A DNA stretch of 64,000 bases from Cognatishimia maritima (GTDB taxonomy: Bacteria; Pseudomonadota; Alphaproteobacteria; Rhodobacterales; Rhodobacteraceae): positions 1 to 64,000 of the forward strand of contig NZ_FQWM01000001.1 of the NCBI RefSeq assembly GCF_900129685.1, given 5' to 3'. The notes under the pieces are model-generated. The model was given only the letters and a program-made list of their open reading frames with translations. It had not been told where the DNA came from and did not search any database. This document shows positions 1 through 64,000 of the stretch, one piece after another. Each line of letters opens with the position of its first letter. Position 1 is the stretch's first letter. Both the position numbers and the translations under genes were made by a program.

Positions 1-363
1 GAAGGAATGGGATATTGCCACTGTGAAAGCTGCCGCTCCTGGTCGGCGTCTCCTGTGAACGGCTTTACGCTCTGGGATCCTCAAAACCTAGAGATCACGG
101 AAGGCGAAGGCCATGTTGGCGAGTACCACAAGACTGAAAACAGCCATCGTAAATTCTGCACGAAATGTGGCGGGCACCTCATGACTGATCATCCGGGAAT
201 GGGTTTGGTGGACGTCTTTTCGGCAATGCTCCCAGAACTTGAATTCAAGCCCGGATTACATGTCCACTATGGCGAAAAAGCCCTGTCCGTTCCCGATGGT
301 CTGCCGAAATTTGCCGACCTGCCAAAGGAGCTTGGTGGCTCGGGTGCGCAGCTTGCAGAATGA
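1..363 (+). CDS. GFA (glutathione-dependent formaldehyde-activating / CENP-V) family protein, 5'-truncated by window edge
   Basis: The reading frame is open from base 1, so the gene begins before the window; the first in-window Met (base 7) is internal. The visible part carries the zinc-binding cysteines of the GFA fold: a CHCESC cluster near the start and FCTKCGGH about 50 residues later. The family's N-terminal Cys-rich segment is missing only because of the window edge. GFA proteins are small cytoplasmic zinc proteins. A few are reported to help form S-hydroxymethylglutathione, but most have no proven substrate. The fold assignment is fairly secure; the biochemical role is not. Confidence 0.8.
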   Translation, partial: EGMGYCHCESCRSWSASPVNGFTLWDPQNLEITEGEGHVGEYHKTENSHRKFCTKCGGHLMTDHPGMGLVDVFSAMLPELEFKPGLHVHYGEKALSVPDGLPKFADLPKELGGSGAQLAE

Positions 364-879
364 AACCAATCTGTCTTCAGGGCCGAAGGTTACTGGCAGC
401 GCTTAAACCGAACTGCTTACCGCCAAGATCGACCGCTCGTTGTGCTTGCAGCGGGCGGCTGTTTTCCGCGTTCCCCTTCAGAGCAGCGTGAAGTGATGCA
501 CATATTGCCGACATCGGAGCGCATGCAACGAATGCTCACTTCGTCCGCATAATCGATATCAGATTCCATTTTATGGAACCCCTAAGTCTCCACAAATCGT
601 TTGCGCACGAAATCAGCTTGCCACTTCCACGGCCAGAAGTTCACGTTATTCATTCATCTTCTCCCCATCCATCCCACCTCTGCCCAAAAAACAACCATCC
701 ACAGTGTAATGTGGATAACTGTCACGCTAACGTTACGGAATCAGCCTAGCCGTTTGTCAAATGCATATATCATGGGGCTTGTCAGAAACTTGCCGCGATA
801 TATAGTAGAGATAGAGCAGGGCGGGACGTCCCGCCCGAATGCTGGAAAATCAGGCAGTTGGGCGGAGGGTGAGTCCCAA
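364..879. other. Non-coding interval with a DnaA-box-like site
   Basis: I see no convincing gene here. The frame of the downstream HNH gene stays open back to about base 601, but that stretch has no family similarity and poor coding character. A TGTGGATAA sequence (perfect reverse DnaA box) lies at 710-718, close to a weaker TCCACA match around 698-703. The interval probably holds the HNH gene's promoter. Confidence 0.5.
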
Positions 880-1464
880 ATGGACGGCGATTTCAGGACA
901 GAGTTTGTGCATCAACCCGGCGGGTTGAAACAGCACCCGGCCTTGGTGCTCAATGCGGATTATCGACCTTTGTCGTACTACCCGCTGTCGCTTTGGCCTT
1001 GGCAGGATGCGATCAAGGCGGTCTACATGGACCGGGTTGATATCGTCGCGGAATATGACACCTATGTGCACAGTCCGAGTATCGAGATCAAAATCCCCTC
1101 TGTTGTTGTCCTCAGAGATTACGTCAAACCAGTAAAGCGCGTGGCCTTCACGCGCTTTAATCTTTTTTTGCGGGACGAATTTTGTTGCCAATACTGCGGG
1201 TCGCGCGGCGATCTGACCTTTGACCACGTGGTGCCGCGTGCGGCGGGCGGGGTGACAAGCTGGGAAAATGTGGTGGCGGCCTGTAGCCCGTGCAATTTGA
1301 AAAAAGGTTCCAAAAGCTTGCAGCGCGCCAATATGCATCTGCGCAAACCCCCACGTCAGCCACGCGCAGAGGAATTGCGGAACATGGGCCGGAAATTCCC
1401 GCCGAATTTCCTGCACGAAAGCTGGGTCGACTTCTTGTATTGGGACGCGGAACTCGACGCTTAA
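880..1464 (+). CDS. HNH endonuclease
   Basis: A 194-residue protein. The start at 880 is preceded by a good ribosome site (GGAGGGTGAG) and matches the usual N-terminus of this family, which opens with a conserved LNADYRPLSYYPLS segment. The C-terminal half has the zinc-stabilised HNH motif: CQYCG, then DHVVPR with the catalytic His, then an Asn in SWENVV and a closing CSPCN pair. This family is common as a stand-alone, probably housekeeping, gene in alphaproteobacteria; its target is unknown. There is no restriction-modification partner or phage gene nearby. The 3' end faces the ornithine cyclodeaminase gene across a hairpin-rich spacer. Confidence 0.88.
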   Translation: MDGDFRTEFVHQPGGLKQHPALVLNADYRPLSYYPLSLWPWQDAIKAVYMDRVDIVAEYDTYVHSPSIEIKIPSVVVLRDYVKPVKRVAFTRFNLFLRDEFCCQYCGSRGDLTFDHVVPRAAGGVTSWENVVAACSPCNLKKGSKSLQRANMHLRKPPRQPRAEELRNMGRKFPPNFLHESWVDFLYWDAELDA

Positions 1465-1493
1465 GATTACTCAAAGGGCTGACCCTGACCGCG

Positions 1494-1554
1494 GGTGGGG
1501 GTGAAGCCCCCGCCCATGGGGGCGGTCGGGGGCTGCCCGACCTATTGGTCGGGC
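1494..1554. other. GC-rich array of overlapping hairpins between convergent genes
   Basis: Three inverted repeats follow one another between the HNH and ocd stops. GGGTGGGGG (1494-1502) pairs with CCCCCGCCC (1508-1516). CCCGACC (1536-1542) can pair either with GGTCGGG at 1524-1530 or with GGTCGGG at 1547-1553, so two hairpins are mutually exclusive. The last one is a perfect 8-bp stem with a TATT loop. There is no T-run on either side, so it is not a classical intrinsic terminator. Confidence 0.6.
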
Positions 1555-1563
1555 AAAAGGCCT

Positions 1564-2616
1564 TTAAGCCGCTACTTTGGATCTTTGCAGCATCCCAAAC
1601 AGATCACGCGGATCATCCGGGTCGGCCAGCATGTCCAGCATATCGGCGAACTCGGTGCCTTTCACACGATCCCGCACATAGCGCAGGGCCGAGAAATCCT
1701 CGATCGCAAAGCCAACGCCGTCAAACAGTGTGATCTGCTTGTCATCCCGACGCCCGGTTTTGGCACCAGTGATGACCTCCCACAGTTCGGTGACAGGGAA
1801 ATCCTCCGCCATCTGCTGAATTTCACCTTCGATGCGGGTTTGTTCCGGGAATTCGACAAACACATCCGCGCGTTCGAGAATACCCGCCGCCAATTCGGTT
1901 TTGCCGGGGCAATCCCCACCAATCGCGTTGATGTGCACACCTGCGCCAACCATATTGTCCGACAGGATCGTGGCGTTTTTCTTATCCGCCGTGCAGGTCG
2001 TCAGGATCTGCGCGCCATGCATTGCTTCTTCGGGGGTTGCGCATTTCACAACCGACACGCCCATGCCCGCAAGGTTGCGCGCGCATTTCTCCGTCGCGGC
2101 CTTATCGGTGTCGTAAAGACGCACTTCGGTAATGCCAACAATCGCCTTCATCGCCAAAGTTTGGAATTCCGACTGCGCGCCATTGCCGATCATCGCCATG
2201 GTCGTGGCCCCCTTTGGCGCAAGGTATTTCGCCGCCATGGCAGAGGTCGCCGCCGTCCGCAGCGCGGTCAGCAGGGTCATCTCGGTCAGCAGCACCGGAT
2301 AGCCGGTGTAAACATCCGCCAACAGGCCAAAGGCCGTCACGGTTTGCAGCCCCTCAGAGGTGTTCTTTGGGTGGCCGTTCACATACTTAAACCCGTAGGC
2401 CTCACCATCAGAGGTTGGCATCAGTTCAATCACGCCAACGTCAGAGTGGCTCGCCACACGCGGGGTTTTGTCAAACAGCTCCCAGCGTTTGAAATCATCT
2501 TCGATGTATCCGGCGATCTCTATCAGCATTTGTTCAATGCCGATGTGATGCACAAGCCGCATCATATTGTCGACGCTCACAAAAGGGACGAGGGCTTTGT
2601 CAGAAGGTTGGGTCAT
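1564..2616 (-). CDS. ocd: Ornithine cyclodeaminase
   Basis: Converts L-ornithine to L-proline and ammonia with bound NAD+ (cytoplasmic, mu-crystallin/OCD family). The 350-residue length is standard. The N-terminal substrate region contains GFKYVNGHPKN, and the Rossmann dinucleotide site reads IGNGAQSEFQ around residues 145-155. It is the last gene of a three-gene minus-strand operon, 11 nt after the CtlX-like gene. Arginase supplies its substrate, so the operon turns arginine into proline. The related alanine dehydrogenases and ketimine reductases are possible alternatives, but the arginase neighbour makes OCD the best call. Confidence 0.93.
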   Translation of the reverse strand: MTQPSDKALVPFVSVDNMMRLVHHIGIEQMLIEIAGYIEDDFKRWELFDKTPRVASHSDVGVIELMPTSDGEAYGFKYVNGHPKNTSEGLQTVTAFGLLADVYTGYPVLLTEMTLLTALRTAATSAMAAKYLAPKGATTMAMIGNGAQSEFQTLAMKAIVGITEVRLYDTDKAATEKCARNLAGMGVSVVKCATPEEAMHGAQILTTCTADKKNATILSDNMVGAGVHINAIGGDCPGKTELAAGILERADVFVEFPEQTRIEGEIQQMAEDFPVTELWEVITGAKTGRRDDKQITLFDGVGFAIEDFSALRYVRDRVKGTEFADMLDMLADPDDPRDLFGMLQRSKVAA

Positions 2617-2627
2617 AGTGGGCTCCT

Positions 2628-3548
2628 TCAGGCGGTTCGGCGGGTGAGGTGGATGCCTGCAATCATGCAGCGCACGGACCCGCCGGCAGTTTCAATGGTG
2701 GGAACAGAAAGCGGCAGCGGTTCTGCCGATTTTTCGATGATGGCCAGTTGATCCGGGCGCAGAGATTTCAGCGCGCGGGTCGAAAGGGCCAAGCGGCGCT
2801 TGTGGCCGGTCAGTTCGATGGCATTGCCCGCGAATTCACCGATTTGGTCATGGGTCAGGTCGACAACTTCACAGCCGGATTCCTCCAAACGATTGGCAAC
2901 CGTACGGCGGCGTTCGGCATCCACGATCATATCCAGACAGACCAGCGCATAGTCGGTGCCAATGCCCATCAGCACGTTGGTGTGATAGACATCGCGCCCC
3001 TGGGCGTCTTTGGCCTCAAAGGCAATCGGTTCAAAGTTGAAATGGGTGCAGAACCGCTCCAATATCACGGGGTCTGCGCGGTTTGATTTCACGGTGTAGG
3101 CAATGCGCCCCATGTGATCCAGAACCATCGCGCCAGTGCCTTCCAGCGCCAGATCGTCGGCTTCCAGACCGGAATAATCAATCACATCCTGCACACGGTA
3201 TTCGGCTTTCAGCATCTCGATCACGTCATACCGGCGTTCCAAGCGGCGGTTCTTGGCAAACATCGGATAGATCGCCACATGGCCGCCGGCATGGGTCGAG
3301 AACCAGTTGTTGGGGAAAACGCTGTCGGGTGTTTCAGTCCCCATGTCGTCAAACACATGCACGCGCACGCCTGCCTCGCGCAGATCGGCAACCGCTTGAT
3401 CAAACTCGGCCAGCGCCGCCTCTGATGTGGCCGCGGCCTCGCGATTGCTCAGCGTCTGAAACGCGTTGTCATCTCGCGTCTCGGGGTTTGAACAGAAATG
3501 GTGTGGACGGATCATCACCACAGATTGTGGTGCTTGGATCGACTTCAT
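2628..3548 (-). CDS. ctlX: CtlX-like amidinotransferase-fold hydrolase (citrulline/dimethylarginine hydrolase type)
   Basis: A 306-residue member of the guanidine-modifying (GME) superfamily. It opens with the family signature VVMIRPHHF and contains FPNNWFSTH, a His in the segment VYHTNVLMGIGTDY, and a C-terminal Cys in GGSVRCMIAGIHL, the expected catalytic triad elements. Proteins of this type in Francisella (CtlX) hydrolyse citrulline to ornithine; relatives annotated as DDAH act on methylated arginines. Its start overlaps the arginase stop by 4 nt (ATGA), so translation is probably coupled. Between arginase and ornithine cyclodeaminase it would give a second route to ornithine. The exact substrate is inferred. 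Confidence 0.82.
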   Translation of the reverse strand: MKSIQAPQSVVMIRPHHFCSNPETRDDNAFQTLSNREAAATSEAALAEFDQAVADLREAGVRVHVFDDMGTETPDSVFPNNWFSTHAGGHVAIYPMFAKNRRLERRYDVIEMLKAEYRVQDVIDYSGLEADDLALEGTGAMVLDHMGRIAYTVKSNRADPVILERFCTHFNFEPIAFEAKDAQGRDVYHTNVLMGIGTDYALVCLDMIVDAERRRTVANRLEESGCEVVDLTHDQIGEFAGNAIELTGHKRRLALSTRALKSLRPDQLAIIEKSAEPLPLSVPTIETAGGSVRCMIAGIHLTRRTA

Positions 3549-4471
3549 AGGTGGCTCCGTGTTGGGCGATCAAAGATTTTGCGACCCAGAGAGGAGGCCG
3601 CGAGGTCGACCATCAAAGTCGCCGTGCGCCCGCGCTCATCCAGGAAAGGGTTCAACTCGACAAGGTCCAGAGAGGTCATCAACCCGCTGTCATGCAGCAT
3701 CTCCATAACCAGATGCGCCTCGCGCACCGTGGCACCACCGGGCACCGTTGTGCCTACGGCTGGCGCGACGCTGGGGTCTAGGAAATCGACATCCAGCGAC
3801 ACATGTAGCAGGCCGTTTGCTTCAGCAACACGCTTCAGGAAGGCCGCTAAGGGTTTCGCGATGCCGCTTTCGTCGATTTCCCGCATGTCGTGACGGTGGA
3901 TTTGGCTGGCCATCAATGCTTCGCGTTCGGCGGTATCGACCGACCGCAGCCCGATGATGCAAACGTTTTCTTGCGGAATTGGCTGTTTGACCTTCGGAAA
4001 GCCCTCAAACCCTTCGCGCCCGGTGAAATAGGCCAACGGCGTGCCGTGCAAATTGCCGGAGTCGGTTGAGGTCGGTGTGTGGTAATCACTATGTGCATCC
4101 AGCCAAAGCACAAACTGAGGCCGGTTTTGTGCGTTAGCGTAGCGCGCGACTCCGGTCACCGTCCCAGCAGCCAAGCTGTGGTCACCGCCCAGAAAGATTG
4201 GCAGGCCCTTTTGCATTGCGGCTTCGGCCGCATCGGCCAGCGCTTCGGTCCAAGCGATGGTTTCGGACCAATAGTGGATTTTCGCATCCGGCGCGGTCAG
4301 GGACTTTTCTGCTCGGGTGACATCGCCTTGATCAATGACCCTATGCCCCAGCTCTTCAAGGCTTTCGACAAGTCCAGCGGTGCGGTAGGCATCCGGCCCC
4401 ATCAGGCAGCCCCGTCGTTGCTTGCCGGAATCCACCGGCGCCCCAATAAGTATGCATGTCTGTTGTGTCAT
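3545..4471 (-). CDS. rocF: Arginase
   Basis: Hydrolyses L-arginine to ornithine and urea with a binuclear manganese centre. All metal-binding motifs of the ureohydrolase family are present in 308 residues: GGDHSLAAGT, DAHSDYHT and SLDVDFLDP. It is the first gene of the operon rocF-ctlX-ocd and is divergent from the Lrp/AsnC regulator that starts at 4601. The 129-bp space between them is a likely shared control region. Confidence 0.95.
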   Translation of the reverse strand: MTQQTCILIGAPVDSGKQRRGCLMGPDAYRTAGLVESLEELGHRVIDQGDVTRAEKSLTAPDAKIHYWSETIAWTEALADAAEAAMQKGLPIFLGGDHSLAAGTVTGVARYANAQNRPQFVLWLDAHSDYHTPTSTDSGNLHGTPLAYFTGREGFEGFPKVKQPIPQENVCIIGLRSVDTAEREALMASQIHRHDMREIDESGIAKPLAAFLKRVAEANGLLHVSLDVDFLDPSVAPAVGTTVPGGATVREAHLVMEMLHDSGLMTSLDLVELNPFLDERGRTATLMVDLAASSLGRKIFDRPTRSHL

Positions 4472-4600
4472 ATCCCGCTCCGGCTGTTCCCATGGTCAGA
4501 GTGCTAAGACATGTCTACCAGCCAAAATGGGTTGCATTTTAGCCCTCAAATCGCGCATAACGGACCCAATTTGATCAAAACGGAAGTGTTTTATTCCACT

Positions 4601-5026
4601 ATGGATAGTATGGATCGCAAATTGATTTCAGCCCTGCGGCATGACTCGCGCGCATCTTTATCTGACCTTGCAGCGGCGCTTGGTGTCTCGCGCACGACGG
4701 TACGCGGCAGACTGGAACGGCTGAAAGAACGCGGCGACATTGTCGGCTTTAGTGTTGTCCTGAAGGAAGACATTCAAACCGACCCAATCCGGGGCCTGAT
4801 GCTGATTGGCATCGAAGGACATGGCGCAGAACGTATTATCCGTCAGCTGCGCGGCATGCCGAATGTGAAAACCATCCATTCTACAAATGGTCGGTGGGAT
4901 TTGATTGTGGAACTGGGCACCGACACATTGGCAGAATTTGACGACGTGTTGGGCCAAATCAGGCGTCTACAGGGGGTCGCAACCAGCGAAACCAACCTGC
5001 TGCTGGCGACACGAAAGACCGGCTAG
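4601..5026 (+). CDS. Lrp/AsnC family transcriptional regulator
   Basis: 141 residues when started at the ATG at 4601 (MDSMDRKLI). The longer frame back to 4511 adds residues not seen in the family. The N-terminal winged helix-turn-helix contains SLSDLAAALGVSRTTVRGRLERL, shown here in split form: SLSDLAAALGVS then RTTVRGRLERL. The C-terminal RAM ligand domain runs from about residue 65, including IEGHGAERIIRQL. By position, divergent from rocF, it is likely the arginine- or ornithine-responsive regulator of that operon. The ligand is an inference. Confidence 0.9.
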   Translation: MDSMDRKLISALRHDSRASLSDLAAALGVSRTTVRGRLERLKERGDIVGFSVVLKEDIQTDPIRGLMLIGIEGHGAERIIRQLRGMPNVKTIHSTNGRWDLIVELGTDTLAEFDDVLGQIRRLQGVATSETNLLLATRKTG

Positions 5027-5037
5027 GAATTTCCGGG

Positions 5038-5508
5038 TCAGTCTTTTTTCAGCGCAACCCAAAGCCATCCCGCGGCGAATGCCAGCGAGGCTAGAGCGTT
5101 CAGATTGGCCATGGTAAAGCCAAGCATTTGCCAAGGGATCTCATCACAGCGCACCAGCGGAGCATTCATGATCTGGTTAAACAACTCATCCGTATTCAGC
5201 CCGCCGATAGAAGAGGACGTGCAGGATGTCGGCCCTTCCCACAGTTTGCGTTCAACGCCGGAATGGAAGATGCCGATACCTGCTGTCGTCAGCATTGCTA
5301 CCACGCCAAGCCACGCCAAGGCGCGTGCTTTCAGGGCCAGTGCCAGCCCGCCAATCAAAATGGCCGCGAAATGCGGGTAACGTTGCCAGTAGCACATTTT
5401 ACACGGTGCATAGCCGCCGATGTACTGAAACCCCCATGCGGCCAAGATCATGCCTAGGGAGGCAAGTGTCAGCAGCAGTGTTGCGCGTTGCCGAGTCATT
5501 TCAGACAT
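5038..5508 (-). CDS. dsbB: Disulfide bond formation protein DsbB
   Basis: Inner-membrane quinone reductase that reoxidises DsbA. Taking the start at 5508 gives 156 residues and about four membrane helices. Both redox Cys pairs are visible: APCKMCYWQRYPH in the first periplasmic loop, and a second pair in the later loop, TSCTSSS and VRCDEIPW. The frame extends further upstream to 5619, but that part overlaps the preceding gene and is unlike DsbB. The start overlaps the YqaA stop by one base (TGATG), indicating a two-gene operon. No dsbA is in the window. Confidence 0.9.
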   Translation of the reverse strand: MSEMTRQRATLLLTLASLGMILAAWGFQYIGGYAPCKMCYWQRYPHFAAILIGGLALALKARALAWLGVVAMLTTAGIGIFHSGVERKLWEGPTSCTSSSIGGLNTDELFNQIMNAPLVRCDEIPWQMLGFTMANLNALASLAFAAGWLWVALKKD

Positions 5509-6086
5509 CACAGAAACCTCACAGCCAAAAAGCCGCCAAAGAGGATGGCGAGAAAGAGGGTGAACATCAACCCAAGCCGTTTTTCGATGAAGTTTCGGAT
5601 CGGGCTGCCGAACTTCCAAAGCAATGCGGCGACGATAAAGAACCGCAGCCCACGGGCCAGAATGGAGGTCGCAACAAAGGTTGCAATCGGCATGCCCGTC
5701 CAGCCCGACATGATCGTGATGACTTTATATGGGAACGGTGTAATGCCCGCGCCCAGCACGGCCCAGAATCCGAAGTCATTAAAGCGGGTGTTGAACTCGG
5801 CCATGGCGTCGCCTTTACCCAGACTTTCCAAAATGGGCTGACCAAGTTGCTCAAAAGCAAAGGCCCCGATGGCATAGCCCAGCACACCACCTGCAACAGA
5901 CGATACCATCGCAACCAGCGCGATCAGCCACGCGCGGTGTGGGGCGGCAAGGATCATTGGGATCATCATAATGTCGGGCGGAATGGGAAAGACAGAGCTT
6001 TCGACAAAGCTAACAAGCGCCAGCGCCCAAAGCGCCTGCGGGTGATCCGCAAGGCGCATGGTCCAGTCATAAAGTCGTTTCAGCAT
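5508..6086 (-). CDS. YqaA-type DedA/SNARE-associated membrane protein
   Basis: 192 residues with start at 6086, preceded by GAGGTGGCT. The frame extends to 6185 but the added residues do not look like this family. The protein has several hydrophobic segments, the ESSVFPIPPDIMMIPM loop typical of VTT/DedA-like YqaA proteins, and a GWTGMP turn. The family is linked to membrane homeostasis and lipid handling, but its exact biochemical role is unsettled. It is translationally coupled to dsbB downstream. Confidence 0.85.
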   Translation of the reverse strand: MLKRLYDWTMRLADHPQALWALALVSFVESSVFPIPPDIMMIPMILAAPHRAWLIALVAMVSSVAGGVLGYAIGAFAFEQLGQPILESLGKGDAMAEFNTRFNDFGFWAVLGAGITPFPYKVITIMSGWTGMPIATFVATSILARGLRFFIVAALLWKFGSPIRNFIEKRLGLMFTLFLAILFGGFLAVRFL

Positions 6087-6555
6087 AGCCACCTCAACAT
6101 CGCCGGTGTCTGCCTGCGGTAGTTCGAATTGGAGTGCAAGAGAAAACTCGATCTTTTGGCAGAACTGCGCCGATTTGGAGCGCAAAGAGCAGTATTAGAT
6201 TAAGTAGAGGTCTAAACAATTTAAAAACAATAAGTTGCGAGGTATTTATGGGCAATACTGAGATAAAGTGTACATTATATATTTGCCGTTACAATTTGAA
6301 ATAATTCAATTTTCTTGTAATGACTCTGTCAATTGCGTGTTACAGTTAAAGTGCGACGTTAGCCGTTGTAAAATATCTTAATATCCAGTTATCCCTAGAT
6401 CGAATGTGGATAACCTGTGTAAGCGCGTCGTCATGCAGTGGGAATGCAAAGGCACGCCGTCGGTGGGTCTGCGAAAATCTTTTTTCGCAATTTTTCAAAT
6501 TTTGCTGTTTTGCCTCTGGACGCCAATTCCCGGCTTCGCTATTTCAGCCGAACGT
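6087..6555. other. AT-rich non-coding interval with DnaA-like box
   Basis: No gene is seen. Bases about 6195-6400 are clearly more AT-rich than the surrounding genes. TGTGGATAA (perfect reverse DnaA box) lies at 6405-6413 and a 7/9 match TTATCCCTA at 6389-6397. The second half leads into tRNA-Leu and probably carries its promoter, which I cannot place with confidence. Confidence 0.5.
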
Positions 6556-6641
6556 GCCCAAGTGGCGGAATGGTAGACGCAGGGGATTCAAAATCCCCCG
6601 TCCTAGCGGACGTGCCGGTTCGAGTCCGGCCTTGGGTACCA
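6556..6641 (+). tRNA. tRNA-Leu (anticodon CAA)
   Basis: The acceptor stem GCCCAAG (6556-6562) pairs with CTTGGGT (6631-6637), with one G-U pair at the end, followed by an encoded ACCA. The anticodon arm is GGGGA-TTCAAAA-TCCCC with anticodon CAA at 6589-6591. A class-II long variable arm (CCGTCCTAGCGGACG region) and a T-arm CCGGTTCGAGTCCGG are present, as expected for tRNA-Leu. It is read alone and is followed immediately by a terminator. Confidence 0.97.
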
Positions 6642-6644
6642 TCA

Positions 6645-6677
6645 AAAAGAGCGGCCTTGGCCGCTCTTTTTTGTTTT
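6645..6677 (+). terminator. Intrinsic terminator after tRNA-Leu, probably bidirectional
   Basis: A 12-bp stem AAAAGAGCGGCC / GGCCGCTCTTTT with a 2-nt loop is followed by a T-rich tail (TTTTTTGTTTT). Read the other way, it also has a T-run and lies just past the stop of the RTX-Hint gene. Confidence 0.9.
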
Positions 6678-6680
6678 GGG

Positions 6681-9212
6681 TCATTTCAGAAAGAGTTTGG
6701 CTTCTTGTCGCGTCGCAATCCTGCGGGCCGTGGGGAAGGCTTGGTCCGGGTGGCTGCGTAACTCTGGGAAGAGGGCGAAAATCTCTTCTTGCTGCGCCGT
6801 ATCCATACCCGCCAATGCCTGCTGTCCTGGCCGGAAGCTTTCAGTCCAAATGCCGTCGGATTGCACAATTTCATGCTGGTCAAACATGATGTGCACATAG
6901 CTGACTGTTGTTGCGGCATCCCGAGAAATACCTTCGCGACCAACAAGGTGCTTGGCTGCGACCAAAACCTCTGCTTCACCAAAAAGCAGGTCCGCGCGCG
7001 GGTCGGTAATCATCAATCTGTGGTTTGGGCTAAGTCGCATGTCTTGCGCGGGGCAACCTTGACCGAGCGAGCCTTTGCGGATGCAAATCGCGCGCCAATG
7101 GGGGGCTTGCTGCAACTCCAAGGACGTCACATCGCGACGGCCGATCCAGCGGATCGGGCGGAGGCCGTGATCGCGGGTTTTGATCTGGTCGCCAACTTTC
7201 AGGGCCTCAACCGCGCGCGGGCCGTCTATGGTTTCGATCAGCGTGCCGGGGGTAAAACAGGGTACGATGGTTTCAATGCCACTGAAATGGGCGGTGCCGG
7301 TCACATTGCCGCTGCCATCCAGAAACTGGATTTGTCCAGAGGTCGGATCGGCACCATTGTAGGTGACCGAATAGGGGCCGGCACCCTCCATATTGATCGT
7401 GTCCGTGCCATCGCCACCGACAACCGTGTCGCCAGCACCGATGTCGTGGAACTGATCATTTCCGGCACCGCCTTCCATGCTGTCACTGCCGGTGCCCGCA
7501 TAGAAGACGTCATTGCCGTCTTCGCCGTAAAGGACATTGTCCCCCGATCCGGCGATCAGTGTGTCATCTCCGGTCGCTGCAAAGATCGTGTCATTGCCTG
7601 AACCTGCTTCGACAATATCATTACCTGCGCCGGAAAAAACGAGGTCATTGCCGCCCATGGCAAGGATATGATCATCGTCGCCGCTTGCACCGGGGAGGGC
7701 TGCGTCGTCGTCATCAATCACGTCCCCATCCGCATCCGTATAGCCTGCGGTCATCACATCATCGCTGTCCGTGCCAGTGATATAGCCATCCGGTGCGGCA
7801 GGGATGCCGATCGCCTCGAGCACGGCGGGGTCAGACAGGTCGTCGGCGCTGACGCCAACCAAGGTCAGGCTTTCACCGCCGGGGAAGGTCAGGACAGCAT
7901 TTCCATCGGCGTCTTCGCTGATGGTTACATCTCGTGTTGTGACGGGTGTACTGCCGTAGTCCGAGGTCATGCCAGAAACATCGAGCATGTCTTGGGCCGT
8001 GAAGCTGCCGTCGCCATTGTCAATCGGCAGAGCAAAGTCGATCACGCTATCGCTGCCGGATCCATCGGCCAAAAGCAGCGTGTCCTGCCCAGAGGAGAGC
8101 ACTATGTTTTCGATGGCATCATACGTAAGCGTATCGGTGCCATCCGTGAGGCTGCCAACGCCTTTGGCCCCGCCGGAAAGGTCGATGGCCAGGTCGCTGG
8201 TGACTGCGCTGAGGTCCAGCGTGTCGCCGTCGACTTCGTCTTGGTTTTCGGCGGCGATGGTGTCATTGCCAAAGCCGTCTTCGATGATGAAACGGTCATC
8301 GCCATAGCCGCCCCAAAGGTAATCATCGCCGTCGCCGTGACCGCCGGAATAAATCGTGTCGTTGCCATAGCTGCCGCGCAGGAAATCGTTGCCGGTGCCG
8401 CCATGCAAAACGTCATCACCCAGATCGCCGTTCACGCTGTCATCGCCTTCACCGCCGATGAACGTATCATTGCCTGCGCCGAGTTCGGCAATGTCATTGC
8501 CGTCTCCGCCAGACACATGGTCGTCGCCATCGCCCGTATAAATCGAGTCATCGCCCGCGCCAGCCTCGACCACATCGTCGCCGTCGCTGACCATGTCGCC
8601 CTCGGGATCATCGGTGTAATATTGATCGATCTTATCCGCAGCTCCGCCGCCTTCCACAATGCCATCGGGCGCCGCGTCAAAGGTGATATCGGAAATGCCA
8701 AGTGCGCCGGTTTGCGCGGCGTCTTCTCCGGGTTCAAAGATGATTTCGAGCGAGAGGATCGGACCAGCAATAGTGGCGGTCACGCTGTCCTCTGCACCGC
8801 TGGTGTTGGTGCCGGTGTCGCTGATGCCTTCTGCATCAATCGTATTGCCACTTGTGGTGTGCGAAATTGCCAGATCTGAATAAGAGACCGGGAAGACATT
8901 GCCCTCGGCATCGGTTGCAAGGATGGTGATCCGTTCGTCCCAATCGGTGCCATTTTGGTCAAGATCGAAGATTTCGAAGCTGACGTTTTGAACCGGTGCG
9001 TCAAAAGTCACTTCGGTGACCACCGCGGAGGTCAGATCATTGACCCAAAGGCCTTCTTCGCTGGGGCTGCCTTGATCAGAAACCGCAGCGCTTTGTGCGT
9101 CGCCGTTTGTGGTTGTGGAAATCGTGACGCCCATTGCCGCGTCACCTGAACCAACAGTGTAATTGCCGTTCTCGCTGACGGTGGACCAGTCTATTGTGTT
9201 GCTACCGGGCAT
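6681..9212 (-). CDS. RTX-repeat protein with C-terminal Hint_2 domain
   Basis: An acidic 843-residue protein. Residues 1-180 form a beta-rich N-terminal region. RTX calcium-binding nonapeptides (GGxGxDxhx type) occur at about 210-305 and again at about 510-605. The C-terminal Hint_2 domain (about 650-790) begins at Cys652 in PCFTPGTLIETIDGPRAVE and has the LSPNHRLMI block with its His. There is no signal peptide, as usual for type I secretion substrates, but no hlyB/hlyD genes are near. Hint domains are intein-like autoprocessing folds. Roseobacters carry many such proteins of unproven function, probably secreted or surface-bound. A smaller homologue is divergent at 9487. Confidence 0.88.
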   Translation of the reverse strand: MPGSNTIDWSTVSENGNYTVGSGDAAMGVTISTTTNGDAQSAAVSDQGSPSEEGLWVNDLTSAVVTEVTFDAPVQNVSFEIFDLDQNGTDWDERITILATDAEGNVFPVSYSDLAISHTTSGNTIDAEGISDTGTNTSGAEDSVTATIAGPILSLEIIFEPGEDAAQTGALGISDITFDAAPDGIVEGGGAADKIDQYYTDDPEGDMVSDGDDVVEAGAGDDSIYTGDGDDHVSGGDGNDIAELGAGNDTFIGGEGDDSVNGDLGDDVLHGGTGNDFLRGSYGNDTIYSGGHGDGDDYLWGGYGDDRFIIEDGFGNDTIAAENQDEVDGDTLDLSAVTSDLAIDLSGGAKGVGSLTDGTDTLTYDAIENIVLSSGQDTLLLADGSGSDSVIDFALPIDNGDGSFTAQDMLDVSGMTSDYGSTPVTTRDVTISEDADGNAVLTFPGGESLTLVGVSADDLSDPAVLEAIGIPAAPDGYITGTDSDDVMTAGYTDADGDVIDDDDAALPGASGDDDHILAMGGNDLVFSGAGNDIVEAGSGNDTIFAATGDDTLIAGSGDNVLYGEDGNDVFYAGTGSDSMEGGAGNDQFHDIGAGDTVVGGDGTDTINMEGAGPYSVTYNGADPTSGQIQFLDGSGNVTGTAHFSGIETIVPCFTPGTLIETIDGPRAVEALKVGDQIKTRDHGLRPIRWIGRRDVTSLELQQAPHWRAICIRKGSLGQGCPAQDMRLSPNHRLMITDPRADLLFGEAEVLVAAKHLVGREGISRDAATTVSYVHIMFDQHEIVQSDGIWTESFRPGQQALAGMDTAQQEEIFALFPELRSHPDQAFPTARRIATRQEAKLFLK

Positions 9213-9486
9213 GTGAATTGACCCTTGTTTTCTTTAAATAATGACAGGCTTGTATATCGCGCGCGCCTCTGCTCGGGCCTGTTGTGCCTTTGAATGGTGA
9301 TGTCACTGTGAAAGCTTTGCGGCATTCTTTGGTAGATGCGGTGCAAAAATGGGGCAGCGGCTAAGCCTTTGTAAAAACGCAATGGTTTTCCTTTTTTGCC
9401 CCAATCGCGCCCTGATCCTTGGCTAGCAAATGCACAGACTGAACGCCTGCAGAAGCGGCCTCATAATACGAAGAACAAGGCTGACC

Positions 9487-10293
9487 ATGAAATTTCGTGT
9501 GGTGAACCGTCGTATGACGAAAGCATCTGCGCAGGGCAATCAGGCTGCTGGGCAGGACAATATTTTCCATAAGGTGGCTGGGTCAAATGCGCCGGCTGCC
9601 ACGGCTTCTGACGTGCGGCCAAGCTGTCCGGTAGAGATTGCGCGACCCGCTGTCTTTTTGCGGGGCAAGGCACGGGCAGAGCGGAACCGGGATGTTCGAC
9701 AAGCTGCTGATACTGGCGCGATTGCTGGCATTGCGGCGCAGGCGCTGGTGATGACGCTCGACGGCCAGAAACCCGCGGGTCAATTGCGCGCGGGTGATCG
9801 CCTGCTGACGCGCGACAGCGGGTATCAACCGCTGTTGTGGCAGAAGCTGTGGCAAGGGGATGCGCAGACCCAGTGCTATCGCTTAAAAGCTACGCACAGC
9901 CAGCAAGACACGCACATTCTAGTCACAGCCGGGCAGGGTATCTTGCTGAGTGGACGCGAGGTCTTGGCGCGCTATGGCGCGGGTGAGTTCTTGGTGAAGG
10001 CCGCTGATCTGTCTGCGATGACGCGCACCGGATTTGCGGTTGACCGCACGGATCCGATGCCTTTTGTGACATTGCTCTTGGCGCAGCATGAGTTGATCAA
10101 TGTCGACGGGATCTGGGTAAGTTCGTTGCTGCCGAACGCGGAGCTTCGGTCACGGTTAACCCAGCAGGAGCACGCCGCGCTGGCAGAGATTTTGCCGGCT
10201 TTTGATGAGAGCCGCCAAAACGACAACGCGCTGACTTATGCCAGCGCGCGTTCGTTTCTATCCCCTGAGGGGCAAAGCATCCGGCCTCACTAA
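9487..10293 (+). CDS. Small Hint_2-like protein lacking Hint active-site residues
   Basis: 268 residues from the ATG at 9487; the frame reaches back to 9430 without support. After a basic N-terminus, residues about 80-225 align with the Hint_2 domain of the neighbouring RTX protein: QALVMTLDGQKPAGQLRAGD, LLTRDSG and LAQHELINVDGIWVSS. The nucleophile Cys is replaced (the CFTPGT position reads IAAQA), and the SPNHR block reads VTAGQGILL, so its His is gone too. It should not autoprocess. It has no RTX repeats and is divergent from the RTX-Hint gene over a 274-bp space. Its role is unknown. Confidence 0.75.
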   Translation: MKFRVVNRRMTKASAQGNQAAGQDNIFHKVAGSNAPAATASDVRPSCPVEIARPAVFLRGKARAERNRDVRQAADTGAIAGIAAQALVMTLDGQKPAGQLRAGDRLLTRDSGYQPLLWQKLWQGDAQTQCYRLKATHSQQDTHILVTAGQGILLSGREVLARYGAGEFLVKAADLSAMTRTGFAVDRTDPMPFVTLLLAQHELINVDGIWVSSLLPNAELRSRLTQQEHAALAEILPAFDESRQNDNALTYASARSFLSPEGQSIRPH

Positions 10294-10299
10294 GCGCGG

Positions 10300-11622
10300 T
10301 TAGCCACGCGACAACGGGCTTTCGAGTGGGCGCATTTTCAGCTTGGTGATGCGGTTGTCTTCGCGGGACACGATTTCAAATCGGAAGCCGTGAAAGGCAA
10401 AGACCTGACCGACAACCGGAATGGTCTGTGCCTCGTGGATGACCAGACCGGCAACGGTGTTGGCTTCGTCATCGGGCAGGCTCCAATCGCTGGCGCGGTT
10501 CAAATCGCGGATTGTCATCGCCCCGTCGATCAGGAATTGCCCATCTTCGCTTTGGCGAATTGGGTGGTCGGCGGCGGGGTCAAATTCATCGGTGATTTCG
10601 CCGACGATTTCTTCCAGAATATCCTCAAGCGTGATCAACCCGCGCAGGGCACCGTATTCGTCCACGACAAGCGCAAAATGGCTGCGGCGTTTGAGAAATT
10701 GCCGCATTTGGTCATCAAGCGACGTGGTGTCGGGCACAAAATATGGCGTCTTGGCGACAGCCGAGAGGTTGAACATCCCGATCTCATTTGAATCGCTGCC
10801 ATCCCCAGAAGAGTGCATCTCGCGCAGCAGGTCTTTGGCGTGGATCACACCGATGATGTTTTCAGGATCATCCTTGTAGACAGGTAGGCGGGTGTAGTTG
10901 CTTTCCAGACATTGGCGCACGATGTCATCGGGCACGTCGTCGGCGTTGATCATCTCAATCCCAGAGCGGTGCAGCATGATTTCTTCGACGGTCCGGTCGC
11001 CCAGATCAAGCGCGCCAAGGATGCGGTCGCGGTCTTCTTTTTCCACGATCCCCTCGGAGTGGCCCAATTGAATGGCGCCAGCGATTTCCTCGCGCACGGC
11101 AAGGATGTGGCTATCCGGGTCGGTGCGCACACCAAAGATGCTGAGGACAATGCGCACCAAAAGGCGCACGGCAGAGACCACGGGTGCAAAAAGCGTCACG
11201 ACAACCTGAATGATGCCCGCCACGCGGGAGGCGGCTGTTTCAGGAGCTGTGATGGCATATGTTTTGGGCAGGACCTCGGCAAAGATCAGAACCAGCAGGG
11301 TCATCACCAACGTCGCCAAGGCAACACCGCTTTCGCCGAACAGGCGCGTGAACAGCGCCGTCGCAAGCGAGGTCGCGAGGATGTTCACAAGGTTGTTGCC
11401 CAGAAGGACCGAGCCAATAAGGCGTTCGTTATCCTCGGTGATTTTGAGGGCGCGCATTGCGCCCTTATTGCCTTTGTCTGCTTGGCTGCGCAGTTTGCCT
11501 CTGCTGGCGGCCGTCAACGCGGTTTCGCTGCCAGAAAAGAAGGCAGAGAGCATCAGAAGGACTGCAATCGCCCCGGCGGTGATCCAGAAGGCTGTGTCCA
11601 ATACCAGAATTGTGACTTCCAT
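10300..11622 (-). CDS. HlyC/CorC family transporter (CNNM-CBS-CorC domains)
   Basis: 440 residues. The N-terminal DUF21/CNNM membrane domain has about four helices with SAFFSGSETALTAASRGKL. A CBS pair follows at about residues 210-340 (IMLHRSGIEMI, GALRGLITLEDILEEIVGEI), and the C-terminal CorC_HlyC domain ends in DNRITKLKMR. Members act in Mg2+/Co2+ export or resistance; the old name hemolysin C is misleading. It is divergent from the metallophosphoesterase at 11692. Confidence 0.9.
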   Translation of the reverse strand: MEVTILVLDTAFWITAGAIAVLLMLSAFFSGSETALTAASRGKLRSQADKGNKGAMRALKITEDNERLIGSVLLGNNLVNILATSLATALFTRLFGESGVALATLVMTLLVLIFAEVLPKTYAITAPETAASRVAGIIQVVVTLFAPVVSAVRLLVRIVLSIFGVRTDPDSHILAVREEIAGAIQLGHSEGIVEKEDRDRILGALDLGDRTVEEIMLHRSGIEMINADDVPDDIVRQCLESNYTRLPVYKDDPENIIGVIHAKDLLREMHSSGDGSDSNEIGMFNLSAVAKTPYFVPDTTSLDDQMRQFLKRRSHFALVVDEYGALRGLITLEDILEEIVGEITDEFDPAADHPIRQSEDGQFLIDGAMTIRDLNRASDWSLPDDEANTVAGLVIHEAQTIPVVGQVFAFHGFRFEIVSREDNRITKLKMRPLESPLSRG

Positions 11623-11691
11623 CAGTCAATTTATCCCTTTAACTCATTGGCGTTATGGGGCGCGACGGGCGCGCATTCAAGGAAAAGCGCG

Positions 11692-12495
11692 ATGAAGGTT
11701 TGCGATCTGGGCCAGTTAGACACACCGCTTTTGCTGTTTGGCGGGCCGTATTCCAACCTTCACGCCAGCCGCGCCTTGCTGGATTTTGCGAAAAAGGGCG
11801 GTTTTGGGCCGGAACACGTGATCTGCACCGGCGATTTGGTGGCCTATTGCGCGGACCCTGTCGAAACCGCCACGCTGTGGCAGGATTTTGGTGGGCCGAT
11901 CCTTGCAGGGAATTGCGAAAAGCAGTTGGCCGAGAATGCGATGGATTGTGGCTGCGGGTTTGAGGCGGGCACAACCTGCGATCTGCTGTCGGCAGGCTGG
12001 TTTGCCCATGCGGATCGTCTGGTCCGGACAAAGATGCGCGCTTGGTTGGGTGCGCTGCCTGATCTGATGGTGTTTCAGCACCACGGGCAACGGTTTGCCG
12101 TCGTTCATGGCGGGCTAACAGATATCAGCCGATTTTTGTGGCCGGTGTCTCCCGAGGCGGCGTTTTTGCAAGAGTTTGACGCCATCGCCGACCAGATTGG
12201 ACGTGTCGACGGCGTGATCGCGGGGCATTGTGGGATTGCCTTTGAAAAGATGCTTTCAAACGGGCAACGTTGGATCAACACCGGCGCGATTGGCATGCCG
12301 CCCAATGATGGGACACCGCAAACCGCCTTTGCTGTGATGACCGCAGGGCAGGTGGCGTTTCACCGGTTGGACTATGACGCCGCATCGGCAAGCAAAGCGA
12401 TGGAGGCCGTTGGCCTAACGCAGGGCTATCACCGCGCCTTGCTGAATGGGCATTGGCCGTCTGAGGATGTCTTGCCGCCCGATATGCGCCGCTAG
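11692..12495 (+). CDS. Metallophosphoesterase-like protein with altered metal ligands
   Basis: 267 residues from the ATG at 11692. The frame is open far upstream (to 10912), but that part is antisense to the CorC gene. The calcineurin-like fold is seen in CTGDLVAYCADP, AGNCEKQL, VVHGGLTD and INTGAIGMPP. The first motif (normally DxH) reads FGGPYSNLHA, GNHD reads GNCE, and GHxH reads GHCG, so several metal ligands are absent. Related proteins in Rhodobacterales appear to share this GGPYSN variant (recalled, not checked). It may bind metal differently or be non-catalytic. Confidence 0.75.
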   Translation: MKVCDLGQLDTPLLLFGGPYSNLHASRALLDFAKKGGFGPEHVICTGDLVAYCADPVETATLWQDFGGPILAGNCEKQLAENAMDCGCGFEAGTTCDLLSAGWFAHADRLVRTKMRAWLGALPDLMVFQHHGQRFAVVHGGLTDISRFLWPVSPEAAFLQEFDAIADQIGRVDGVIAGHCGIAFEKMLSNGQRWINTGAIGMPPNDGTPQTAFAVMTAGQVAFHRLDYDAASASKAMEAVGLTQGYHRALLNGHWPSEDVLPPDMRR

Positions 12496-12498
12496 CGG

Positions 12499-13425
12499 CT
12501 ACTTTTTACGGAGCGGGTGGTTCTCCAGAACCAGTTCTTTCAACCGTTCATCCAGCACGTGGGTGTAAATCTCTGTCGTGGCGACATCGGCATGGCCCAG
12601 CAAAGTCTGGATCGAACGGAGATCGGCCCCATTCGCCAACAAATGTGTCGCAAAGGCATGTCGCAGAGTGTGGGGCGTGACCTTAGAGGCGTCTACGCCA
12701 CCGCTGACCGCGAATTCCTTGATCAATGCATAAAAGCGGTGCCGCGTCAGGTGGCCCAGTTTGCCCCGACTTGGAAATAGAAACTTGGACCCCGATTTGC
12801 CATTTCGCAGATTGTCCTCTTCGACAGCGTCGCGAATTTTCAGCCAATCAGCAAGCGCTGTACGGGCCGAAGGGCTGAGCGGGACCATGCGTTCTTTGCC
12901 GCCCTTGCCAAGGATCAGCAGCATACGCGGATCGCCGCGTGTCGAGGAAACCGGCAGCGTTACCAGTTCCGAAACACGCATGCCTGTCGCGTAAAGCAGC
13001 TCCATCAGGCAGATGTTACGTGTGCGTTCTTGTGCGTTGCGGCCAGAGTTTCGCGCGGCATCGATCAGGCGGTCGACTTCGCTGATATCCAGCGTTTTGG
13101 GCAGGCGCTTATCAAGCCCTGGTCCCTTGATTTGAATCGCTGGGTTGGTCTCTCGCCAGCCTTCTTCAAAGGCAAAACGGAACAGTTGTTTGATGGCAGA
13201 AAGACGCCGCGCGCGGGTGGATTTTGCCAAACCCTGTGCGTCGCAATAGACCATGTAGTCTTCGACGTCTTCGCGGGCGGTTTCCGCAAAGGTTTGTTCC
13301 CGTGCATCCGTCCATTCGGCAAATCCCTTAAGGTCGCGCGCGTAGGCCAGTTGTGTGTTGTTTGAAGCGCCGAGTTCAGCAGCCTGAGCTTCGAGAAATG
13401 TGGATATCCATTGCAAATTGTTCAT
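12499..13425 (-). CDS. xerD: Site-specific tyrosine recombinase XerD
   Basis: With XerC resolves chromosome dimers at dif during division. 308 residues from the ATG at 13425, with an N-terminal SAM-like DNA-binding domain and C-terminal catalytic domain. Catalytic residues are visible: Arg in ATGMRVSELV, Lys in GKGGKERMVPL, the HTLRH box, His in LLGHAD and the Tyr nucleophile in TTEIYTHV. The start overlaps the upstream gene's stop as TGATG. There is no attachment site, cargo or phage gene, so this is the housekeeping recombinase. Confidence 0.93.
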   Translation of the reverse strand: MNNLQWISTFLEAQAAELGASNNTQLAYARDLKGFAEWTDAREQTFAETAREDVEDYMVYCDAQGLAKSTRARRLSAIKQLFRFAFEEGWRETNPAIQIKGPGLDKRLPKTLDISEVDRLIDAARNSGRNAQERTRNICLMELLYATGMRVSELVTLPVSSTRGDPRMLLILGKGGKERMVPLSPSARTALADWLKIRDAVEEDNLRNGKSGSKFLFPSRGKLGHLTRHRFYALIKEFAVSGGVDASKVTPHTLRHAFATHLLANGADLRSIQTLLGHADVATTEIYTHVLDERLKELVLENHPLRKK

Positions 13426-14948
13426 CAATAACCGCGATCTAAAAGTAATATTTGAAGCGCTGCCTGACGTGCGAATTCTTCAAGTCCGACGGCGCGAAAT
13501 GTAGCCAAAGAATTTGTCAAAGCGCGAAGGTCACCTTCGACGCCCTGTTGAAATGATGTCATCGCCAACAAGATTACCTCACCCAATTGACCGCGTGCAA
13601 GTCTGTTTGTCCAGACTTGTGGCACGCCCGCGCCGTGAAATGCATCGGCGATGGCTTGTCGGGTCGGGTCGGCCGCGCGGCGCGGCGGGACGCCTTGTGC
13701 AAGACCCGCCAAGAAATCCTGCGGGCCTTCTTTTGCGGCGCTTTCGTAGCTGTCTGACAGCAACAGAATATCGCGTGCGGGCGTTGTCTCTCGGTCTTCC
13801 GCCGACAACAGGCCGAGCGCAGCACTGTAATAACGTGCAAAAGGAATGTCCAAGTGGGCTGTGACCATCACGTCCCAGGCTTTGGGAAGCGCTGCGGCCA
13901 GCTTTGCTGCGTCTTGCTGCGCGATGGCGGCATCGACCTTTTGCACGGCGGCGACACGATCCCAAACTGCGCCAGAGGCGGCAGGTTTGCCATCCAGATA
14001 CAGCGCAAAGAGTTTGTTTTCAGGCAAGGCCCCGACACGCGCCAACCGTTCTGCGGCATCCAGCTGGCTTTTCCAGCCCATATTCGGGCGCAGGTCTGCA
14101 TGGGCAAAGGCGCGTGGCAGTAGGCGGGTGGGCTGTGGCTCTCCGATGGCTTCAAACAGACGGAACTGCAGCATATCGGGCGTTGTTGCGGTGATCAGCA
14201 GCGGGTCTTCGGCAAAAAGTTCCGGATCAAGAAAGCGCAGGAGGAGTTCATCTTCGCTGGGGGTGATCAATCGGAGCGAGTTGGCCGTGTTCAGGGTGAG
14301 AACAGCCGTTTCCCATTCGCCCGCGCGGGCCAAGCAAAAGATACGGGCTGCAAACCCCGGCGAGAGGTGCGGCGCGGCGTTCAGGCGATCACAAGCGGTC
14401 TGTTCTTCGCCGATCAAAAGCGAGACATCAAACCACCGCGCAAACAAGTCGGGCCGGTCCGGGACTGCCCGCAGCAACAAAGCATTGGCCTGTTCAATCG
14501 CGCCCAGCGCCATCAGTTTGTCGACCCGCGCCAGCAGGAGCGCATCCTGACCTTCGGCGTCGCGCGGCGGGTTCGCTTCGGCCAGCAGCAGCGTGTACAT
14601 CAAGGCCTGCAGCGCGGGCAGGGGCTCCTCGGGCATGTCGGCAATCAGGGTCACAAGATCACTGGCCCGGCTGTTCTGCCAGAGGGTGTTTGGCAACCCG
14701 GTGATGGTGCCCGGCAAAAGCCCAACCGCGTCACGCCCGGATGCATCAAGTTCTGACACATCGATTGCGGGTGTATCGCCGTCTTCGGCAACGGGGGATT
14801 CGGGTTCGATGTGAAGCGTGACCGTCGGGGTTTGCCCCAACCAATCAATGGCCGACAAAGGCTCATTGCCCTCGGCTTGGGACAGTGCTGGCCCCAAAAG
14901 GGCCAATGCAACACCAGCCAGACCTGTCAGATGACGCTTATTGCACAT
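13425..14948 (-). CDS. Exported helical-repeat protein of unknown function
   Basis: 507 residues from the ATG at 14948, giving a clean signal peptide (CNKRHLTGLAGVALALLG, cleavage near SQAEG). The mature part is Ala/Leu-rich and helical, with TPR-like paired helices, for example the segment VDKLMALGAIEQANALLLRA split as VDKLMALGAIEQAN and ALLLRAVPDRP. It is probably periplasmic. It lies between a 49-residue membrane protein (11-nt overlap) and xerD (TGATG overlap), so the three are translationally coupled. I do not recognise a named family; a role near division or the envelope is only suggested by xerD. Confidence 0.7.
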   Translation of the reverse strand: MCNKRHLTGLAGVALALLGPALSQAEGNEPLSAIDWLGQTPTVTLHIEPESPVAEDGDTPAIDVSELDASGRDAVGLLPGTITGLPNTLWQNSRASDLVTLIADMPEEPLPALQALMYTLLLAEANPPRDAEGQDALLLARVDKLMALGAIEQANALLLRAVPDRPDLFARWFDVSLLIGEEQTACDRLNAAPHLSPGFAARIFCLARAGEWETAVLTLNTANSLRLITPSEDELLLRFLDPELFAEDPLLITATTPDMLQFRLFEAIGEPQPTRLLPRAFAHADLRPNMGWKSQLDAAERLARVGALPENKLFALYLDGKPAASGAVWDRVAAVQKVDAAIAQQDAAKLAAALPKAWDVMVTAHLDIPFARYYSAALGLLSAEDRETTPARDILLLSDSYESAAKEGPQDFLAGLAQGVPPRRAADPTRQAIADAFHGAGVPQVWTNRLARGQLGEVILLAMTSFQQGVEGDLRALTNSLATFRAVGLEEFARQAALQILLLDRGY

Positions 14949-15087
14949 CCAATGCGACCGGTTCGCGAATCTCTTGCTGTGGGGCAGAGAAATCCACCCC
15001 AAAGATTGGCCCCAGATATGCGTAGACCGTCAGCGCAACGGTTGCGAAGATGATCAGGAAAAACAGTGCTCTGATGAGCTTGCCCAT
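14938..15087 (-). CDS. Small membrane protein
   Basis: 49 residues starting at the ATG at 15087 (MGKLIRALF). One N-terminal helix (IRALFFLIIFATVALTVYAY) anchors it, and a short acidic tail follows (QQEIREPVALDVQ). The longer frame to 15165 adds residues that look non-native. It is the first gene of the minus-strand group leading to xerD and overlaps the next gene by 11 nt. Function unknown. Confidence 0.7.
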   Translation of the reverse strand: MGKLIRALFFLIIFATVALTVYAYLGPIFGVDFSAPQQEIREPVALDVQ

Positions 15088-15222
15088 GTGCTTCCCCAGT
15101 TTTTTGCCTGTTGTTTTCCACTTTATAACTGGCCTTTTGGACAATATCACGTCATTCAATGCCAAATGGCGGATTTTGGCCGGAAAATCGGCCCGACGCC
15201 CCGAATATTTGGGCAGTTGGAT

Positions 15223-15759
15223 ATGAAACTGAAGAAAACAGTCGTCATGGTTGGGATGATGGGCGCAGGCAAAACCGCGGTTGGCCGGGCGCTGGCGGCT
15301 AAGATCGGGGTACCGTTTCTGGATTCTGATGCGGAAATCGTCAAAGCCGCCAACATGGCCATTGCCGAAATTTTTGAACGCGATGGAGAGGCTTTTTTTC
15401 GTCAGAAGGAAACGCAGGTGATCGAACGGCTGCTGGACGAGGAACGCGGCATTCTGTCGACCGGCGGCGGGGCGTTTCTGGCCGAAGCCAACCGCGATTT
15501 AATTTCCGATAAAGGCGTGGCTGTTTGGCTGGACGCCGATCTGGATCTTTTGTGGCAGCGGGTGCGCCACAAGGACACGCGCCCCTTGCTGCACACGCCC
15601 AATCCGCGTCAGACCTTGAAAGAAATCTATGAGGTTCGGGTGCCCGTCTATGCCAAGGCGGAGCTGTCGGTGAAGGCGGATGCGAAGTATTCAATCGAAG
15701 ATATGGCGGACCGGGTGCTAGAGGCGCTTTTGACCCGCCCGGACGTGTTGGAGGCATGA
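15223..15759 (+). CDS. aroK: Shikimate kinase
   Basis: Phosphorylates shikimate at the 3-OH with ATP, the fifth step of aromatic amino-acid synthesis. 178 residues from the ATG at 15223. The P-loop GMMGAGKT lies at residues 11-18, FLDSDAEI carries the Mg-binding Asp, STGGGAFL is the shikimate-binding loop, and the lid Arg is in DTRPLL. It overlaps aroB by 4 nt (ATGA), the usual aroK-aroB pair. Confidence 0.95.
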   Translation: MKLKKTVVMVGMMGAGKTAVGRALAAKIGVPFLDSDAEIVKAANMAIAEIFERDGEAFFRQKETQVIERLLDEERGILSTGGGAFLAEANRDLISDKGVAVWLDADLDLLWQRVRHKDTRPLLHTPNPRQTLKEIYEVRVPVYAKAELSVKADAKYSIEDMADRVLEALLTRPDVLEA

Positions 15760-16865
15760 GCATGGAAACCGTTCACGTTGGCTTGGGCGACCGCGCCTAT
15801 GACATCCACATCGGTCAAGGGCTATTGGGCCGCGCCGGGGCGTTGATTGGTCAGATCAGCAACCGCAAACGCATGATGATTGTGACCGAAGAAAACGTCG
15901 CCGCCTTGCATTTGCAGACCTTGCAGGATGGTCTGGCTGCCGCCGGTATTGAAAGTGAGGCCTTGGTGTTGCCTGCGGGCGAAAGTACCAAAAGCTGGCC
16001 TTATTATGAACAGACGGTTGAATGGTTGTTGGCCCAAAAGGTCGAGCGCAAAGACCTTGTGATTGCCTTTGGTGGCGGTGTGATCGGCGACCTAACCGGC
16101 TTTGCGGCTGCCACGATGCGGCGCGGGGTGGGGTTTGTGCAAATCCCGACATCGCTGCTGGCGCAGGTCGACAGTTCCGTGGGCGGCAAAACCGGGATCA
16201 ACGCACCGCAGGGCAAGAACCTGATCGGGGCGTTCCACCAGCCGTCTTTGGTGCTGGCTGATATCGACGTTCTGGGCACCATGACGTCGCGCGATTTCCT
16301 GTCTGGTTATGGCGAAGTCGTCAAATACGGGCTGCTGGGGGATGCAGCTTTTTTTGACTGGCTGGAGGAATACGGCCCCAAGCTGGCGGCGGGGGATGTG
16401 TCGGCGCGGATCGCGGCGGTGAAACGCTCTTGTGAGATGAAAGCCGATATTGTCGAGCGGGATGAAACCGAACAGGGTGACCGGGCGCTTTTGAACCTTG
16501 GTCATACCTTCTGCCATGCCCTTGAAGCGGCAACGGGATATGGCGATCGGCTATTGCATGGCGAGGGCGTGGCCATCGGCTGTGCCTTGGCGTTTGAACT
16601 GTCGTCGCGTTTGGGGATTTGCAGCCAAGAAGACCCCAGCCGCGTGCGCGCGCACCTGAAAGCCATGGGCATGAAGGTCGATCTGACGGATATCGACGGC
16701 GATCTGCCCTCGGCCGAGGCGCTGGTGGACCTGATGGGGCAGGACAAGAAGGTTGTTGATGGGCAACTGCGGTTTATTCTGGCGCGTGGCATTGGCGAAG
16801 CCTTTGTGACGGCGGATGTGCCGCGGGACGCAGTGGTGCAGGTGCTGAAGGATAACGTCGCCTAA
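15756..16865 (+). CDS. aroB: 3-dehydroquinate synthase
   Basis: NAD+- and Zn-dependent enzyme converting DAHP to 3-dehydroquinate, the second step of the shikimate pathway. 369 residues. Landmarks are the segment AFGGGVIGDLTGFAAATMRR given as AFGGGVIGDLTGFA, the DSSVGGKTGIN loop, YGEVVKYG, and the zinc ligands in LNLGHTFCHALE and LHGEGVAIG. It is translationally coupled to aroK. Confidence 0.96.
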   Translation: MSMETVHVGLGDRAYDIHIGQGLLGRAGALIGQISNRKRMMIVTEENVAALHLQTLQDGLAAAGIESEALVLPAGESTKSWPYYEQTVEWLLAQKVERKDLVIAFGGGVIGDLTGFAAATMRRGVGFVQIPTSLLAQVDSSVGGKTGINAPQGKNLIGAFHQPSLVLADIDVLGTMTSRDFLSGYGEVVKYGLLGDAAFFDWLEEYGPKLAAGDVSARIAAVKRSCEMKADIVERDETEQGDRALLNLGHTFCHALEAATGYGDRLLHGEGVAIGCALAFELSSRLGICSQEDPSRVRAHLKAMGMKVDLTDIDGDLPSAEALVDLMGQDKKVVDGQLRFILARGIGEAFVTADVPRDAVVQVLKDNVA

Positions 16866-16967
16866 GCTTTCTCTCTTGGTCGTGGTTGGAGGGCCGATTG
16901 TCGGTTGCATCGATGCATGGCACAGCCGAATGTGACCTTGTTGGTCCTATCCGACCGTGGAGATTGC

Positions 16968-17909
16968 GTGAACACTGCAGCCCTTCCTCAGAACATCTTG
17001 CGTGGTGTTATCCTAATCATCGCCACTGCGCTGTTGATTTCGATCCAGGATTTGATCTTCAAGCTCTTTAGCGGGACGCTGTCGCTTTGGCAGGTTTTTG
17101 CGCTGCGGGGGATAATAACGCTGCCGTTGCTGATGTTGATCGCTTGGCCGCGCGGTCAGTTGCGGTCAATGTTGACAGAGTCCTATTCACCTTGGGCACT
17201 CATGCGGACGTTGTTTATGACCTGCGCCTTCGTGATTTTTTATGCTGCGTTGCCATTTGTCAGCCTGTCGACCGCTGGTGCGGGGATCTACCTTGCCCCT
17301 ATCTTTGTCGCGGTTTTGTCGGCGTTCGTGATCGGGGAACGGGTCAGCCCCTTGGGCTGGATCGGGGTGTTTCTTGGGTTCGCCGGGGTGGTCATTTTGC
17401 TGCGACCCGGATCGGATGCCTTTACAATCTTTGCATTGCTGCCCATCGCAAGCGCAGTGTTTTATGCTTTGGCGATCATCACAACGCGCACCCGCTGTCA
17501 TGGTGTATCTGCGCAAGCGCTGGCCCTGTCGTTTAATGCATCATTGATGATCGCTGGATTTGTGGTGAGCGTCGGGTTGACCTTCTGGACGCCTCGCGCA
17601 GACCTGGTCGAGAGTTACCCGTTCATCTTTGACACCTGGTCAAGCGTCGCAGGGCGTGACTGGCTGATACTGTTGGTGTTGGCGGCTTTGGCGGGCCTCA
17701 TTGGCGTGATGTTGGCCATGGCATATCAAGCTGCGCCACCCGCGACGATTGCCACGTTTGAGTACAGCTACATCGTCTTTGTGGCCCTTTGGGACATCGT
17801 CTTCTTTGGCATCGCGCCAACCGTGTTTTCGGTGACCGGAATTGTGATGATTATTGGGGCCGGGGTTCTGGTGATGCGGCGGCGGAAGACCAAGCCGAGC
17901 GTCGGGTGA
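16968..17909 (+). CDS. EamA/DMT superfamily transporter
   Basis: Ten hydrophobic segments in about 313 residues, arranged as two EamA repeats. The first repeat contains SLWQVFALRGIITLP and YAALPFVSLSTAGAG, and the sequence ends in a positive tail RRRKTKPSVG. I prefer the GTG at 16968, which has a GGAG motif about 8 nt upstream and puts the first helix near the N-terminus; an ATG at 16917 and a TTG at 16905 are alternatives. The substrate of this metabolite exporter family cannot be read from sequence. Confidence 0.82.
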   Translation: MNTAALPQNILRGVILIIATALLISIQDLIFKLFSGTLSLWQVFALRGIITLPLLMLIAWPRGQLRSMLTESYSPWALMRTLFMTCAFVIFYAALPFVSLSTAGAGIYLAPIFVAVLSAFVIGERVSPLGWIGVFLGFAGVVILLRPGSDAFTIFALLPIASAVFYALAIITTRTRCHGVSAQALALSFNASLMIAGFVVSVGLTFWTPRADLVESYPFIFDTWSSVAGRDWLILLVLAALAGLIGVMLAMAYQAAPPATIATFEYSYIVFVALWDIVFFGIAPTVFSVTGIVMIIGAGVLVMRRRKTKPSVG

Positions 17910-17948
17910 GATTTGTTGGTCAGTTGTTTCTAGAGGGCTGCCTGAAAC

Positions 17949-18938
17949 CTATACCGGCGTGTCAAAACTAATGATCAAGCGCAGCAATTCAATTTGACTT
18001 CCGACGCCTGTTTTTTCGTACACGCGCCTCAGGTGTGTGCGGGCTGTGTTTTTGGATATCCCGACATGTTCTGCCGCCTCAGACAGGTCAAATCCGCGGG
18101 ACAACAGCCGGACCACTTCTGTCTGAGCGTCTGACAGTCCATAGATCAGTTGCACGGTGTCAATTTGGTTGCGCAGGCTTCGTTCCCCACCGAACAATAC
18201 GTAGACACGGCCATCTGCGACCTTAACCCAACAAAAAAGTGTTCCGCCGTCTTCGTATTCGCCCAGAACAACAGGGAATTTTACATCTCCGCCCAAGGTG
18301 GCTTTTGCGCGATTGTATTGACCAAATCCGGTTAGTCTGTGCGCATTGGCAATGGCTTGTTTAAGCCCCTTATCCAAAGATGGTTTAGAGGCACGCAGGG
18401 TTGCGTGGCTTGTTAAAAGGCCGCGCACGGTTTTCAATTCCGCTTTCGCTTCATCATTGAGCCAAAGCACATTGCCTTTGGGGTCGACTTCGATGGCAGG
18501 AACAGTTGTGTCTTTGATCGGTTCTGCCCAACATCCATGGAATACAATGCGCCAGTCAGACTCATCTCTCTCCAGAATGCGTATGTTGTGAGAATGGCTT
18601 GGAGTCGCGAGCGCGCCAGCATTGGGCGTGACGATTTCTTCAAATGTGACCCAAGCGGTATCTCCTTTGACGTTCACACGTAGGTTTTTTAGGCTGAAGT
18701 CTGCGTCGACTGGGGTTGGGTCGGCATCCATCGCATCGAAAATATTGCGGCGAAACTCATCGAATGAATGGGCAAACTGCTTTAATCCGCATTCCATGAT
18801 GCTGACAAAGCGATCCTCTTGAACCCAAGTCTTGAGCCATGACTTTCGATCACGCCGTAGAAAGCTTCGAATGTCATTCTCCAGAACTTGGCGGATCGCG
18901 TCGATATCTTCCTCGTTGTATTCGGTGCGCTTCAGCAT
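17949..18938 (-). CDS. LuxR-type regulator with N-terminal NTF2-like domain
   Basis: 329 residues from the ATG at 18938. Residues about 10-140 look like a SnoaL/NTF2-type pocket (FLRRDRKSWLKTWVQEDRF, then DTAWVTFEEIVTP and WRIVFHGCW). A PAS-like segment follows (AIEVDPKGNVLWLNDEAKAE). The C-terminus is a LuxR helix-turn-helix: LSDAQTEVVRLLSRGFDLSE, then VGISKNTARTHLRRVYEKTG. The architecture suggests that a small ligand is sensed by the NTF2 or PAS part. It starts 2 nt after a 79-residue gene, so the two are probably co-translated. Confidence 0.8.
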   Translation of the reverse strand: MLKRTEYNEEDIDAIRQVLENDIRSFLRRDRKSWLKTWVQEDRFVSIMECGLKQFAHSFDEFRRNIFDAMDADPTPVDADFSLKNLRVNVKGDTAWVTFEEIVTPNAGALATPSHSHNIRILERDESDWRIVFHGCWAEPIKDTTVPAIEVDPKGNVLWLNDEAKAELKTVRGLLTSHATLRASKPSLDKGLKQAIANAHRLTGFGQYNRAKATLGGDVKFPVVLGEYEDGGTLFCWVKVADGRVYVLFGGERSLRNQIDTVQLIYGLSDAQTEVVRLLSRGFDLSEAAEHVGISKNTARTHLRRVYEKTGVGSQIELLRLIISFDTPV

Positions 18939-18940
18939 GA

Positions 18941-19180
18941 TCAGTGTTTGCCACTTAGGTTGGGAAACATTACCCGAATGAGGCTTGAAACAAAATGACG
19001 CTGCTGAGCATGCTGCCATTGCACCTTTGCTTGTTTGGCGAAGGCCACAAATTTTCCCAAAAGACCGGGTTCTTCCAATCCAGCGAAGAAGTCGAAATAG
19101 GCGTCCTGTTCATTCTTGTGGCGTCCGGCAAAATCGCCGTGTGATTTCATATTGTTAAAGATGTTATTCCAATCACTCAT
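18941..19180 (-). CDS. Hypothetical 79-residue protein coupled to the NTF2-LuxR gene
   Basis: A small, soluble, aromatic-rich protein (SDWNNIFNN, DAYFDFFAGLEEPG, WQHAQQRHFVSSL). Its TGA is followed after 2 nt by the regulator's ATG (TGATCATG), so it is the first gene of a two-gene unit. A ribosome-site-like GGAGCG lies about 6 nt before its ATG. I do not recognise the family. It could be a small regulator or sensor partner, but that rests on position only. Confidence 0.6.
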   Translation of the reverse strand: MSDWNNIFNNMKSHGDFAGRHKNEQDAYFDFFAGLEEPGLLGKFVAFAKQAKVQWQHAQQRHFVSSLIRVMFPNLSGKH

Positions 19181-19358
19181 CGGTTCGCTCCTGTGCTTTG
19201 GTTTCTAAAGTCAGGTTAGCCGTGAGTGAGAGAGTGTGTTGTCATCCTCACGGACGACAAAGGGCTAGTTTTTTGAAGCAATCGTAAAGAGCGGTTGCAA
19301 TCTATTCAGCGCGACAAGTGATTGCCCACTCAAGGTTGGCCGGCAACCATTACACGTT

Positions 19359-19874
19359 TCATAGACGTTCCGTTTGGCCTTGGTCATCATCAAAGGCAGG
19401 AGCAAACTTCAACTCACCCTCTGGATCAGGCCCTGCAATCGTTAGGAACTGCACGTAGCCGGTTGGCAAGTTTTGGTAGGTCAGCTTTCCGTTGCTTTTG
19501 AACCCCATGGGCGCGTAGACGGCTGGGTTGCCAATGAGCGCGATGCCGGAAATGCCATTGTCTTTGCAGTGTTGCACGGCACGACCAACAAGGGCGCTGC
19601 CGATGCCTTGTCGTTGTCGATTTGGGGCGACAGAGATTGGGCCAAGCCCCAGCCAGTTTGTGACACCGGAAATGGTCATAGGTGAGAGAGCCAAATGGCC
19701 AATGACCTCACCGTTTTCCTCGGCCACCAAAGATAGCGTTAGATCACCATCGCTGCGCAGTTGGTCGATGATCTGAGGTTCAGATCCATCGCTGAACGCC
19801 ATGGGTGCGAAGGCGCGTGTTGTGAGCGCGTGAATCGCTGCAAAATCGTTTGGGCTTTCAAATCGTATCAACAT
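19359..19874 (-). CDS. GNAT family N-acetyltransferase
   Basis: 171 residues from the ATG at 19874. The acetyl-CoA site reads APNRQRQGIGSALVGRAVQ, preceded by GHLALSPMTI and LGLGPISV, and the end has the usual NPAVYAPMGF stretch. The closest type is the YhbS-like single-domain acetyltransferase; the acceptor is unknown. It begins just past the ssb terminator and is likely a separate transcript. Confidence 0.88.
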   Translation of the reverse strand: MLIRFESPNDFAAIHALTTRAFAPMAFSDGSEPQIIDQLRSDGDLTLSLVAEENGEVIGHLALSPMTISGVTNWLGLGPISVAPNRQRQGIGSALVGRAVQHCKDNGISGIALIGNPAVYAPMGFKSNGKLTYQNLPTGYVQFLTIAGPDPEGELKFAPAFDDDQGQTERL

Positions 19875-19885
19875 AATAGTCTCAT

Positions 19886-19914
19886 AAAAACAAAACCCCG
19901 CCGAGGCGGGGTTT
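19886..19914 (-). terminator. Intrinsic terminator of ssb
   Basis: On the minus strand a 10-bp stem AAACCCCGCC / GGCGGGGTTT (19893-19914, 2-nt loop) is followed by TTGTTTTT. It lies 20 nt past the ssb stop and ends 12 nt before the GNAT start codon. Confidence 0.88.
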
Positions 19915-19933
19915 GGGGTCTTTCCGACTATCC

Positions 19934-20452
19934 TTAGAACGGGATTTCGTCGTCCAGGTCGCGGCTTCCGCCGCCGCTTTGTTGGCCGCCGCCGTAGCTG
20001 CCGCCGCCTTGGCCACCGCTGTCGTAACCGCCGCCATAGCCGCCGCCTTGACCACCGCCAGCGCCGCCACTGAAGCCGCCGCCACCACCGCCGCCTTCGC
20101 CGCGGCCATCCAGCATGGTCAGCGTGGAGCCAAAGCCTTGGAGCACAACTTCGGTGCTGTAGCGGTCTTGGCCGGATTGATCCTGCCATTTGCGGGTTTG
20201 CAATTGACCTTCGATATAGACTTTAGAGCCTTTGCGGAGGAACTGTTCGGCCACGCGCACCAGACCTTCGTTGAAGATCGCGACAGAGTGCCATTCGGTT
20301 TTCTCGCGGCGCTCACCGGTGTTGCGATCTTTCCATGTTTCAGACGTGGCAATGCGCAGGTTGCAGACTTTGCCGCCGTTCTGAAAGCTGCGCACCTCTG
20401 GGTCGCGCCCCAAATTACCAATCAACATGACTTTGTTCAATGATCCGGCCAT
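19934..20452 (-). CDS. ssb: Single-stranded DNA-binding protein
   Basis: 172 residues. The N-terminal OB fold ([50 protein letters not shown]) covers about residues 1-110. A long Gly-rich linker with GGGYGGG-type repeats follows, and the conserved acidic tip DLDDEIPF recruits partner proteins. A ribosome site GAGGGTAGGTT precedes the ATG at 20452. No SOS box is seen in the 165-bp space shared with the divergent transglycosylase gene. The homologous frame continues upstream, but not as protein. Confidence 0.95.
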
Positions 20453-20617
20453 CAACCTACCCTCTGAATCGAATTTGCTTGCGGGCCAGTTTACACCACC
20501 CCTTGGGGGGGAAGGCCAGCAGATATTTGCGCACCGTTGTAGCGCAGAAAACGCGGGAGTCTTTAAATCTTTCTGAATTTCGCTATAAATTGCGCGACAA
20601 GATGGGGGACAGATGAA

Positions 20618-21205
20618 ATGAGACTGCTGATTGCTGCCACGATGGCAGGTCTTTTGTCCGTGTCGACGGGTGCCTTTGCCGGGGAGATCATCGGCAGCAA
20701 ATCCCGCACCAATCTTTTCAAAAGCCAGACCCGTATTTTGGATACGCGCGCGAAGGAGCAATACAACACTGCCATTCGTCTTGCGCCTGACCCTGTCTAT
20801 ACGCCGAGCAAATGGGGCGATGGGCCGTATCGCGGTACGTACCGGGGGCCATACCTAGAGATGGCACGCGCTGCAGCGTTAAAGCATGGGGTGCCGGTGG
20901 ATTTGTTCCTGAAACTTGTGCAGCAAGAAAGCGGTTGGAATGCGAGGGCGCGATCGCATAAAGGCGCGTTGGGGCTAGCACAGTTGATGCCGCAGACAGC
21001 GCGCTATCTGCGGGTTGACCCGAGTGACCCGCAGCAGAACTTGGAAGGCGGCGCGCGCTACCTGGCCGAACAATACCGGCTCTTTCGGTCGTGGCGCTTG
21101 GCACTGGCTGCTTATAACGCGGGGCCTGATGCGGTGAAGAAATACGGCGGTGTACCGCCCTATAAAGAAACCCAGAATTACGTGCGCATTATCCTCGGCG
21201 GCTAA
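20618..21205 (+). CDS. Lytic transglycosylase (SLT domain)
   Basis: 195 residues with a signal peptide ([20 protein letters not shown]). The SLT domain starts near residue 85: the catalytic Glu is in [17 protein letters not shown], followed by [16 protein letters not shown] and [10 protein letters not shown]. It cleaves peptidoglycan in the periplasm. It is divergent from ssb. Its last 17 bases overlap the end of the convergent AraC gene. Confidence 0.9.
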
Positions 21206-22001
21206 GGGCCGGTTTCGCCGTGTGCTGTGCAGCTTGCCGCAGTTGCCGTGGGGACTGTCCGCAGTGGTGCTGGATGAACCGCGTGAAATAGGCCGCGCTG
21301 TTAAAGCCTAGCTGCGCTGCGATGGCCTTGACCGGTGTCTTTGTGTCCACAAGCAGCTTGCGCGCTTCGTGTAACAATGGCTGGGTTTGAATCTCGGATG
21401 CGGTCATTCCCGCTGTATCCCGACAAACGCGTGTCAGATGGGCTGGACTGACCTCTAGCTGCGCGGCGATCTCGGCCATGTTGATCCCTGTGCCAAGGCT
21501 GCGCGCGACTTCTGTGGCGTAGCGACGGGCCAGACGTTCTGCGGCGCGGGGTTTCGTTTGCGGTGGCAGCGCTTCGATCTGGCGGCGCAGCCAGATGCCA
21601 ATGAGGGCCGATTGCGCGGCAAGGGCTTCGCCGACGAAGGGGCGGTCCTGCTGTTGCTCGCGTCGCATGTCCTCGATCAGACCGGTGAGTTCGCTTTGCG
21701 CTAAGGCATCCTGAACGCGCAAAAGGCGTTCGGTTTTTGGAAAGTGGTCGGAGAGGTCGCGGGGCAGTGCAACGGCGAGGCCCAATGTCTGGCGGCCGAA
21801 ATCGACGGCCCAAAGATGATCTGGCGGAATGTAGACCGCATTGTTGGTGCCAAAGCCGCGCCTGACGCCGTGCATATGCAGAACACCCTGACCGCGTGTG
21901 ACCCAAAGCAATAAGCCGCCCCGCTGAACATGCACAAGGCTGTGGCGCCACGGCTCATATTGCCCGAATTGGGCGAAGGTTTGGACGGTGACGGCGCACA
22001 T
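21189..22001 (-). CDS. AraC family transcriptional regulator
   Basis: 270 residues from the ATG at 22001; an in-frame TTG at 22010 is less likely. The N-terminus is a cupin-like sensor ([35 protein letters not shown]). The C-terminal pair of helix-turn-helices reads [20 protein letters not shown] and [20 protein letters not shown]. The ligand and targets are unknown; nothing adjacent looks like an obvious target. It overlaps the transglycosylase gene tail-to-tail. Confidence 0.88.
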
Positions 22002-22107
22002 TCTTAGCAAAGGGTCCGTTTTGCGGGTTGCGATTGTGCGATTTTGCTAGCGTCAATGTAGCGGTATGTCACCAAAATATGTGCGAATAGTGCTATTTGG
22101 AGGTGAT

Positions 22108-22983
22108 TTAGGGCAAAATAACCGGCTGCCAGGCTTTCATCCGGGATCGGAACCATGTGCGCTGCCGCTTTGCATATTGCCGTGTCGAGATCGTGGCCAA
22201 TGTGCGCGCCTCATCTAATGTGCATTCGCCGCGCAGGTAAGCAATGAGTTCCGGCGCGCCGATGGCCTTGGAGCTGGGCAGGCTCGCGTCCCAGTCAGGC
22301 AGGTTGCTTTCGGCTTCCTCAAGCGCACCTTGCTCAAGCATCAGATCAAAGCGGCGGGCGATGCGATCATTCAGCCAGTCTTTGTCCGCTTGCATCACGA
22401 AGGCGGTACAATCTTTAAGGGAAAGAAGGGGCGGGGGTGTTTGATCCTGCCAGTACCAGATGGGTTTGCCAGTTGCGGCCATAACCTCCCAAGCGCGCTG
22501 AACGCGCATGGGATTGAGTGTATCGATCCGATTGAGGGTTTCGGCGTCCAATTCATCACGCAGGGCGTCAAACCCTTCGGTCGCAACGCGCGCGTTGGCC
22601 TTGTCGCGGAGATCGGCAGGCGTCGCAGGAATATCGGCGAGCCCTTCCGTCAGGGCAGTGAAATAGAGCCCGGTGCCGCCCACGATAATGGGACGCTGAT
22701 CGCCAGAGAGATAGGGCGTCACGTCCTTGAGCCAGTGCCCAACGGAATAGTCCGCCTCGCGCCCGACATGGCCATATAGCGCATGGGGCGCTTGGGCCTC
22801 GTCTTCTATGGAAGGGCGCGCTGACAACACGCGCCAGTTTTCATAGACCTGCAACGCGTCGGCGTTCACAATCACACCGCCCTGAGCCGCCGCGATTTGC
22901 AGCGCAAGTGCGCTTTTGCCGCTGGCGGTCGGGCCGGCAATCAGTACCGGCTGTTCAGGTGACAAAGCGCTGAGGTCGATCAA
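22108..22983 (-). CDS. miaA: tRNA dimethylallyltransferase
   Basis: Adds a dimethylallyl group to A37 of tRNAs that read UNN codons. 291 residues. The P-loop is [13 protein letters not shown] at the N-terminus, followed by [11 protein letters not shown] (the substrate-binding Asp) and [14 protein letters not shown]. The C-terminal [13 protein letters not shown] is a family hallmark. It is divergent from pyrH. Confidence 0.95.
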
Positions 22984-23103
22984 TTCCTACATTCCACGTT
23001 TTTTCGGCGCGTTCTCTCTAAGAAGTTACTTCTCGGATTGAACATGTGCGCAAATTCAGACATCTTGCGCGAAATTTACATGCCAGCGCAGACGGAGAGC
23101 AAC

Positions 23104-23862
23104 ATGGCCGAGTCAGCCCAAGAGTCCAGCCCTGAAATCGATCCGATGACACAGACCAAATACAAACGTGTCATGCTGAAAATCTCGGGGGAGGCGCTGA
23201 TGGGGGACCAAGGCTTTGGCCTGCATCCGCCGACCGTTCAACGCATTGCGCAGGAAATCAAATCTGTGCACGACTTGGGCGTGGAAATCTGCCTTGTCAT
23301 CGGGGGCGGGAACATCTTCCGCGGCCTTTCGGGGTCTGCCCAAGGGATGGAACGCACAACGGCGGACTATATGGGCATGCTGGCTACCGTGATGAATGCG
23401 CTGGGCATGCAGTCTGCGTTGGAAGAAATTGGTGTGTTTACACGTGTGATCTCTGCCATCCGTATGGACGAGGTGGCCGAACCCTACATCCGTCGCCGCG
23501 CTGTGCGTCACTTGGAAAAGAAACGGGTTTGCATTTTTGCGGCGGGCACCGGGAACCCCTATTTCACCACCGACACCGCCGCGACCCTGCGCGCGAACGA
23601 AATGGCCTGCGAAGCGATCTTTATGGGCAAAAACGGGGTGGATGGTGTCTATGACAAAGACCCGAAAGAACACGCGGATGCCGTGCGCTATGATGAAGTC
23701 AGCTATGATGACGTCTTAGCCAAGCGCCTGAAGGTTATGGATGCCTCTGCGATTGCACTGGCGCGGGACAACAACCTGCCTTTGATTGTCTTCGGTTTGG
23801 ATGAGCCCGGCGGCTTCAAAGGCATCCTTGCGGGCAAGGGGACCTATACAAAGGTGCAGTAA
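23104..23862 (+). CDS. pyrH: Uridylate kinase
   Basis: Phosphorylates UMP to UDP; bacterial hexameric amino-acid-kinase fold. I chose the ATG at 23104 (252 residues) because GGAGAG lies just upstream; alternatives are 23038, 23080 and 23146. Landmarks are [42 protein letters not shown] and [13 protein letters not shown]. It heads the plus-strand run pyrH-frr-uppS-cdsA-dxr-rseP. Confidence 0.95.
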
Positions 23863-23935
23863 CCCCTTTAAAGTGATAAGAAACAATCATTGGGTGCCAT
23901 GCCCGATAAACCGATAAAAAGAAGAGCAAACCGCC

Positions 23936-24499
23936 ATGTCAGACGATTTTGAACTTGATACCGATGACCTGACCCGCCGTATGGACGGCGCAATGTCTAA
24001 CCTGCGCACCGAATTCGCCTCTTTGCGCACAGGCCGTGCCTCTGCGTCGATGCTTGAGCCGGTTCAGGTTGATGCTTATGGCTCTATGACCCCGATCAAC
24101 CAGGTGGGCACCGTGAACGTGCCAGAGCCGCGCATGGTCACGATCAACGTTTGGGACAAGGCGCTGGTGGGCAAGGTCGAAAAAGCAATCCGCGAATCCG
24201 GTCTGGGCATTAACCCGCAGCTGAACGGCACCATCATCATGCTGCCGATCCCAGAACTAAACGAAGAACGCCGTCGCGAGTTGGGCAAAGTTGCTGGTCA
24301 ATACGCCGAACATGCCCGCGTCTCGATCCGCAATGTGCGTCGCGATGGGATGGACCAGATCAAAAAGGCCAAAAACGACGGCATGTCCGAAGACGATCAA
24401 AAACTTTGGGAAGCTGAGGTTCAAGAGCTGACGGACTCCTACATCAAGAAGGTCGACGACGCGCTTGAGACGAAGCAAGCCGAGATCATGCAGGTCTGA
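23936..24499 (+). CDS. frr: Ribosome recycling factor
   Basis: Splits post-termination ribosomes together with EF-G. 187 residues, the standard length. The long three-helix domain and the hinge are evident: [20 protein letters not shown], the conserved [25 protein letters not shown], and the C-terminal [19 protein letters not shown]. It follows pyrH by 73 nt and precedes uppS by 16 nt. Confidence 0.97.
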
Positions 24500-24515
24500 G
24501 GCGGAAGGAACGGTT

Positions 24516-25238
24516 ATGGCCACGGTTGAACCCCAAGAGGGGCCGCGTCATGTGGCCATAATCATGGACGGGAACGGGCGCTGGGCGCAGGCCAAGGGGC
24601 GCCCGCGGTTGTTTGGGCATCATGCAGGTGCACGCCGTGTCAAAGAGATCGTCCGCGCCTGTAAGCCTTTGGGGGTGAAGTACCTGACGATCTTTGCGTT
24701 CTCGACCGAGAATTGGAAACGCACCCAAAGCGAAGTTTCCGGGCTAATGAGCCTGTTTCGCCAGTATATCCGTAAAGAAATGCGTGGGCTGAAAGCCGAA
24801 GGTGTTCGGGTTCGGTTTATTGGCGACCGGGTGAAGCTGGATAAAAAACTGATCGCCTTGATGGACGAACTTGAGGCGGCTACCGCTGGCAATGATGAGG
24901 TTCATCTGACCATCGCGTTGAATTACGGCGGCCGCGATGAGGTCGCGCGGGCAACGCAACGCCTTGCGCGTGATGTTGCGAGCGGCAAACTCGCTCCTGA
25001 TGATGTGGATGAAGAAACACTGCCTAAGTATCTGGATACACGCGTTTTACCAGATCCTGATCTGGTGATCCGCACAAGCGGTGAAGCGCGGATTTCCAAC
25101 TTCCTTCTCTGGCAGTCGGCTTATGCCGAATATGAATTCATCAACACGCTGTGGCCTGATTTTTCCGAAGATGAGTTCCGCAAAGTGGTCGGCGCTTACG
25201 GCAAACGCAAACGCCGGTTCGGGTCTGTCCCTGCATGA
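24516..25238 (+). CDS. uppS: Undecaprenyl diphosphate synthase
   Basis: Condenses isopentenyl units into the C55 lipid carrier for cell-wall synthesis. 240 residues from the ATG at 24516, with GGAAGGAA upstream. The catalytic N-terminal motif is IIMDGNGRWAQ, followed by FSTENWKR, RFIGDR and IRTSGEARISNFLLWQ. It overlaps cdsA by 4 nt (ATGA). Confidence 0.96.
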   Translation: MATVEPQEGPRHVAIIMDGNGRWAQAKGRPRLFGHHAGARRVKEIVRACKPLGVKYLTIFAFSTENWKRTQSEVSGLMSLFRQYIRKEMRGLKAEGVRVRFIGDRVKLDKKLIALMDELEAATAGNDEVHLTIALNYGGRDEVARATQRLARDVASGKLAPDDVDEETLPKYLDTRVLPDPDLVIRTSGEARISNFLLWQSAYAEYEFINTLWPDFSEDEFRKVVGAYGKRKRRFGSVPA

Positions 25239-26011
25239 GTGCTGCCGGCAAATGGGGGGATCTGCCGGCGCGGGTATTGTCTGCAGCGGTGATGCTGATC
25301 GTTGGCTTGCTGTGCCTTTGGCAGGGCGGCGTGGTGTTTCATGTTCTGGTGGCCTTCGCCTGTGCTGGGATGATCTGGGAGTTGACCCGGATGATGCCAG
25401 CGAAATCTAGCCGATGGCCCATTCAAGTCGCTGCTTTGGTCCTTTTGGCGTTTTTTGCCGTTCTGTTCTTGCCGCCGGTTTTCATGTTCCCATTGCTGAT
25501 CGCGCCGGCCTTGGTTGGCGCAAGCGGGCTACGATCTGACCGATTTCGCTATGGGCTTTATGCGGTTGGGCTGATCCTTGCTTGTTTTGGGCTGATCGCG
25601 CTGCGCGAGTTTCGCGGCATGGAATGGGTGCTGTGGCTGATATTTGTTGTCATTGCGACAGATGTGGCGGGCTATTTCGCGGGGAAGACCTTTGGCGGGC
25701 CGAAATTCTGGCCGTCGCTTAGCCCTAAGAAAACGTGGTCTGGCACCTCTGCTGGCTGGATTGCAGCCTTTTTTGTGGGTCTCGCCTTCGGGGGCGTTGG
25801 TCTTGGTGTTGTGTCGATGGTGCTGTCGCTGGCCAGCCAGTTGGGCGACATCTCGGAGAGTGCGTTGAAACGCCGGGCGGGCGTGAAAGACAGCAGCGCA
25901 TTGATTCCCGGACATGGCGGATTACTTGACAGGTTTGACGGGCTGATGGCGGCGGCGCTTGTGACGCTGGTCATTGCATCAGTTATTGGCTTGCCGCACC
26001 AGCCGGGTTAA
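25235..26011 (+). CDS. cdsA: Phosphatidate cytidylyltransferase
   Basis: Makes CDP-diacylglycerol from phosphatidate and CTP in the inner membrane. 258 residues with about seven hydrophobic segments. The CDS signature at the C-terminus is clear: SPKKTWSG, QLGDISESALKRRAGVKDSS and IPGHGGLLDRFDGL. The start is coupled to uppS by an ATGA overlap. Confidence 0.95.
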   Translation: MSAAGKWGDLPARVLSAAVMLIVGLLCLWQGGVVFHVLVAFACAGMIWELTRMMPAKSSRWPIQVAALVLLAFFAVLFLPPVFMFPLLIAPALVGASGLRSDRFRYGLYAVGLILACFGLIALREFRGMEWVLWLIFVVIATDVAGYFAGKTFGGPKFWPSLSPKKTWSGTSAGWIAAFFVGLAFGGVGLGVVSMVLSLASQLGDISESALKRRAGVKDSSALIPGHGGLLDRFDGLMAAALVTLVIASVIGLPHQPG

Positions 26012-26050
26012 ACGCCTAGGCAAACGCTGGCGAAAGCAAACGGGGTATTT

Positions 26051-27223
26051 ATGAAGCGCGTGTCCATCTTTGGCGCAACCGGGTCTATCGGGCAAAGCAC
26101 GATTGACCTGATTAAGCGTGATGCGGGAGCCTATGACGTTGTTGCCCTAAGCGGCGGCGCGAATGTTGCGCAACTGGCAGAAGACGCGCGGGCGTTGGCG
26201 GCAGATGTCGCGGTGACGGCCTATCCTGATAAGCTGGATGAATTGCGCGCGGCTTTGGCAGGCAGCGGTGTGGTCGCTGCGGCTGGGACTGAGGCGCTGA
26301 TCGAGGCCGCCGAGCGCCCAGCAGATTGGGTCATGTCCGCCATTGTCGGGGCCGCAGGTCTGACACCGGGCATCAAAGCACTTGAACAAGGAGCGACGCT
26401 GGCGCTGGCCAACAAGGAGTCGCTGGTGACGGCTGGGGCCTTGATGCTGGGCACCGCCAAGACACATGGCGCGCAGCTGTTGCCGGTTGACAGCGAACAT
26501 TCCGCGATCTTTCAAGCACTGCGCGGTGAAGACATCGCGTCTGTCGAAAAGATCACCATCACCGCCAGCGGCGGGGCGTTCCGTGATTGGTCGCTGGAAG
26601 ACATGGCGCGCGCGACGCCTGAACAAGCGGCAAGTCATCCGAACTGGGATATGGGCCAGCGGATCACAATTGACTCGGCATCTATGTTTAACAAAGCTCT
26701 AGAGGTTATTGAGACCAAAGAATTTTTCGGCGTTCTTCCAGCGCAGATAGAGGTTCTGGTGCACCCGGAATCCCTGATCCATGCCTTGGTGGGTTTCAAA
26801 GATGGCGCGCAGATGGCGCATGTGGGCGCGCCGGACATGCGGCATGCGATTGGCTACGCGCTGCATTATCCAGAGCGCCGCGATTTGCCGGTCGCGCGGT
26901 TGGATTTGGCTAAGGTTGGCCAATTGACCTTCAGCGCGCCTGATCCGCAAAAATACCCCGCGCTGCGGCTGGCTTGGGACGTGATGGAGATGGGCGGCCT
27001 GTCAGGCTGCGTCTTCAACGCCGCCAAAGAGATCGCGCTGGATGGGTTTATCGATCACAAGATCGGATTCCTTGAAATGGCCATCATTGTCGAGGACACG
27101 CTTACAAAAATGTCAGGTGACACTGCGCTTTTGTATGCCGATATGACATTGGACACAGTCAACGCTGTTGATCAAGAAGCCCGCCGCGTGGCGGCTGCGC
27201 TGATCAAGAAGCGAGAAGGATAG
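26051..27223 (+). CDS. dxr: 1-deoxy-D-xylulose 5-phosphate reductoisomerase
   Basis: Second step of the MEP isoprenoid pathway (NADPH, Mn/Mg). 390 residues. The NADPH site is FGATGSIGQSTIDL, followed by ALANKESLVTAG, the metal site PVDSEHSAIFQAL, and the flexible loop with HPESLIHALV. It supplies isoprenoid precursors that UppS, two genes upstream, consumes. Confidence 0.96.
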   Translation: MKRVSIFGATGSIGQSTIDLIKRDAGAYDVVALSGGANVAQLAEDARALAADVAVTAYPDKLDELRAALAGSGVVAAAGTEALIEAAERPADWVMSAIVGAAGLTPGIKALEQGATLALANKESLVTAGALMLGTAKTHGAQLLPVDSEHSAIFQALRGEDIASVEKITITASGGAFRDWSLEDMARATPEQAASHPNWDMGQRITIDSASMFNKALEVIETKEFFGVLPAQIEVLVHPESLIHALVGFKDGAQMAHVGAPDMRHAIGYALHYPERRDLPVARLDLAKVGQLTFSAPDPQKYPALRLAWDVMEMGGLSGCVFNAAKEIALDGFIDHKIGFLEMAIIVEDTLTKMSGDTALLYADMTLDTVNAVDQEARRVAAALIKKREG

Positions 27224-27228
27224 AGACG

Positions 27229-28575
27229 TTGGAATTTACTGGTTTTCTCCCAAGTTTTCAAAGTGGTGTGCTGACCATTATCGCCTTTGTGGTGGCTCTT
27301 TCGGTGATCGTGGCGATCCACGAATACGGCCATTACATCGTGGGGCGCTGGTCGGGCATCCATGCCGAGGTGTTCTCGCTTGGGTTCGGGCCGGTGTTGT
27401 TCTCTCGCGTGGATCGGCGCGGCACAAAATGGCAGCTTGCTGCGATTCCCATGGGCGGTTTTGTGCGCTTCAAAGGGGATGCCAACGCGGCGTCAGGCGA
27501 AGATGGCGAGGTCATTTCGACGCTTAGCGAGGCTGAGTTGCGCCAAACTATGCATGGCGCGCCGCTTTGGGCGCGGACTGCGACGGTTGCAGCGGGGCCG
27601 CTGTTTAACTTTGCGCTGTCGATCCTGATTTTTGCTGCTGTTGTGCTCTCGCAAGGGGTGGTTGGCGATAAGCTGATCGTGGGTGAGTTGCGCGATCTGC
27701 CGACCACAGGCTTTACGATTCAGGAAGGTGATGAGGTGCTAGAGGTCAATGGCGCGGCTTTCCCGGTGGATGTAGAGCCGGACGTGGCCGACGCCTTTGT
27801 TGAAGGCCTGCCTTCGCAAGCGACGCTGGATTACCTCGTGCGTCGAGACGGTGACACGCTTTCCGTCACCGGTCCGCACCTCTATCCACCTTATGTTGCC
27901 CGTGTCGCGCCGCAAAGCGCAGCCTTTGCTACGGGGCTGCAGGAAGGGGATGTCATTACAGGCATCAACGAGCAGGAAATATTTGCCTTCCGGCAGCTTA
28001 AGGATGCGGTCGAAGGCTCTGACGGGGCGACGCTGCAACTGGATGTGTGGCGCGATGGCGCGACGCAGCCCTTTGATCTGACTCCGAAGCGGGTGGATGA
28101 ACCGCTGCCCGGTGGCGGGTTTCAAACCCAGTGGCGCATTGGTGTTGGCGGTGGCTTTGCCTTTGCTCCGGCGACCGAAACAGCGGGTATTGGCGAGGCG
28201 CTTGGCATCGCGGTGCAAAGCACGGGCAATATCATTCAAGGGTCTATTTCGGGCATCTATCACATGGTCACAGGTGCGATCAGCAGCTGTAACCTGTCGG
28301 GTCCCATCGGGATCGCGCAGGTGTCTGGTGCAATGGCAAGTCAAGGCTCGATGGATTTTATCCGCTTTATCGCCGTGCTTTCGACCGCCATCGGCTTGCT
28401 GAACCTTTTCCCGATCCCTGTTTTGGATGGCGGGCATTTGGTGTTTTACGCCTATGAGGCCGTGTCTGGCCGCAAGCCCAACGACAAGGTCATGCGCATT
28501 ATGATGAGCATTGGTCTGGCGCTGATCCTGTCCTTGATGTTGTTCGGGATTAGCAACGATTTGTTCTGCCCGTAA
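27229..28575 (+). CDS. rseP: Site-2 protease RseP
   Basis: Intramembrane zinc metalloprotease that cleaves anti-sigma factors and leftover signal peptides. 448 residues starting at a TTG at 27229, 5 nt after dxr. The zinc motif HEYGH lies in the first helix (VAIHEYGHYIVGRWSG). Two PDZ-like segments lie in the periplasmic loop. The second zinc/active-site motif NLFPIPVLDGGHLVFY is near the C-terminus. Confidence 0.94.
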   Translation: MEFTGFLPSFQSGVLTIIAFVVALSVIVAIHEYGHYIVGRWSGIHAEVFSLGFGPVLFSRVDRRGTKWQLAAIPMGGFVRFKGDANAASGEDGEVISTLSEAELRQTMHGAPLWARTATVAAGPLFNFALSILIFAAVVLSQGVVGDKLIVGELRDLPTTGFTIQEGDEVLEVNGAAFPVDVEPDVADAFVEGLPSQATLDYLVRRDGDTLSVTGPHLYPPYVARVAPQSAAFATGLQEGDVITGINEQEIFAFRQLKDAVEGSDGATLQLDVWRDGATQPFDLTPKRVDEPLPGGGFQTQWRIGVGGGFAFAPATETAGIGEALGIAVQSTGNIIQGSISGIYHMVTGAISSCNLSGPIGIAQVSGAMASQGSMDFIRFIAVLSTAIGLLNLFPIPVLDGGHLVFYAYEAVSGRKPNDKVMRIMMSIGLALILSLMLFGISNDLFCP

Positions 28576-28739
28576 GGGGAAGGGCTGATTTCCCAGTGCC
28601 TTAACAGGTTCAGATCGCAGGCAACATTTTGATGGGTGCAACCTAATTGTCACAGGCTTGCCCCATTCTTGCCCAATTCCAAAGAGATAGTCTCCGGTGA
28701 GGCAATACGCCCGTGACACACGAGTCAACGGAGAGACAG

Positions 28740-28880
28740 ATGCAAGCGATTCACAATGGATACCGTGCGGTTAACGTTCTTTGGGCCGTGAACTGGGAAC
28801 GGCTGATGTTCCCGGCGGCTATTCTGCTGTGCCTAGGATTGGGTGCGCAGTTGGGCAGCATGGGGGTTTTCTGGCCTTAA
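28740..28880 (+). CDS. 46-residue single-pass membrane protein
   Basis: Too short for routine calling, but well supported: CGGAGAGACAG sits just before the ATG at 28740, and the frame ends in TAA at 28878-28880. An intrinsic terminator follows at 28922. The sequence has a Trp/Asn-rich N-terminus (NVLWAVNWERLMFP), one hydrophobic helix (AAILLCLGLGAQLG) and a short VFWP end. It lies between rseP and bamA, two envelope genes. I do not recognise the family. A function in envelope assembly would be guesswork from position. Confidence 0.65.
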   Translation: MQAIHNGYRAVNVLWAVNWERLMFPAAILLCLGLGAQLGSMGVFWP

Positions 28881-28921
28881 ATGACTGAATGACCGACCCG
28901 CAAAGCGACAGATTTTAGATG

Positions 28922-28957
28922 CCACGCGATCTTCTGGATCGCGTGGTTTGTGTTTTT
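28922..28957 (+). terminator. Intrinsic terminator upstream of bamA
   Basis: A perfect 10-bp stem CCACGCGATC / GATCGCGTGG with a 5-nt loop is followed by TTTGTGTTTTT. It would end transcription after the small membrane protein gene, so bamA needs read-through or its own promoter. TTGACA at about 28955 is a possible -35 element but lacks a clear -10. Confidence 0.88.
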
Positions 28958-29018
28958 GACATTGCGACATTTACCCGGTACTCACAAACCACTGGGATGT
29001 CTGACAGGAATTGGGTTT

Positions 29019-31385
29019 ATGAGCGAGCATTTTGGGGGCGCTGCAAGCCGCCGCGACCTGCGTAAAGGATTGCTGCGTAGAACAGCATTTGCATTTTCAA
29101 CATTGGTTTCCATCGGTTTGATCGCCTCGCCCGATTTCGCGAATGCCCAAAGTTATCGATTTACCAACCTGTCGATCGAAGGCAACAACCGGATCGAAGA
29201 CAGCACAATCGCCTCCTACACGGGAATCAGTCGGGGTGAAGTCGTGACCTCTGGGCAGTTGAACGACGCCTATCAGAGCATTTTGGCGACTGGTTTGTTT
29301 GAAACCGTGGAGCTGGTCCCGGCAGGCAATCAGCTTGTGATCCGCGTAGCCGAATTCCCAACCATCAACGTGGTGCGTTTTGAAGGCAATCGTCGTCTGA
29401 AAGACGATGTGCTTGAAGCCGCTGTCGAATCCCAATCCCGCCGCGTTTTGAACCCAGCCACCGCCGAAAGCGACGCCAATGCCATTGCTGAGGCCTATGT
29501 GCAGGCCGGTCGCATCGCCGCACGTGTGACACCTCGGATCATTCGCCGTTCTGACAACCGTGTTGATCTGGTGTTTGAGATTTTCGAAGGTGACCTGGCA
29601 GAGATTGAACGGCTGAGTTTTGTCGGCAACCGCGCCTATTCTGACCGCCGCCTGCGCCGCGAGTTGGGCACCAAACAGGCAGGTCTTTTGCGCGCGCTCG
29701 TCAAGCGCGACACTCTGGTTGAGGACCGGATCGAGTTTGACAAGCAACTGTTGCGCGATTTCTACCAGTCGCGTGGCTACGTTGACTTCCGCATCACCGG
29801 CGTGAACGCCGAATTGGCGCGCGAACGGGATGGCTATTTCCTGACATTTAACGTCGAAGAGGGGCAGCAGTTCACCTTTGGCGAGGTCACCGTCGTCAGC
29901 GACCTGCCAGAGGTCGACATTGAAACCTTTGAGCAAACCCTGCGCATCCGCACAGGCGCGACCTATTCGCCGTTGCTGGTGGAAAACGCCATTGCGCGGA
30001 TGGAGCGGAAAGCCTCGCAAGAGGCACTGGATTTCGTGCGGGTTGAACCGCGCATCACACGCAATGATCGTGACCTGTCTTTGGATGTTGAATTCGCGCT
30101 GGTGCGCGGGCCGCGTATTTTTGTGGAACGTATCGATATTGAAGGCAACACCACCACGCTGGATCGTGTGGTACGTCGTCAGTTTAAGACTGCCGAAGGC
30201 GACCCGTTCAATCCGCGCGAAATTCGCGAAGCCGCCGAACGCATTCGCGCCCTTGGCTTCTTTGCGACTTCCGAGGTGAACGCCCGCGAAGGCTCACGTC
30301 CGGATCAGGTGATCGTGGATGTGGATGTCGAAGAACAACCCACGGGTTCACTCAGCTTTGGCGGCACCTATTCGACTGACACTGGCTTTGGTCTTGTGGC
30401 GGGCTTCTCTGAGCGTAACTTTTTGGGCCGTGGTCAGACCCTGTCGGTGAATGTATCGACCTCGCCAGATATCAACGACTATCAGTTGCGGTTTGTAGAG
30501 CCTGCTTTCTTGGGGCGCGATGTATCGCTGGGTTTTGGCCTGTCCTATCAGGACAGCGCGCCGGGCAATGCGCGGTTTGAAAACACTACAGGGGAGTTCC
30601 AGCCGTTCCTTGGTTTTGACCTTGGCGAACGCAGCAATTTGCAACTGCGCTATACCTATCGCGATGTCGATATGGTCGTGCCCGCTGCCGAAGCCGTGGC
30701 TGGTTCGATCATTGATGCCGAAGCAGCGCGTGGCCGTTTGACCTCAAGTGAGTTGGGCTACACCTACCGTTTTGACAGCCGGATTGGCGGATTGAACCCC
30801 GATGCGGGGGTTCTTTTTGAGGTCGGGCAAGACTTCGCAGGGCCGGGCAGCGATGTGGAATACGTTAAGACCAGCGCGCGCGCCGTCGCGCAGCGCACTG
30901 CGTTCAACGGCGACCTGACGTTGCGGGCGACATTGGAAGGTGGCGCGATCTATGCGCCTGACAATAACACCCGCGTGCACCAGCGCTTTGCATTGGGCAG
31001 CCGCCAGTTCCGCGGGTTTGAACCCTTTGGCATTGGTCCACGCGAAGTCTCTTTGGGTGACAGCGGTGCCACGGTGAACGACGGGCTTGGCGGCAAATAC
31101 TATGCTGTCGCGCGGTTCGAAGCTGAATTCCCGCTGGGCCTGCCAGAGGAATATGGTATCTCAGGCGGTCTTTTCTATGACGTTGGCTCCTTGTGGGGGA
31201 CAGACGGCGCTGCGGGGGCTGGTACACTCCTGTATGATGACTTCACCCTGCGCCAGACCGTTGGTGTCTCGATCTTCTGGACAACGCCGATTGGGCCTTT
31301 GCAGTTCAACTGGTCCAAGGCGCTCGACAAGCAAGAATACGACCGCGATCAAACCTTTAACCTGACCATTCGGACCGAGTTCTAA
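29019..31385 (+). CDS. bamA: Outer membrane protein assembly factor BamA
   Basis: Central component of the BAM complex that folds beta-barrels into the outer membrane. 788 residues from the ATG at 29019; the frame extends to 28950 across the terminator tail and is not used. A signal peptide ends near SPDFANA. POTRA repeats span about residues 50-400 (FTNLSIEGNNRIEDSTI, EIERLSFVGNRAYSDRRL, RIFVERIDIEGNTTT). The C-terminal barrel ends in the typical Phe (TFNLTIRTEF) and contains the conserved RGFEPFGIGPR. Confidence 0.96.
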   Translation: MSEHFGGAASRRDLRKGLLRRTAFAFSTLVSIGLIASPDFANAQSYRFTNLSIEGNNRIEDSTIASYTGISRGEVVTSGQLNDAYQSILATGLFETVELVPAGNQLVIRVAEFPTINVVRFEGNRRLKDDVLEAAVESQSRRVLNPATAESDANAIAEAYVQAGRIAARVTPRIIRRSDNRVDLVFEIFEGDLAEIERLSFVGNRAYSDRRLRRELGTKQAGLLRALVKRDTLVEDRIEFDKQLLRDFYQSRGYVDFRITGVNAELARERDGYFLTFNVEEGQQFTFGEVTVVSDLPEVDIETFEQTLRIRTGATYSPLLVENAIARMERKASQEALDFVRVEPRITRNDRDLSLDVEFALVRGPRIFVERIDIEGNTTTLDRVVRRQFKTAEGDPFNPREIREAAERIRALGFFATSEVNAREGSRPDQVIVDVDVEEQPTGSLSFGGTYSTDTGFGLVAGFSERNFLGRGQTLSVNVSTSPDINDYQLRFVEPAFLGRDVSLGFGLSYQDSAPGNARFENTTGEFQPFLGFDLGERSNLQLRYTYRDVDMVVPAAEAVAGSIIDAEAARGRLTSSELGYTYRFDSRIGGLNPDAGVLFEVGQDFAGPGSDVEYVKTSARAVAQRTAFNGDLTLRATLEGGAIYAPDNNTRVHQRFALGSRQFRGFEPFGIGPREVSLGDSGATVNDGLGGKYYAVARFEAEFPLGLPEEYGISGGLFYDVGSLWGTDGAAGAGTLLYDDFTLRQTVGVSIFWTTPIGPLQFNWSKALDKQEYDRDQTFNLTIRTEF

Positions 31386-31386
31386 G

Positions 31387-31962
31387 GTGACACGACTTTT
31401 GCGCCTCTTGTGGGTGGTGATGGGACTGGCGTTCCTTGTGGGCGCTCAGGCGGAAGCGCAATCGCGTCCGTTGCCACCGTCAAGCGTGCTGATCATCGAC
31501 AGCGAGCGGCTTTATGCCGAGTCCGCATTTGGCAAACGTGTTTTGGCCGAACAGCAGGCCGAAGCCGCCGTTTTGGCGGCCGAATACCGTCGGATTGAGG
31601 CCGAACTTAGCGAAGAAGAGCAGATGCTGACCGACAAAAGGTCAGAGATGTCGCCAGAAGATTTTCGCATGGTGGCAGATGCCTTTGACACGCGGGTCGA
31701 GGGCATTCGCGAAGCGCAGCAGCAGCGAGAGAACGATCTGATCGCTTTGGGCGACAGCGAGCGCCAAAGGTTCTTTGCGCAGCTTGGACCGGTGCTTGAG
31801 GCCGTGCTGCGCGAAAGCGGGGCGTTGGTGGTGCTTGAAAAGCGCACGGTGTTTGCCTCAAGCAGCGCCTTGGATGTGACGGATCGCGTTCTGGAACAGG
31901 CTGATCTGATCATCGGCGATGGTGCCGCCGAAAATACTGAAAACGGCAACGGCGAAAACTGA
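31387..31962 (+). CDS. skp: OmpH/Skp family periplasmic chaperone
   Basis: 191 residues starting at a GTG immediately after bamA. A signal peptide (LLRLLWVVMGLAFLVGAQAE) precedes a long, charged, helical body (IEAELSEEEQMLTDKRSEMS) that would form the tentacles of the Skp trimer. It carries outer-membrane proteins to BamA. Length and position fit the family; sequence identity within it is always low. Confidence 0.85.
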   Translation: MTRLLRLLWVVMGLAFLVGAQAEAQSRPLPPSSVLIIDSERLYAESAFGKRVLAEQQAEAAVLAAEYRRIEAELSEEEQMLTDKRSEMSPEDFRMVADAFDTRVEGIREAQQQRENDLIALGDSERQRFFAQLGPVLEAVLRESGALVVLEKRTVFASSSALDVTDRVLEQADLIIGDGAAENTENGNGEN

Positions 31963-32044
31963 CGTCTGGGCTGGTCTCTTGCCCTGACTTGCCCCTATTG
32001 TTAGGGACAGACAAACCGCGCAGATACAGCAGGAGCAATCAAAA

Positions 32045-32509
32045 ATGAGCGAGTCATTGAAAACCGCCGACATCCATCTGATCCAACGTCTTATCCCACA
32101 TCGCTACCCCTTCCTGCTGGTGGACAAGGTGATCGACATTGATGGCTATCAGACGGCAACGGGCATCAAGAATGTCACCATGAACGAACCGCATTTTCAG
32201 GGCCATTTTCCGGGCAATCCGATCATGCCGGGCGTGACGATTATTGAAGCCATGGCGCAGACCGCTGCCATCATGGTGGGCACAGAGCTTGGCATGGAAG
32301 ACAAGAACATGCAGGTCTATTTCATGGCCATCGACAAGTGCAAATTCCGCCGCATGGTAGTGCCGGGCGATGTGTTGGAAATGAAATTGACCACGGTGCG
32401 CGGCAAGCCCGGTGGCAAGGTTTGGAAATTCTCTGGCGTGGCCGAGGTCGAAGGCGAGATGGCGGCAGAAGCTGAATTCACCGCCATGATGGAACTGCCA
32501 AAGGCCTGA
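32045..32509 (+). CDS. fabZ: 3-hydroxyacyl-ACP dehydratase FabZ
   Basis: Dehydrates 3-hydroxyacyl-ACP in fatty-acid elongation. 154 residues. The hot-dog fold motif contains the active-site His in [15 protein letters not shown] and the Glu in [10 protein letters not shown], preceded by [12 protein letters not shown]. Here it follows skp directly, with no lpxD between them, and is 5 nt before lpxA. Confidence 0.96.
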
Positions 32510-32514
32510 CCCGG

Positions 32515-33312
32515 ATGGCAATTTCCCCAAAAGCACAGGTCCATACCTCTGCCGTGATCGAAGACGGTGCAGTCATCGGTGAGGACTGCAAGGTTGGTCC
32601 ATTCTGTGTTGTCGGCCCGAAGGTCGTTTTGCATGACCGGGTGGAGTTGAAATCCCATGTCGTGGTGACAGGCGACACCGAGGTCGGCGATGACACGGTG
32701 ATTTTCCCGTTTTCGGTGATCGGAGAGATCCCGCAGGATCTGAAATTCAAAGGCGAGGCCAGCAAGCTGGTCATCGGTAAGCGCAACCGCATCCGCGAGA
32801 GCGTGACGATGAACTGCGGCACCGAAGGCGGCGGCGGACTGACTCGCGTGGGCGACGATGGGCTCTTTATGCATGGCTGTCACGTTGCCCATGATGCGCA
32901 GATCGGGGATCGGGTGATCCTTGTGAATTCTGTGGCTGTGGCCGGGCATTGCATTCTTGAAGACGACGTGATCGTCGGCGGCTTGTCGGGTGTGCATCAG
33001 TTCGTGCGCATTGGCAAAGGCGCCATTATCGGTGCGGTTTGCATGGTCACCAACGACGTCATTCCCTATGGCCTCGTGCAGGGGCCACGCGGGCAGTTGG
33101 ATGGGCTGAACCTTGTAGGACTGAAACGGCGCGGCGTGCCGCGTGAAGACATTTCCGCCCTGCGCAAAGCCTTTCAGGAGTTGGGCGAGGGCGAAGGGTC
33201 ATTCCTTGAACGCAGCAAACGCATCGGGGACAGCACGCAAAGCGCCTATGTGAAAGAGATCATCGACTTCGTTCTAGGCGAAAGCGACCGGTCGTTCCTG
33301 ACCCCGCAATAA
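32515..33312 (+). CDS. lpxA: UDP-N-acetylglucosamine acyltransferase
   Basis: First step of lipid A synthesis (3-O-acylation of UDP-GlcNAc). 265 residues with an N-terminal left-handed beta-helix of hexapeptide repeats (AVIEDGAVIGEDCKVGPFC), the active-site region HGCHVAHDAQIGD, and a helical C-terminus. The stop overlaps the lpxI start (TAATG). Confidence 0.96.
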   Translation: MAISPKAQVHTSAVIEDGAVIGEDCKVGPFCVVGPKVVLHDRVELKSHVVVTGDTEVGDDTVIFPFSVIGEIPQDLKFKGEASKLVIGKRNRIRESVTMNCGTEGGGGLTRVGDDGLFMHGCHVAHDAQIGDRVILVNSVAVAGHCILEDDVIVGGLSGVHQFVRIGKGAIIGAVCMVTNDVIPYGLVQGPRGQLDGLNLVGLKRRGVPREDISALRKAFQELGEGEGSFLERSKRIGDSTQSAYVKEIIDFVLGESDRSFLTPQ

Positions 33313-34112
33313 TGTCTCGGCTCGCCATCATCTCTGCCATGGGTCTGCTGCCGGTTGAACTGGCGCGGGCGGTGCCCTCTGCCTTGGTGGTGACCCTGCA
33401 AGGGGTTGGGCATGACCACACGGGGCCAGTGCACGAACACCAGTTGGAACGGCTTGGCGCGCTGTTTGACGACCTGAAGGCCGAAGGCGTGACCGAGGTG
33501 GTCTTTGCGGGGGCCATGTCGCGACCGAACCTTGATCCTATGCAGTTTGACGCCTTTATGCAGGCCACTGCGCCGCGTCTGACCGAGGCGTTCGGTCAAG
33601 GCGACGATGTGCTTTTGCGGCTTGTGGTCTCTTTGTTTGAGGAAAACGGCTTTGCTGTGCGCGGCGCACATGAGCTGTTGCAAGCGACCGCCAATGGCGG
33701 GTTGATTGCAGGCCCGGCGCCCGATGAACGCGCCTTGGCAGATGCCGCGCGCGGGGTCGAAATCTTGCACGTCATGTCGGGGCTGGACCTCGGGCAGGGT
33801 GTTGTGGTGGCCGGCGGGCTATGCCTTGGCATCGAAACCCTGCAGGGCACAGACGCGATGCTGGGGTTTGTTGCCCAAACCCCCAAACACCTGCGCCGCG
33901 CCAAGGGTGTGTTTGTAAAAGCCCCCAAGGCAGGCCAAGACCTGCGCGTCGACATGCCCGCCATAGGCCCGGACACCATACGCAACGTCGCACAGGCGGG
34001 CCTCGCAGGAGTCGCACTGGCGGCTGGCCGGGTTCTGGTGCTGGATCGCGCGGTCACCTTGAAACTCGCCGAAGATTTGGGCGTTTTTATCTATGGGCTT
34101 GAAGAAATCTAA
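33312..34112 (+). CDS. lpxI: UDP-2,3-diacylglucosamine pyrophosphatase LpxI
   Basis: Hydrolyses UDP-2,3-diacylglucosamine to lipid X and UMP; the alphaproteobacterial alternative to LpxH. 266 residues of the former DUF1009 type, with FAGAMSRPNLDPMQFD, AHELLQATANGG, VKAPKAGQDLRVDMPAIGPD and an ending with VLDRAVTLKLAEDLGVFIYG. It sits between lpxA and lpxB, overlapping lpxA by one base. Confidence 0.94.
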   Translation: MSRLAIISAMGLLPVELARAVPSALVVTLQGVGHDHTGPVHEHQLERLGALFDDLKAEGVTEVVFAGAMSRPNLDPMQFDAFMQATAPRLTEAFGQGDDVLLRLVVSLFEENGFAVRGAHELLQATANGGLIAGPAPDERALADAARGVEILHVMSGLDLGQGVVVAGGLCLGIETLQGTDAMLGFVAQTPKHLRRAKGVFVKAPKAGQDLRVDMPAIGPDTIRNVAQAGLAGVALAAGRVLVLDRAVTLKLAEDLGVFIYGLEEI

Positions 34113-34127
34113 GCCAAGAGAGGCAAT

Positions 34128-35288
34128 ATGAAAATCTATCTGATCGCCGGTGAACTCTCTGGCGATAAATTGGGTGCATCCCTGATGCAGGGGCTGAAAG
34201 CGCTCTATCCCGGCGAAATCGACTTCAACGGGGTTGGCGGGCCACTGATGGAAGCTGAGGGGCTGGACAGCCAATTTCCAATGCAAGAGCTGTCCGTCAT
34301 GGGGATCGCCGAGGTGCTGCCCAAGTATTTCCACCTTAAGCGTCGTATCCGGGAATGTGCCGAGGCGGTTCAAGCGCTGCAACCGGATGTGCTGATCACC
34401 ATCGACAGTCCGGATTTCTGCCTGCGTGTCGCCAAGCTGGTGAAAGCTGCAACCAATATCAGAACAGTGCACTATGTGGCGCCCTCTGTCTGGGCCTGGC
34501 GTCCGGGGCGGGCCTCTAAGATGGCGAAACATATTGATCAGGTTCTCGCCCTGTTGCCGTTTGAGCCGCCCTATATGGAAGCGGCGGGCATGCGCTGTGA
34601 TTTTGTGGGGCATCCCGTGGTGTCTGAGCCGGTTGCAAGCAATGTCGAGGCAGAGGAATTCCGCGCTGCACAGGGCCTTGGCGATGCGCCCTTGGCTTTG
34701 ATCTTGCCGGGCAGCCGTGAAAGCGAGGTCACGCGCCTGTTGCCGATCTTCGTTTCCGCGATGAAAGCCCTGCAAGAGGCGCGGCCTGATCTGCGGTTTG
34801 TATTGCCAACGACAACGCCTGTCGCCGAGATGGTGCGCAGCGCTGTTGCAGATATGGCGGAGCCGCCGGTGGTCTTGGACCCGACAGGGCAGAACCTTGA
34901 CGTCTATGCAGCGCAGAAACGCGCCGCGTTCAAAGCCGCTGATGTGGCGCTGGCGGCCTCTGGGACGGTGTCGCTGGAACTGGCAGCCGCCGAGACGCCT
35001 ATGGTGATTGCCTATGATGTTAGCCCAATCAGCCGGGTGATTTTCAAACGCATGCTCAAAATCGACACGGTAACCTTGGCCAATTTGATCACCGATACCC
35101 GGATTGTTCCTGAACATTTGGCCGAAAACTGCACGGTCGAGAATATCGTTCCGAGCGTGCTGGATGTGCTGGAGAAACCCGAAACACAGCTGCAGGTCGT
35201 GCGCGATACGATGGCAAAGCTCGGCAAGGGCGGAGAGGATCCGGGTTTGCGGGCGGCGAAGGCTGTTTTGGATGGGTTGGGCATGTAG
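34128..35288 (+). CDS. lpxB: Lipid-A-disaccharide synthase
   Basis: Joins lipid X and UDP-2,3-diacylglucosamine into the lipid A disaccharide (GT19). 386 residues: AGELSGDKLGASLMQGLKAL at the start, IDSPDFCLRVAKLVK, YVAPSVWAWRPGRASKM, VGHPVV and LPGSRESEVTRLLPIF. The TAG stop at 35286-35288 lies inside the left arm of a large palindrome. Confidence 0.96.
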   Translation: MKIYLIAGELSGDKLGASLMQGLKALYPGEIDFNGVGGPLMEAEGLDSQFPMQELSVMGIAEVLPKYFHLKRRIRECAEAVQALQPDVLITIDSPDFCLRVAKLVKAATNIRTVHYVAPSVWAWRPGRASKMAKHIDQVLALLPFEPPYMEAAGMRCDFVGHPVVSEPVASNVEAEEFRAAQGLGDAPLALILPGSRESEVTRLLPIFVSAMKALQEARPDLRFVLPTTTPVAEMVRSAVADMAEPPVVLDPTGQNLDVYAAQKRAAFKAADVALAASGTVSLELAAAETPMVIAYDVSPISRVIFKRMLKIDTVTLANLITDTRIVPEHLAENCTVENIVPSVLDVLEKPETQLQVVRDTMAKLGKGGEDPGLRAAKAVLDGLGM

Positions 35289-35346
35289 GCCGGGCTTTAG
35301 CCCGGCAACTTCAGCGACCGGAAAGCCGGGCTAAAGCCCGGCCTAC
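35285..35346. repeat. REP/BIME-like inverted repeat between lpxB and mnmA
   Basis: Two perfect 22-nt arms (35285-35306 and 35325-35346) face each other across an 18-nt loop. Each arm contains GCCGGGCTTTAGCCCGGC or its complement, itself a palindrome. The unit can thus form one long hairpin or two small ones, like the paired REPs of BIME elements. It overlaps the lpxB stop and ends 3 nt before the mnmA stop, so it may also terminate both transcripts. There is no T-run. Confidence 0.75.
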
Positions 35347-35349
35347 GGG

Positions 35350-36492
35350 TTACCCCTTCCAGATCCAGCCGCCGCCAAAGATACGGCTGCCTTCAGACGC
35401 GTAGAACACGCAGGCCTGGCCCGGTGACACACCTTCTTCCGGCGTAAGCAACTCGACCTCAGCCGTCGTTGGCCCGGTCGGGCGCACGATCGCCTCGCGG
35501 GGTGGGCGCGTTGAGCGCACTTTCACCGACAGATGCCATTCCTTTTGGCTCTCAAACGGCTCATCCCCCAGCCAGTTGATCTCGCGCACTGGAACGGTGC
35601 GTGTCGCAAGCATGGACTTCGGGCCAACAATCACTTGTTTGTTGTTGACGTCCAGTTTGACCACATAAAGCGGTTCAGACAGGCCACCGATGCCCAAGCC
35701 ACGACGTTGGCCAATGGTGTAATGCAGAACCCCATTGTGTGTGCCGCGCACATTGCCTTCGTGATCGACGATCTCACCCGGTTCAGCAGCACCCGGACGC
35801 AATTTTTCGATCACCGAGGCATAATCGCCATTGGGTACAAAACAAATGTCTTGGCTGTCAGGTTTATCTGCCACCGACAGTCCGTATTCAGCGGCTAAGG
35901 CCCGCGTGGCCTCTTTGTTGGGCAGGTGCCCCAAGGGGAACCGCAAATAGTCCAGCTGTTCTGGCGTGGTGGAGAACAGGAAATAGCTTTGGTCCTTGCT
36001 GGCATTCTCGGCCGAATGCAGTTCTGGCCCGTGGTCGCCGACCTTCCGCTGGATGTAGTGGCCGGTGGCCATGCAATCGGCCTCTAGGTCCTTGGCGGTC
36101 TCCAGAAGGTCTTTGAACTTCACCCGCTCGTTACAACGAATGCAAGGAACGGGAGTAGCACCGGCCAGATAGCTGTCAGCGAATTCATCGATCACGGCGT
36201 CCTGAAAGATGTTTTCATAGTCCAGAACGTAATGCGGAAAGCCTTTTTCCTCGGCCACGCGGCGTGCATCGTGGATGTCGATCCCGGCACAGCAGGCACC
36301 TTTTTTGGCCAATGCCGCCCCGTGGTCATAAAGCTGCAATGTCACGCCAACCACGTCATAGCCTTCGTCCGCGAGTTTCGCGGCCACAACAGAGCTGTCC
36401 ACGCCGCCCGACATAGCAACCACCACCCGCGTTTCAGACGGGGGTTTCGCAAATCCAAGCGAGTTCAGTGGATGGGTTTCATCAAGGGCCAT
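35350..36492 (-). CDS. mnmA: tRNA-specific 2-thiouridylase
   Basis: Thiolates U34 of tRNA Lys, Glu and Gln. 380 residues. The ATP PP-loop is [11 protein letters not shown]; catalytic Cys residues lie in [11 protein letters not shown] and DSQDICFV; the linker has [14 protein letters not shown]. The start at 36492 faces the sciP promoter region. Confidence 0.96.
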
Positions 36493-36564
36493 TGCAGGTT
36501 CCAGACATGCCGGGGAGTGAAAGAAAGGAATATAAGAAAATCCTAAACACTCTCAACCCCTCGT

Positions 36565-36579
36565 TTCATGTCTCGTTAA
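36565..36579 (+). promoter_or_regulatory. Near-consensus CtrA box upstream of sciP
   Basis: TTCA-N7-TTAA matches the CtrA site TTAA-N7-TTAA at 7 of 8 positions and lies 34 nt before the chosen sciP start. The match is short and could be chance; the ctrA neighbour makes it worth noting. Confidence 0.4.
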
Positions 36580-36612
36580 GGCAATTGCGGCGATATGGGC
36601 GCAGGAAAGGGG

Positions 36613-36897
36613 ATGAGCATGTACTTGAAAAAGGTCGATGGGCAGCGCGCAATCACTTTGGGGGATGGCACCGTGCTATCACAGGCAGACCTGCCGCCTC
36701 GGACAACCCGTCGCTGGGTGGCGTCGCGCAAGGCGGCGGTGGTGCGCGGGGTGTTGCATGGGTTGATCAGCCAAGAGGAGGCATTGCAGCGCTATGAGCT
36801 TTCAGAAGAGGAATTTCAGGAGTGGCTGCGCGCCATCCATCATTTTGGGGAGGATGGGTTAAAGACCACGTGTTTGCAAAAGTATAGACAACTTTAA
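36613..36897 (+). CDS. sciP: SciP-type CtrA inhibitor (DUF1153)
   Basis: 94 residues from the ATG at 36613, with AGGAAAGGGG directly upstream; ATG at 36619 is also possible. The DUF1153 core is clear: LPPRTTRRWVASRKAAVVRG, then LISQEEALQRYELSEEEFQE, a helix-turn-helix. In Caulobacter SciP binds CtrA and blocks activation of its targets in G1. Here the gene lies 92 nt upstream of ctrA and in the same direction, so regulator and inhibitor may be controlled together. Confidence 0.9.
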   Translation: MSMYLKKVDGQRAITLGDGTVLSQADLPPRTTRRWVASRKAAVVRGVLHGLISQEEALQRYELSEEEFQEWLRAIHHFGEDGLKTTCLQKYRQL

Positions 36898-36923
36898 CTT
36901 GTATTGGTAATTTCGGATTAATC

Positions 36924-36938
36924 TTAATCTTTGCTTAA
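36924..36938 (+). promoter_or_regulatory. CtrA-binding box (TTAA-N7-TTAA) upstream of ctrA
   Basis: A perfect TTAA-TCTTTGC-TTAA lies 51 nt upstream of the ctrA start. Further TTAA half-sites occur at 36918 and 36956. Autoregulation of ctrA through such boxes is known in Caulobacter; here it is inferred from the site. Confidence 0.65.
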
Positions 36939-36989
36939 GACTATGGTGTTCAAGGTTAATTCTGCCTGAGCGATACTCGGAGAAATTGA

Positions 36990-40110
<3,121 letters not shown>

Positions 40111-40119
40111 GGGCAGCCT

Positions 40120-42210
40120 GTGAGCAGCCGCCCGGAAATCCTATTTCCGCTCTTTGCGGAGATCACCAAGTTGGAGGGTGTCGGCCCCAAAGTGGCGCAG
40201 CACCTTTCAACCATTGGGTTAGATAAGCCGCGTGACGTTTTGTTTTCATTGCCGTATTCAGTTGTGGATCGGCGTCGACGAGACACCATACAAGGCGCGG
40301 ATTTGCCGGGCATTGTGACCGTCTCTGTCACTATTGGTGCCCATAAAGCGCCGCGAAATCGCAGCGGCGCATATCGCGTGACGGTCAACGATGCCGCGAC
40401 AAGTTTCCAATTGGTTTTCTTTCATGCACGCGGTGACTATTTGCAAAAGCAGCTTCCGGTTGGTGAGGAACGTCTGGTGTCGGGTCGGGTCGAATTGTTC
40501 GACGGGATTGCCCAGATGGTGCACCCCGACCACATGCTGCCCGAGGACGAAGCCGGCTCCATTCCTGATTTTGAGCCGGTTTATCACCTGACCTCGGGCG
40601 TAACGCTAAAGACCATGACCAAAGCGGCGGCTTCTGCTTTGCGTTTGGCCCCCAACTTGGCCGAATGGATTGATCCTCGCCAAAAGGCACTGGCGCAATG
40701 GCCTGATTGGAAAGACGCCATTGAAACGGCGCATCGCCCGGAAGGTTTAAAAGACACCGCGCCCACAGTCCCGGCCAGAGAGCGGCTGGCCTACGATGAA
40801 TTCTTTGCCCATCAACTGACGCTGGCATTGGCCCGCAGTCAGTTAAAACGTGCGCCGGGGCGGGTGAGCCAGGCGACGGGCAAGCTGCAGGCCAAAGTGC
40901 TTGCCGCCTTGCCATACCGCCCGACCGGCGCGCAACAGCGGGCGATTTCTGAAATTGCCGACGACATGGCGACGCCGCATCGGATGAACCGCTTGCTGCA
41001 AGGGGATGTTGGCGCGGGCAAAACCCTCGTGGCCTTCATGGCGATGCTGAACGCGGTCGAAGCGGGCGGGCAGGGTGTGATGATGGCCCCTACAGAGATT
41101 CTGGCGCGTCAGCACCTGCAAGGCCTGCGTCCCTTGGCGGAACAGGCTGGCGTAGTTGTTGAAATCCTGACCGGGCGCGACAAGGGCAAAGAGCGGCGCG
41201 CAAAGCTGGATGCGTTGCAGGCGGGGAACATTCATATCTTGGTGGGCACCCATGCGGTGTTCCAAAAAGACGTAGCGTTTCACGACTTGCGGCTGGCCAT
41301 CGTGGATGAGCAGCATCGATTTGGCGTGCGGCAACGGTTGGAGCTTGGCAAAAAAGGTGCGCAGGCGGATGTGCTGGTGATGACGGCGACTCCGATCCCA
41401 CGATCGTTGGCGCTGGCGCAATATGGCGACATGGATGTCTCGGTTCTGGATGAAAAGCCACCGGGGCGGCAGCCGATCACAACCGTCATGGTCTCTGATG
41501 CGCGCACGGATGAAGTGGTGGATCGCCTGCGGCGCGCTGTGGCCGAAGGTAAACAGGCCTATTGGGTCTGTCCGCTGGTCGAAGAAAGCGAAGTGATGGA
41601 CCTGACCGCCGCCGAGGATCGGTTCAAAATGCTGCGCGCGGCATTGGGCGAGGGGATCTGCGGGCTTGTGCACGGCCAGATGCCACCGCCCGAAAAAGAC
41701 GCTGCCATGGCCGATTTCGCCGCGGGCAAAACCAAGGTTTTGGTGGCCACAACCGTGATCGAAGTTGGGGTTGATGTGCCCAATGCAACGATCATGGTGA
41801 TCGAACGCGCCGAAAGCTTTGGCCTTGCGCAGTTGCACCAATTGCGGGGCCGCGTGGGGCGGGGCGATCAGGCCTCGACCTGTTTGTTGCTGTATCAAGC
41901 GCCGCTGTCTGAAAACGGGCTAAAGCGGCTAAAGGTCATGCGCGACACCAATGATGGCTTCAAGATTTCCGAAACCGATCTAGAAATGCGCGGAGCGGGC
42001 GATTTGATCGGAACCGCACAGTCGGGTTTGCCGCGATTCCGTATCGCTGACATCGAATCGCAGGCGGCGCTGATGGCGATTGCCCAAAGTGACGCGCGAA
42101 AACTGCTGAATGATGATCCGACGCTGAAAACGGACCGCGGCAAGGCCGCGCGTGTTCTTTTGTGGCTGATGGAGCAGGATCAGGCCATCCGTTTGATTTC
42201 AGTGGGTTAG
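40120..42210 (+). CDS. recG: ATP-dependent DNA helicase RecG
   Basis: Branch-migrates stalled forks and Holliday junctions. 696 residues from a GTG start. The N-terminal wedge domain contains PRDVLFSLPYSVVDRR. Helicase motifs are present: QGDVGAGKTLVAF (I), IVDEQHRFGVRQR (II), VMTATPIPRSLALAQYGDMD (III), and the C-terminal TTVIEVGVDVPNA and HQLRGRVGRG. It is probably co-transcribed with ligA. An SOS-box-driven gene follows. Confidence 0.96.
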   Translation: MSSRPEILFPLFAEITKLEGVGPKVAQHLSTIGLDKPRDVLFSLPYSVVDRRRRDTIQGADLPGIVTVSVTIGAHKAPRNRSGAYRVTVNDAATSFQLVFFHARGDYLQKQLPVGEERLVSGRVELFDGIAQMVHPDHMLPEDEAGSIPDFEPVYHLTSGVTLKTMTKAAASALRLAPNLAEWIDPRQKALAQWPDWKDAIETAHRPEGLKDTAPTVPARERLAYDEFFAHQLTLALARSQLKRAPGRVSQATGKLQAKVLAALPYRPTGAQQRAISEIADDMATPHRMNRLLQGDVGAGKTLVAFMAMLNAVEAGGQGVMMAPTEILARQHLQGLRPLAEQAGVVVEILTGRDKGKERRAKLDALQAGNIHILVGTHAVFQKDVAFHDLRLAIVDEQHRFGVRQRLELGKKGAQADVLVMTATPIPRSLALAQYGDMDVSVLDEKPPGRQPITTVMVSDARTDEVVDRLRRAVAEGKQAYWVCPLVEESEVMDLTAAEDRFKMLRAALGEGICGLVHGQMPPPEKDAAMADFAAGKTKVLVATTVIEVGVDVPNATIMVIERAESFGLAQLHQLRGRVGRGDQASTCLLLYQAPLSENGLKRLKVMRDTNDGFKISETDLEMRGAGDLIGTAQSGLPRFRIADIESQAALMAIAQSDARKLLNDDPTLKTDRGKAARVLLWLMEQDQAIRLISVG

Positions 42211-42238
42211 ACGCGATCTGACTATGAATTCGCTAAAT

Positions 42239-42263
42239 GTTCTCAAATGTTCTCATAAAGTTC
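42239..42263 (+). promoter_or_regulatory. LexA SOS box (GTTC-N7-GTTC)
   Basis: GTTC at 42249-42252 and at 42260-42263 are separated by exactly 7 nt (TCATAAA), the alphaproteobacterial LexA operator. A third GTTC lies at 42239-42242 (spacing 6). Downstream, GAAC at 42287 with 7 nt to CAAC, and GAAC at 42305, give weaker inverse matches. The box lies 65 nt before the start of the 40-residue gene. Confidence 0.75.
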
Positions 42264-42327
42264 TTGCATTCGGCTGCGGAAAATGAGAACAAAGAGGCAA
42301 CAAAGAACTGAGCGCAGGAGCAACACC

Positions 42328-42450
42328 ATGATGTCCCAGATCAAAACAGCGATCCGCAATTCGCAATCTACCCTTGTGCAGGATGCCATTGGCGCAGCTG
42401 CTTTGGTGGTGATGATGATTGTTGCCCTGCATATCCCCGGACTTGCCTAA
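42328..42450 (+). CDS. 40-residue SOS-regulated single-pass membrane protein
   Basis: Begins ATG-ATG at 42328 after a good ribosome site (AGGAGCAACACC) and ends TAA at 42448-42450. The N-terminal half is amphipathic and polar (SQIKTAIRNSQSTLVQDA); the C-terminal half is one hydrophobic helix (IGAAALVVMMIVALHIPG). A consensus SOS box precedes it. Caulobacter SidA, a 29-residue inner-membrane division inhibitor, has the same layout of LexA control and a single helix. I see no sequence match that proves homology, so the division-inhibitor role is a hypothesis. Confidence 0.7.
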   Translation: MMSQIKTAIRNSQSTLVQDAIGAAALVVMMIVALHIPGLA

Positions 42451-42630
42451 AGGAATTTGATGAACCTCTGACTGCCTGGCGTTCCGGCAAGGGCTGATCC
42501 CGACGCACCTGTCCCCAATTTGTGCGTGTTTACTGATACTGCCTGTCCCTTAGTCCTCAGTAATGTCTCTTTATGGGTCTGCCTCACAACATCCCATTTG
42601 GACCATCCCTTGCAAAGAGAACGCAACCTT

Positions 42631-42667
42631 CGCCGCCTTCCTCCCCGGGAAGTGCGGCGATTTTTTT
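42631..42667 (+). terminator. Intrinsic terminator after the SOS-regulated small gene
   Basis: CGCCGC-C-TTCC pairs with GGAA-GT-GCGGCG (42631-42659) and is followed by ATTTTTTTA. It ends the transcript about 180 nt past the 40-residue gene, leaving a long 3' untranslated region in which I see no further gene. Confidence 0.75.
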
Positions 42668-42685
42668 ATTGGGCGAAAGGGATTG

Positions 42686-43138
42686 TCAGGCGCATGCAGA
42701 TTGCTCGGCTTGATCGAAGGCTTCGAGTGTGGCTTCAAGCGCCAGTAGGATGGAGGCGTGGCGATTGCGATAGTCCTGCGCGGGGCGCAAAACCTCAAGC
42801 CCGTCAAACGGGGCGGGTGGTGTTGGGCCGCCGTCTTTTAGCATGGCCTTTAGGGCGTCGCGCCCGGCTTCAACCTGCGCTTTTGTGCAGCCAATGATGT
42901 TCTTGCCGACAACCGACGCCGCTGCTTGCCCCAAGGCGCAGGCTTTCACGTCTTGGCCATAGGCGGTGATTTTGCCGTCCTTGATCTCTACATCCACGGT
43001 GATGGTCGATCCGCAAAGCGGTGCGCGCTTTTTCACGGTGGCATCCGGGTCAGGCAACCGATCCGTATGCGGCATGTCCGATGCCAGGGCCAGAATCTGC
43101 CCCGAATAGAGTTTGATCAGGTCGGTTTCACCGGACAT
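42686..43138 (-). CDS. SufU/NifU-type iron-sulfur cluster assembly scaffold
   Basis: 150 residues from the ATG at 43138; the frame to 43219 overlaps hisI and is not used. The U-type fold is seen in LIKLYSGQILALASDMPHTD, RAPLCGSTITVDVEI, VKACALGQAAASVVGKNI and GCTKAQVEAGRDA. Two of the usual three ligand Cys are in place (PLCGS, KACALG), and a third Cys lies in IIGCTKA. It is divergent from hisI. Whether it acts as a scaffold or as a sulfur-transfer zinc protein cannot be told. Confidence 0.85.
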   Translation of the reverse strand: MSGETDLIKLYSGQILALASDMPHTDRLPDPDATVKKRAPLCGSTITVDVEIKDGKITAYGQDVKACALGQAAASVVGKNIIGCTKAQVEAGRDALKAMLKDGGPTPPAPFDGLEVLRPAQDYRNRHASILLALEATLEAFDQAEQSACA

Positions 43139-43203
43139 GGTTATTTCCTTTTGTCTGCGTTTCCTAGATAGAGGGCCAGACCAGAGATGCAAAGGGTTTC
43201 GAC

Positions 43204-43563
43204 ATGACATTTGATCCAAAGGCGCTGACCTTCAACGATGCGGGCCTTATTCCGGTGATCGCGCAAGACGCAGAGTCGCTTGAGGTCTTGATGATGGCAT
43301 GGATGAATGCGGAAGCTATTGAAAAGACGCTGGAAAGTGGAAAGGTGACCTATTGGTCGCGCTCACGGCAAGCGTTCTGGATCAAGGGCGAAACCAGCGG
43401 GCACACGCAGGAATTGGTCGATTTGCGCTACGACTGTGATCAGGATTGTATCTTGGTTTTGGTGCGGCAAACCGGCGCTGCGTGCCACACAATGCGCAGA
43501 ACGTGCTTTTATCGCGCTGTGCGCGATGGCGAAAGCATCGAACTGATGAAGCCAATGGTGTAA
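43204..43563 (+). CDS. hisI: Phosphoribosyl-AMP cyclohydrolase
   Basis: Third step of histidine synthesis. 119 residues, a stand-alone HisI without the HisE domain. Motifs: [40 protein letters not shown], the metal-binding DCDQDC region, and [13 protein letters not shown], shown as [12 protein letters not shown]. Confidence 0.96.
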
Positions 43564-43621
43564 GGGGCGTTGCCCCTCGGCCTGCGGCCTTACCCCAGAG
43601 TATTTTTGCAATGATGAAAAG
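43564..43621 (+). repeat. Intergenic hairpin plus GAGTATTTTTG motif, probable Rhodobacteraceae repeat
   Basis: Immediately after hisI lie GGGGC-GTT-GCCCC and GGCC-TGC-GGCC, then CCCCAGAGTATTTTTGCAA and TGATGAAAAG. From memory, closely similar GC hairpin plus GAGTATTTTTG...GATGAA strings recur at gene ends in many Rhodobacteraceae genomes. Only one copy is in this window, so its repeat status cannot be tested here. It may serve as a terminator for hisI. Confidence 0.5.
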
Positions 43622-43630
43622 GGATGGGCG

Positions 43631-44479
43631 TTAGAGGCCGATCATGACGCGAATGTCTGCGGGCGTGGCCCCTTCAGCGCGAAACTTTGAAATGGCACGC
43701 GCGTCATCCCGTTTGGCGAGACGTTTGCCGTTTTCATCCCTGATCAGACCGTGGTGGTGATAGGTCGGGATTGGCATGTCGAGCAGCGCCAATAAGATCA
43801 CCTGAATCTGCGTGAATTCAAACAAATCCTCGCCGCGCACCACATGCGTTATGCCCTGCGCGACGTCATCCAATGCTGAGGCAAGGAAATAGGCAACAAT
43901 TTCTTCGCCCTTGCGCGAGAGGACGATGTCGCCAATTTCGTCTAGGGCTTGTTTCGGATCAATGTGGTGCGTGCCTTCATAGCGCGGTCCTGTTTCGCGG
44001 AACACAACATCGCGATCAGACAAGAGATCCAGCGCGCGCTCCAGATGGATGCGCAGGGCATCGCCCGGTTTGCGATCTGACATGGGGCGATGTTTGCAGG
44101 TGCCGGGATAGACCTCATGGGCGACGCCTTCTTGCGGGGCGGCAAGAGCGGCGCGAATGTCGGCGCGGCTGCAGGAACAGGGGTAGAGCAGATCGCGTGC
44201 AGCAAGCTTTTTAAGCGCTGGATCATAGGCGGTGAGTTGTTCCGATTGGCGCAAGACCGGTTCGTCCCAGCGCAGCCCGAGCCAAGTCAGATCATCAATG
44301 ATCTGCGCGTCCCATTCGGGTTTGCAGCGCTGCAGATCGGTGTCTTCCATCCGCAGCAAAAACGCTCCGTTCTGCGAACGCGCCATGTCATGCGCCACAA
44401 TCGCTGAATAGGCGTGACCCAAGTGCAGAGGGCCGGTTGGTGATGGAGCAAAGCGAGTACGAAAGGCCAATTTTTTCAA
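43631..44479 (-). CDS. gluQRS: Glutamyl-Q tRNA(Asp) synthetase
   Basis: A truncated glutamyl-tRNA synthetase paralogue that places Glu on queuosine-34 of tRNA-Asp. 282 residues: only the catalytic domain, with FAPSPTGPLHLGHAYSA (HIGH-type), a zinc site (YPCSCSR and GTCKHRP), RGEDLF, and GKRLAKRDDA in place of KMSKS. No anticodon-binding domain is present, which separates it from GltX. It follows trmFO by 18 nt. Confidence 0.93.
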   Translation of the reverse strand: MKKLAFRTRFAPSPTGPLHLGHAYSAIVAHDMARSQNGAFLLRMEDTDLQRCKPEWDAQIIDDLTWLGLRWDEPVLRQSEQLTAYDPALKKLAARDLLYPCSCSRADIRAALAAPQEGVAHEVYPGTCKHRPMSDRKPGDALRIHLERALDLLSDRDVVFRETGPRYEGTHHIDPKQALDEIGDIVLSRKGEEIVAYFLASALDDVAQGITHVVRGEDLFEFTQIQVILLALLDMPIPTYHHHGLIRDENGKRLAKRDDARAISKFRAEGATPADIRVMIGL

Positions 44480-44497
44480 TCCCTTGTCAGGTGAAGT

Positions 44498-45868
44498 TCA
44501 GACCTTAATAGAACTTTCATTTGTGGCCAACCACGCCGTCCAATCGGCCTTTGCACGGTCGGTGTAAGCCTTATAGCGGTCCTTGCGTCCGCGCCGACCA
44601 CCTTTCAAACCATCGACCGGCTGAAAGAGGCCGAAGTTCACGTTCATGGGTTGAAACGTCTTTGCCTCTGCCCCTCCGGTGATGTGATGCACAAGCGCGC
44701 CCATGGCCGTGTTCAAAGGTGCCGTTTCCATGGGTTGGCCAAGGATTTCAGCCGCCGCAAGACGCCCTGCCAACAGACCCATGGCGGCACTTTCAACATA
44801 GCCCTCGACACCGGTGATTTGCCCGGCAAAGCGGATATGTGGTTTGGCTTTCATCCGCATTTGGTTGTCGAGCAGTGTCGGGGAATTGATAAAGGTATTG
44901 CGGTGAATGCCCCCAAGCCGCGCGAAAGACGCGTTTTCAAGGCCCGGGATCATTTTGAAGACCTCGGTCTGCGCGCCGTATTTCATTTTGGTTTGAAAGC
45001 CGACGATATTCATTAACGTGCCCAACGAATTGTCGTGGCGCAGCTGCACCACCGCATGGGGGCGGTTGTCGGGATCATGGGGGTTGGTCAGACCGACGGG
45101 TTTCATCGGCCCAAAACGCAGGGTTTCGCGACCGCGTTCAGCCATCACTTCGATGGGTAGGCATCCGTCGAAATAGCCGGCGGTTTCGCCTTCGTGGAAT
45201 TCGGTTTTGTCCGCGGCAAGAAGCGCAACGATGAACGCCTCATATTGGGCTTCGGTCATCGGGCAGTTCAGGTAGGCTTTTTGTTCGGCCTCCGTTTCGC
45301 CCTTGTCATAACGGGATTGAAACCAAGCAACGTCCATATTGACGGACTCGGTATAAACAATCGGCGCGATGGCATCAAAGAAGGCGAGGGAATCGGCACC
45401 CGTTTCCGCCTGAATCGCCGCGCCCAATCCGGCCGAGGTCAGGGGGCCTGTGGCGATGATCCAGTGGCCATCAGAGGGGAGTTCGGTGATTTCTCCGTAG
45501 TCCACCGTCACATTTGGGTGCGACTTCAAGGCGGCGGTCACGCTTTCGGCAAAGGGATCACGGTCAACCGCCAAAGCGCCGCCAGCGGGCAGGCGGTGTT
45601 TGTCGGCGGTCTGCATGATCAGACCATTGGCCGCGCGCATTTCCCAATGCAGCAGGCCAACGGCATTCTGTTCGTCATCATCAGACCGGAAGGAGTTTGA
45701 ACACACCATCTCCCCCAGATTGCCGGTCTGGTGGGCAAAGGTTGCAACCTTTGGGCGCATCTCGTGGATCACCACTTGGACGCCCATATTGGCAGCTTGC
45801 CAAGCGGCTTCGGAGCCTGCCATGCCGCCGCCGACAATATGTAATGTGTTTGATGTGTTCTGTGTCAT
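44498..45868 (-). CDS. trmFO: Methylenetetrahydrofolate-tRNA-(uracil-5-)-methyltransferase
   Basis: FAD- and folate-dependent enzyme that makes m5U54 in the tRNA T-loop. 456 residues from the ATG at 45868; the frame extends to 46042 but that part is not TrmFO. FAD site: [19 protein letters not shown]; then [10 protein letters not shown], the Cys-containing [16 protein letters not shown], and [11 protein letters not shown]. It forms a tRNA-modification pair with gluQRS. Confidence 0.95.
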
Positions 45869-46297
45869 GTGCGCGACATAAGGCAGATCGCGCGTTTTGG
45901 AAAGGGGATCAGAGATAGGGGATGAGACGAAACATTTGGGTCGCTGCGGCGGTCCTGTCGAGGTCTGAGAGAGAGTTGACCCTGGAGGGACCGACCACCT
46001 TTCAGCGACCCAATGGTTCTTGGTACATCTGGGAAAGTCCATCTGGGAAAGACGGCTTGCCTGAAATGGTTATCGCACGGGGGCTTCGCGGCGACCAGCG
46101 TCAATTGGGAACAAATGTGGCACGAATTGGGAAACAATCACCTTGGTCGAAACTGATGTTGATTTAAGTTATTATTTTCAGTGGCTTGCTAAGTGTGTCG
46201 CCGTGAGCGTTTGCTGGGGTTTGACACAGTTTTACCATAATAAAAGCGGTTGATTTACCCCGTTATGTAATCTCGTGTGCCACATCACCCGTTGTCG
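45869..46297. other. Interval without a supported gene
   Basis: An 81-codon frame (45922-46167, plus) begins [12 protein letters not shown], resembling the start of a NUDIX protein, then loses all similarity. It could be a decayed remnant. The second half (about 46150-46270) is AT-rich with a TTGACA at about 46221 but no convincing -10. I see no repeat ends or transposase motifs. Confidence 0.35.
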
Positions 46298-47083
46298 CTA
46301 CTGCGACCAGTTGGGCGCGCGTTTGTCCAAGAAGGCTTGAATACCTTCCTCGGTGTCTTGAAACAGCATGTTTTGCACCATGACGTCTGCCGCATAGTCA
46401 TAGGCTTGTTCGGTTGGCATCGTGGCTTGTTTGTAGAAGGCTTCTTTGCCAATTTTCACGACACTGCCGAGCTTGCCGGCGACCGTTTCGGCCAGCTTCA
46501 GCGTTTCTTGATCCAGCAACTCCGGCGTGACAACCCGATTTACCAAACCGGCGGCTTCGGCTTCGGTTGCGGTCAGAAATTGACCGGTGGTCAACATTTC
46601 AAACGCTTTCTTGCGAGGGATATTGCGCGAAAGGGCCACCATCGGAGTTGAGCAGAACAGTCCAATATTGATCCCGTTGACACCAAAGCGGGTGCCTTCG
46701 GCCGCAATCGCCATATCGCAGGTCGCGACAAGCTGACAGCCCGCAGCGGTGGCAATCCCGTGGACCTGCGCAATAACGGGTTGGGGCAGGGACTGAATCG
46801 TCAGCATCAAATTGCTGCAACGTTGAAACAGATCGGCGAAATAGCTACGTCCTTTGTCGTCCGACGTGCGGCCTGCGGTCATTTGTTTCAGGTCATGGCC
46901 CGCACAAAAGGCTTTGCCTGCTCCGGCCAAAGTGACGACGCGGATCTTTGGGTCCGCTGCGATCTGGTCGAGTTCTGATTGCAGCGCCGCAAGCATCTCA
47001 TCGGACAGGCAGTTTAGCCTCTCTGGCGCATTCATTGTCAGCTGTGCAATCGCGCCCGTGTCGCAACGTTCCAGAATTGCCAT
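46298..47083 (-). CDS. Enoyl-CoA hydratase/isomerase family protein, ECHDC3-like
   Basis: 261 residues from the ATG at 47083 with GGGAGGACAAG upstream. Crotonase fold: LAGAGKAFCAGHDLKQM is the oxyanion region. The second block reads GIATAAGCQLVATCDMAIAA, where true hydratases have a Glu in place of the Gln. The next block reads GVNGINIGLFCSTP, lacking the second catalytic Glu. This pattern is that of the ECHDC3 group, whose activity is not established. Hydratase activity is therefore doubtful. It is divergent from a thioesterase gene. Confidence 0.85.
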   Translation of the reverse strand: MAILERCDTGAIAQLTMNAPERLNCLSDEMLAALQSELDQIAADPKIRVVTLAGAGKAFCAGHDLKQMTAGRTSDDKGRSYFADLFQRCSNLMLTIQSLPQPVIAQVHGIATAAGCQLVATCDMAIAAEGTRFGVNGINIGLFCSTPMVALSRNIPRKKAFEMLTTGQFLTATEAEAAGLVNRVVTPELLDQETLKLAETVAGKLGSVVKIGKEAFYKQATMPTEQAYDYAADVMVQNMLFQDTEEGIQAFLDKRAPNWSQ

Positions 47084-47176
47084 CTTGTCCTCCCTCATCT
47101 TTGCGGCAAGCCTAGGGGCCAGGAGCAGGATTGCAAAGTGGTGGCGGTACGAACGTCGCGGCATATTGGAGGATTG

Positions 47177-47593
47177 ATGGAACTGACGATATCCGAGGTA
47201 GAAACCTATCTGGCGGAGGTGTTTCCCCAGATGCGCGGGGAGTTTCAGATTGATGCCTTGAATGAAGAGCAAACACTGATGCGCCTGACACCGGAAGAGC
47301 GGCACCTCAGACCCGGAGGGACAATCTCGGGGCCAACGATGTTTGCGCTGGCAGATGTTGCTGCCTACGTGGCGATCTTGGCCAAGATCGGGCGTGTCGC
47401 GCTGGCAGTGACGACGCATTGCTCCATTGATTTTATGCGCAAGCCACAGCCCGGCGTGGATCTGATTGCAGAAGGCACGATCCTAAAACTGGGGCGCAGT
47501 CTGGCGGTTGTCGATGTGAAGCTGCGTTCAGAAGGGCAGGCGGATGTGGTTGCCGCCGCAAGTCTGACCTATTCCATTCCGCCCAAGCGGTAG
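47177..47593 (+). CDS. PaaI-type acyl-CoA thioesterase
   Basis: 138 residues from the ATG at 47177 (GGAGG upstream). Hot-dog fold with the HLRPGGTISGPTMFALADVA stretch, AVTTHCSIDFMRKPQPG and GRSLAVVDVKL, typical of PaaI/YdiI thioesterases acting on acyl- or aryl-CoA. It shares a 93-bp divergent promoter region with the ECHDC3-like gene; the two may act on related CoA esters. Confidence 0.85.
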   Translation: MELTISEVETYLAEVFPQMRGEFQIDALNEEQTLMRLTPEERHLRPGGTISGPTMFALADVAAYVAILAKIGRVALAVTTHCSIDFMRKPQPGVDLIAEGTILKLGRSLAVVDVKLRSEGQADVVAAASLTYSIPPKR

Positions 47594-47596
47594 CAG

Positions 47597-47624
47597 AAAA
47601 AAAAGGCCGGGGACAAGCCCCGGC
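47597..47624 (-). terminator. Intrinsic terminator between convergent genes
   Basis: On the minus strand GCCGGGG-CTTGT-CCCCGGC (47606-47624) is followed by a run of eight T (47604-47597). It fits a minus-strand transcript ending here; the plus-strand thioesterase gene stops a few bases to the left. Confidence 0.85.
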
Positions 47625-47629
47625 ATAAG

Positions 47630-47767
47630 TCAGATCTGGCGTCCGACGGGGTTTGCGTCCGCCAGAAGGGTGTGGTTGCCCAGTGCAACCGCGAAATCGG
47701 GAGTGACACCGAGATCGCCAAACGCCATTGCATCCGTAGGACAAAGCACGGAAATGCGCCGGCGCAT
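47630..47767 (-). CDS. Possible small hypothetical protein upstream of a terminator
   Basis: A 45-codon frame (Met at 47767) ends 6 nt before the terminator. The frame itself is open to a TTG at 47977, but no ATG lies between. The sequence (AMAFGDLGVTPDFAVALGNH, LLADANPVGRQI) has coding-like codon choice but no recognised family. Support comes mainly from the terminator, which needs a minus-strand transcript. It could instead be the end of a small RNA. Confidence 0.35.
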   Translation of the reverse strand: MRRRISVLCPTDAMAFGDLGVTPDFAVALGNHTLLADANPVGRQI

Positions 47768-47967
47768 ATCCACGGTTTGATGGCCTGCGCAGTTCAAAAT
47801 GCCCTGTGCGATCCGGAAGAGGTGGTGGATCGCTGGCGGGCGGAACTGTGGGTCGCAAAACGCACGTTTGCCGCGGAAACCCTCTGAATTGTATTGATAC
47901 AAAGCTTCAGGTGTATTACGGATGTTGGGTACAATGCGGAAATTGTTCGGTCTAGGAAAACATTGTA

Positions 47968-49341
47968 ATGGGTACAAATTGGCAGCCGTTGTTAGCGGAA
48001 ACCGGACGCGCGAAATACCGCGCTTTGGCCGACAGCATCACCAAAGGCATCGCTGAGGGCACGCTTGACCCGGGCCAAAAGCTACCACCTGTGCGTGAAC
48101 TCGCCTATCGGTTGGACATCACGCCGGGCACCGTTGCGCGGGCCTATTCGATCCTTGTGGAGGAGGGCGCGCTGGTCGCGGGAGTCGGGCGTGGCACCTA
48201 TGTGGCAGACAGCCAGCCAAAGCTGCAGGATGAAGACGCCGGCGCGATGATCGACTTTTTCAGCCCGCGTATACCCAACCTTGGACAAGAGGATTTGCTG
48301 CGCGATGCACTGCGCAAAGTAAGTTCAGAATTATCCTCTAATGCCTTGATGCAATATCCAAAAAGGGAAACGAACCTGCCTGCTCGCAATGCGTTTATGG
48401 CCTGGATGCAGGACGCGCCGATAGGGCACTACGGGTTGGATGACATCGTGATCACCCATGGCGGGCAGAACGCGATTTTGCACGTCATGCAAGCGGTGCT
48501 GCGCGGGCACGATCCGGTGGTTCTGGTAGACGAAGTCACTTTTTCAGGCTTTCGTAAGGCCGCCGAACTTTGCCGCGCCAAGGTTGTCGGCGTGCCCTGG
48601 GACGGCGAAGGACCCGACCCGCGCGCGCTGGAAGAATTGGTACAATCCACGGGGGCAACGCTCTATTGTACCTCTGCCGAAGTGAATAATCCGACCACAC
48701 GCGCAACAACGGCCCGGCGCAGACGCGAGATCGCCTCAGTGGCGCTGCGACACGGGCTGCATGTGCTGGACGATGATTGTTATCATACTGGCTCCCATAG
48801 CGCCGAAAGCTATCGTGCGCTGTTGCCGGATCTGGGGTGGTACATCAGTTCGCCATCAAAGCTGGTTTCGCCCAGTCTTCGGATCGGCTTTACAGTACCG
48901 CCACGTGGCTGGGTCGGAGAAATGTTGCGCAGCGTGCAGTTCAGCCACTTCGGCGTCTCAAGCGTGCTGACAGAAACATTCGCCCATCTGATGACCAGCC
49001 CGAAGCTGCCCGCAATCATCGACAAGGTGCAGGCCAAGATCAACGCGGATTTGCGCTATGTCGTGAATCAGTTGGGCGGCTATCCGATCCGCTGGCGCAG
49101 CAATGTGCCGCTCGTTTGGGTCGAATTGCCGGTGGGATGGCGCGCACCCGCCTTTGCCCAAGCGGCAGAGGCGCGCGGGGTTGAAATGAAATCGGCGGAT
49201 GAATTCACCCTGCGCGAAGGGCGCGCAGTACATGCGGTGCGCATCGCGCTCAATGGGCAAATGGCGCAGGCGCGGTTTGAAGAGGGTATTCGTATTATTC
49301 GTATGCTGCTTGATAATCCGCCGCGCAGTTTCACGACATAG
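47968..49341 (+). CDS. MocR-type PLP-dependent transcriptional regulator (GntR-aminotransferase fusion)
   Basis: 457 residues. The N-terminal GntR winged helix (residues about 10-75) contains LPPVRELAYRLDITPGTVAR and VEEGALVAGVGRGTYV. A fold-type-I aminotransferase domain follows, with ITHGGQNAILHVMQAVLRGH, the Asp region HVLDDDCYHTG, and the PLP-binding Lys in SSPSKLVSPSLRIGF. MocR regulators sense amino compounds or PLP itself. No pdx or obvious target gene is adjacent except the small minus-strand frame and the downstream transporter. Confidence 0.92.
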   Translation: MGTNWQPLLAETGRAKYRALADSITKGIAEGTLDPGQKLPPVRELAYRLDITPGTVARAYSILVEEGALVAGVGRGTYVADSQPKLQDEDAGAMIDFFSPRIPNLGQEDLLRDALRKVSSELSSNALMQYPKRETNLPARNAFMAWMQDAPIGHYGLDDIVITHGGQNAILHVMQAVLRGHDPVVLVDEVTFSGFRKAAELCRAKVVGVPWDGEGPDPRALEELVQSTGATLYCTSAEVNNPTTRATTARRRREIASVALRHGLHVLDDDCYHTGSHSAESYRALLPDLGWYISSPSKLVSPSLRIGFTVPPRGWVGEMLRSVQFSHFGVSSVLTETFAHLMTSPKLPAIIDKVQAKINADLRYVVNQLGGYPIRWRSNVPLVWVELPVGWRAPAFAQAAEARGVEMKSADEFTLREGRAVHAVRIALNGQMAQARFEEGIRIIRMLLDNPPRSFTT

Positions 49342-49443
49342 GGTCTTGGCTGCAAAACAGGTGCGCATCGGTCGCATGGATAATACATTCAAATATCAAT
49401 ATGTGAAACCGACAGCTCACAGAAAACCGCCCCGGAGAACGCA

Positions 49444-50457
49444 ATGACCAAAGCTGCCTCGACCGACAATCGCGACGCCAACACAGCGGATGCTCCGACA
49501 GAGCTGTCGATCGGGCTGCAGCATTTTCCTGTTGCGTTCTTTGCCGTTTCGATGGGCCTATGGGGATGGGCGCTTGCCATGTGGGCGGGGGCAGCACATA
49601 TCGAAACCTTGATGCCGGTGGCGGTTGGTCTGCGGGCCATTGCCACCATCGCTTTCATCGCAATCCTAGGCACATATGGGTTAAAGGCGCTCCGTAACTT
49701 CGCAGCCTGCCGAGCTGAATGGGCGGTGCCGCCGCGTCTCGCCTTTTTTCCAGCGATTTCTATTTCGGTTCTGCTTGTGTCCATGGGCTTTCTGCCAAGC
49801 CACCCTGATATCGCGGCCATTCTCTGGCCGGTGGGCGCTGCATTGCAGGGGGTGCTGACGCTCGCCGTGATCTCCAGCTGGATCAGCCACCGAGCGTTTG
49901 AAACGGGTCAACTAAGTCCAGCATGGTTTATCCCGGCCGTTGGGAACGTGATTGTGCCAATTGCCGGGGCACCGCTTGGCTATATTGACCTGTCTTGGTT
50001 GTTTCTTTCGGGCGGGTTGATCTTTTGGATCGTGCTGCTGACGCTGGTCATGAACCGGCTGATGTTTCACAACCCCATGCCTGGCAAGCTGCTTCCGACG
50101 CTTGTCATCTTGATTGCGCCGCCCGCCTTGGCGTTTCAGGCCTATGTCGCGCTGGTCGGCACGCTCGACCCATTTGCGCGCATTCTTGTCAGCGCAGCCT
50201 ATGTGTTTGCGCTGTTGGTCCTGATCCAATTGCCGCGATTTCGGCATTTGCCCTTCGCGCTGAGTTGGTGGGCATTAAGTTTCCCATTGGCAGCATTGGC
50301 GACCGCATCCTTCAAGATGGCGGAGGTGGCGGGCAAGCCGATCTACAACAGTATTGGCTTTCTTGTACTTGCTGTGCTTTCGGTCGCAGTCGTAGCACTT
50401 TGTGTGAAAACGTTGCGCGGCCTCCTAAATGGGGTCTTTTGGCGGCCAGAGGTGTGA
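49444..50457 (+). CDS. SLAC1/TehA-type (TDT) membrane transporter
   Basis: 337 residues with about ten hydrophobic segments. The family start is visible in LQHFPVAFFAVSMGLWGWAL, followed by RAIATIAFIAILGTYGLKAL and PAWFIPAVGNVIVPIAGAP. The TDT family includes TehA, Mae1 and plant SLAC1 anion channels; a substrate (anion or dicarboxylate) cannot be chosen. It follows the MocR regulator by 102 nt in the same direction and may be its target. Confidence 0.88.
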   Translation: MTKAASTDNRDANTADAPTELSIGLQHFPVAFFAVSMGLWGWALAMWAGAAHIETLMPVAVGLRAIATIAFIAILGTYGLKALRNFAACRAEWAVPPRLAFFPAISISVLLVSMGFLPSHPDIAAILWPVGAALQGVLTLAVISSWISHRAFETGQLSPAWFIPAVGNVIVPIAGAPLGYIDLSWLFLSGGLIFWIVLLTLVMNRLMFHNPMPGKLLPTLVILIAPPALAFQAYVALVGTLDPFARILVSAAYVFALLVLIQLPRFRHLPFALSWWALSFPLAALATASFKMAEVAGKPIYNSIGFLVLAVLSVAVVALCVKTLRGLLNGVFWRPEV

Positions 50458-50529
50458 GTTTTATTGGGGTAAAATAATACCTATTTTTTATCGTGTTGTT
50501 TTCAAACAGTTATTTTGACTTAGACGCGC

Positions 50530-50557
50530 TTGACTGTGTTATCCACACCTTTATAAC
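50530..50557 (+). promoter_or_regulatory. Sigma-70-type promoter of rplM-rpsI with embedded DnaA box
   Basis: TTGACT (50530-50535) and TATAAC (50552-50557) are separated by 16 nt and lie about 77 nt upstream of rplM. The spacer contains a perfect DnaA box TTATCCACA at 50539-50547. Confidence 0.7.
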
Positions 50558-50633
50558 CCGCCCATCGCATTCAGGCAGGTCGATTCACTTTGGTGAGGGG
50601 GCCTGTCCGTCAACCAAACTTAGGTAGACCATT

Positions 50634-51095
50634 ATGAAAACCTTCTCTGCTACTCCGGCAGACATCGAGAAGAAATGGATCATCATCGACGCCGAGGGCG
50701 TCGTGCTGGGCCGTCTTGCTTCGATCGTTGCCATGCGCCTGCGCGGCAAGCACAAGCCGTCTTTCACGCCACACATGGATTGCGGCGACAACGTTATTGT
50801 CATCAACGCTGATAAAATTCAGCTGACCGGCAAGAAACGCACTGATAAAAACGTATACTGGCACACAGGCCACCCAGGCGGCATCAAGTCCCGCACTGTG
50901 GGTCAGATCCTGGAAGGCCAGTTTCCAGAGCGTGTGGTAACCCAAGCGGTTAAGCGCATGCTGCCAGGCAACCGCCTGTCCCGCCAAATCATGACCAACC
51001 TGCGCGTTTACGCTGGTGCAGAGCACCCACATGAAGCGCAAGCGCCAGAAGTTCTGGACGTTGCGTCCAAGAACTCTAAGAACACGCGGAGCTAA
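50634..51095 (+). CDS. rplM: 50S ribosomal protein L13
   Basis: 153 residues. Typical L13 sequence: [53 protein letters not shown] and [15 protein letters not shown]. It is followed after 2 nt by rpsI. The C-terminus is slightly extended ([12 protein letters not shown]). Confidence 0.98.
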
Positions 51096-51097
51096 TC

Positions 51098-51586
51098 ATG
51101 ACTGATCAAATCAACTCCCTTGAAGAGCTGTCCGCAGTTGCAGGCGAAACCGCTGTTGTTGCAGACGTTGCCGCACCTCGTGAACCCGTTCGTGACGAAC
51201 TGGGCCGTTCCTACGCAACTGGCAAGCGTAAAGACGCTGTTGCCCGCGTTTGGATCAAACCAGGGTCCGGCAAAGTCGAAGTTAACGGCAAGCCCATGAA
51301 CGAATATTTCGCACGTCCGGTTCTGCAAATGATCCTGGCGCAGCCGTTCTCTGTTGCAGGCGTTGAAGGTGAATTCGACGTTTACGCAACCGTGAAAGGT
51401 GGCGGTCTGTCCGGTCAAGCGGGCGCGGTCAAGCACGGTATCTCTAAAGCGCTGCAGCTTTATGAACCATCCCTGCGTGGCGCGTTGAAAGCCGCTGGCT
51501 TCCTGACCCGCGACAGCCGTGTTGTTGAACGTAAGAAGTTCGGTAAGCGCAAAGCGCGTCGTTCCTTCCAGTTCTCCAAGCGCTAA
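51098..51586 (+). CDS. rpsI: 30S ribosomal protein S9
   Basis: 162 residues with an N-terminal extension of about 35 residues, common in alphaproteobacteria, before the S9 core [20 protein letters not shown]. The end [18 protein letters not shown] is the conserved basic tail that reaches the ribosomal P site. Forms the standard operon with rplM. Confidence 0.98.
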
Positions 51587-51610
51587 TCGCTGGCTGGCAT
51601 ATGTTTACGT

Positions 51611-51637
51611 AAAGGGCTGCCTTCGGGTGGCCCTTTT
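51611..51637 (+). terminator. Intrinsic terminator of rplM-rpsI
   Basis: An 11-bp stem (AAAGGGC-TGCC / GGTG-GCCCTTT, two G-T pairs) with a TTCG tetraloop is followed by TTTTCGTTT. It lies 24 nt past the rpsI stop. Confidence 0.88.
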
Positions 51638-51716
51638 CGTTTATGTGATGCGGTACATGTTTTTAGGGACAAACCTCAGATCTTATTAGAAAAAAGGGTA
51701 GATTATTAATGTTGCT

Positions 51717-52103
51717 TTAGTTCGAGGTGCACTTGTTTCGATGAACCCAGCGATATCGCTTTATATTGTTCTGAAGTAAGCGTTCTTCAACACAGATACT
51801 ATTTACTGCATCTGACGCAATCACTAGAGACGTCGTGGATGCAAAGCCGAATTCTCCATCCGGCAGTTCTATTCGGGCCGTGACCGAGAACCCGCTTTCA
51901 TCACTCATATCCTGAATCGAAAGTACATCGGCATAAGTATATCCCAAGACTTCGTAGGGCCGTGGATGAAATGCAAAGTAGAAAATCAAGCAAGCTGCAA
52001 TGAGCCCAAATACCGAGTTGAGTGCCTTCGGATGTTCGATAAAGTATATTTTTAGATTAATGTATTGTTTTTCTGAAAGAATTTTTCTGAGAATAAATTT
52101 CAT
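51717..52103 (-). CDS. Hypothetical AT-rich membrane-anchored protein
   Basis: 128 residues. A basic N-terminus (FILRKILSEKQYINLKIYF) precedes one helix (SVFGLIAACLIFYFAFHP) and an extracytoplasmic domain with VTARIELPDGEFGF and two Cys (SICVEER, RNKCTSN) that could form a disulfide. Base composition and codon use are visibly more AT-rich than the neighbours, suggesting recent acquisition. The start overlaps the tetR stop (ATGA), so it is translated with it. No family recognised. Confidence 0.65.
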   Translation of the reverse strand: MKFILRKILSEKQYINLKIYFIEHPKALNSVFGLIAACLIFYFAFHPRPYEVLGYTYADVLSIQDMSDESGFSVTARIELPDGEFGFASTTSLVIASDAVNSICVEERLLQNNIKRYRWVHRNKCTSN

Positions 52104-52717
52104 GAATCCGGCTTAATCAATCCCAAACCGCGCAAATATACCCCAATCCCGGTTTCCAGCAAATCTTCTGGCGGAAACGGGCTTTGGCTACCAGGGGAAT
52201 TTCTTGCAAAAAGTTCGACGACTCCGTGACTCATTGCCCAGATATGTGCCGAAAACATGCTGGCTGGGGGGCGTTTTTCGGGGGGGATGTGTTCTGATAA
52301 GTCCGCAGCGGCGCGTTCCATGACCTCTCGAGCGCGGGCGGCTTGGGCCGCGAGTTCTGGCGTGCGGTTTACGGAGACGCCGCTTTCAAACATCGCAATG
52401 TAATGGCCCGGGTATTTGCGGGCAAAAGCAAGGTAAGCGCGGCCAGTGGCCTCAAAACTAGCCAAGGCAGAAGGTTGCCCCTTGTCATAGGCGAATTTCA
52501 TCAGGTCAGCGAAGATTTCATAGCCCTGTAGCGCTGCCTCGGCGATCAGGTCTTCGCGGCCTTCGAAGTGGCGATAGACTGCTGCCGGGGTCACACCCGC
52601 TTGTTTGGCGGCCTCAGACAGGGTGAAGCCGGTCGGGCCTTTGGCCTCAATCAAGGTCAACGCGGCCTCGACCAAGGCTTGGCGCAGGTTGCCGTGGTGA
52701 TAGCCGCGCTTAGGCAT
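52100..52717 (-). CDS. TetR family transcriptional regulator
   Basis: 205 residues. The N-terminal helix-turn-helix is [20 protein letters not shown] followed by [20 protein letters not shown]; the start [18 protein letters not shown] is typical of this TetR subgroup. The C-terminal ligand domain has no readable specificity. It overlaps the end of ppk2 by 8 nt and the next gene by 4 nt. Confidence 0.9.
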
Positions 52718-53579
52718 GCCAAATGTCCTTGCCGCCGCAGATCAATTCATCACATGCCCCAATCGCGCGCGCATCTTTGCGGGCGTAGTCGATGCGCGTC
52801 AACACATGGCGGATCGCACTTAGACGTGCGCGGCGCTTGTCATCGCTGCGTACCACCGCCCAAGGCGCTTCTGGAATATCGGTGCGTTCAAGCGTTTCGC
52901 GGATGGCAGCGCTATAGGCGTCCCATTTCTTAAGGCCCTCTACATCAATCCAGCTGAGCTTCCACTGTTTCAGCGGGTCACGCTCGCGCTTTAAAAAGCG
53001 GCGTAGCTGTTCGGCGCGGCCAACGTTGAGCCAAAACTTGAAGAGGATCACGCCGTCTTCGACCAGCATACGCTCAAAGTCCGGGACCTGCGCAAAGAAG
53101 TGTTCGCGCTGCGCATCAGTGCAGAAACCAAAAACCTTCTCGACCACGCCGCGATTGTACCAACTGCGGTCAAAGAACACGATTTCGCCCGCTGCTGGCA
53201 TGTGCTGCACATAGCGTTGGAAATACCATTGGCTTTGTTCTGTATCCGATGGTTTGGAAAGCGCCACAACGCGGGCCCCGCGCGGGTTCAGGTTTTCCCG
53301 AAAGCGTTTGATGGTGCCGCCTTTGCCCGCTGCGTCGCGACCTTCAAATAAAATGGCAATACGCGCGCCGCTTTCTTTGGCCCAGGCTTGCAGTTTGACC
53401 ATTTCGATTTGCAGCGCCGCCATGTCGCGTTCATAGGCTTTGCGGTTCAGACGTTCGGAATAGGGGTAAGAGGCGTCAATGATGTCCCCCTTATCGGCAA
53501 GCTGGATGGCATTGCGAATGGGGTCCGGTGCTTCGGATTCGTAAAAACTGCTGATCGCGCCGTCAAAGGGTAGCTCCAT
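52710..53579 (-). CDS. ppk2: Polyphosphate kinase 2
   Basis: Transfers phosphate between polyphosphate and nucleotides. 289 residues, a single PPK2 domain. Walker A is [16 protein letters not shown]; the Asp-Arg motif is [19 protein letters not shown]; the lid region is [15 protein letters not shown]. One-domain members usually make GTP or ATP from polyP (class I) or act on monophosphates (class III); I cannot choose. It overlaps tetR by 8 nt. Confidence 0.93.
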
Positions 53580-53620
53580 CGGGCCTCTCCATTTTTTCTT
53601 AATATGGCAATGGGATGGCG

Positions 53621-54574
53621 TCAGTGCAATGCAGCGCGGCGCGCCGCGCGATCAACCGCTGCAATGATGTCATCCTCGGCAACATGATGGGGCATGTGGC
53701 CAATGCCGCGCAGCACGGTCAGATTGGCGATGTCCAACTGTTCATTCAGAGGGCGCGAATGGATCTCCAAACCAACAGTTGTATCGGCATCACCATGCAC
53801 CAGTTCGGTGGGCACTGTGATGGCATCATAGCTTTTTGAGAGCGCTTGGATCTCACCCAGCAGGTCCGCGCGTTGCTGCGCATTGGCAAGCAGGCTTTGG
53901 CGGCGCAGGGTCAGGCCGGGGCCAAAGTGTTCGGCGTAGCCTTCGGGTGCGGATTGGGGGGCAAAGACGCTTTCAACCTCATGTGTCACACGCTCGTTAC
54001 TGACCCAGGCGGTCAGAACCGGCGCAACTAAGGGGCCGAGCACAGGGTGGGACATGATCTTGTAAAAAGTCGAGAGGTCAGAGGTCCAAGGGATCGACGG
54101 TGTCGAAAGCGCCACTAAGGCAGAAAGCGTTTCGGGGTGGTTGACCGCCCAAGCCAGAGCGACAGAGCCGCCATAGCTTTGGCCCAGCACAATCGGTTTC
54201 TCCGCGCCAAGCTGCGCTGCCGCATTCTGGAGCAGCGCGGCTTGACGGTCGATTGTGGGGGTGTCGATCACATCCGTATAGCCCAATCCGGGACGGTCAA
54301 AGGCAATAACACGATAGCTTTGCGCCAGCCCGTCCATCAGAGAGAAGGTGAAATCTCGGGTGCTGCCAGAGGCCCCGTGGATCAGGACCAGATCAGGCCC
54401 TGCGCCACGCACAACCGCGTGAACCGCGATGCCGTCGACCGTAAGCATCTGGCCTTCTGGCGGATAGGCCGCTTCGGCACGCGCCTCATTGCTGCGCGCC
54501 TTCCAAAGGGTGAGCACAGCAAAGGCCACGGCCACAATCAGAAGCAAAATGAACAGTTTAGCTGCCAATTTCAT
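53621..54574 (-). CDS. Alpha/beta hydrolase, membrane-anchored
   Basis: 317 residues. An N-terminal hydrophobic segment ([18 protein letters not shown]) is probably an uncleaved anchor or signal. The hydrolase fold has [12 protein letters not shown] (oxyanion loop), the nucleophile elbow [11 protein letters not shown] with its Ser, an acid in VHGDADTTV, and the final His in [10 protein letters not shown]. Resembles esterases or haloperoxidase-like hydrolases; the substrate is unknown. Its start overlaps the end of metA by 17 nt. Confidence 0.88.
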
Positions 54575-55481
54575 TCATATCGTAGAATGTGGTTTCGTAA
54601 ACTTCGGTGATCCAGTTCCCATAAAGCAAATGCGCATGGCTGCGCCAACGGTTCTGCGGCGGACGCGAGGGATCGTCGTCGGGGTAGTAGTTGATCGGCA
54701 CGTTGATTGGCGTACCTTCGGCCACGTCGCGATCATATTCCTGCTTTAGCGTGTCGCTGTCATACTCAAAATGATTGAAAATATAGAGCGCACGGTGCTT
54801 GCTGTCTTCGACCAGACAGGGGCCAGTGTCGTCGCTGCCAAGTAAGGTTTTCAGGGCAGGGGTCGCGTCAATCTCTGACTGTTTCATCTCTGTCCAGCGG
54901 CTGACAGGGATCACGCAATCATCTGAGAAACCACGCAAATAATGGCTCGACGGATCGAGGTTCTTGTGCCGAAAACAGCCAAAGGCCTTTGCGTCCAAGA
55001 TGTGTTTTTTCACACCATGGAAATAGTTGATCATCGCCATGCCACCCCAGCACACGCCAAAGGTGGAATGCACATGGGTCTGCGTCCAGTCAAAAACCTC
55101 GCAAAGTTCGTCCCAATAGGTGACATTCTCAAAAGGCAGGTGTTCAATCGGCGCGCCGGTGATGATCAGACCGTCAAACTTTTCACCGCTGGCTTTGACT
55201 TCGGCAAAGGAGCGGTAAAATTCTGCCATATGTTCGGCAGCTGTATTCTTGGTCTGATGCTCGCTCATGCGGATAAGCGTCAGTTCGATCTGCAAGGCGG
55301 TGGCCCCGATCAGACGTGCGAATTGGTTTTCGGTCTGGATCTTCTTGGGCATCAGGTTCAACAGCCCGATGCGCAGGGGGCGAATGTCCTGCCGCGCGGC
55401 CTGATCTTCTGACATGACCATCACACCTTCGCGCGAAAGCACGTCGAAGGCAGGCAGGTCAGAAGGCAGCTTGATGGGCAT
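54558..55481 (-). CDS. metA: Homoserine O-acetyltransferase (MetA type)
   Basis: Activates homoserine for methionine synthesis. 307 residues of the MetA fold: [20 protein letters not shown], Cys144 nucleophile in [11 protein letters not shown], and the Glu in FNHFEYD. At the acyl-donor position the sequence reads ITGAPIEHL, with Glu where E. coli succinyltransferase has Gly; in this family the Glu form uses acetyl-CoA. No SAM riboswitch is visible in the 45 nt upstream. Confidence 0.93.
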
Positions 55482-55526
55482 TGGACAAATTTCCTATATC
55501 TTGGAACGCACTATGTAGGGCAGTTG

Positions 55527-56384
55527 TTATGCGTGCTCAAGGGCGTCGGCGATCAGTGCTTCAAAGTCTGACGCAGATGTGACCTTGCCCACGTCTTTGG
55601 CATCCACGGTGAGGCCCCATTTTGCCATGGCTTCGTAGCGTGGCTGGCGATGCGCCAGAGCCTGCGCATAGGTCCATCGGACAAAAGCATCAGGGTCGAC
55701 CTCAAGCGGCCCACAGCCTTCTTTGGCCAGATACTCTGCCCAGCGGTCATTCAGGAAACCTGCCTGATAATACATTGGTTTCGGCGCACGATCGAAGCGG
55801 CGGATCAGCTCTTCGGTATGGGCCTCTGTGCCTTTGATCCAGACCATCAGCGTGTGTTCTGACAGCGTTTTCAGGACCAGATCATCGGGGTTTTCCGGGT
55901 CCACAACCTCGCAGATCGACCCGCTCGTGTCACAGATGAAATTGTCATAGCCATAGAGCGACTGTGCGCGATTGATGAAATGCACCGTGTCGAGCATGGC
56001 GGCCACCTCGGCGTCATGGTGCAAGCATTGGCGGCGCATGTATTCTTCGAACGGAACGCCGCCCTTGTCGGGATTGCCGGGCTTGCCGAGGTAAGTCGAA
56101 AGCGGCGCGAGGTTGTTGAAGGTGATATTGGAGCCGATGTAGATGCTGTCGCTCAGCAAGAGTTCCCGCAGAAAGGGGACTTTCATCGCTTCGGTCTTGG
56201 CATTGTCGGCAATATGCTCGCCCATGTATCGCGTGCCGATGCGATAATCGACGGAATAGTGAAACCAATTCCCAGTGCCGCGCAAGATGTTGGAAAGATG
56301 CGTTTTTCCAAGCCCTGACATGCCAAAAAGCAAGACTTTCTTTTGCTTGGCTTTGCGCCAGTCATCTGCGGATTTGTAGATCAT
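55527..56384 (-). CDS. P-loop ATPase/kinase-like protein of unknown function
   Basis: 285 residues. Walker A is LLFGMSGLGKTHLSNIL at residues about 18-34. The rest (FHYSVDYRIGTRYMGEHIAD, NFICDTSGSICEVVD and TLMVWIKGTEAHTEELIRRF) resembles small-molecule or nucleotide kinases but fits no named family I know. It is read 45 nt before metA and after the porin terminator, so it probably heads the metA transcript. Function unknown. Confidence 0.7.
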   Translation of the reverse strand: MIYKSADDWRKAKQKKVLLFGMSGLGKTHLSNILRGTGNWFHYSVDYRIGTRYMGEHIADNAKTEAMKVPFLRELLLSDSIYIGSNITFNNLAPLSTYLGKPGNPDKGGVPFEEYMRRQCLHHDAEVAAMLDTVHFINRAQSLYGYDNFICDTSGSICEVVDPENPDDLVLKTLSEHTLMVWIKGTEAHTEELIRRFDRAPKPMYYQAGFLNDRWAEYLAKEGCGPLEVDPDAFVRWTYAQALAHRQPRYEAMAKWGLTVDAKDVGKVTSASDFEALIADALEHA

Positions 56385-56453
56385 CGCTGCGCCTCAACTG
56401 TGGTTGATTGTTGGTAGCGGGCTAGACTGCTGTGGTCAACAATCCGCAAATGC

Positions 56454-56480
56454 AAAGCCCCGCCATTCGGGCGGGGCTTT
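56454..56480 (-). terminator. Terminator hairpin after the FadL-like porin gene
   Basis: A perfect 11-bp stem AAAGCCCCGCC / GGCGGGGCTTT with a 5-nt loop lies 19 nt past the porin stop. The T-run on the minus strand is weak (TTTGCATTT). Confidence 0.75.
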
Positions 56481-56499
56481 GTGTCGTTTGGGTTAGGGA

Positions 56500-57612
56500 T
56501 CAGAAGCGATAGCGGATTCGCAGGCCCGCACCAACGGCGGTGTTGTCGGTGAAACTCGCAACCGCTGTCGGGGCGGCGGCTGAAACCGTGGTGGTGGCAT
56601 CGCCGATCCAGATGTAGCTGATACCACCTGTGATCTCCATCTGACCCTGCTTGTACGTCGCACCAATGGTGACACCAGAGCGGCCATTGAGGGGACCAAG
56701 GTTGGTGTAGTTCCCGGCATTGCTCGGCTCATGTGTCAGCGAAACAGCCCCGGACCACGTGTCGTTGAACCGGCGACCCACACCAAGCGTGTAGGTCACG
56801 GTGTCGCTTGGGTAGCTGACCAGCGGCGCGCCGAACGCTGTTGTGTAACTTGTCGGGGAAAGGTCAAACTCCGACCAATCCACCCAACGTGCGCCCCCAA
56901 ACAGCAACGTGTCTTTGGCAATGCCGGTCTGAAAATCCAAGTTAACCGACTGCGGCGTTTCGTAGGACAGGGTTGATGCCCCCGGCACCGCACCGCCCGT
57001 TTCAACAACAGCGTTGTCGTGTTTGATGGCAGAGTTGTAGGTCAGTGCGATGCGCAGGGCGATCTCTGGCTTTTCATAAGCGACACCGGCGACATAGCCG
57101 AGGCTGCCGTCTGTTTCGCTTTCGACGTTGTAGCCCGCAAATATCAAGTTCGCTTCGGCGCGCATGGTTTGATAGCGCAACCCGCCAAAGACGCTGACGT
57201 TTGCGTCGGTTGTGTATTTCAAAAGGCCTGTCAGAGCGTTGCTGGCCAAAGTCGCAGAAGACCCTTGCGCGAAATAGCCGGTGCCCAGCGGGTAGGCAGT
57301 GTTGGCCCCGAAGGGTTGATCGTAAATCAGCGCAAAAGAAAGCCGGTCAGAGAAATCCTGTTTGATCGCAAGACCAGCGTTTGTGTAGCTTTCTGCCAAG
57401 TCACCCGAGGCAATGCCCGCTGCGCCAAATGGGGCGAAAGCACCCGTCGTTGCGCCCGAAACTGATGGGTTTACCGACCCGAAACTCAGTTCGACAATAT
57501 TGCCTTTTTCAAACAAAATCGCTGTTGATTGCGCCGTGCGCTCGATCCCGCCCGCCGATGCGGTTGTCGCTGCCAGCGCTAGGCCAGCCGCAACTTTCCA
57601 TGCCCGTATCAT
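56500..57612 (-). CDS. OmpP1/FadL-family outer membrane protein
   Basis: 370 residues from the ATG at 57612 (GGAGG upstream; a GTG at 57627 is less likely). A signal peptide ends near ATTASA|GGIERTAQ. The mature protein is beta-rich with alternating patterns and ends in an aromatic residue (RIRYRF). FadL hallmarks are the early AGGIERTAQSTAILFE and DRLSFALIYDQPFGANTAYP. These channels take up hydrophobic molecules such as long-chain fatty acids or aromatics. Confidence 0.88.
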   Translation of the reverse strand: MIRAWKVAAGLALAATTASAGGIERTAQSTAILFEKGNIVELSFGSVNPSVSGATTGAFAPFGAAGIASGDLAESYTNAGLAIKQDFSDRLSFALIYDQPFGANTAYPLGTGYFAQGSSATLASNALTGLLKYTTDANVSVFGGLRYQTMRAEANLIFAGYNVESETDGSLGYVAGVAYEKPEIALRIALTYNSAIKHDNAVVETGGAVPGASTLSYETPQSVNLDFQTGIAKDTLLFGGARWVDWSEFDLSPTSYTTAFGAPLVSYPSDTVTYTLGVGRRFNDTWSGAVSLTHEPSNAGNYTNLGPLNGRSGVTIGATYKQGQMEITGGISYIWIGDATTTVSAAAPTAVASFTDNTAVGAGLRIRYRF

Positions 57613-57713
57613 TCCACGCCTCCCCACGTGTTAAAAAGTGAAGCGAAGCTATGGATCAGTTGACGTGCACGTCAACTATGACCACGCGTTAAACTGGTTG
57701 GTCTAACCTTGGG

Positions 57714-58604
57714 TCAGTCTTTGGCTACGGCGCGCGATGCAACCACGTTTGATTTCATTTCTGATACGATATTCAAATAGTTGCCGCCGAAAATTAATGC
57801 AGCACCTAATAAGACAAATATGTCAATTGGTTCGTCATAAAACACCGCGCCGACCACAGCGATGGCAGGTAAACGGATGAAATCAATCGGTGCACAAACC
57901 GAAGCTGGCGCCAACTGCAGGGCTTTGGAAATGCAAAGATGGGCCACCAAACCGGTCGCCGTGATTACCACCAAAGGCAGGATCAATTGGGGCGACGGCA
58001 GTGTCAGACCGCCGTCAAAGCTGGTGATAATCAGCCCCAATGTGGCTTGCATGATCACCATCTGAAACAGAATGGCCGAGATGCTTTCATACGCCAAAAG
58101 CTTCTTTGTGAAGAAGTACGGTAATGCAAAGCCGATGGCGCATCCCAACGCGGCCCAAACGCTGGGGCCAATGGGGACGGCTCCCGGGCGGGCCACGACT
58201 AAGATGCCGACAAAAGCCACGCCGGCTGCAACCAACCCCGGCCAGCGCAGCTTGGTGCCCAGCATCAGCGGGGACAATAGGATCACCCAGATCGGCGTTG
58301 TGAATTCAAACGCAAACAGTTGTGCCAGTGGCATCACTGTCAGGGCGTAGAACCAAAGGTTTTGACCTACGAAATGCGACAGGTTGCGCGCGCTGTGCAT
58401 GCGCCAATGCCGCAGCGAGATTTCATGCCAGCCACGCCGCAAACAAAGAACGAAAGCCATCACGATGGCCCCAAGGAAGCTGCGGTAGGTCATCATTTCA
58501 AAAGTATTGAGTTCCACGCTTGCCGCGCGTCCGGCCACGGCCATGCCCATAAATGAAACAATTGCCCCGCCCATCCAAAGCGCAGCCCCAAGATATGCGT
58601 TCAT
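57714..58604 (-). CDS. EamA/DMT superfamily transporter
   Basis: 296 residues, about ten hydrophobic segments in two EamA halves: MMTYRSFLGAIVMAFVLCL, FYALTVMPLAQLFAFEFTTP and AHLCISKALQLAPASVCAPI. A cytoplasmic tail follows (MKSNVVASRAVAKD). It lies 51 nt after the SDR gene on the same strand. Only distantly similar to the DMT protein at 16968. Substrate unknown. Confidence 0.87.
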   Translation of the reverse strand: MNAYLGAALWMGGAIVSFMGMAVAGRAASVELNTFEMMTYRSFLGAIVMAFVLCLRRGWHEISLRHWRMHSARNLSHFVGQNLWFYALTVMPLAQLFAFEFTTPIWVILLSPLMLGTKLRWPGLVAAGVAFVGILVVARPGAVPIGPSVWAALGCAIGFALPYFFTKKLLAYESISAILFQMVIMQATLGLIITSFDGGLTLPSPQLILPLVVITATGLVAHLCISKALQLAPASVCAPIDFIRLPAIAVVGAVFYDEPIDIFVLLGAALIFGGNYLNIVSEMKSNVVASRAVAKD

Positions 58605-58655
58605 GAAAACTCCTCTGCCGTGCAGGGTGTCCTAATTCGCGTCTTGGGAAAAGGA

Positions 58656-59573
58656 CTATTTGCCGGCCGCGGTGCCTGTGACGCAAAGATGGAGCGCTTG
58701 ATCTGCTGTCAAAGGCGGCGTCCAGCCACAATCGGTTGCGGAAAATTGAAGCGATTCAAACAGTTGCTCATAAAGGTAAGGGCGGCGCACCAATGTCGCA
58801 CCCGCTGACATCAAGGGTTTAGGCACCGCAAAAAGCCGACGCGGCTTGCCCATCGCTTTGCGCAATTCGGTGCAAATGCGTGTGGTGCCAAGATCATCGT
58901 GATCCGTGGCAAGGATCACCTCTGGCGTGTCGTCAGATTGCAGGCAATGCCGGATCAGATCGGCCAGATTCTGTACAGCGATCATGCTGCGTCGGTTGCC
59001 GACGAAGCCAAAAGGCAAGGGGTAGCCGCTTTGGCAAAGCCGCATCAACTTGCGCCAATTGCCCGGCGCGTGTGGGCCATAGACCAGCGGAACGCGCAAA
59101 ATGGTGCTTCGCATCGGGCAGGCTTGAACGATGGCTTCGGCCTCTAGCTTGGCTTGCCCATAAGCGGTGTTTGGGGCGCTCGGGTAATTCAGCGCGATAA
59201 CCTCGGATGCCTTTTGCAGCCCATAGACAGCCACGGTCGACAGAAAAACAAAATGCTGAACACCGGCCGCTTCGGCCTGTCGCAACAGGTCCGCTGTGCC
59301 ATCACGATTAGCTTTTCGGTGGTCGTCCAGTTCCGTTTTCGGGTCTTCTTTACTGTGCACCCGCGCAGCGCAATGCACCACAGCTTTGGCCCCGGACAGA
59401 ACCTTTGACAGGTCGCCCATCTCCATCAAATCAAAGCCATGCACCAGACCCTTGGTGGGCTTGCGGCAAAGACCAACCGGATATTCGCCTGCAGCAGCCA
59501 GGGCTTGCATGACATGGGTGCCAATAAACCCGCTGGCACCTGTTACAACAATATGTGGTTGTTTTTCAGTCAT
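58656..59573 (-). CDS. NAD-dependent epimerase/dehydratase (extended SDR)
   Basis: 305 residues. The NAD site is VVTGASGFIGTHVMQALAA; the catalytic pair is TAYGQAKLEAEAIV (YxxxK); a conserved LRVPLVYGPHAPGNW and IAVQNLADLI follow. This resembles the UDP-glucose 4-epimerase-like proteins next to polysaccharide genes, but no glycosyltransferase is near, so the substrate is open. Confidence 0.87.
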   Translation of the reverse strand: MTEKQPHIVVTGASGFIGTHVMQALAAAGEYPVGLCRKPTKGLVHGFDLMEMGDLSKVLSGAKAVVHCAARVHSKEDPKTELDDHRKANRDGTADLLRQAEAAGVQHFVFLSTVAVYGLQKASEVIALNYPSAPNTAYGQAKLEAEAIVQACPMRSTILRVPLVYGPHAPGNWRKLMRLCQSGYPLPFGFVGNRRSMIAVQNLADLIRHCLQSDDTPEVILATDHDDLGTTRICTELRKAMGKPRRLFAVPKPLMSAGATLVRRPYLYEQLFESLQFSATDCGWTPPLTADQALHLCVTGTAAGK

Positions 59574-59624
59574 TTGGGGGTGGCTCGCATTGGCGTTCAG
59601 AACGGTGTGTTCCTTGCAGGAAAC

Positions 59625-59900
59625 TTAGATCAGTTCTTCCATTTTGAACTTCCGAGGTATATCGCGTGTGATCTCGGCCCAATGGGATAGCGCGGTGCGG
59701 TCCTGATGGCGCTTGAACGCATCCAAATTCATGAAAGTTTCGTCGACTTCCAAACGGAAGGGCACCGACTCACTTTGCTTGACTTCAAATGCGACGTTTC
59801 CGGGTTCTTGTCGGGTCCGCTTTATATGTTCGGGAAGTGCCGCGATGACCGTTGCAAAGCGGTCTTCGGGGATGTCGATATAGCCTGTCAATTGAATCAT
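59625..59900 (-). CDS. Antibiotic biosynthesis monooxygenase-like (ABM) small protein
   Basis: 91 residues from the ATG at 59900; the frame to 59957 includes the guaA terminator. A ferredoxin-like fold is suggested by IQLTGYIDIPEDRFATVIAA, NVAFEVKQSESVPFRLEVDE, TFMNLDAFKRHQDRTALSHW. Such YgiN/ABM domains dimerise; many have no known substrate. Confidence 0.8.
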   Translation of the reverse strand: MIQLTGYIDIPEDRFATVIAALPEHIKRTRQEPGNVAFEVKQSESVPFRLEVDETFMNLDAFKRHQDRTALSHWAEITRDIPRKFKMEELI

Positions 59901-59949
59901 GGTGTCTCCAAATTTCACGAATGCCAGTGCCAGTCGTTTCAAAAGCACA

Positions 59950-59979
59950 AAAGCCAAGCGCGTGGTTGCGCTTGGCTTT
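59950..59979 (-). terminator. Intrinsic terminator of guaA
   Basis: A perfect 12-bp stem AAAGCCAAGCGC / GCGCTTGGCTTT with a 6-nt loop lies 11 nt past the guaA stop. On the minus strand the tail reads TGTGCTTTT. Confidence 0.85.
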
Positions 59980-59990
59980 GTTGGTTCAAA

Positions 59991-61553
59991 TCATTCCCAC
60001 TCGATGGTGCCCGGAGGCTTAGAGGTGATGTCATAGGTGCATCGGTTGATGCCTTTGACCTCATTGATAATTCTTGTGGCGGTTTCGCCGAGGAATTCGT
60101 GGCTGAATGGGTAGTAATCCGCGGTCATGCCATCCACCGAGGTCACTGCGCGCAGGGCGCAGGCGTAGTCATAGGTGCGGCCATCGCCCATCACGCCCAC
60201 GGTGCGCACAGGTAGGATCGCAACGAAAGCCTGCCAGATGTCATCATAGAGACCGTGCTTGCGGATCTGATCGATATAGATCGCATCCGCTTCGCGCAGG
60301 ATGTCGAGCTTTTCGCGGGTGATTTCGCCCGGACAACGGATCGCCAGACCCGGCCCTGGGAAGGGGTGGCGGCCGATAAAGCTTTGCGGCAGGCCGAGTT
60401 CACGGCCCAAGGCGCGCACTTCGTCTTTGAACAGTTCGCGTAGCGGCTCGACCAGCTTCAGACCCATCTTTTCAGGCAGGCCGCCCACATTGTGGTGGCT
60501 TTTGATGGTCACGGATGGACCGCCAGAGAAGGACACGGACTCAATCACATCAGGATAGAGCGTCCCTTGAGCAAGGAACTCTGCGCCTTCGATGGTGTCC
60601 GCGTGTTTCTGGAAAACGTCGATGAACAGCTTGCCAATGATTTTGCGTTTGGTTTCTGGGTCAGACTGCCCATCCAGCTCACCAAGGAACAATTCCTGCT
60701 CATCCGCGTGGATCAACTGCATGTTGTAATTGTCGCGGAACATGGTCACGACTTCTTCGGCTTCGCCTTTGCGCAACAGACCGTGGTCAACAAACACACA
60801 GGTCAGTTGGTCACCAATCGCTTCGTGGATTAGAACCGCAGCAACGGAACTGTCGACGCCGCCTGAAAGACCGCAAATGACTTTCTTGTCGCCAACTTCC
60901 TCGCGAATCTTTTCGACCATTTGTTCGCGATAGGCGCCCATGGTCCAATCGCCTTTGAAACCAGCCAGACGCACGAAGTTTTCATAGAGCGTCGCGCCAT
61001 TTGGCGTGTGGTGCACTTCCGGGTGGAACTGCACCGCGTAGAAGTTACGCTCCAGATCTGCCGTGATGGCAAAAGGGGCGTTGGGTGAGGTGCCGTAGAC
61101 CTGAAAACCCGGCGCAATTTCAGAGACATGGTCGCCGTGGGACATCCAGACCTGTTCGGTCTGCTCAAGGAACCATCCCGTCAGCAAATCGATCCGCTCT
61201 TCACTTGGGGTGACATAGGCGCGGCCAAATTCGGCAGTGCCATGGCCACTTTCGACCTTGCCGCCCAATTGGTGCATCATCACCTGTTGACCATAGCAGA
61301 TGCCCAAGATCGGCACGCCGTAGTCGAAAATCTCTTGCGGGGCGCGTGGGCTGCCCTCGCGGGTGACACTGTCCGGGCCACCGGAAAAGATCACCGCTTT
61401 GGGGTCCATCTCGCGCACGAAATCCATCGTGACGTTCTGATAGGGGTGGATTTCACAATAGACGTTCAACTCGCGCAGGCGACGCGCAATCAGCTGCGTG
61501 ACCTGGCTGCCAAAGTCGATGATAAGAAGGCGGTCGTGGGATGTCTCTGTCAT
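59991..61553 (-). CDS. guaA: GMP synthase (glutamine-hydrolysing)
   Basis: Converts XMP to GMP. 520 residues from the ATG at 61553; the frame to 61655 is not used. The glutaminase domain comes first ([20 protein letters not shown], nucleophile Cys in [10 protein letters not shown], and HPEVHHT), then the ATP pyrophosphatase PP-loop ([14 protein letters not shown]) and a C-terminal dimer domain ending KPPGTIEWE. It is divergent from the MttB homologue over 283 bp without visible riboswitch structure. Confidence 0.97.
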
Positions 61554-61836
61554 GATGGCCGCATAGGACAAAGCACCTGATTTCGCAAGCGCCATGACGG
61601 GCTTGGCCACGTGTTTGTTCCCGGAAAACGCAGTTCGTTGGCGGAAGCTGTGCAAATGCGGTGAAAACAGCCATTGCGCGATGCAAGGTGTCGGCCTGCT
61701 AGCCCGGAAAATGTCAGGGACCGCGAAATTCGTAGATGTCGCTTTTCCCCCAATTGCGCCGCTATTTTCCGTTTTCCGCCCTTCAGGTAGGATACTTCTG
61801 AAACATCATGCAATTTCGGTCTAAGGATGACACGAT

Positions 61837-63381
61837 ATGGGAGAAGCCCCAACCCGGCGCAGATCGCGGAGTGGCGGTGGTGCGGCGCGCCGTGCCGAGC
61901 GCACAGCAGTCAGCATTGAAACAGCAAAATATATCGAACGGAACGTGCCCCTCTATGAGGTGCTGACCGACGAAGCCTTGGCCGTGATCGAAGAGAACGC
62001 GGAAACGGTGCTGGAAGAAATCGGGGTTGAGTTCCCAAGCAACCCGCGCGCCCTAGAGCGCTGGAAAGCCGCTGGGGCCAGCATTGATGGCACGCGGGTG
62101 CGTATTCCGCGTGGACTGGCGCGCGACCTCTGCAAGACTGCGCCAAGCAAATTCACGCAACACGCACGCAACCCAGAAAAATCGGTTGAGATCGGTGGTA
62201 ACACATTGGTTTGCGCGCCTGTCTATGGTCCGCCCTTTGTGCGCGACGAAAACGGTGGCCGTCGCTATGCAACAATGGATGATTTCCACAAGTTCGTGAA
62301 ACTTGGCTACATGAGCAAATGGCTGCACCATTCTGGCGGCACGGTTTGTGAACCAACCGATGTGGCCGTGAACAAACGCCACCTTGATATGCTGCTTGCC
62401 CATATGACGCTGTCTGACAAGCCTTTCATGGGCTCTGTGACCGCACCAAGCCGCGCGCAGGATTCGGTGGATATGTGCAAAATCCTCTTTGGAGAGGAGT
62501 TTGTGCAAAATAACACCGTGATGACCTCGCTCATCAACATCAACTCGCCCTTGACCTTTGACGACATCATGATGGGTGCGCTGGAGGTCTATGCCGAAAA
62601 CAACCAAGCCTGCATCGTTTCGCCGTTTATCGTAGGTGGCGCGATGGCACCGGTGTCTGTCGCCGGTACGCTGACGCAGGTATTTGCAGAGGTTCTGGCG
62701 GGCATCGCTTACAGCCAATTGGTCCGCCCCGGTGCGCCGGTGATTTTTGGGGCCTTTGTGACCTCGATTGATATGGGGTCTGGCGCGCCGACCTTTGGCA
62801 CTCCGGAAGCCAGCCAAATCCTGTACGGTGCGGGGCAATTGGCGCGTCGCATGAACTTACCGTTCCGCTCTGGCGGTGGGCTATGCGGGTCGAAATTGCC
62901 TGATGCGCAAGCGGCCTATGAGACCGCGCACACACATAACGCAGCCCTTCTGGGTGGTGTGAACTTTATGCTGCACAGCTGTGGTTGGCTGGAAGGCGGT
63001 TTGGTGGCGTCCTTTGAGAAATTCGTGATGGATGCCGACCAGCTTGGTATTCTGCATAAGTTTGCCGCTGGTATTCCCATTGATGAAAACGGGCAGGGCA
63101 TGGATGCGCTGCGCGAAGTGGGGCCGGGTGGTCACTATCTGGGTTGTGCCCATACGCAGGCGAATTATCAGACGGCGTTCTGGCGGACCGAGGTTCTGGA
63201 TTACAAACCGTTTGAAACCTGGCAGGACGAAGGCGCGCGCGATACGCAAACTTTGGCGGCAAAGCGGGTTAATACGCTGCTGGATGCGTATCAGCGTCCG
63301 GCCATCGATCCGGCGATTGAAACCGCGTTGATTGCTTTTGTCACTGAAAAGAAAGCATCGATGCCTGACGCGTTGGAATAA
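61837..63381 (+). CDS. Trimethylamine methyltransferase (MttB) family protein, non-pyrrolysine
   Basis: 514 residues. TIM-barrel MttB/COG5598 fold: FTQHARNPEKSVEIGGNTLV, MSKWLHHSGGTVCEPTDV, GGGLCGSKLPDAQAAYE and NFMLHSCGWLEGGLVASFEK. The frame runs through without an in-frame TAG, so there is no pyrrolysine. Such non-Pyl members act on quaternary amines such as glycine betaine with a corrinoid protein (MtgB type). Roseobacters carry many copies with unknown substrates, and no corrinoid protein gene is adjacent here. Confidence 0.9.
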   Translation: MGEAPTRRRSRSGGGAARRAERTAVSIETAKYIERNVPLYEVLTDEALAVIEENAETVLEEIGVEFPSNPRALERWKAAGASIDGTRVRIPRGLARDLCKTAPSKFTQHARNPEKSVEIGGNTLVCAPVYGPPFVRDENGGRRYATMDDFHKFVKLGYMSKWLHHSGGTVCEPTDVAVNKRHLDMLLAHMTLSDKPFMGSVTAPSRAQDSVDMCKILFGEEFVQNNTVMTSLININSPLTFDDIMMGALEVYAENNQACIVSPFIVGGAMAPVSVAGTLTQVFAEVLAGIAYSQLVRPGAPVIFGAFVTSIDMGSGAPTFGTPEASQILYGAGQLARRMNLPFRSGGGLCGSKLPDAQAAYETAHTHNAALLGGVNFMLHSCGWLEGGLVASFEKFVMDADQLGILHKFAAGIPIDENGQGMDALREVGPGGHYLGCAHTQANYQTAFWRTEVLDYKPFETWQDEGARDTQTLAAKRVNTLLDAYQRPAIDPAIETALIAFVTEKKASMPDALE

Positions 63382-63389
63382 GACCAAAG

Positions 63390-63419
63390 GCGGCAGGTTA
63401 GCGTTTGCTGACCTGCCGC
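63390..63419. terminator. Hairpin between mttB and the convergent DUF6477-like gene
   Basis: GCGGCAGGTTAGC pairs with GCTGACCTGCCGC (13 bp, one G-T pair, GTTT loop). It starts 8 nt past the mttB stop and contains the stop codon of the opposite gene. There is no T-run, so termination is probable but not certain. Confidence 0.6.
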
Positions 63420-63709
63420 TCATTTGCGCGGGCATCGTGCCAATGGCGCGCCTCACCGATGATGGCGGCCAGAACATTGATGTGGTCGGTCAGCGAGTAA
63501 TCCAGATCAGCCCTTTGACGCATTGCGTTCTGCTGCTGCTCCACCTCCATCAATTCCAATATCGCCGCCCCATGGCTGGGCAGCCACGATGATTTCAGAA
63601 ACGGCGTCAGGTGACGTTCGCGGTGATAGGCTTCCGCTGCGAGTTTGGCGGTGCGCGCCAAGAGCCGTGGCCGGTTAAGACCGGAAAGCCGTGTCGCAAT
63701 ATCCTGCAT
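63398..63709 (-). CDS. DUF6477-like protein
   Basis: 103 residues. The start MQDIATRLSGLNRPRLLARTAKL, split here as MQDIATRLSGLNRPRLLA and RTAKLAAEAYHRERHL, matches the Rhodobacterales DUF6477 type as I recall it. It is helical, with a Gln/Glu-rich middle (ELMEVEQQQNAMRQR) and DYSLTDHINVLAAIIGEA. No function is known. Convergent with mttB. Confidence 0.75.
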   Translation of the reverse strand: MQDIATRLSGLNRPRLLARTAKLAAEAYHRERHLTPFLKSSWLPSHGAAILELMEVEQQQNAMRQRADLDYSLTDHINVLAAIIGEARHWHDARANERQVSKR

Positions 63710-63944
63710 CTTGCATCCTCCTGAGAAAGATCAGAGGCGCAGCATGGCACAACCTTTGGGGGTGTTGCGTTGCGACCCGACACAGCGCACGGCGGATTTT
63801 TGACCTGTTTAAGTTTCCCGCGCAAACTCGCTTGGGCCGACAGATGTTAATATATGGGTAACCATTTGCGACCTTGGCCTTCTTTCATTTTCCGGGGGCA
63901 TCTGTGGGCATGGACCATGAAACAGATACCCATCGGGGGCAGGA

Positions 63945-64000
63945 ATGACAAAACATTGGCGGGCGGAGGCGTCCCTTTGCCGCGTACCGAACTGGGTGCC
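63945..64000 (+). CDS. 5' end of an unidentified gene, cut by window edge
   Basis: The ATG at 63945 follows GGGGGCAGGA, and the frame (TKHWRAEASLCRVPNWV) is open to the end. A different frame from the ATG at 63917 is also open to the edge and lacks a ribosome site. Too short for a family call. Confidence 0.4.
   Translation, partial: MTKHWRAEASLCRVPNWV

Follow-up and report, generated by a model that had tools for sequence, protein, structure and literature searches.

The window analysed here, 64,000 nucleotides of the Cognatishimia maritima genome, carries directly downstream of recG a compact locus that encodes a 40-residue membrane microprotein, preceded by LexA-type operators and followed by a structured RNA and an intrinsic terminator (Table 1). 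A first-pass annotation had read from the sequence a GTTC-N7-GTTC operator with a third GTTC, a micro-ORF with a ribosome site, a terminator of its own and the proximity of recG, and all of these parts are present; two further elements, the inverted second box and the structured RNA, had escaped it. The third GTTC is separated by 6 bases rather than 7 from the next GTTC. On the same strand, recG lies directly upstream in 96 of the 97 loci that we read (tblastn synteny).

Table 1. Features of the locus, with positions numbered from the first base of the window.
Feature	Position	Strand	Remarks
recG	40120..42210	+	Pfam DEAD, Helicase_C, RecG_wedge, RecG_dom3_C; synteny by tblastn
Third GTTC half-site	42239..42242	+	10 bp upstream of box 1; 6 bases before next GTTC
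LexA box 1, GTTC-N7-GTTC, GTTCTCATAAAGTTC	42249..42263	+	Present in 95/97 loci
-35-like hexamer TTGCAT	42264..42269	+	Family consensus TTTACA; 17 nt before -10 region; conservation read per position; putative -35
LexA-like box 2, inverted, GAAC-N7-CAAC on + strand	42287..42301	-	Covers supposed -10 and predicted transcription start (~42299)
Shine-Dalgarno AGGAG	42316..42320	+	Read in sequence; SD-like motif in 90/97 homologues
40-aa single-helix membrane microprotein MMSQIKTAIRNSQSTLVQDAIGAAALVVMMIVALHIPGLA	42328..42450	+	ATG 42328 to TAA 42450; conserved frame
Structured RNA in 3′ UTR	~42472..42624	+	Long closing helix, inner hairpins, C-rich CUGYC loops; fold and covariation
Intrinsic terminator	42630..42667	+	Hairpin 42630-42660, then seven T 42661-42667

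From the promoter-to-terminator layout we infer that the microprotein ORF and the structured RNA share one transcript, predicted to run from about 42299 to 42667 (roughly 370 nt), of which the structured RNA makes up about 40%; the approximately 175 bases between the 40-codon frame and the terminator hold only unsupported reading frames. The terminator hairpin is seen in the fold, yet it is absent from the list of a pattern scanner, and its region (42626-42667) has a mean identity of 89% within the genus. A longer frame of 55 residues from an ATG at 42283 was rejected because it begins within the operator region and because the start codon of the homologues corresponds to 42328. Beyond the terminator, a convergent frame on the minus strand (42686-43219) looks by eye like an Fe-S cluster scaffold protein (NifU/IscU-like) and has no Pfam match at 1e-5; a single minus-strand promoter-like site was found at 42689-42660, where 0.4 would be expected by chance.

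Conservation of the microprotein and of one helix face

The 40-codon frame is under purifying selection. It is kept in all nine genomes of the genus at 74-100% identity, with a median dN/dS of 0.14 (from the 30 of 36 pairs whose dS is less than 3) and with 18, 9 and 33 of 40 columns variable at codon positions 1, 2 and 3, respectively. Beyond the genus, a profile built from the nine members (A1) matched 278 of 394 Rhodobacteraceae genomes, which represent 393 genera, and a wider profile built from 64 diverse members (A2) matched 340, leaving 54 without a protein match. The gene is usually present in one copy, with two profile matches in each of two genomes (G349 and G390). A class-wide draw of 385 genomes gave five matches with A2, all in Rhodobacteraceae, and the 20 listed of its 380 non-matching genomes all come from other families; an order-level draw returned Rhodobacteraceae only, with 139 of 149 genomes matched.

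We also searched 12 genomes with no protein match to A2 (ten, from the order-level draw) or a weak one (G784 and G317) for the exact promoter pattern described below, allowing zero mismatches. It was found in four, each time before a frame of 31-41 residues that keeps D-x-x-G and a terminal LPA or LPG; of the other eight, G784 has its weak protein match alone and seven have neither promoter nor protein. Thus, the gene is somewhat more widespread than the profile count. Two of these loci, L224 and L225, both from one genus (g24), carry 31-residue versions downstream of the shared promoter, which lack most of the N-terminal part but keep D-x-x-G and LWLPAIL and are close in length to the 29 residues of the Caulobacter division inhibitor SidA.

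For detailed reading we took 97 loci (nine from the genus and 88 from different genera), which were drawn from the better-scoring hits and are not a random sample. All 97 start with ATG and 90 have a Shine-Dalgarno-like motif. An origin as a mobile element or phage gene was set aside, as the consensus had no tblastn match at E 0.1 in plasmid and phage collections. No Pfam model matches the microprotein, and the best NCBIfam model, CspC_non_triad, reaches 10.3 bits against a cut-off of 675.

The protein consensus, MxTQIKxxxxRSxxTLLQDAIGAASLVVMLLVALHLPGL, is that of a protein with one hydrophobic helix. A 17-residue segment with a mean hydropathy of at least 1.6 occurs in all 97 homologues, which, together with the 340 of 394 genomes matched, bears out the first reading of a single-helix membrane microprotein and shows it to be conserved. 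AlphaFold returned one helix over residues 2-35 (mean pLDDT 84.5, pTM 0.43), which was expected and adds little. Net charge averages +1.4 over the first 15 residues and is about zero after residue 20; the N-terminus is therefore probably cytoplasmic.

Taking one locus per genus (89 loci), the D-x-x-G anchor (D19 and G22) is invariant, as is L34, and T15, L26, L30 and P37 are kept in 86, 84, 83 and 88 loci. Over residues 18-37, conservation recurs with a period of 100 degrees (P 0.018 by shuffling), although the signal is modest, with a moment of 6.77 at 100 degrees against 6.07 at 120 degrees. The conserved face consists of D19, G22, A23, L26, L30, A/G33 and P37, and such periodic conservation along a helix points to a specific helix partner.

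LexA-type operators around the predicted core promoter

GTTC-N7-GTTC is the alphaproteobacterial LexA box, the operator by which members of this SOS regulon are recognised, and it is what box 1 contains. By itself the motif is not enriched, with one site in the window against 2.2 expected by chance and 86 sites in the genome, where the reversed control pattern has 140; we nevertheless rejected chance as the explanation for the operator because it is conserved upstream of the frame across loci. Counted once per genus, box 1 precedes the frame in 87 of 89 loci, compared to 24 of 4,450 shuffles, and boxes 1 and 2 occur together at their exact spacing in 82 of 89, compared to none of 4,450. The third half-site is exact in 83 of the 94 loci having box 1. 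Likewise, 78 of 80 named records (Ruegeria, Phaeobacter, Leisingera, Tritonibacter and others) have box 1, and 78 have box 2; the third half-site occurs in 71. With the frame retained in 340 of 394 genomes and the GTTC-N7-GTTC spacing in 87 of 89 genera, the conservation in relatives on which the first-pass annotation had made its proposal depend was observed for both.

Box 2 (GAAC-N7-CAAC) differs at one base from an inverted LexA-type box. In the form GAAC-N7-NAAC it stands at a fixed spacing in 89 of 95 loci, and two loci (L042 and L045) carry an exact GAAC-N7-GAAC. Aligned on box 1, the family promoter reads GTTCnCAAAT-GTTCTCAwAAA-GTTC-TTTACA, 17 bases ending in TGA, GAACAAA, a few bases and CAACAAA. 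The -35 and -10 elements would lie between and on the LexA-type boxes, with transcription predicted to start near 42299; a core promoter flanked in this way by two such boxes is unusual. The -10 region, TGAGAACAAA, resembles a sigma-70 element poorly, and a promoter scanner reported no sigma-70 promoter on the plus strand at the locus.

In this genome the same motif occurs at LexA targets. We read 20 regions around mostly A+T-rich sites among the 86 genomic motifs, and in seven of them the site directly precedes a lexA-, recA-, uvrA-, uvrD-, imuB-type polymerase-, mmcB- or radical-SAM-like gene; Pfam confirms these identities except that of uvrA, which was named by eye, and the remaining 13 regions have no assignment to SOS genes. 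The recA promoter carries the identical TGAGAACAA half-site. Since the motif precedes lexA, recA, uvrA, uvrD and imuB- and mmcB-like genes, LexA control of the microprotein gene, proposed at the outset, is well supported by an operator that is both conserved at the locus and common to the known SOS genes of the genome; LexA would be expected to bind here, and the gene to be induced by DNA damage. GTTC-N7-GTTC is also given as the LexA box of Caulobacter in the available part of one report (PMC12700426).

Other sites met in this survey include the radical-SAM gene (Pfam), which lies directly behind a LexA-type box, GTTCTCTTTTTGTTC, at L046, and two more A+T-rich GTTC-N7-GTTC sites near unidentified genes (L051, G000:C3:961142, and L063, G000:C14:4104) that are possible extra SOS targets. 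One of the latter two lies near a transposase-like frame and the other between an aldo/keto-reductase-like frame and a 232-residue frame without a Pfam match (names by eye).

A structured RNA in the 3′ untranslated region

The stretch from 42472 to 42667 folds with a z-score of -4.02, which none of 200 shuffles equalled, compared to -1.33 for the full 369-nt predicted transcript (11 of 100 shuffles at least as good). Among the loci listed, the 3′ region of the window from CTGCC (42472) to the terminator resembles most of the others. Typically, the region begins with CTGCCTGCG, ends with a stretch complementary to its own start and contains hairpins with C-rich loops. We obtained it for 95 of the 97 loci and included 82 of these in the structure statistics; the other 13 were left out, being short or missed by the start or terminator pattern. 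From the named records, the core was obtained in 68 of 80.

Over the 82 loci the mean fold z-score is -2.57, with 59 below -2. At least 15 pairs can form between the first and last 45 bases in 63 of 82 regions, compared to 599 of 3,280 shuffles and 22 of 82 recG coding controls; lowering the threshold to at least six pairs narrows the contrast (78 of 82, 1,743 of 3,280 and 44 of 82, respectively). The arms around the first loop motif form at least six pairs in 38 of 78 loci when taken from the same locus and in 249 of 1,263 swapped combinations.

In plain alignments, compensatory changes were seen in 10 of 22, 9 of 19 and 6 of 12 predicted pairs. A plain alignment of 89 RNA sequences recovered the terminator stem alone, and smaller seeds and covariance models were needed. 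The first model (R1, 26 sequences) matched 58 of 90 sources outside its rows at E ≤0.01, some of which may share a species with a model row and none of which is the window. Indeed, R1 gave no match to the window at E 1 or below, and its matches in the genome were at chance level and missed the true site. In a 70-row alignment fitted to R1, which therefore leans towards that model and includes one weak second match in L104, 92.9% of the cells pair, and we counted 122 doubly changed cells against 28.3 (s.d. 5.3) after shuffling, with none of 500 shuffles as high; sliding the pairing partner gave at most 25.

A second model, R2, matches the window at 42472-42611 with an E value of 8.7e-5. It matched 12 of 30 sources at E ≤0.01, among which L011 and L017 are alignment rows and the window is not. 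In a class draw of 142 genomes R2 found two, the window's own genome and one of its family, and within the former it found the true site only and no other copy of the RNA. The match stops at 42611, before the closing helix that the single-sequence fold places at 42619-42624, which leaves some uncertainty about the precise 3′ boundary in the window. Against Rfam 15, the segment from 42000 to 43000 produced only sR1 at 11.8 bits, below the gathering score of 45.

Proposed role and competing readings

Membrane microproteins of the SOS response are already known as a kind; here, one is joined to an RNA without a known family. That the locus provides a LexA-controlled membrane microprotein together with a functional RNA is, in our judgement, very likely.

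The closest parallel is SidA of Caulobacter crescentus, an alphaproteobacterial, LexA-controlled, tiny inner-membrane protein under a GTTC-N7-GTTC-type operator (available parts of PMC4211646 and PMC12700426), with 29 residues, which inhibits division by interacting with FtsW (PMC4211646, in part). The small single-helix membrane protein under LexA-type operators that characterizes SidA-type inhibitors is also what we find here, and a SidA-like role of the microprotein is plausible. The two differ in length, at 29 residues against 40; the FtsW interaction established for SidA is putative here, by analogy; and a structured RNA accompanies the present locus, whereas the available part of the SidA source mentions none. 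YneA, the SOS division inhibitor of Bacillus subtilis, is likewise SOS-controlled with a single transmembrane helix, and this helix docks on a partner helix, transmembrane helix 7 of FtsW; the authors suggest that FtsW inhibition is common in SOS division blocks (PMC13396833, in part). However, YneA requires an extracellular LysM domain, whereas only a few residues follow the helix here. Because SidA and YneA both act on FtsW, the divisome is our leading guess for the target, at about even chances or marginally better.

We propose that in an undamaged cell LexA would sit on the two convergent boxes, one just upstream of the -35 and the other over the -10 and +1, and would keep the promoter tightly off; such a two-sided lock would suit a product that is harmful if expressed without damage. 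After DNA damage, activated RecA would lead to LexA cleavage and to production of the predicted transcript, whose 5′ part would be translated into the 40-residue inner-membrane protein, with its short positive N-terminus probably in the cytoplasm and a single helix. The helix face formed by D19, G22, L26, L30, A/G33 and P37 would contact a membrane partner, most likely the septal peptidoglycan machinery (FtsW/FtsI/FtsN), so that, in the manner of SidA and YneA, division would be paused while repair proceeds. More broadly, the microprotein most likely restrains division or some other membrane process through this face. The 3′ part would form a multi-hairpin RNA with exposed CUGYC loops, which may control the translation or stability of its own mRNA or regulate other mRNAs. 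Taken as a whole, this chain, in which the gene may pause growth or division during DNA repair, is a reading that we favour slightly.

The same parts could instead form a membrane-active peptide of the TisB/DinQ type, which is SOS-induced, lowers the membrane potential and slows metabolism, its translation being limited by RNA structure or by an antisense RNA. These Escherichia coli systems share with the locus LexA control, a tiny hydrophobic inner-membrane peptide and possibly control at the RNA level, and DinQ is a LexA-controlled toxic peptide with a single helix (PMC3567139, in part); the double LexA-type operator and the structured 3′ UTR agree with this, as does a Shine-Dalgarno region that tends to be base-paired when transcripts are folded (mean unpaired probability 0.29 over 40 loci). 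Yet a leader pairs with its own 3′ RNA no better than with one swapped in (P 0.73 over 84 loci). Sequestration of the Shine-Dalgarno region by the 3′ RNA is not supported by this comparison, which would miss pairing conserved in sequence. Moreover, a single conserved face, with D19 and G22 in all 89 genera, suggests a specific partner over generic pores, and TisB and DinQ belong to type I toxin-antitoxin loci with antisense RNAs, whereas this is a widespread chromosomal gene of one family, beside recG and usually in single copy, unlike a mobile toxin-antitoxin module. We regard a toxin of this type as unlikely.

We judge it similarly improbable that the microprotein is an SOS modulator of a membrane protein outside division, such as a sensor kinase, a transporter or secretion or competence machinery. 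The conserved face would require merely some membrane partner, and LexA has been tied to CckA/CtrA and gene transfer agents in Rhodobacter capsulatus and Dinoroseobacter shibae (available parts of PMC6473078 and PMC9638019), but the neighbours, recG upstream and the frame named by eye as Fe-S scaffold-like downstream, offer no candidate partner.

That the RNA is the main product, an SOS-induced regulator whose CUGYC loops pair with target mRNAs while the protein is secondary, would fit the strong covariation, the exposure of CUGYC motifs relative to other five-base stretches (mean unpaired probability 0.63 against 0.38, 40 loci) and their number (about 3.6 per 3′ region and present in 91 of 95, a raw count without a chance expectation), but it seems quite improbable given the clear purifying selection on the protein, whose conservation within the genus equals or exceeds that of the RNA (identity to the window 0.79 against 0.69).

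Returning to the division-stop microprotein with its accompanying RNA, a bolder version would have one LexA-controlled transcript yield, throughout the family, both a division-arresting microprotein and an independent riboregulator whose CUGYC loops pair with target mRNAs. We hold this version tentatively and think it somewhat doubtful; if true, it would be a dual-function RNA through which DNA damage triggers protein-level and RNA-level checkpoints together, with a protein family and an RNA family that are both new and both absent from the family databases searched.

No description of the gene was met in the open-access literature searched on LexA and the SOS response, small proteins and sRNAs in Rhodobacteraceae and Caulobacter, and by term count recG is absent from the main text of the D. 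shibae LexA prediction paper. Nor does the open-access literature searched describe the means by which DNA damage halts division in roseobacters and related bacteria, a halt for which the gene, with matches in 340 of the 394 family genomes sampled, is a concrete candidate. Neither Pfam nor NCBIfam has a model for the protein that the locus contributes, and Rfam has no match for its RNA; operator, protein and RNA are defined such that each can be mutated separately. Within the same bacterial family, a further likeness is to Pos19 of Rhodobacter sphaeroides, a stress-induced small RNA that also encodes a short peptide.
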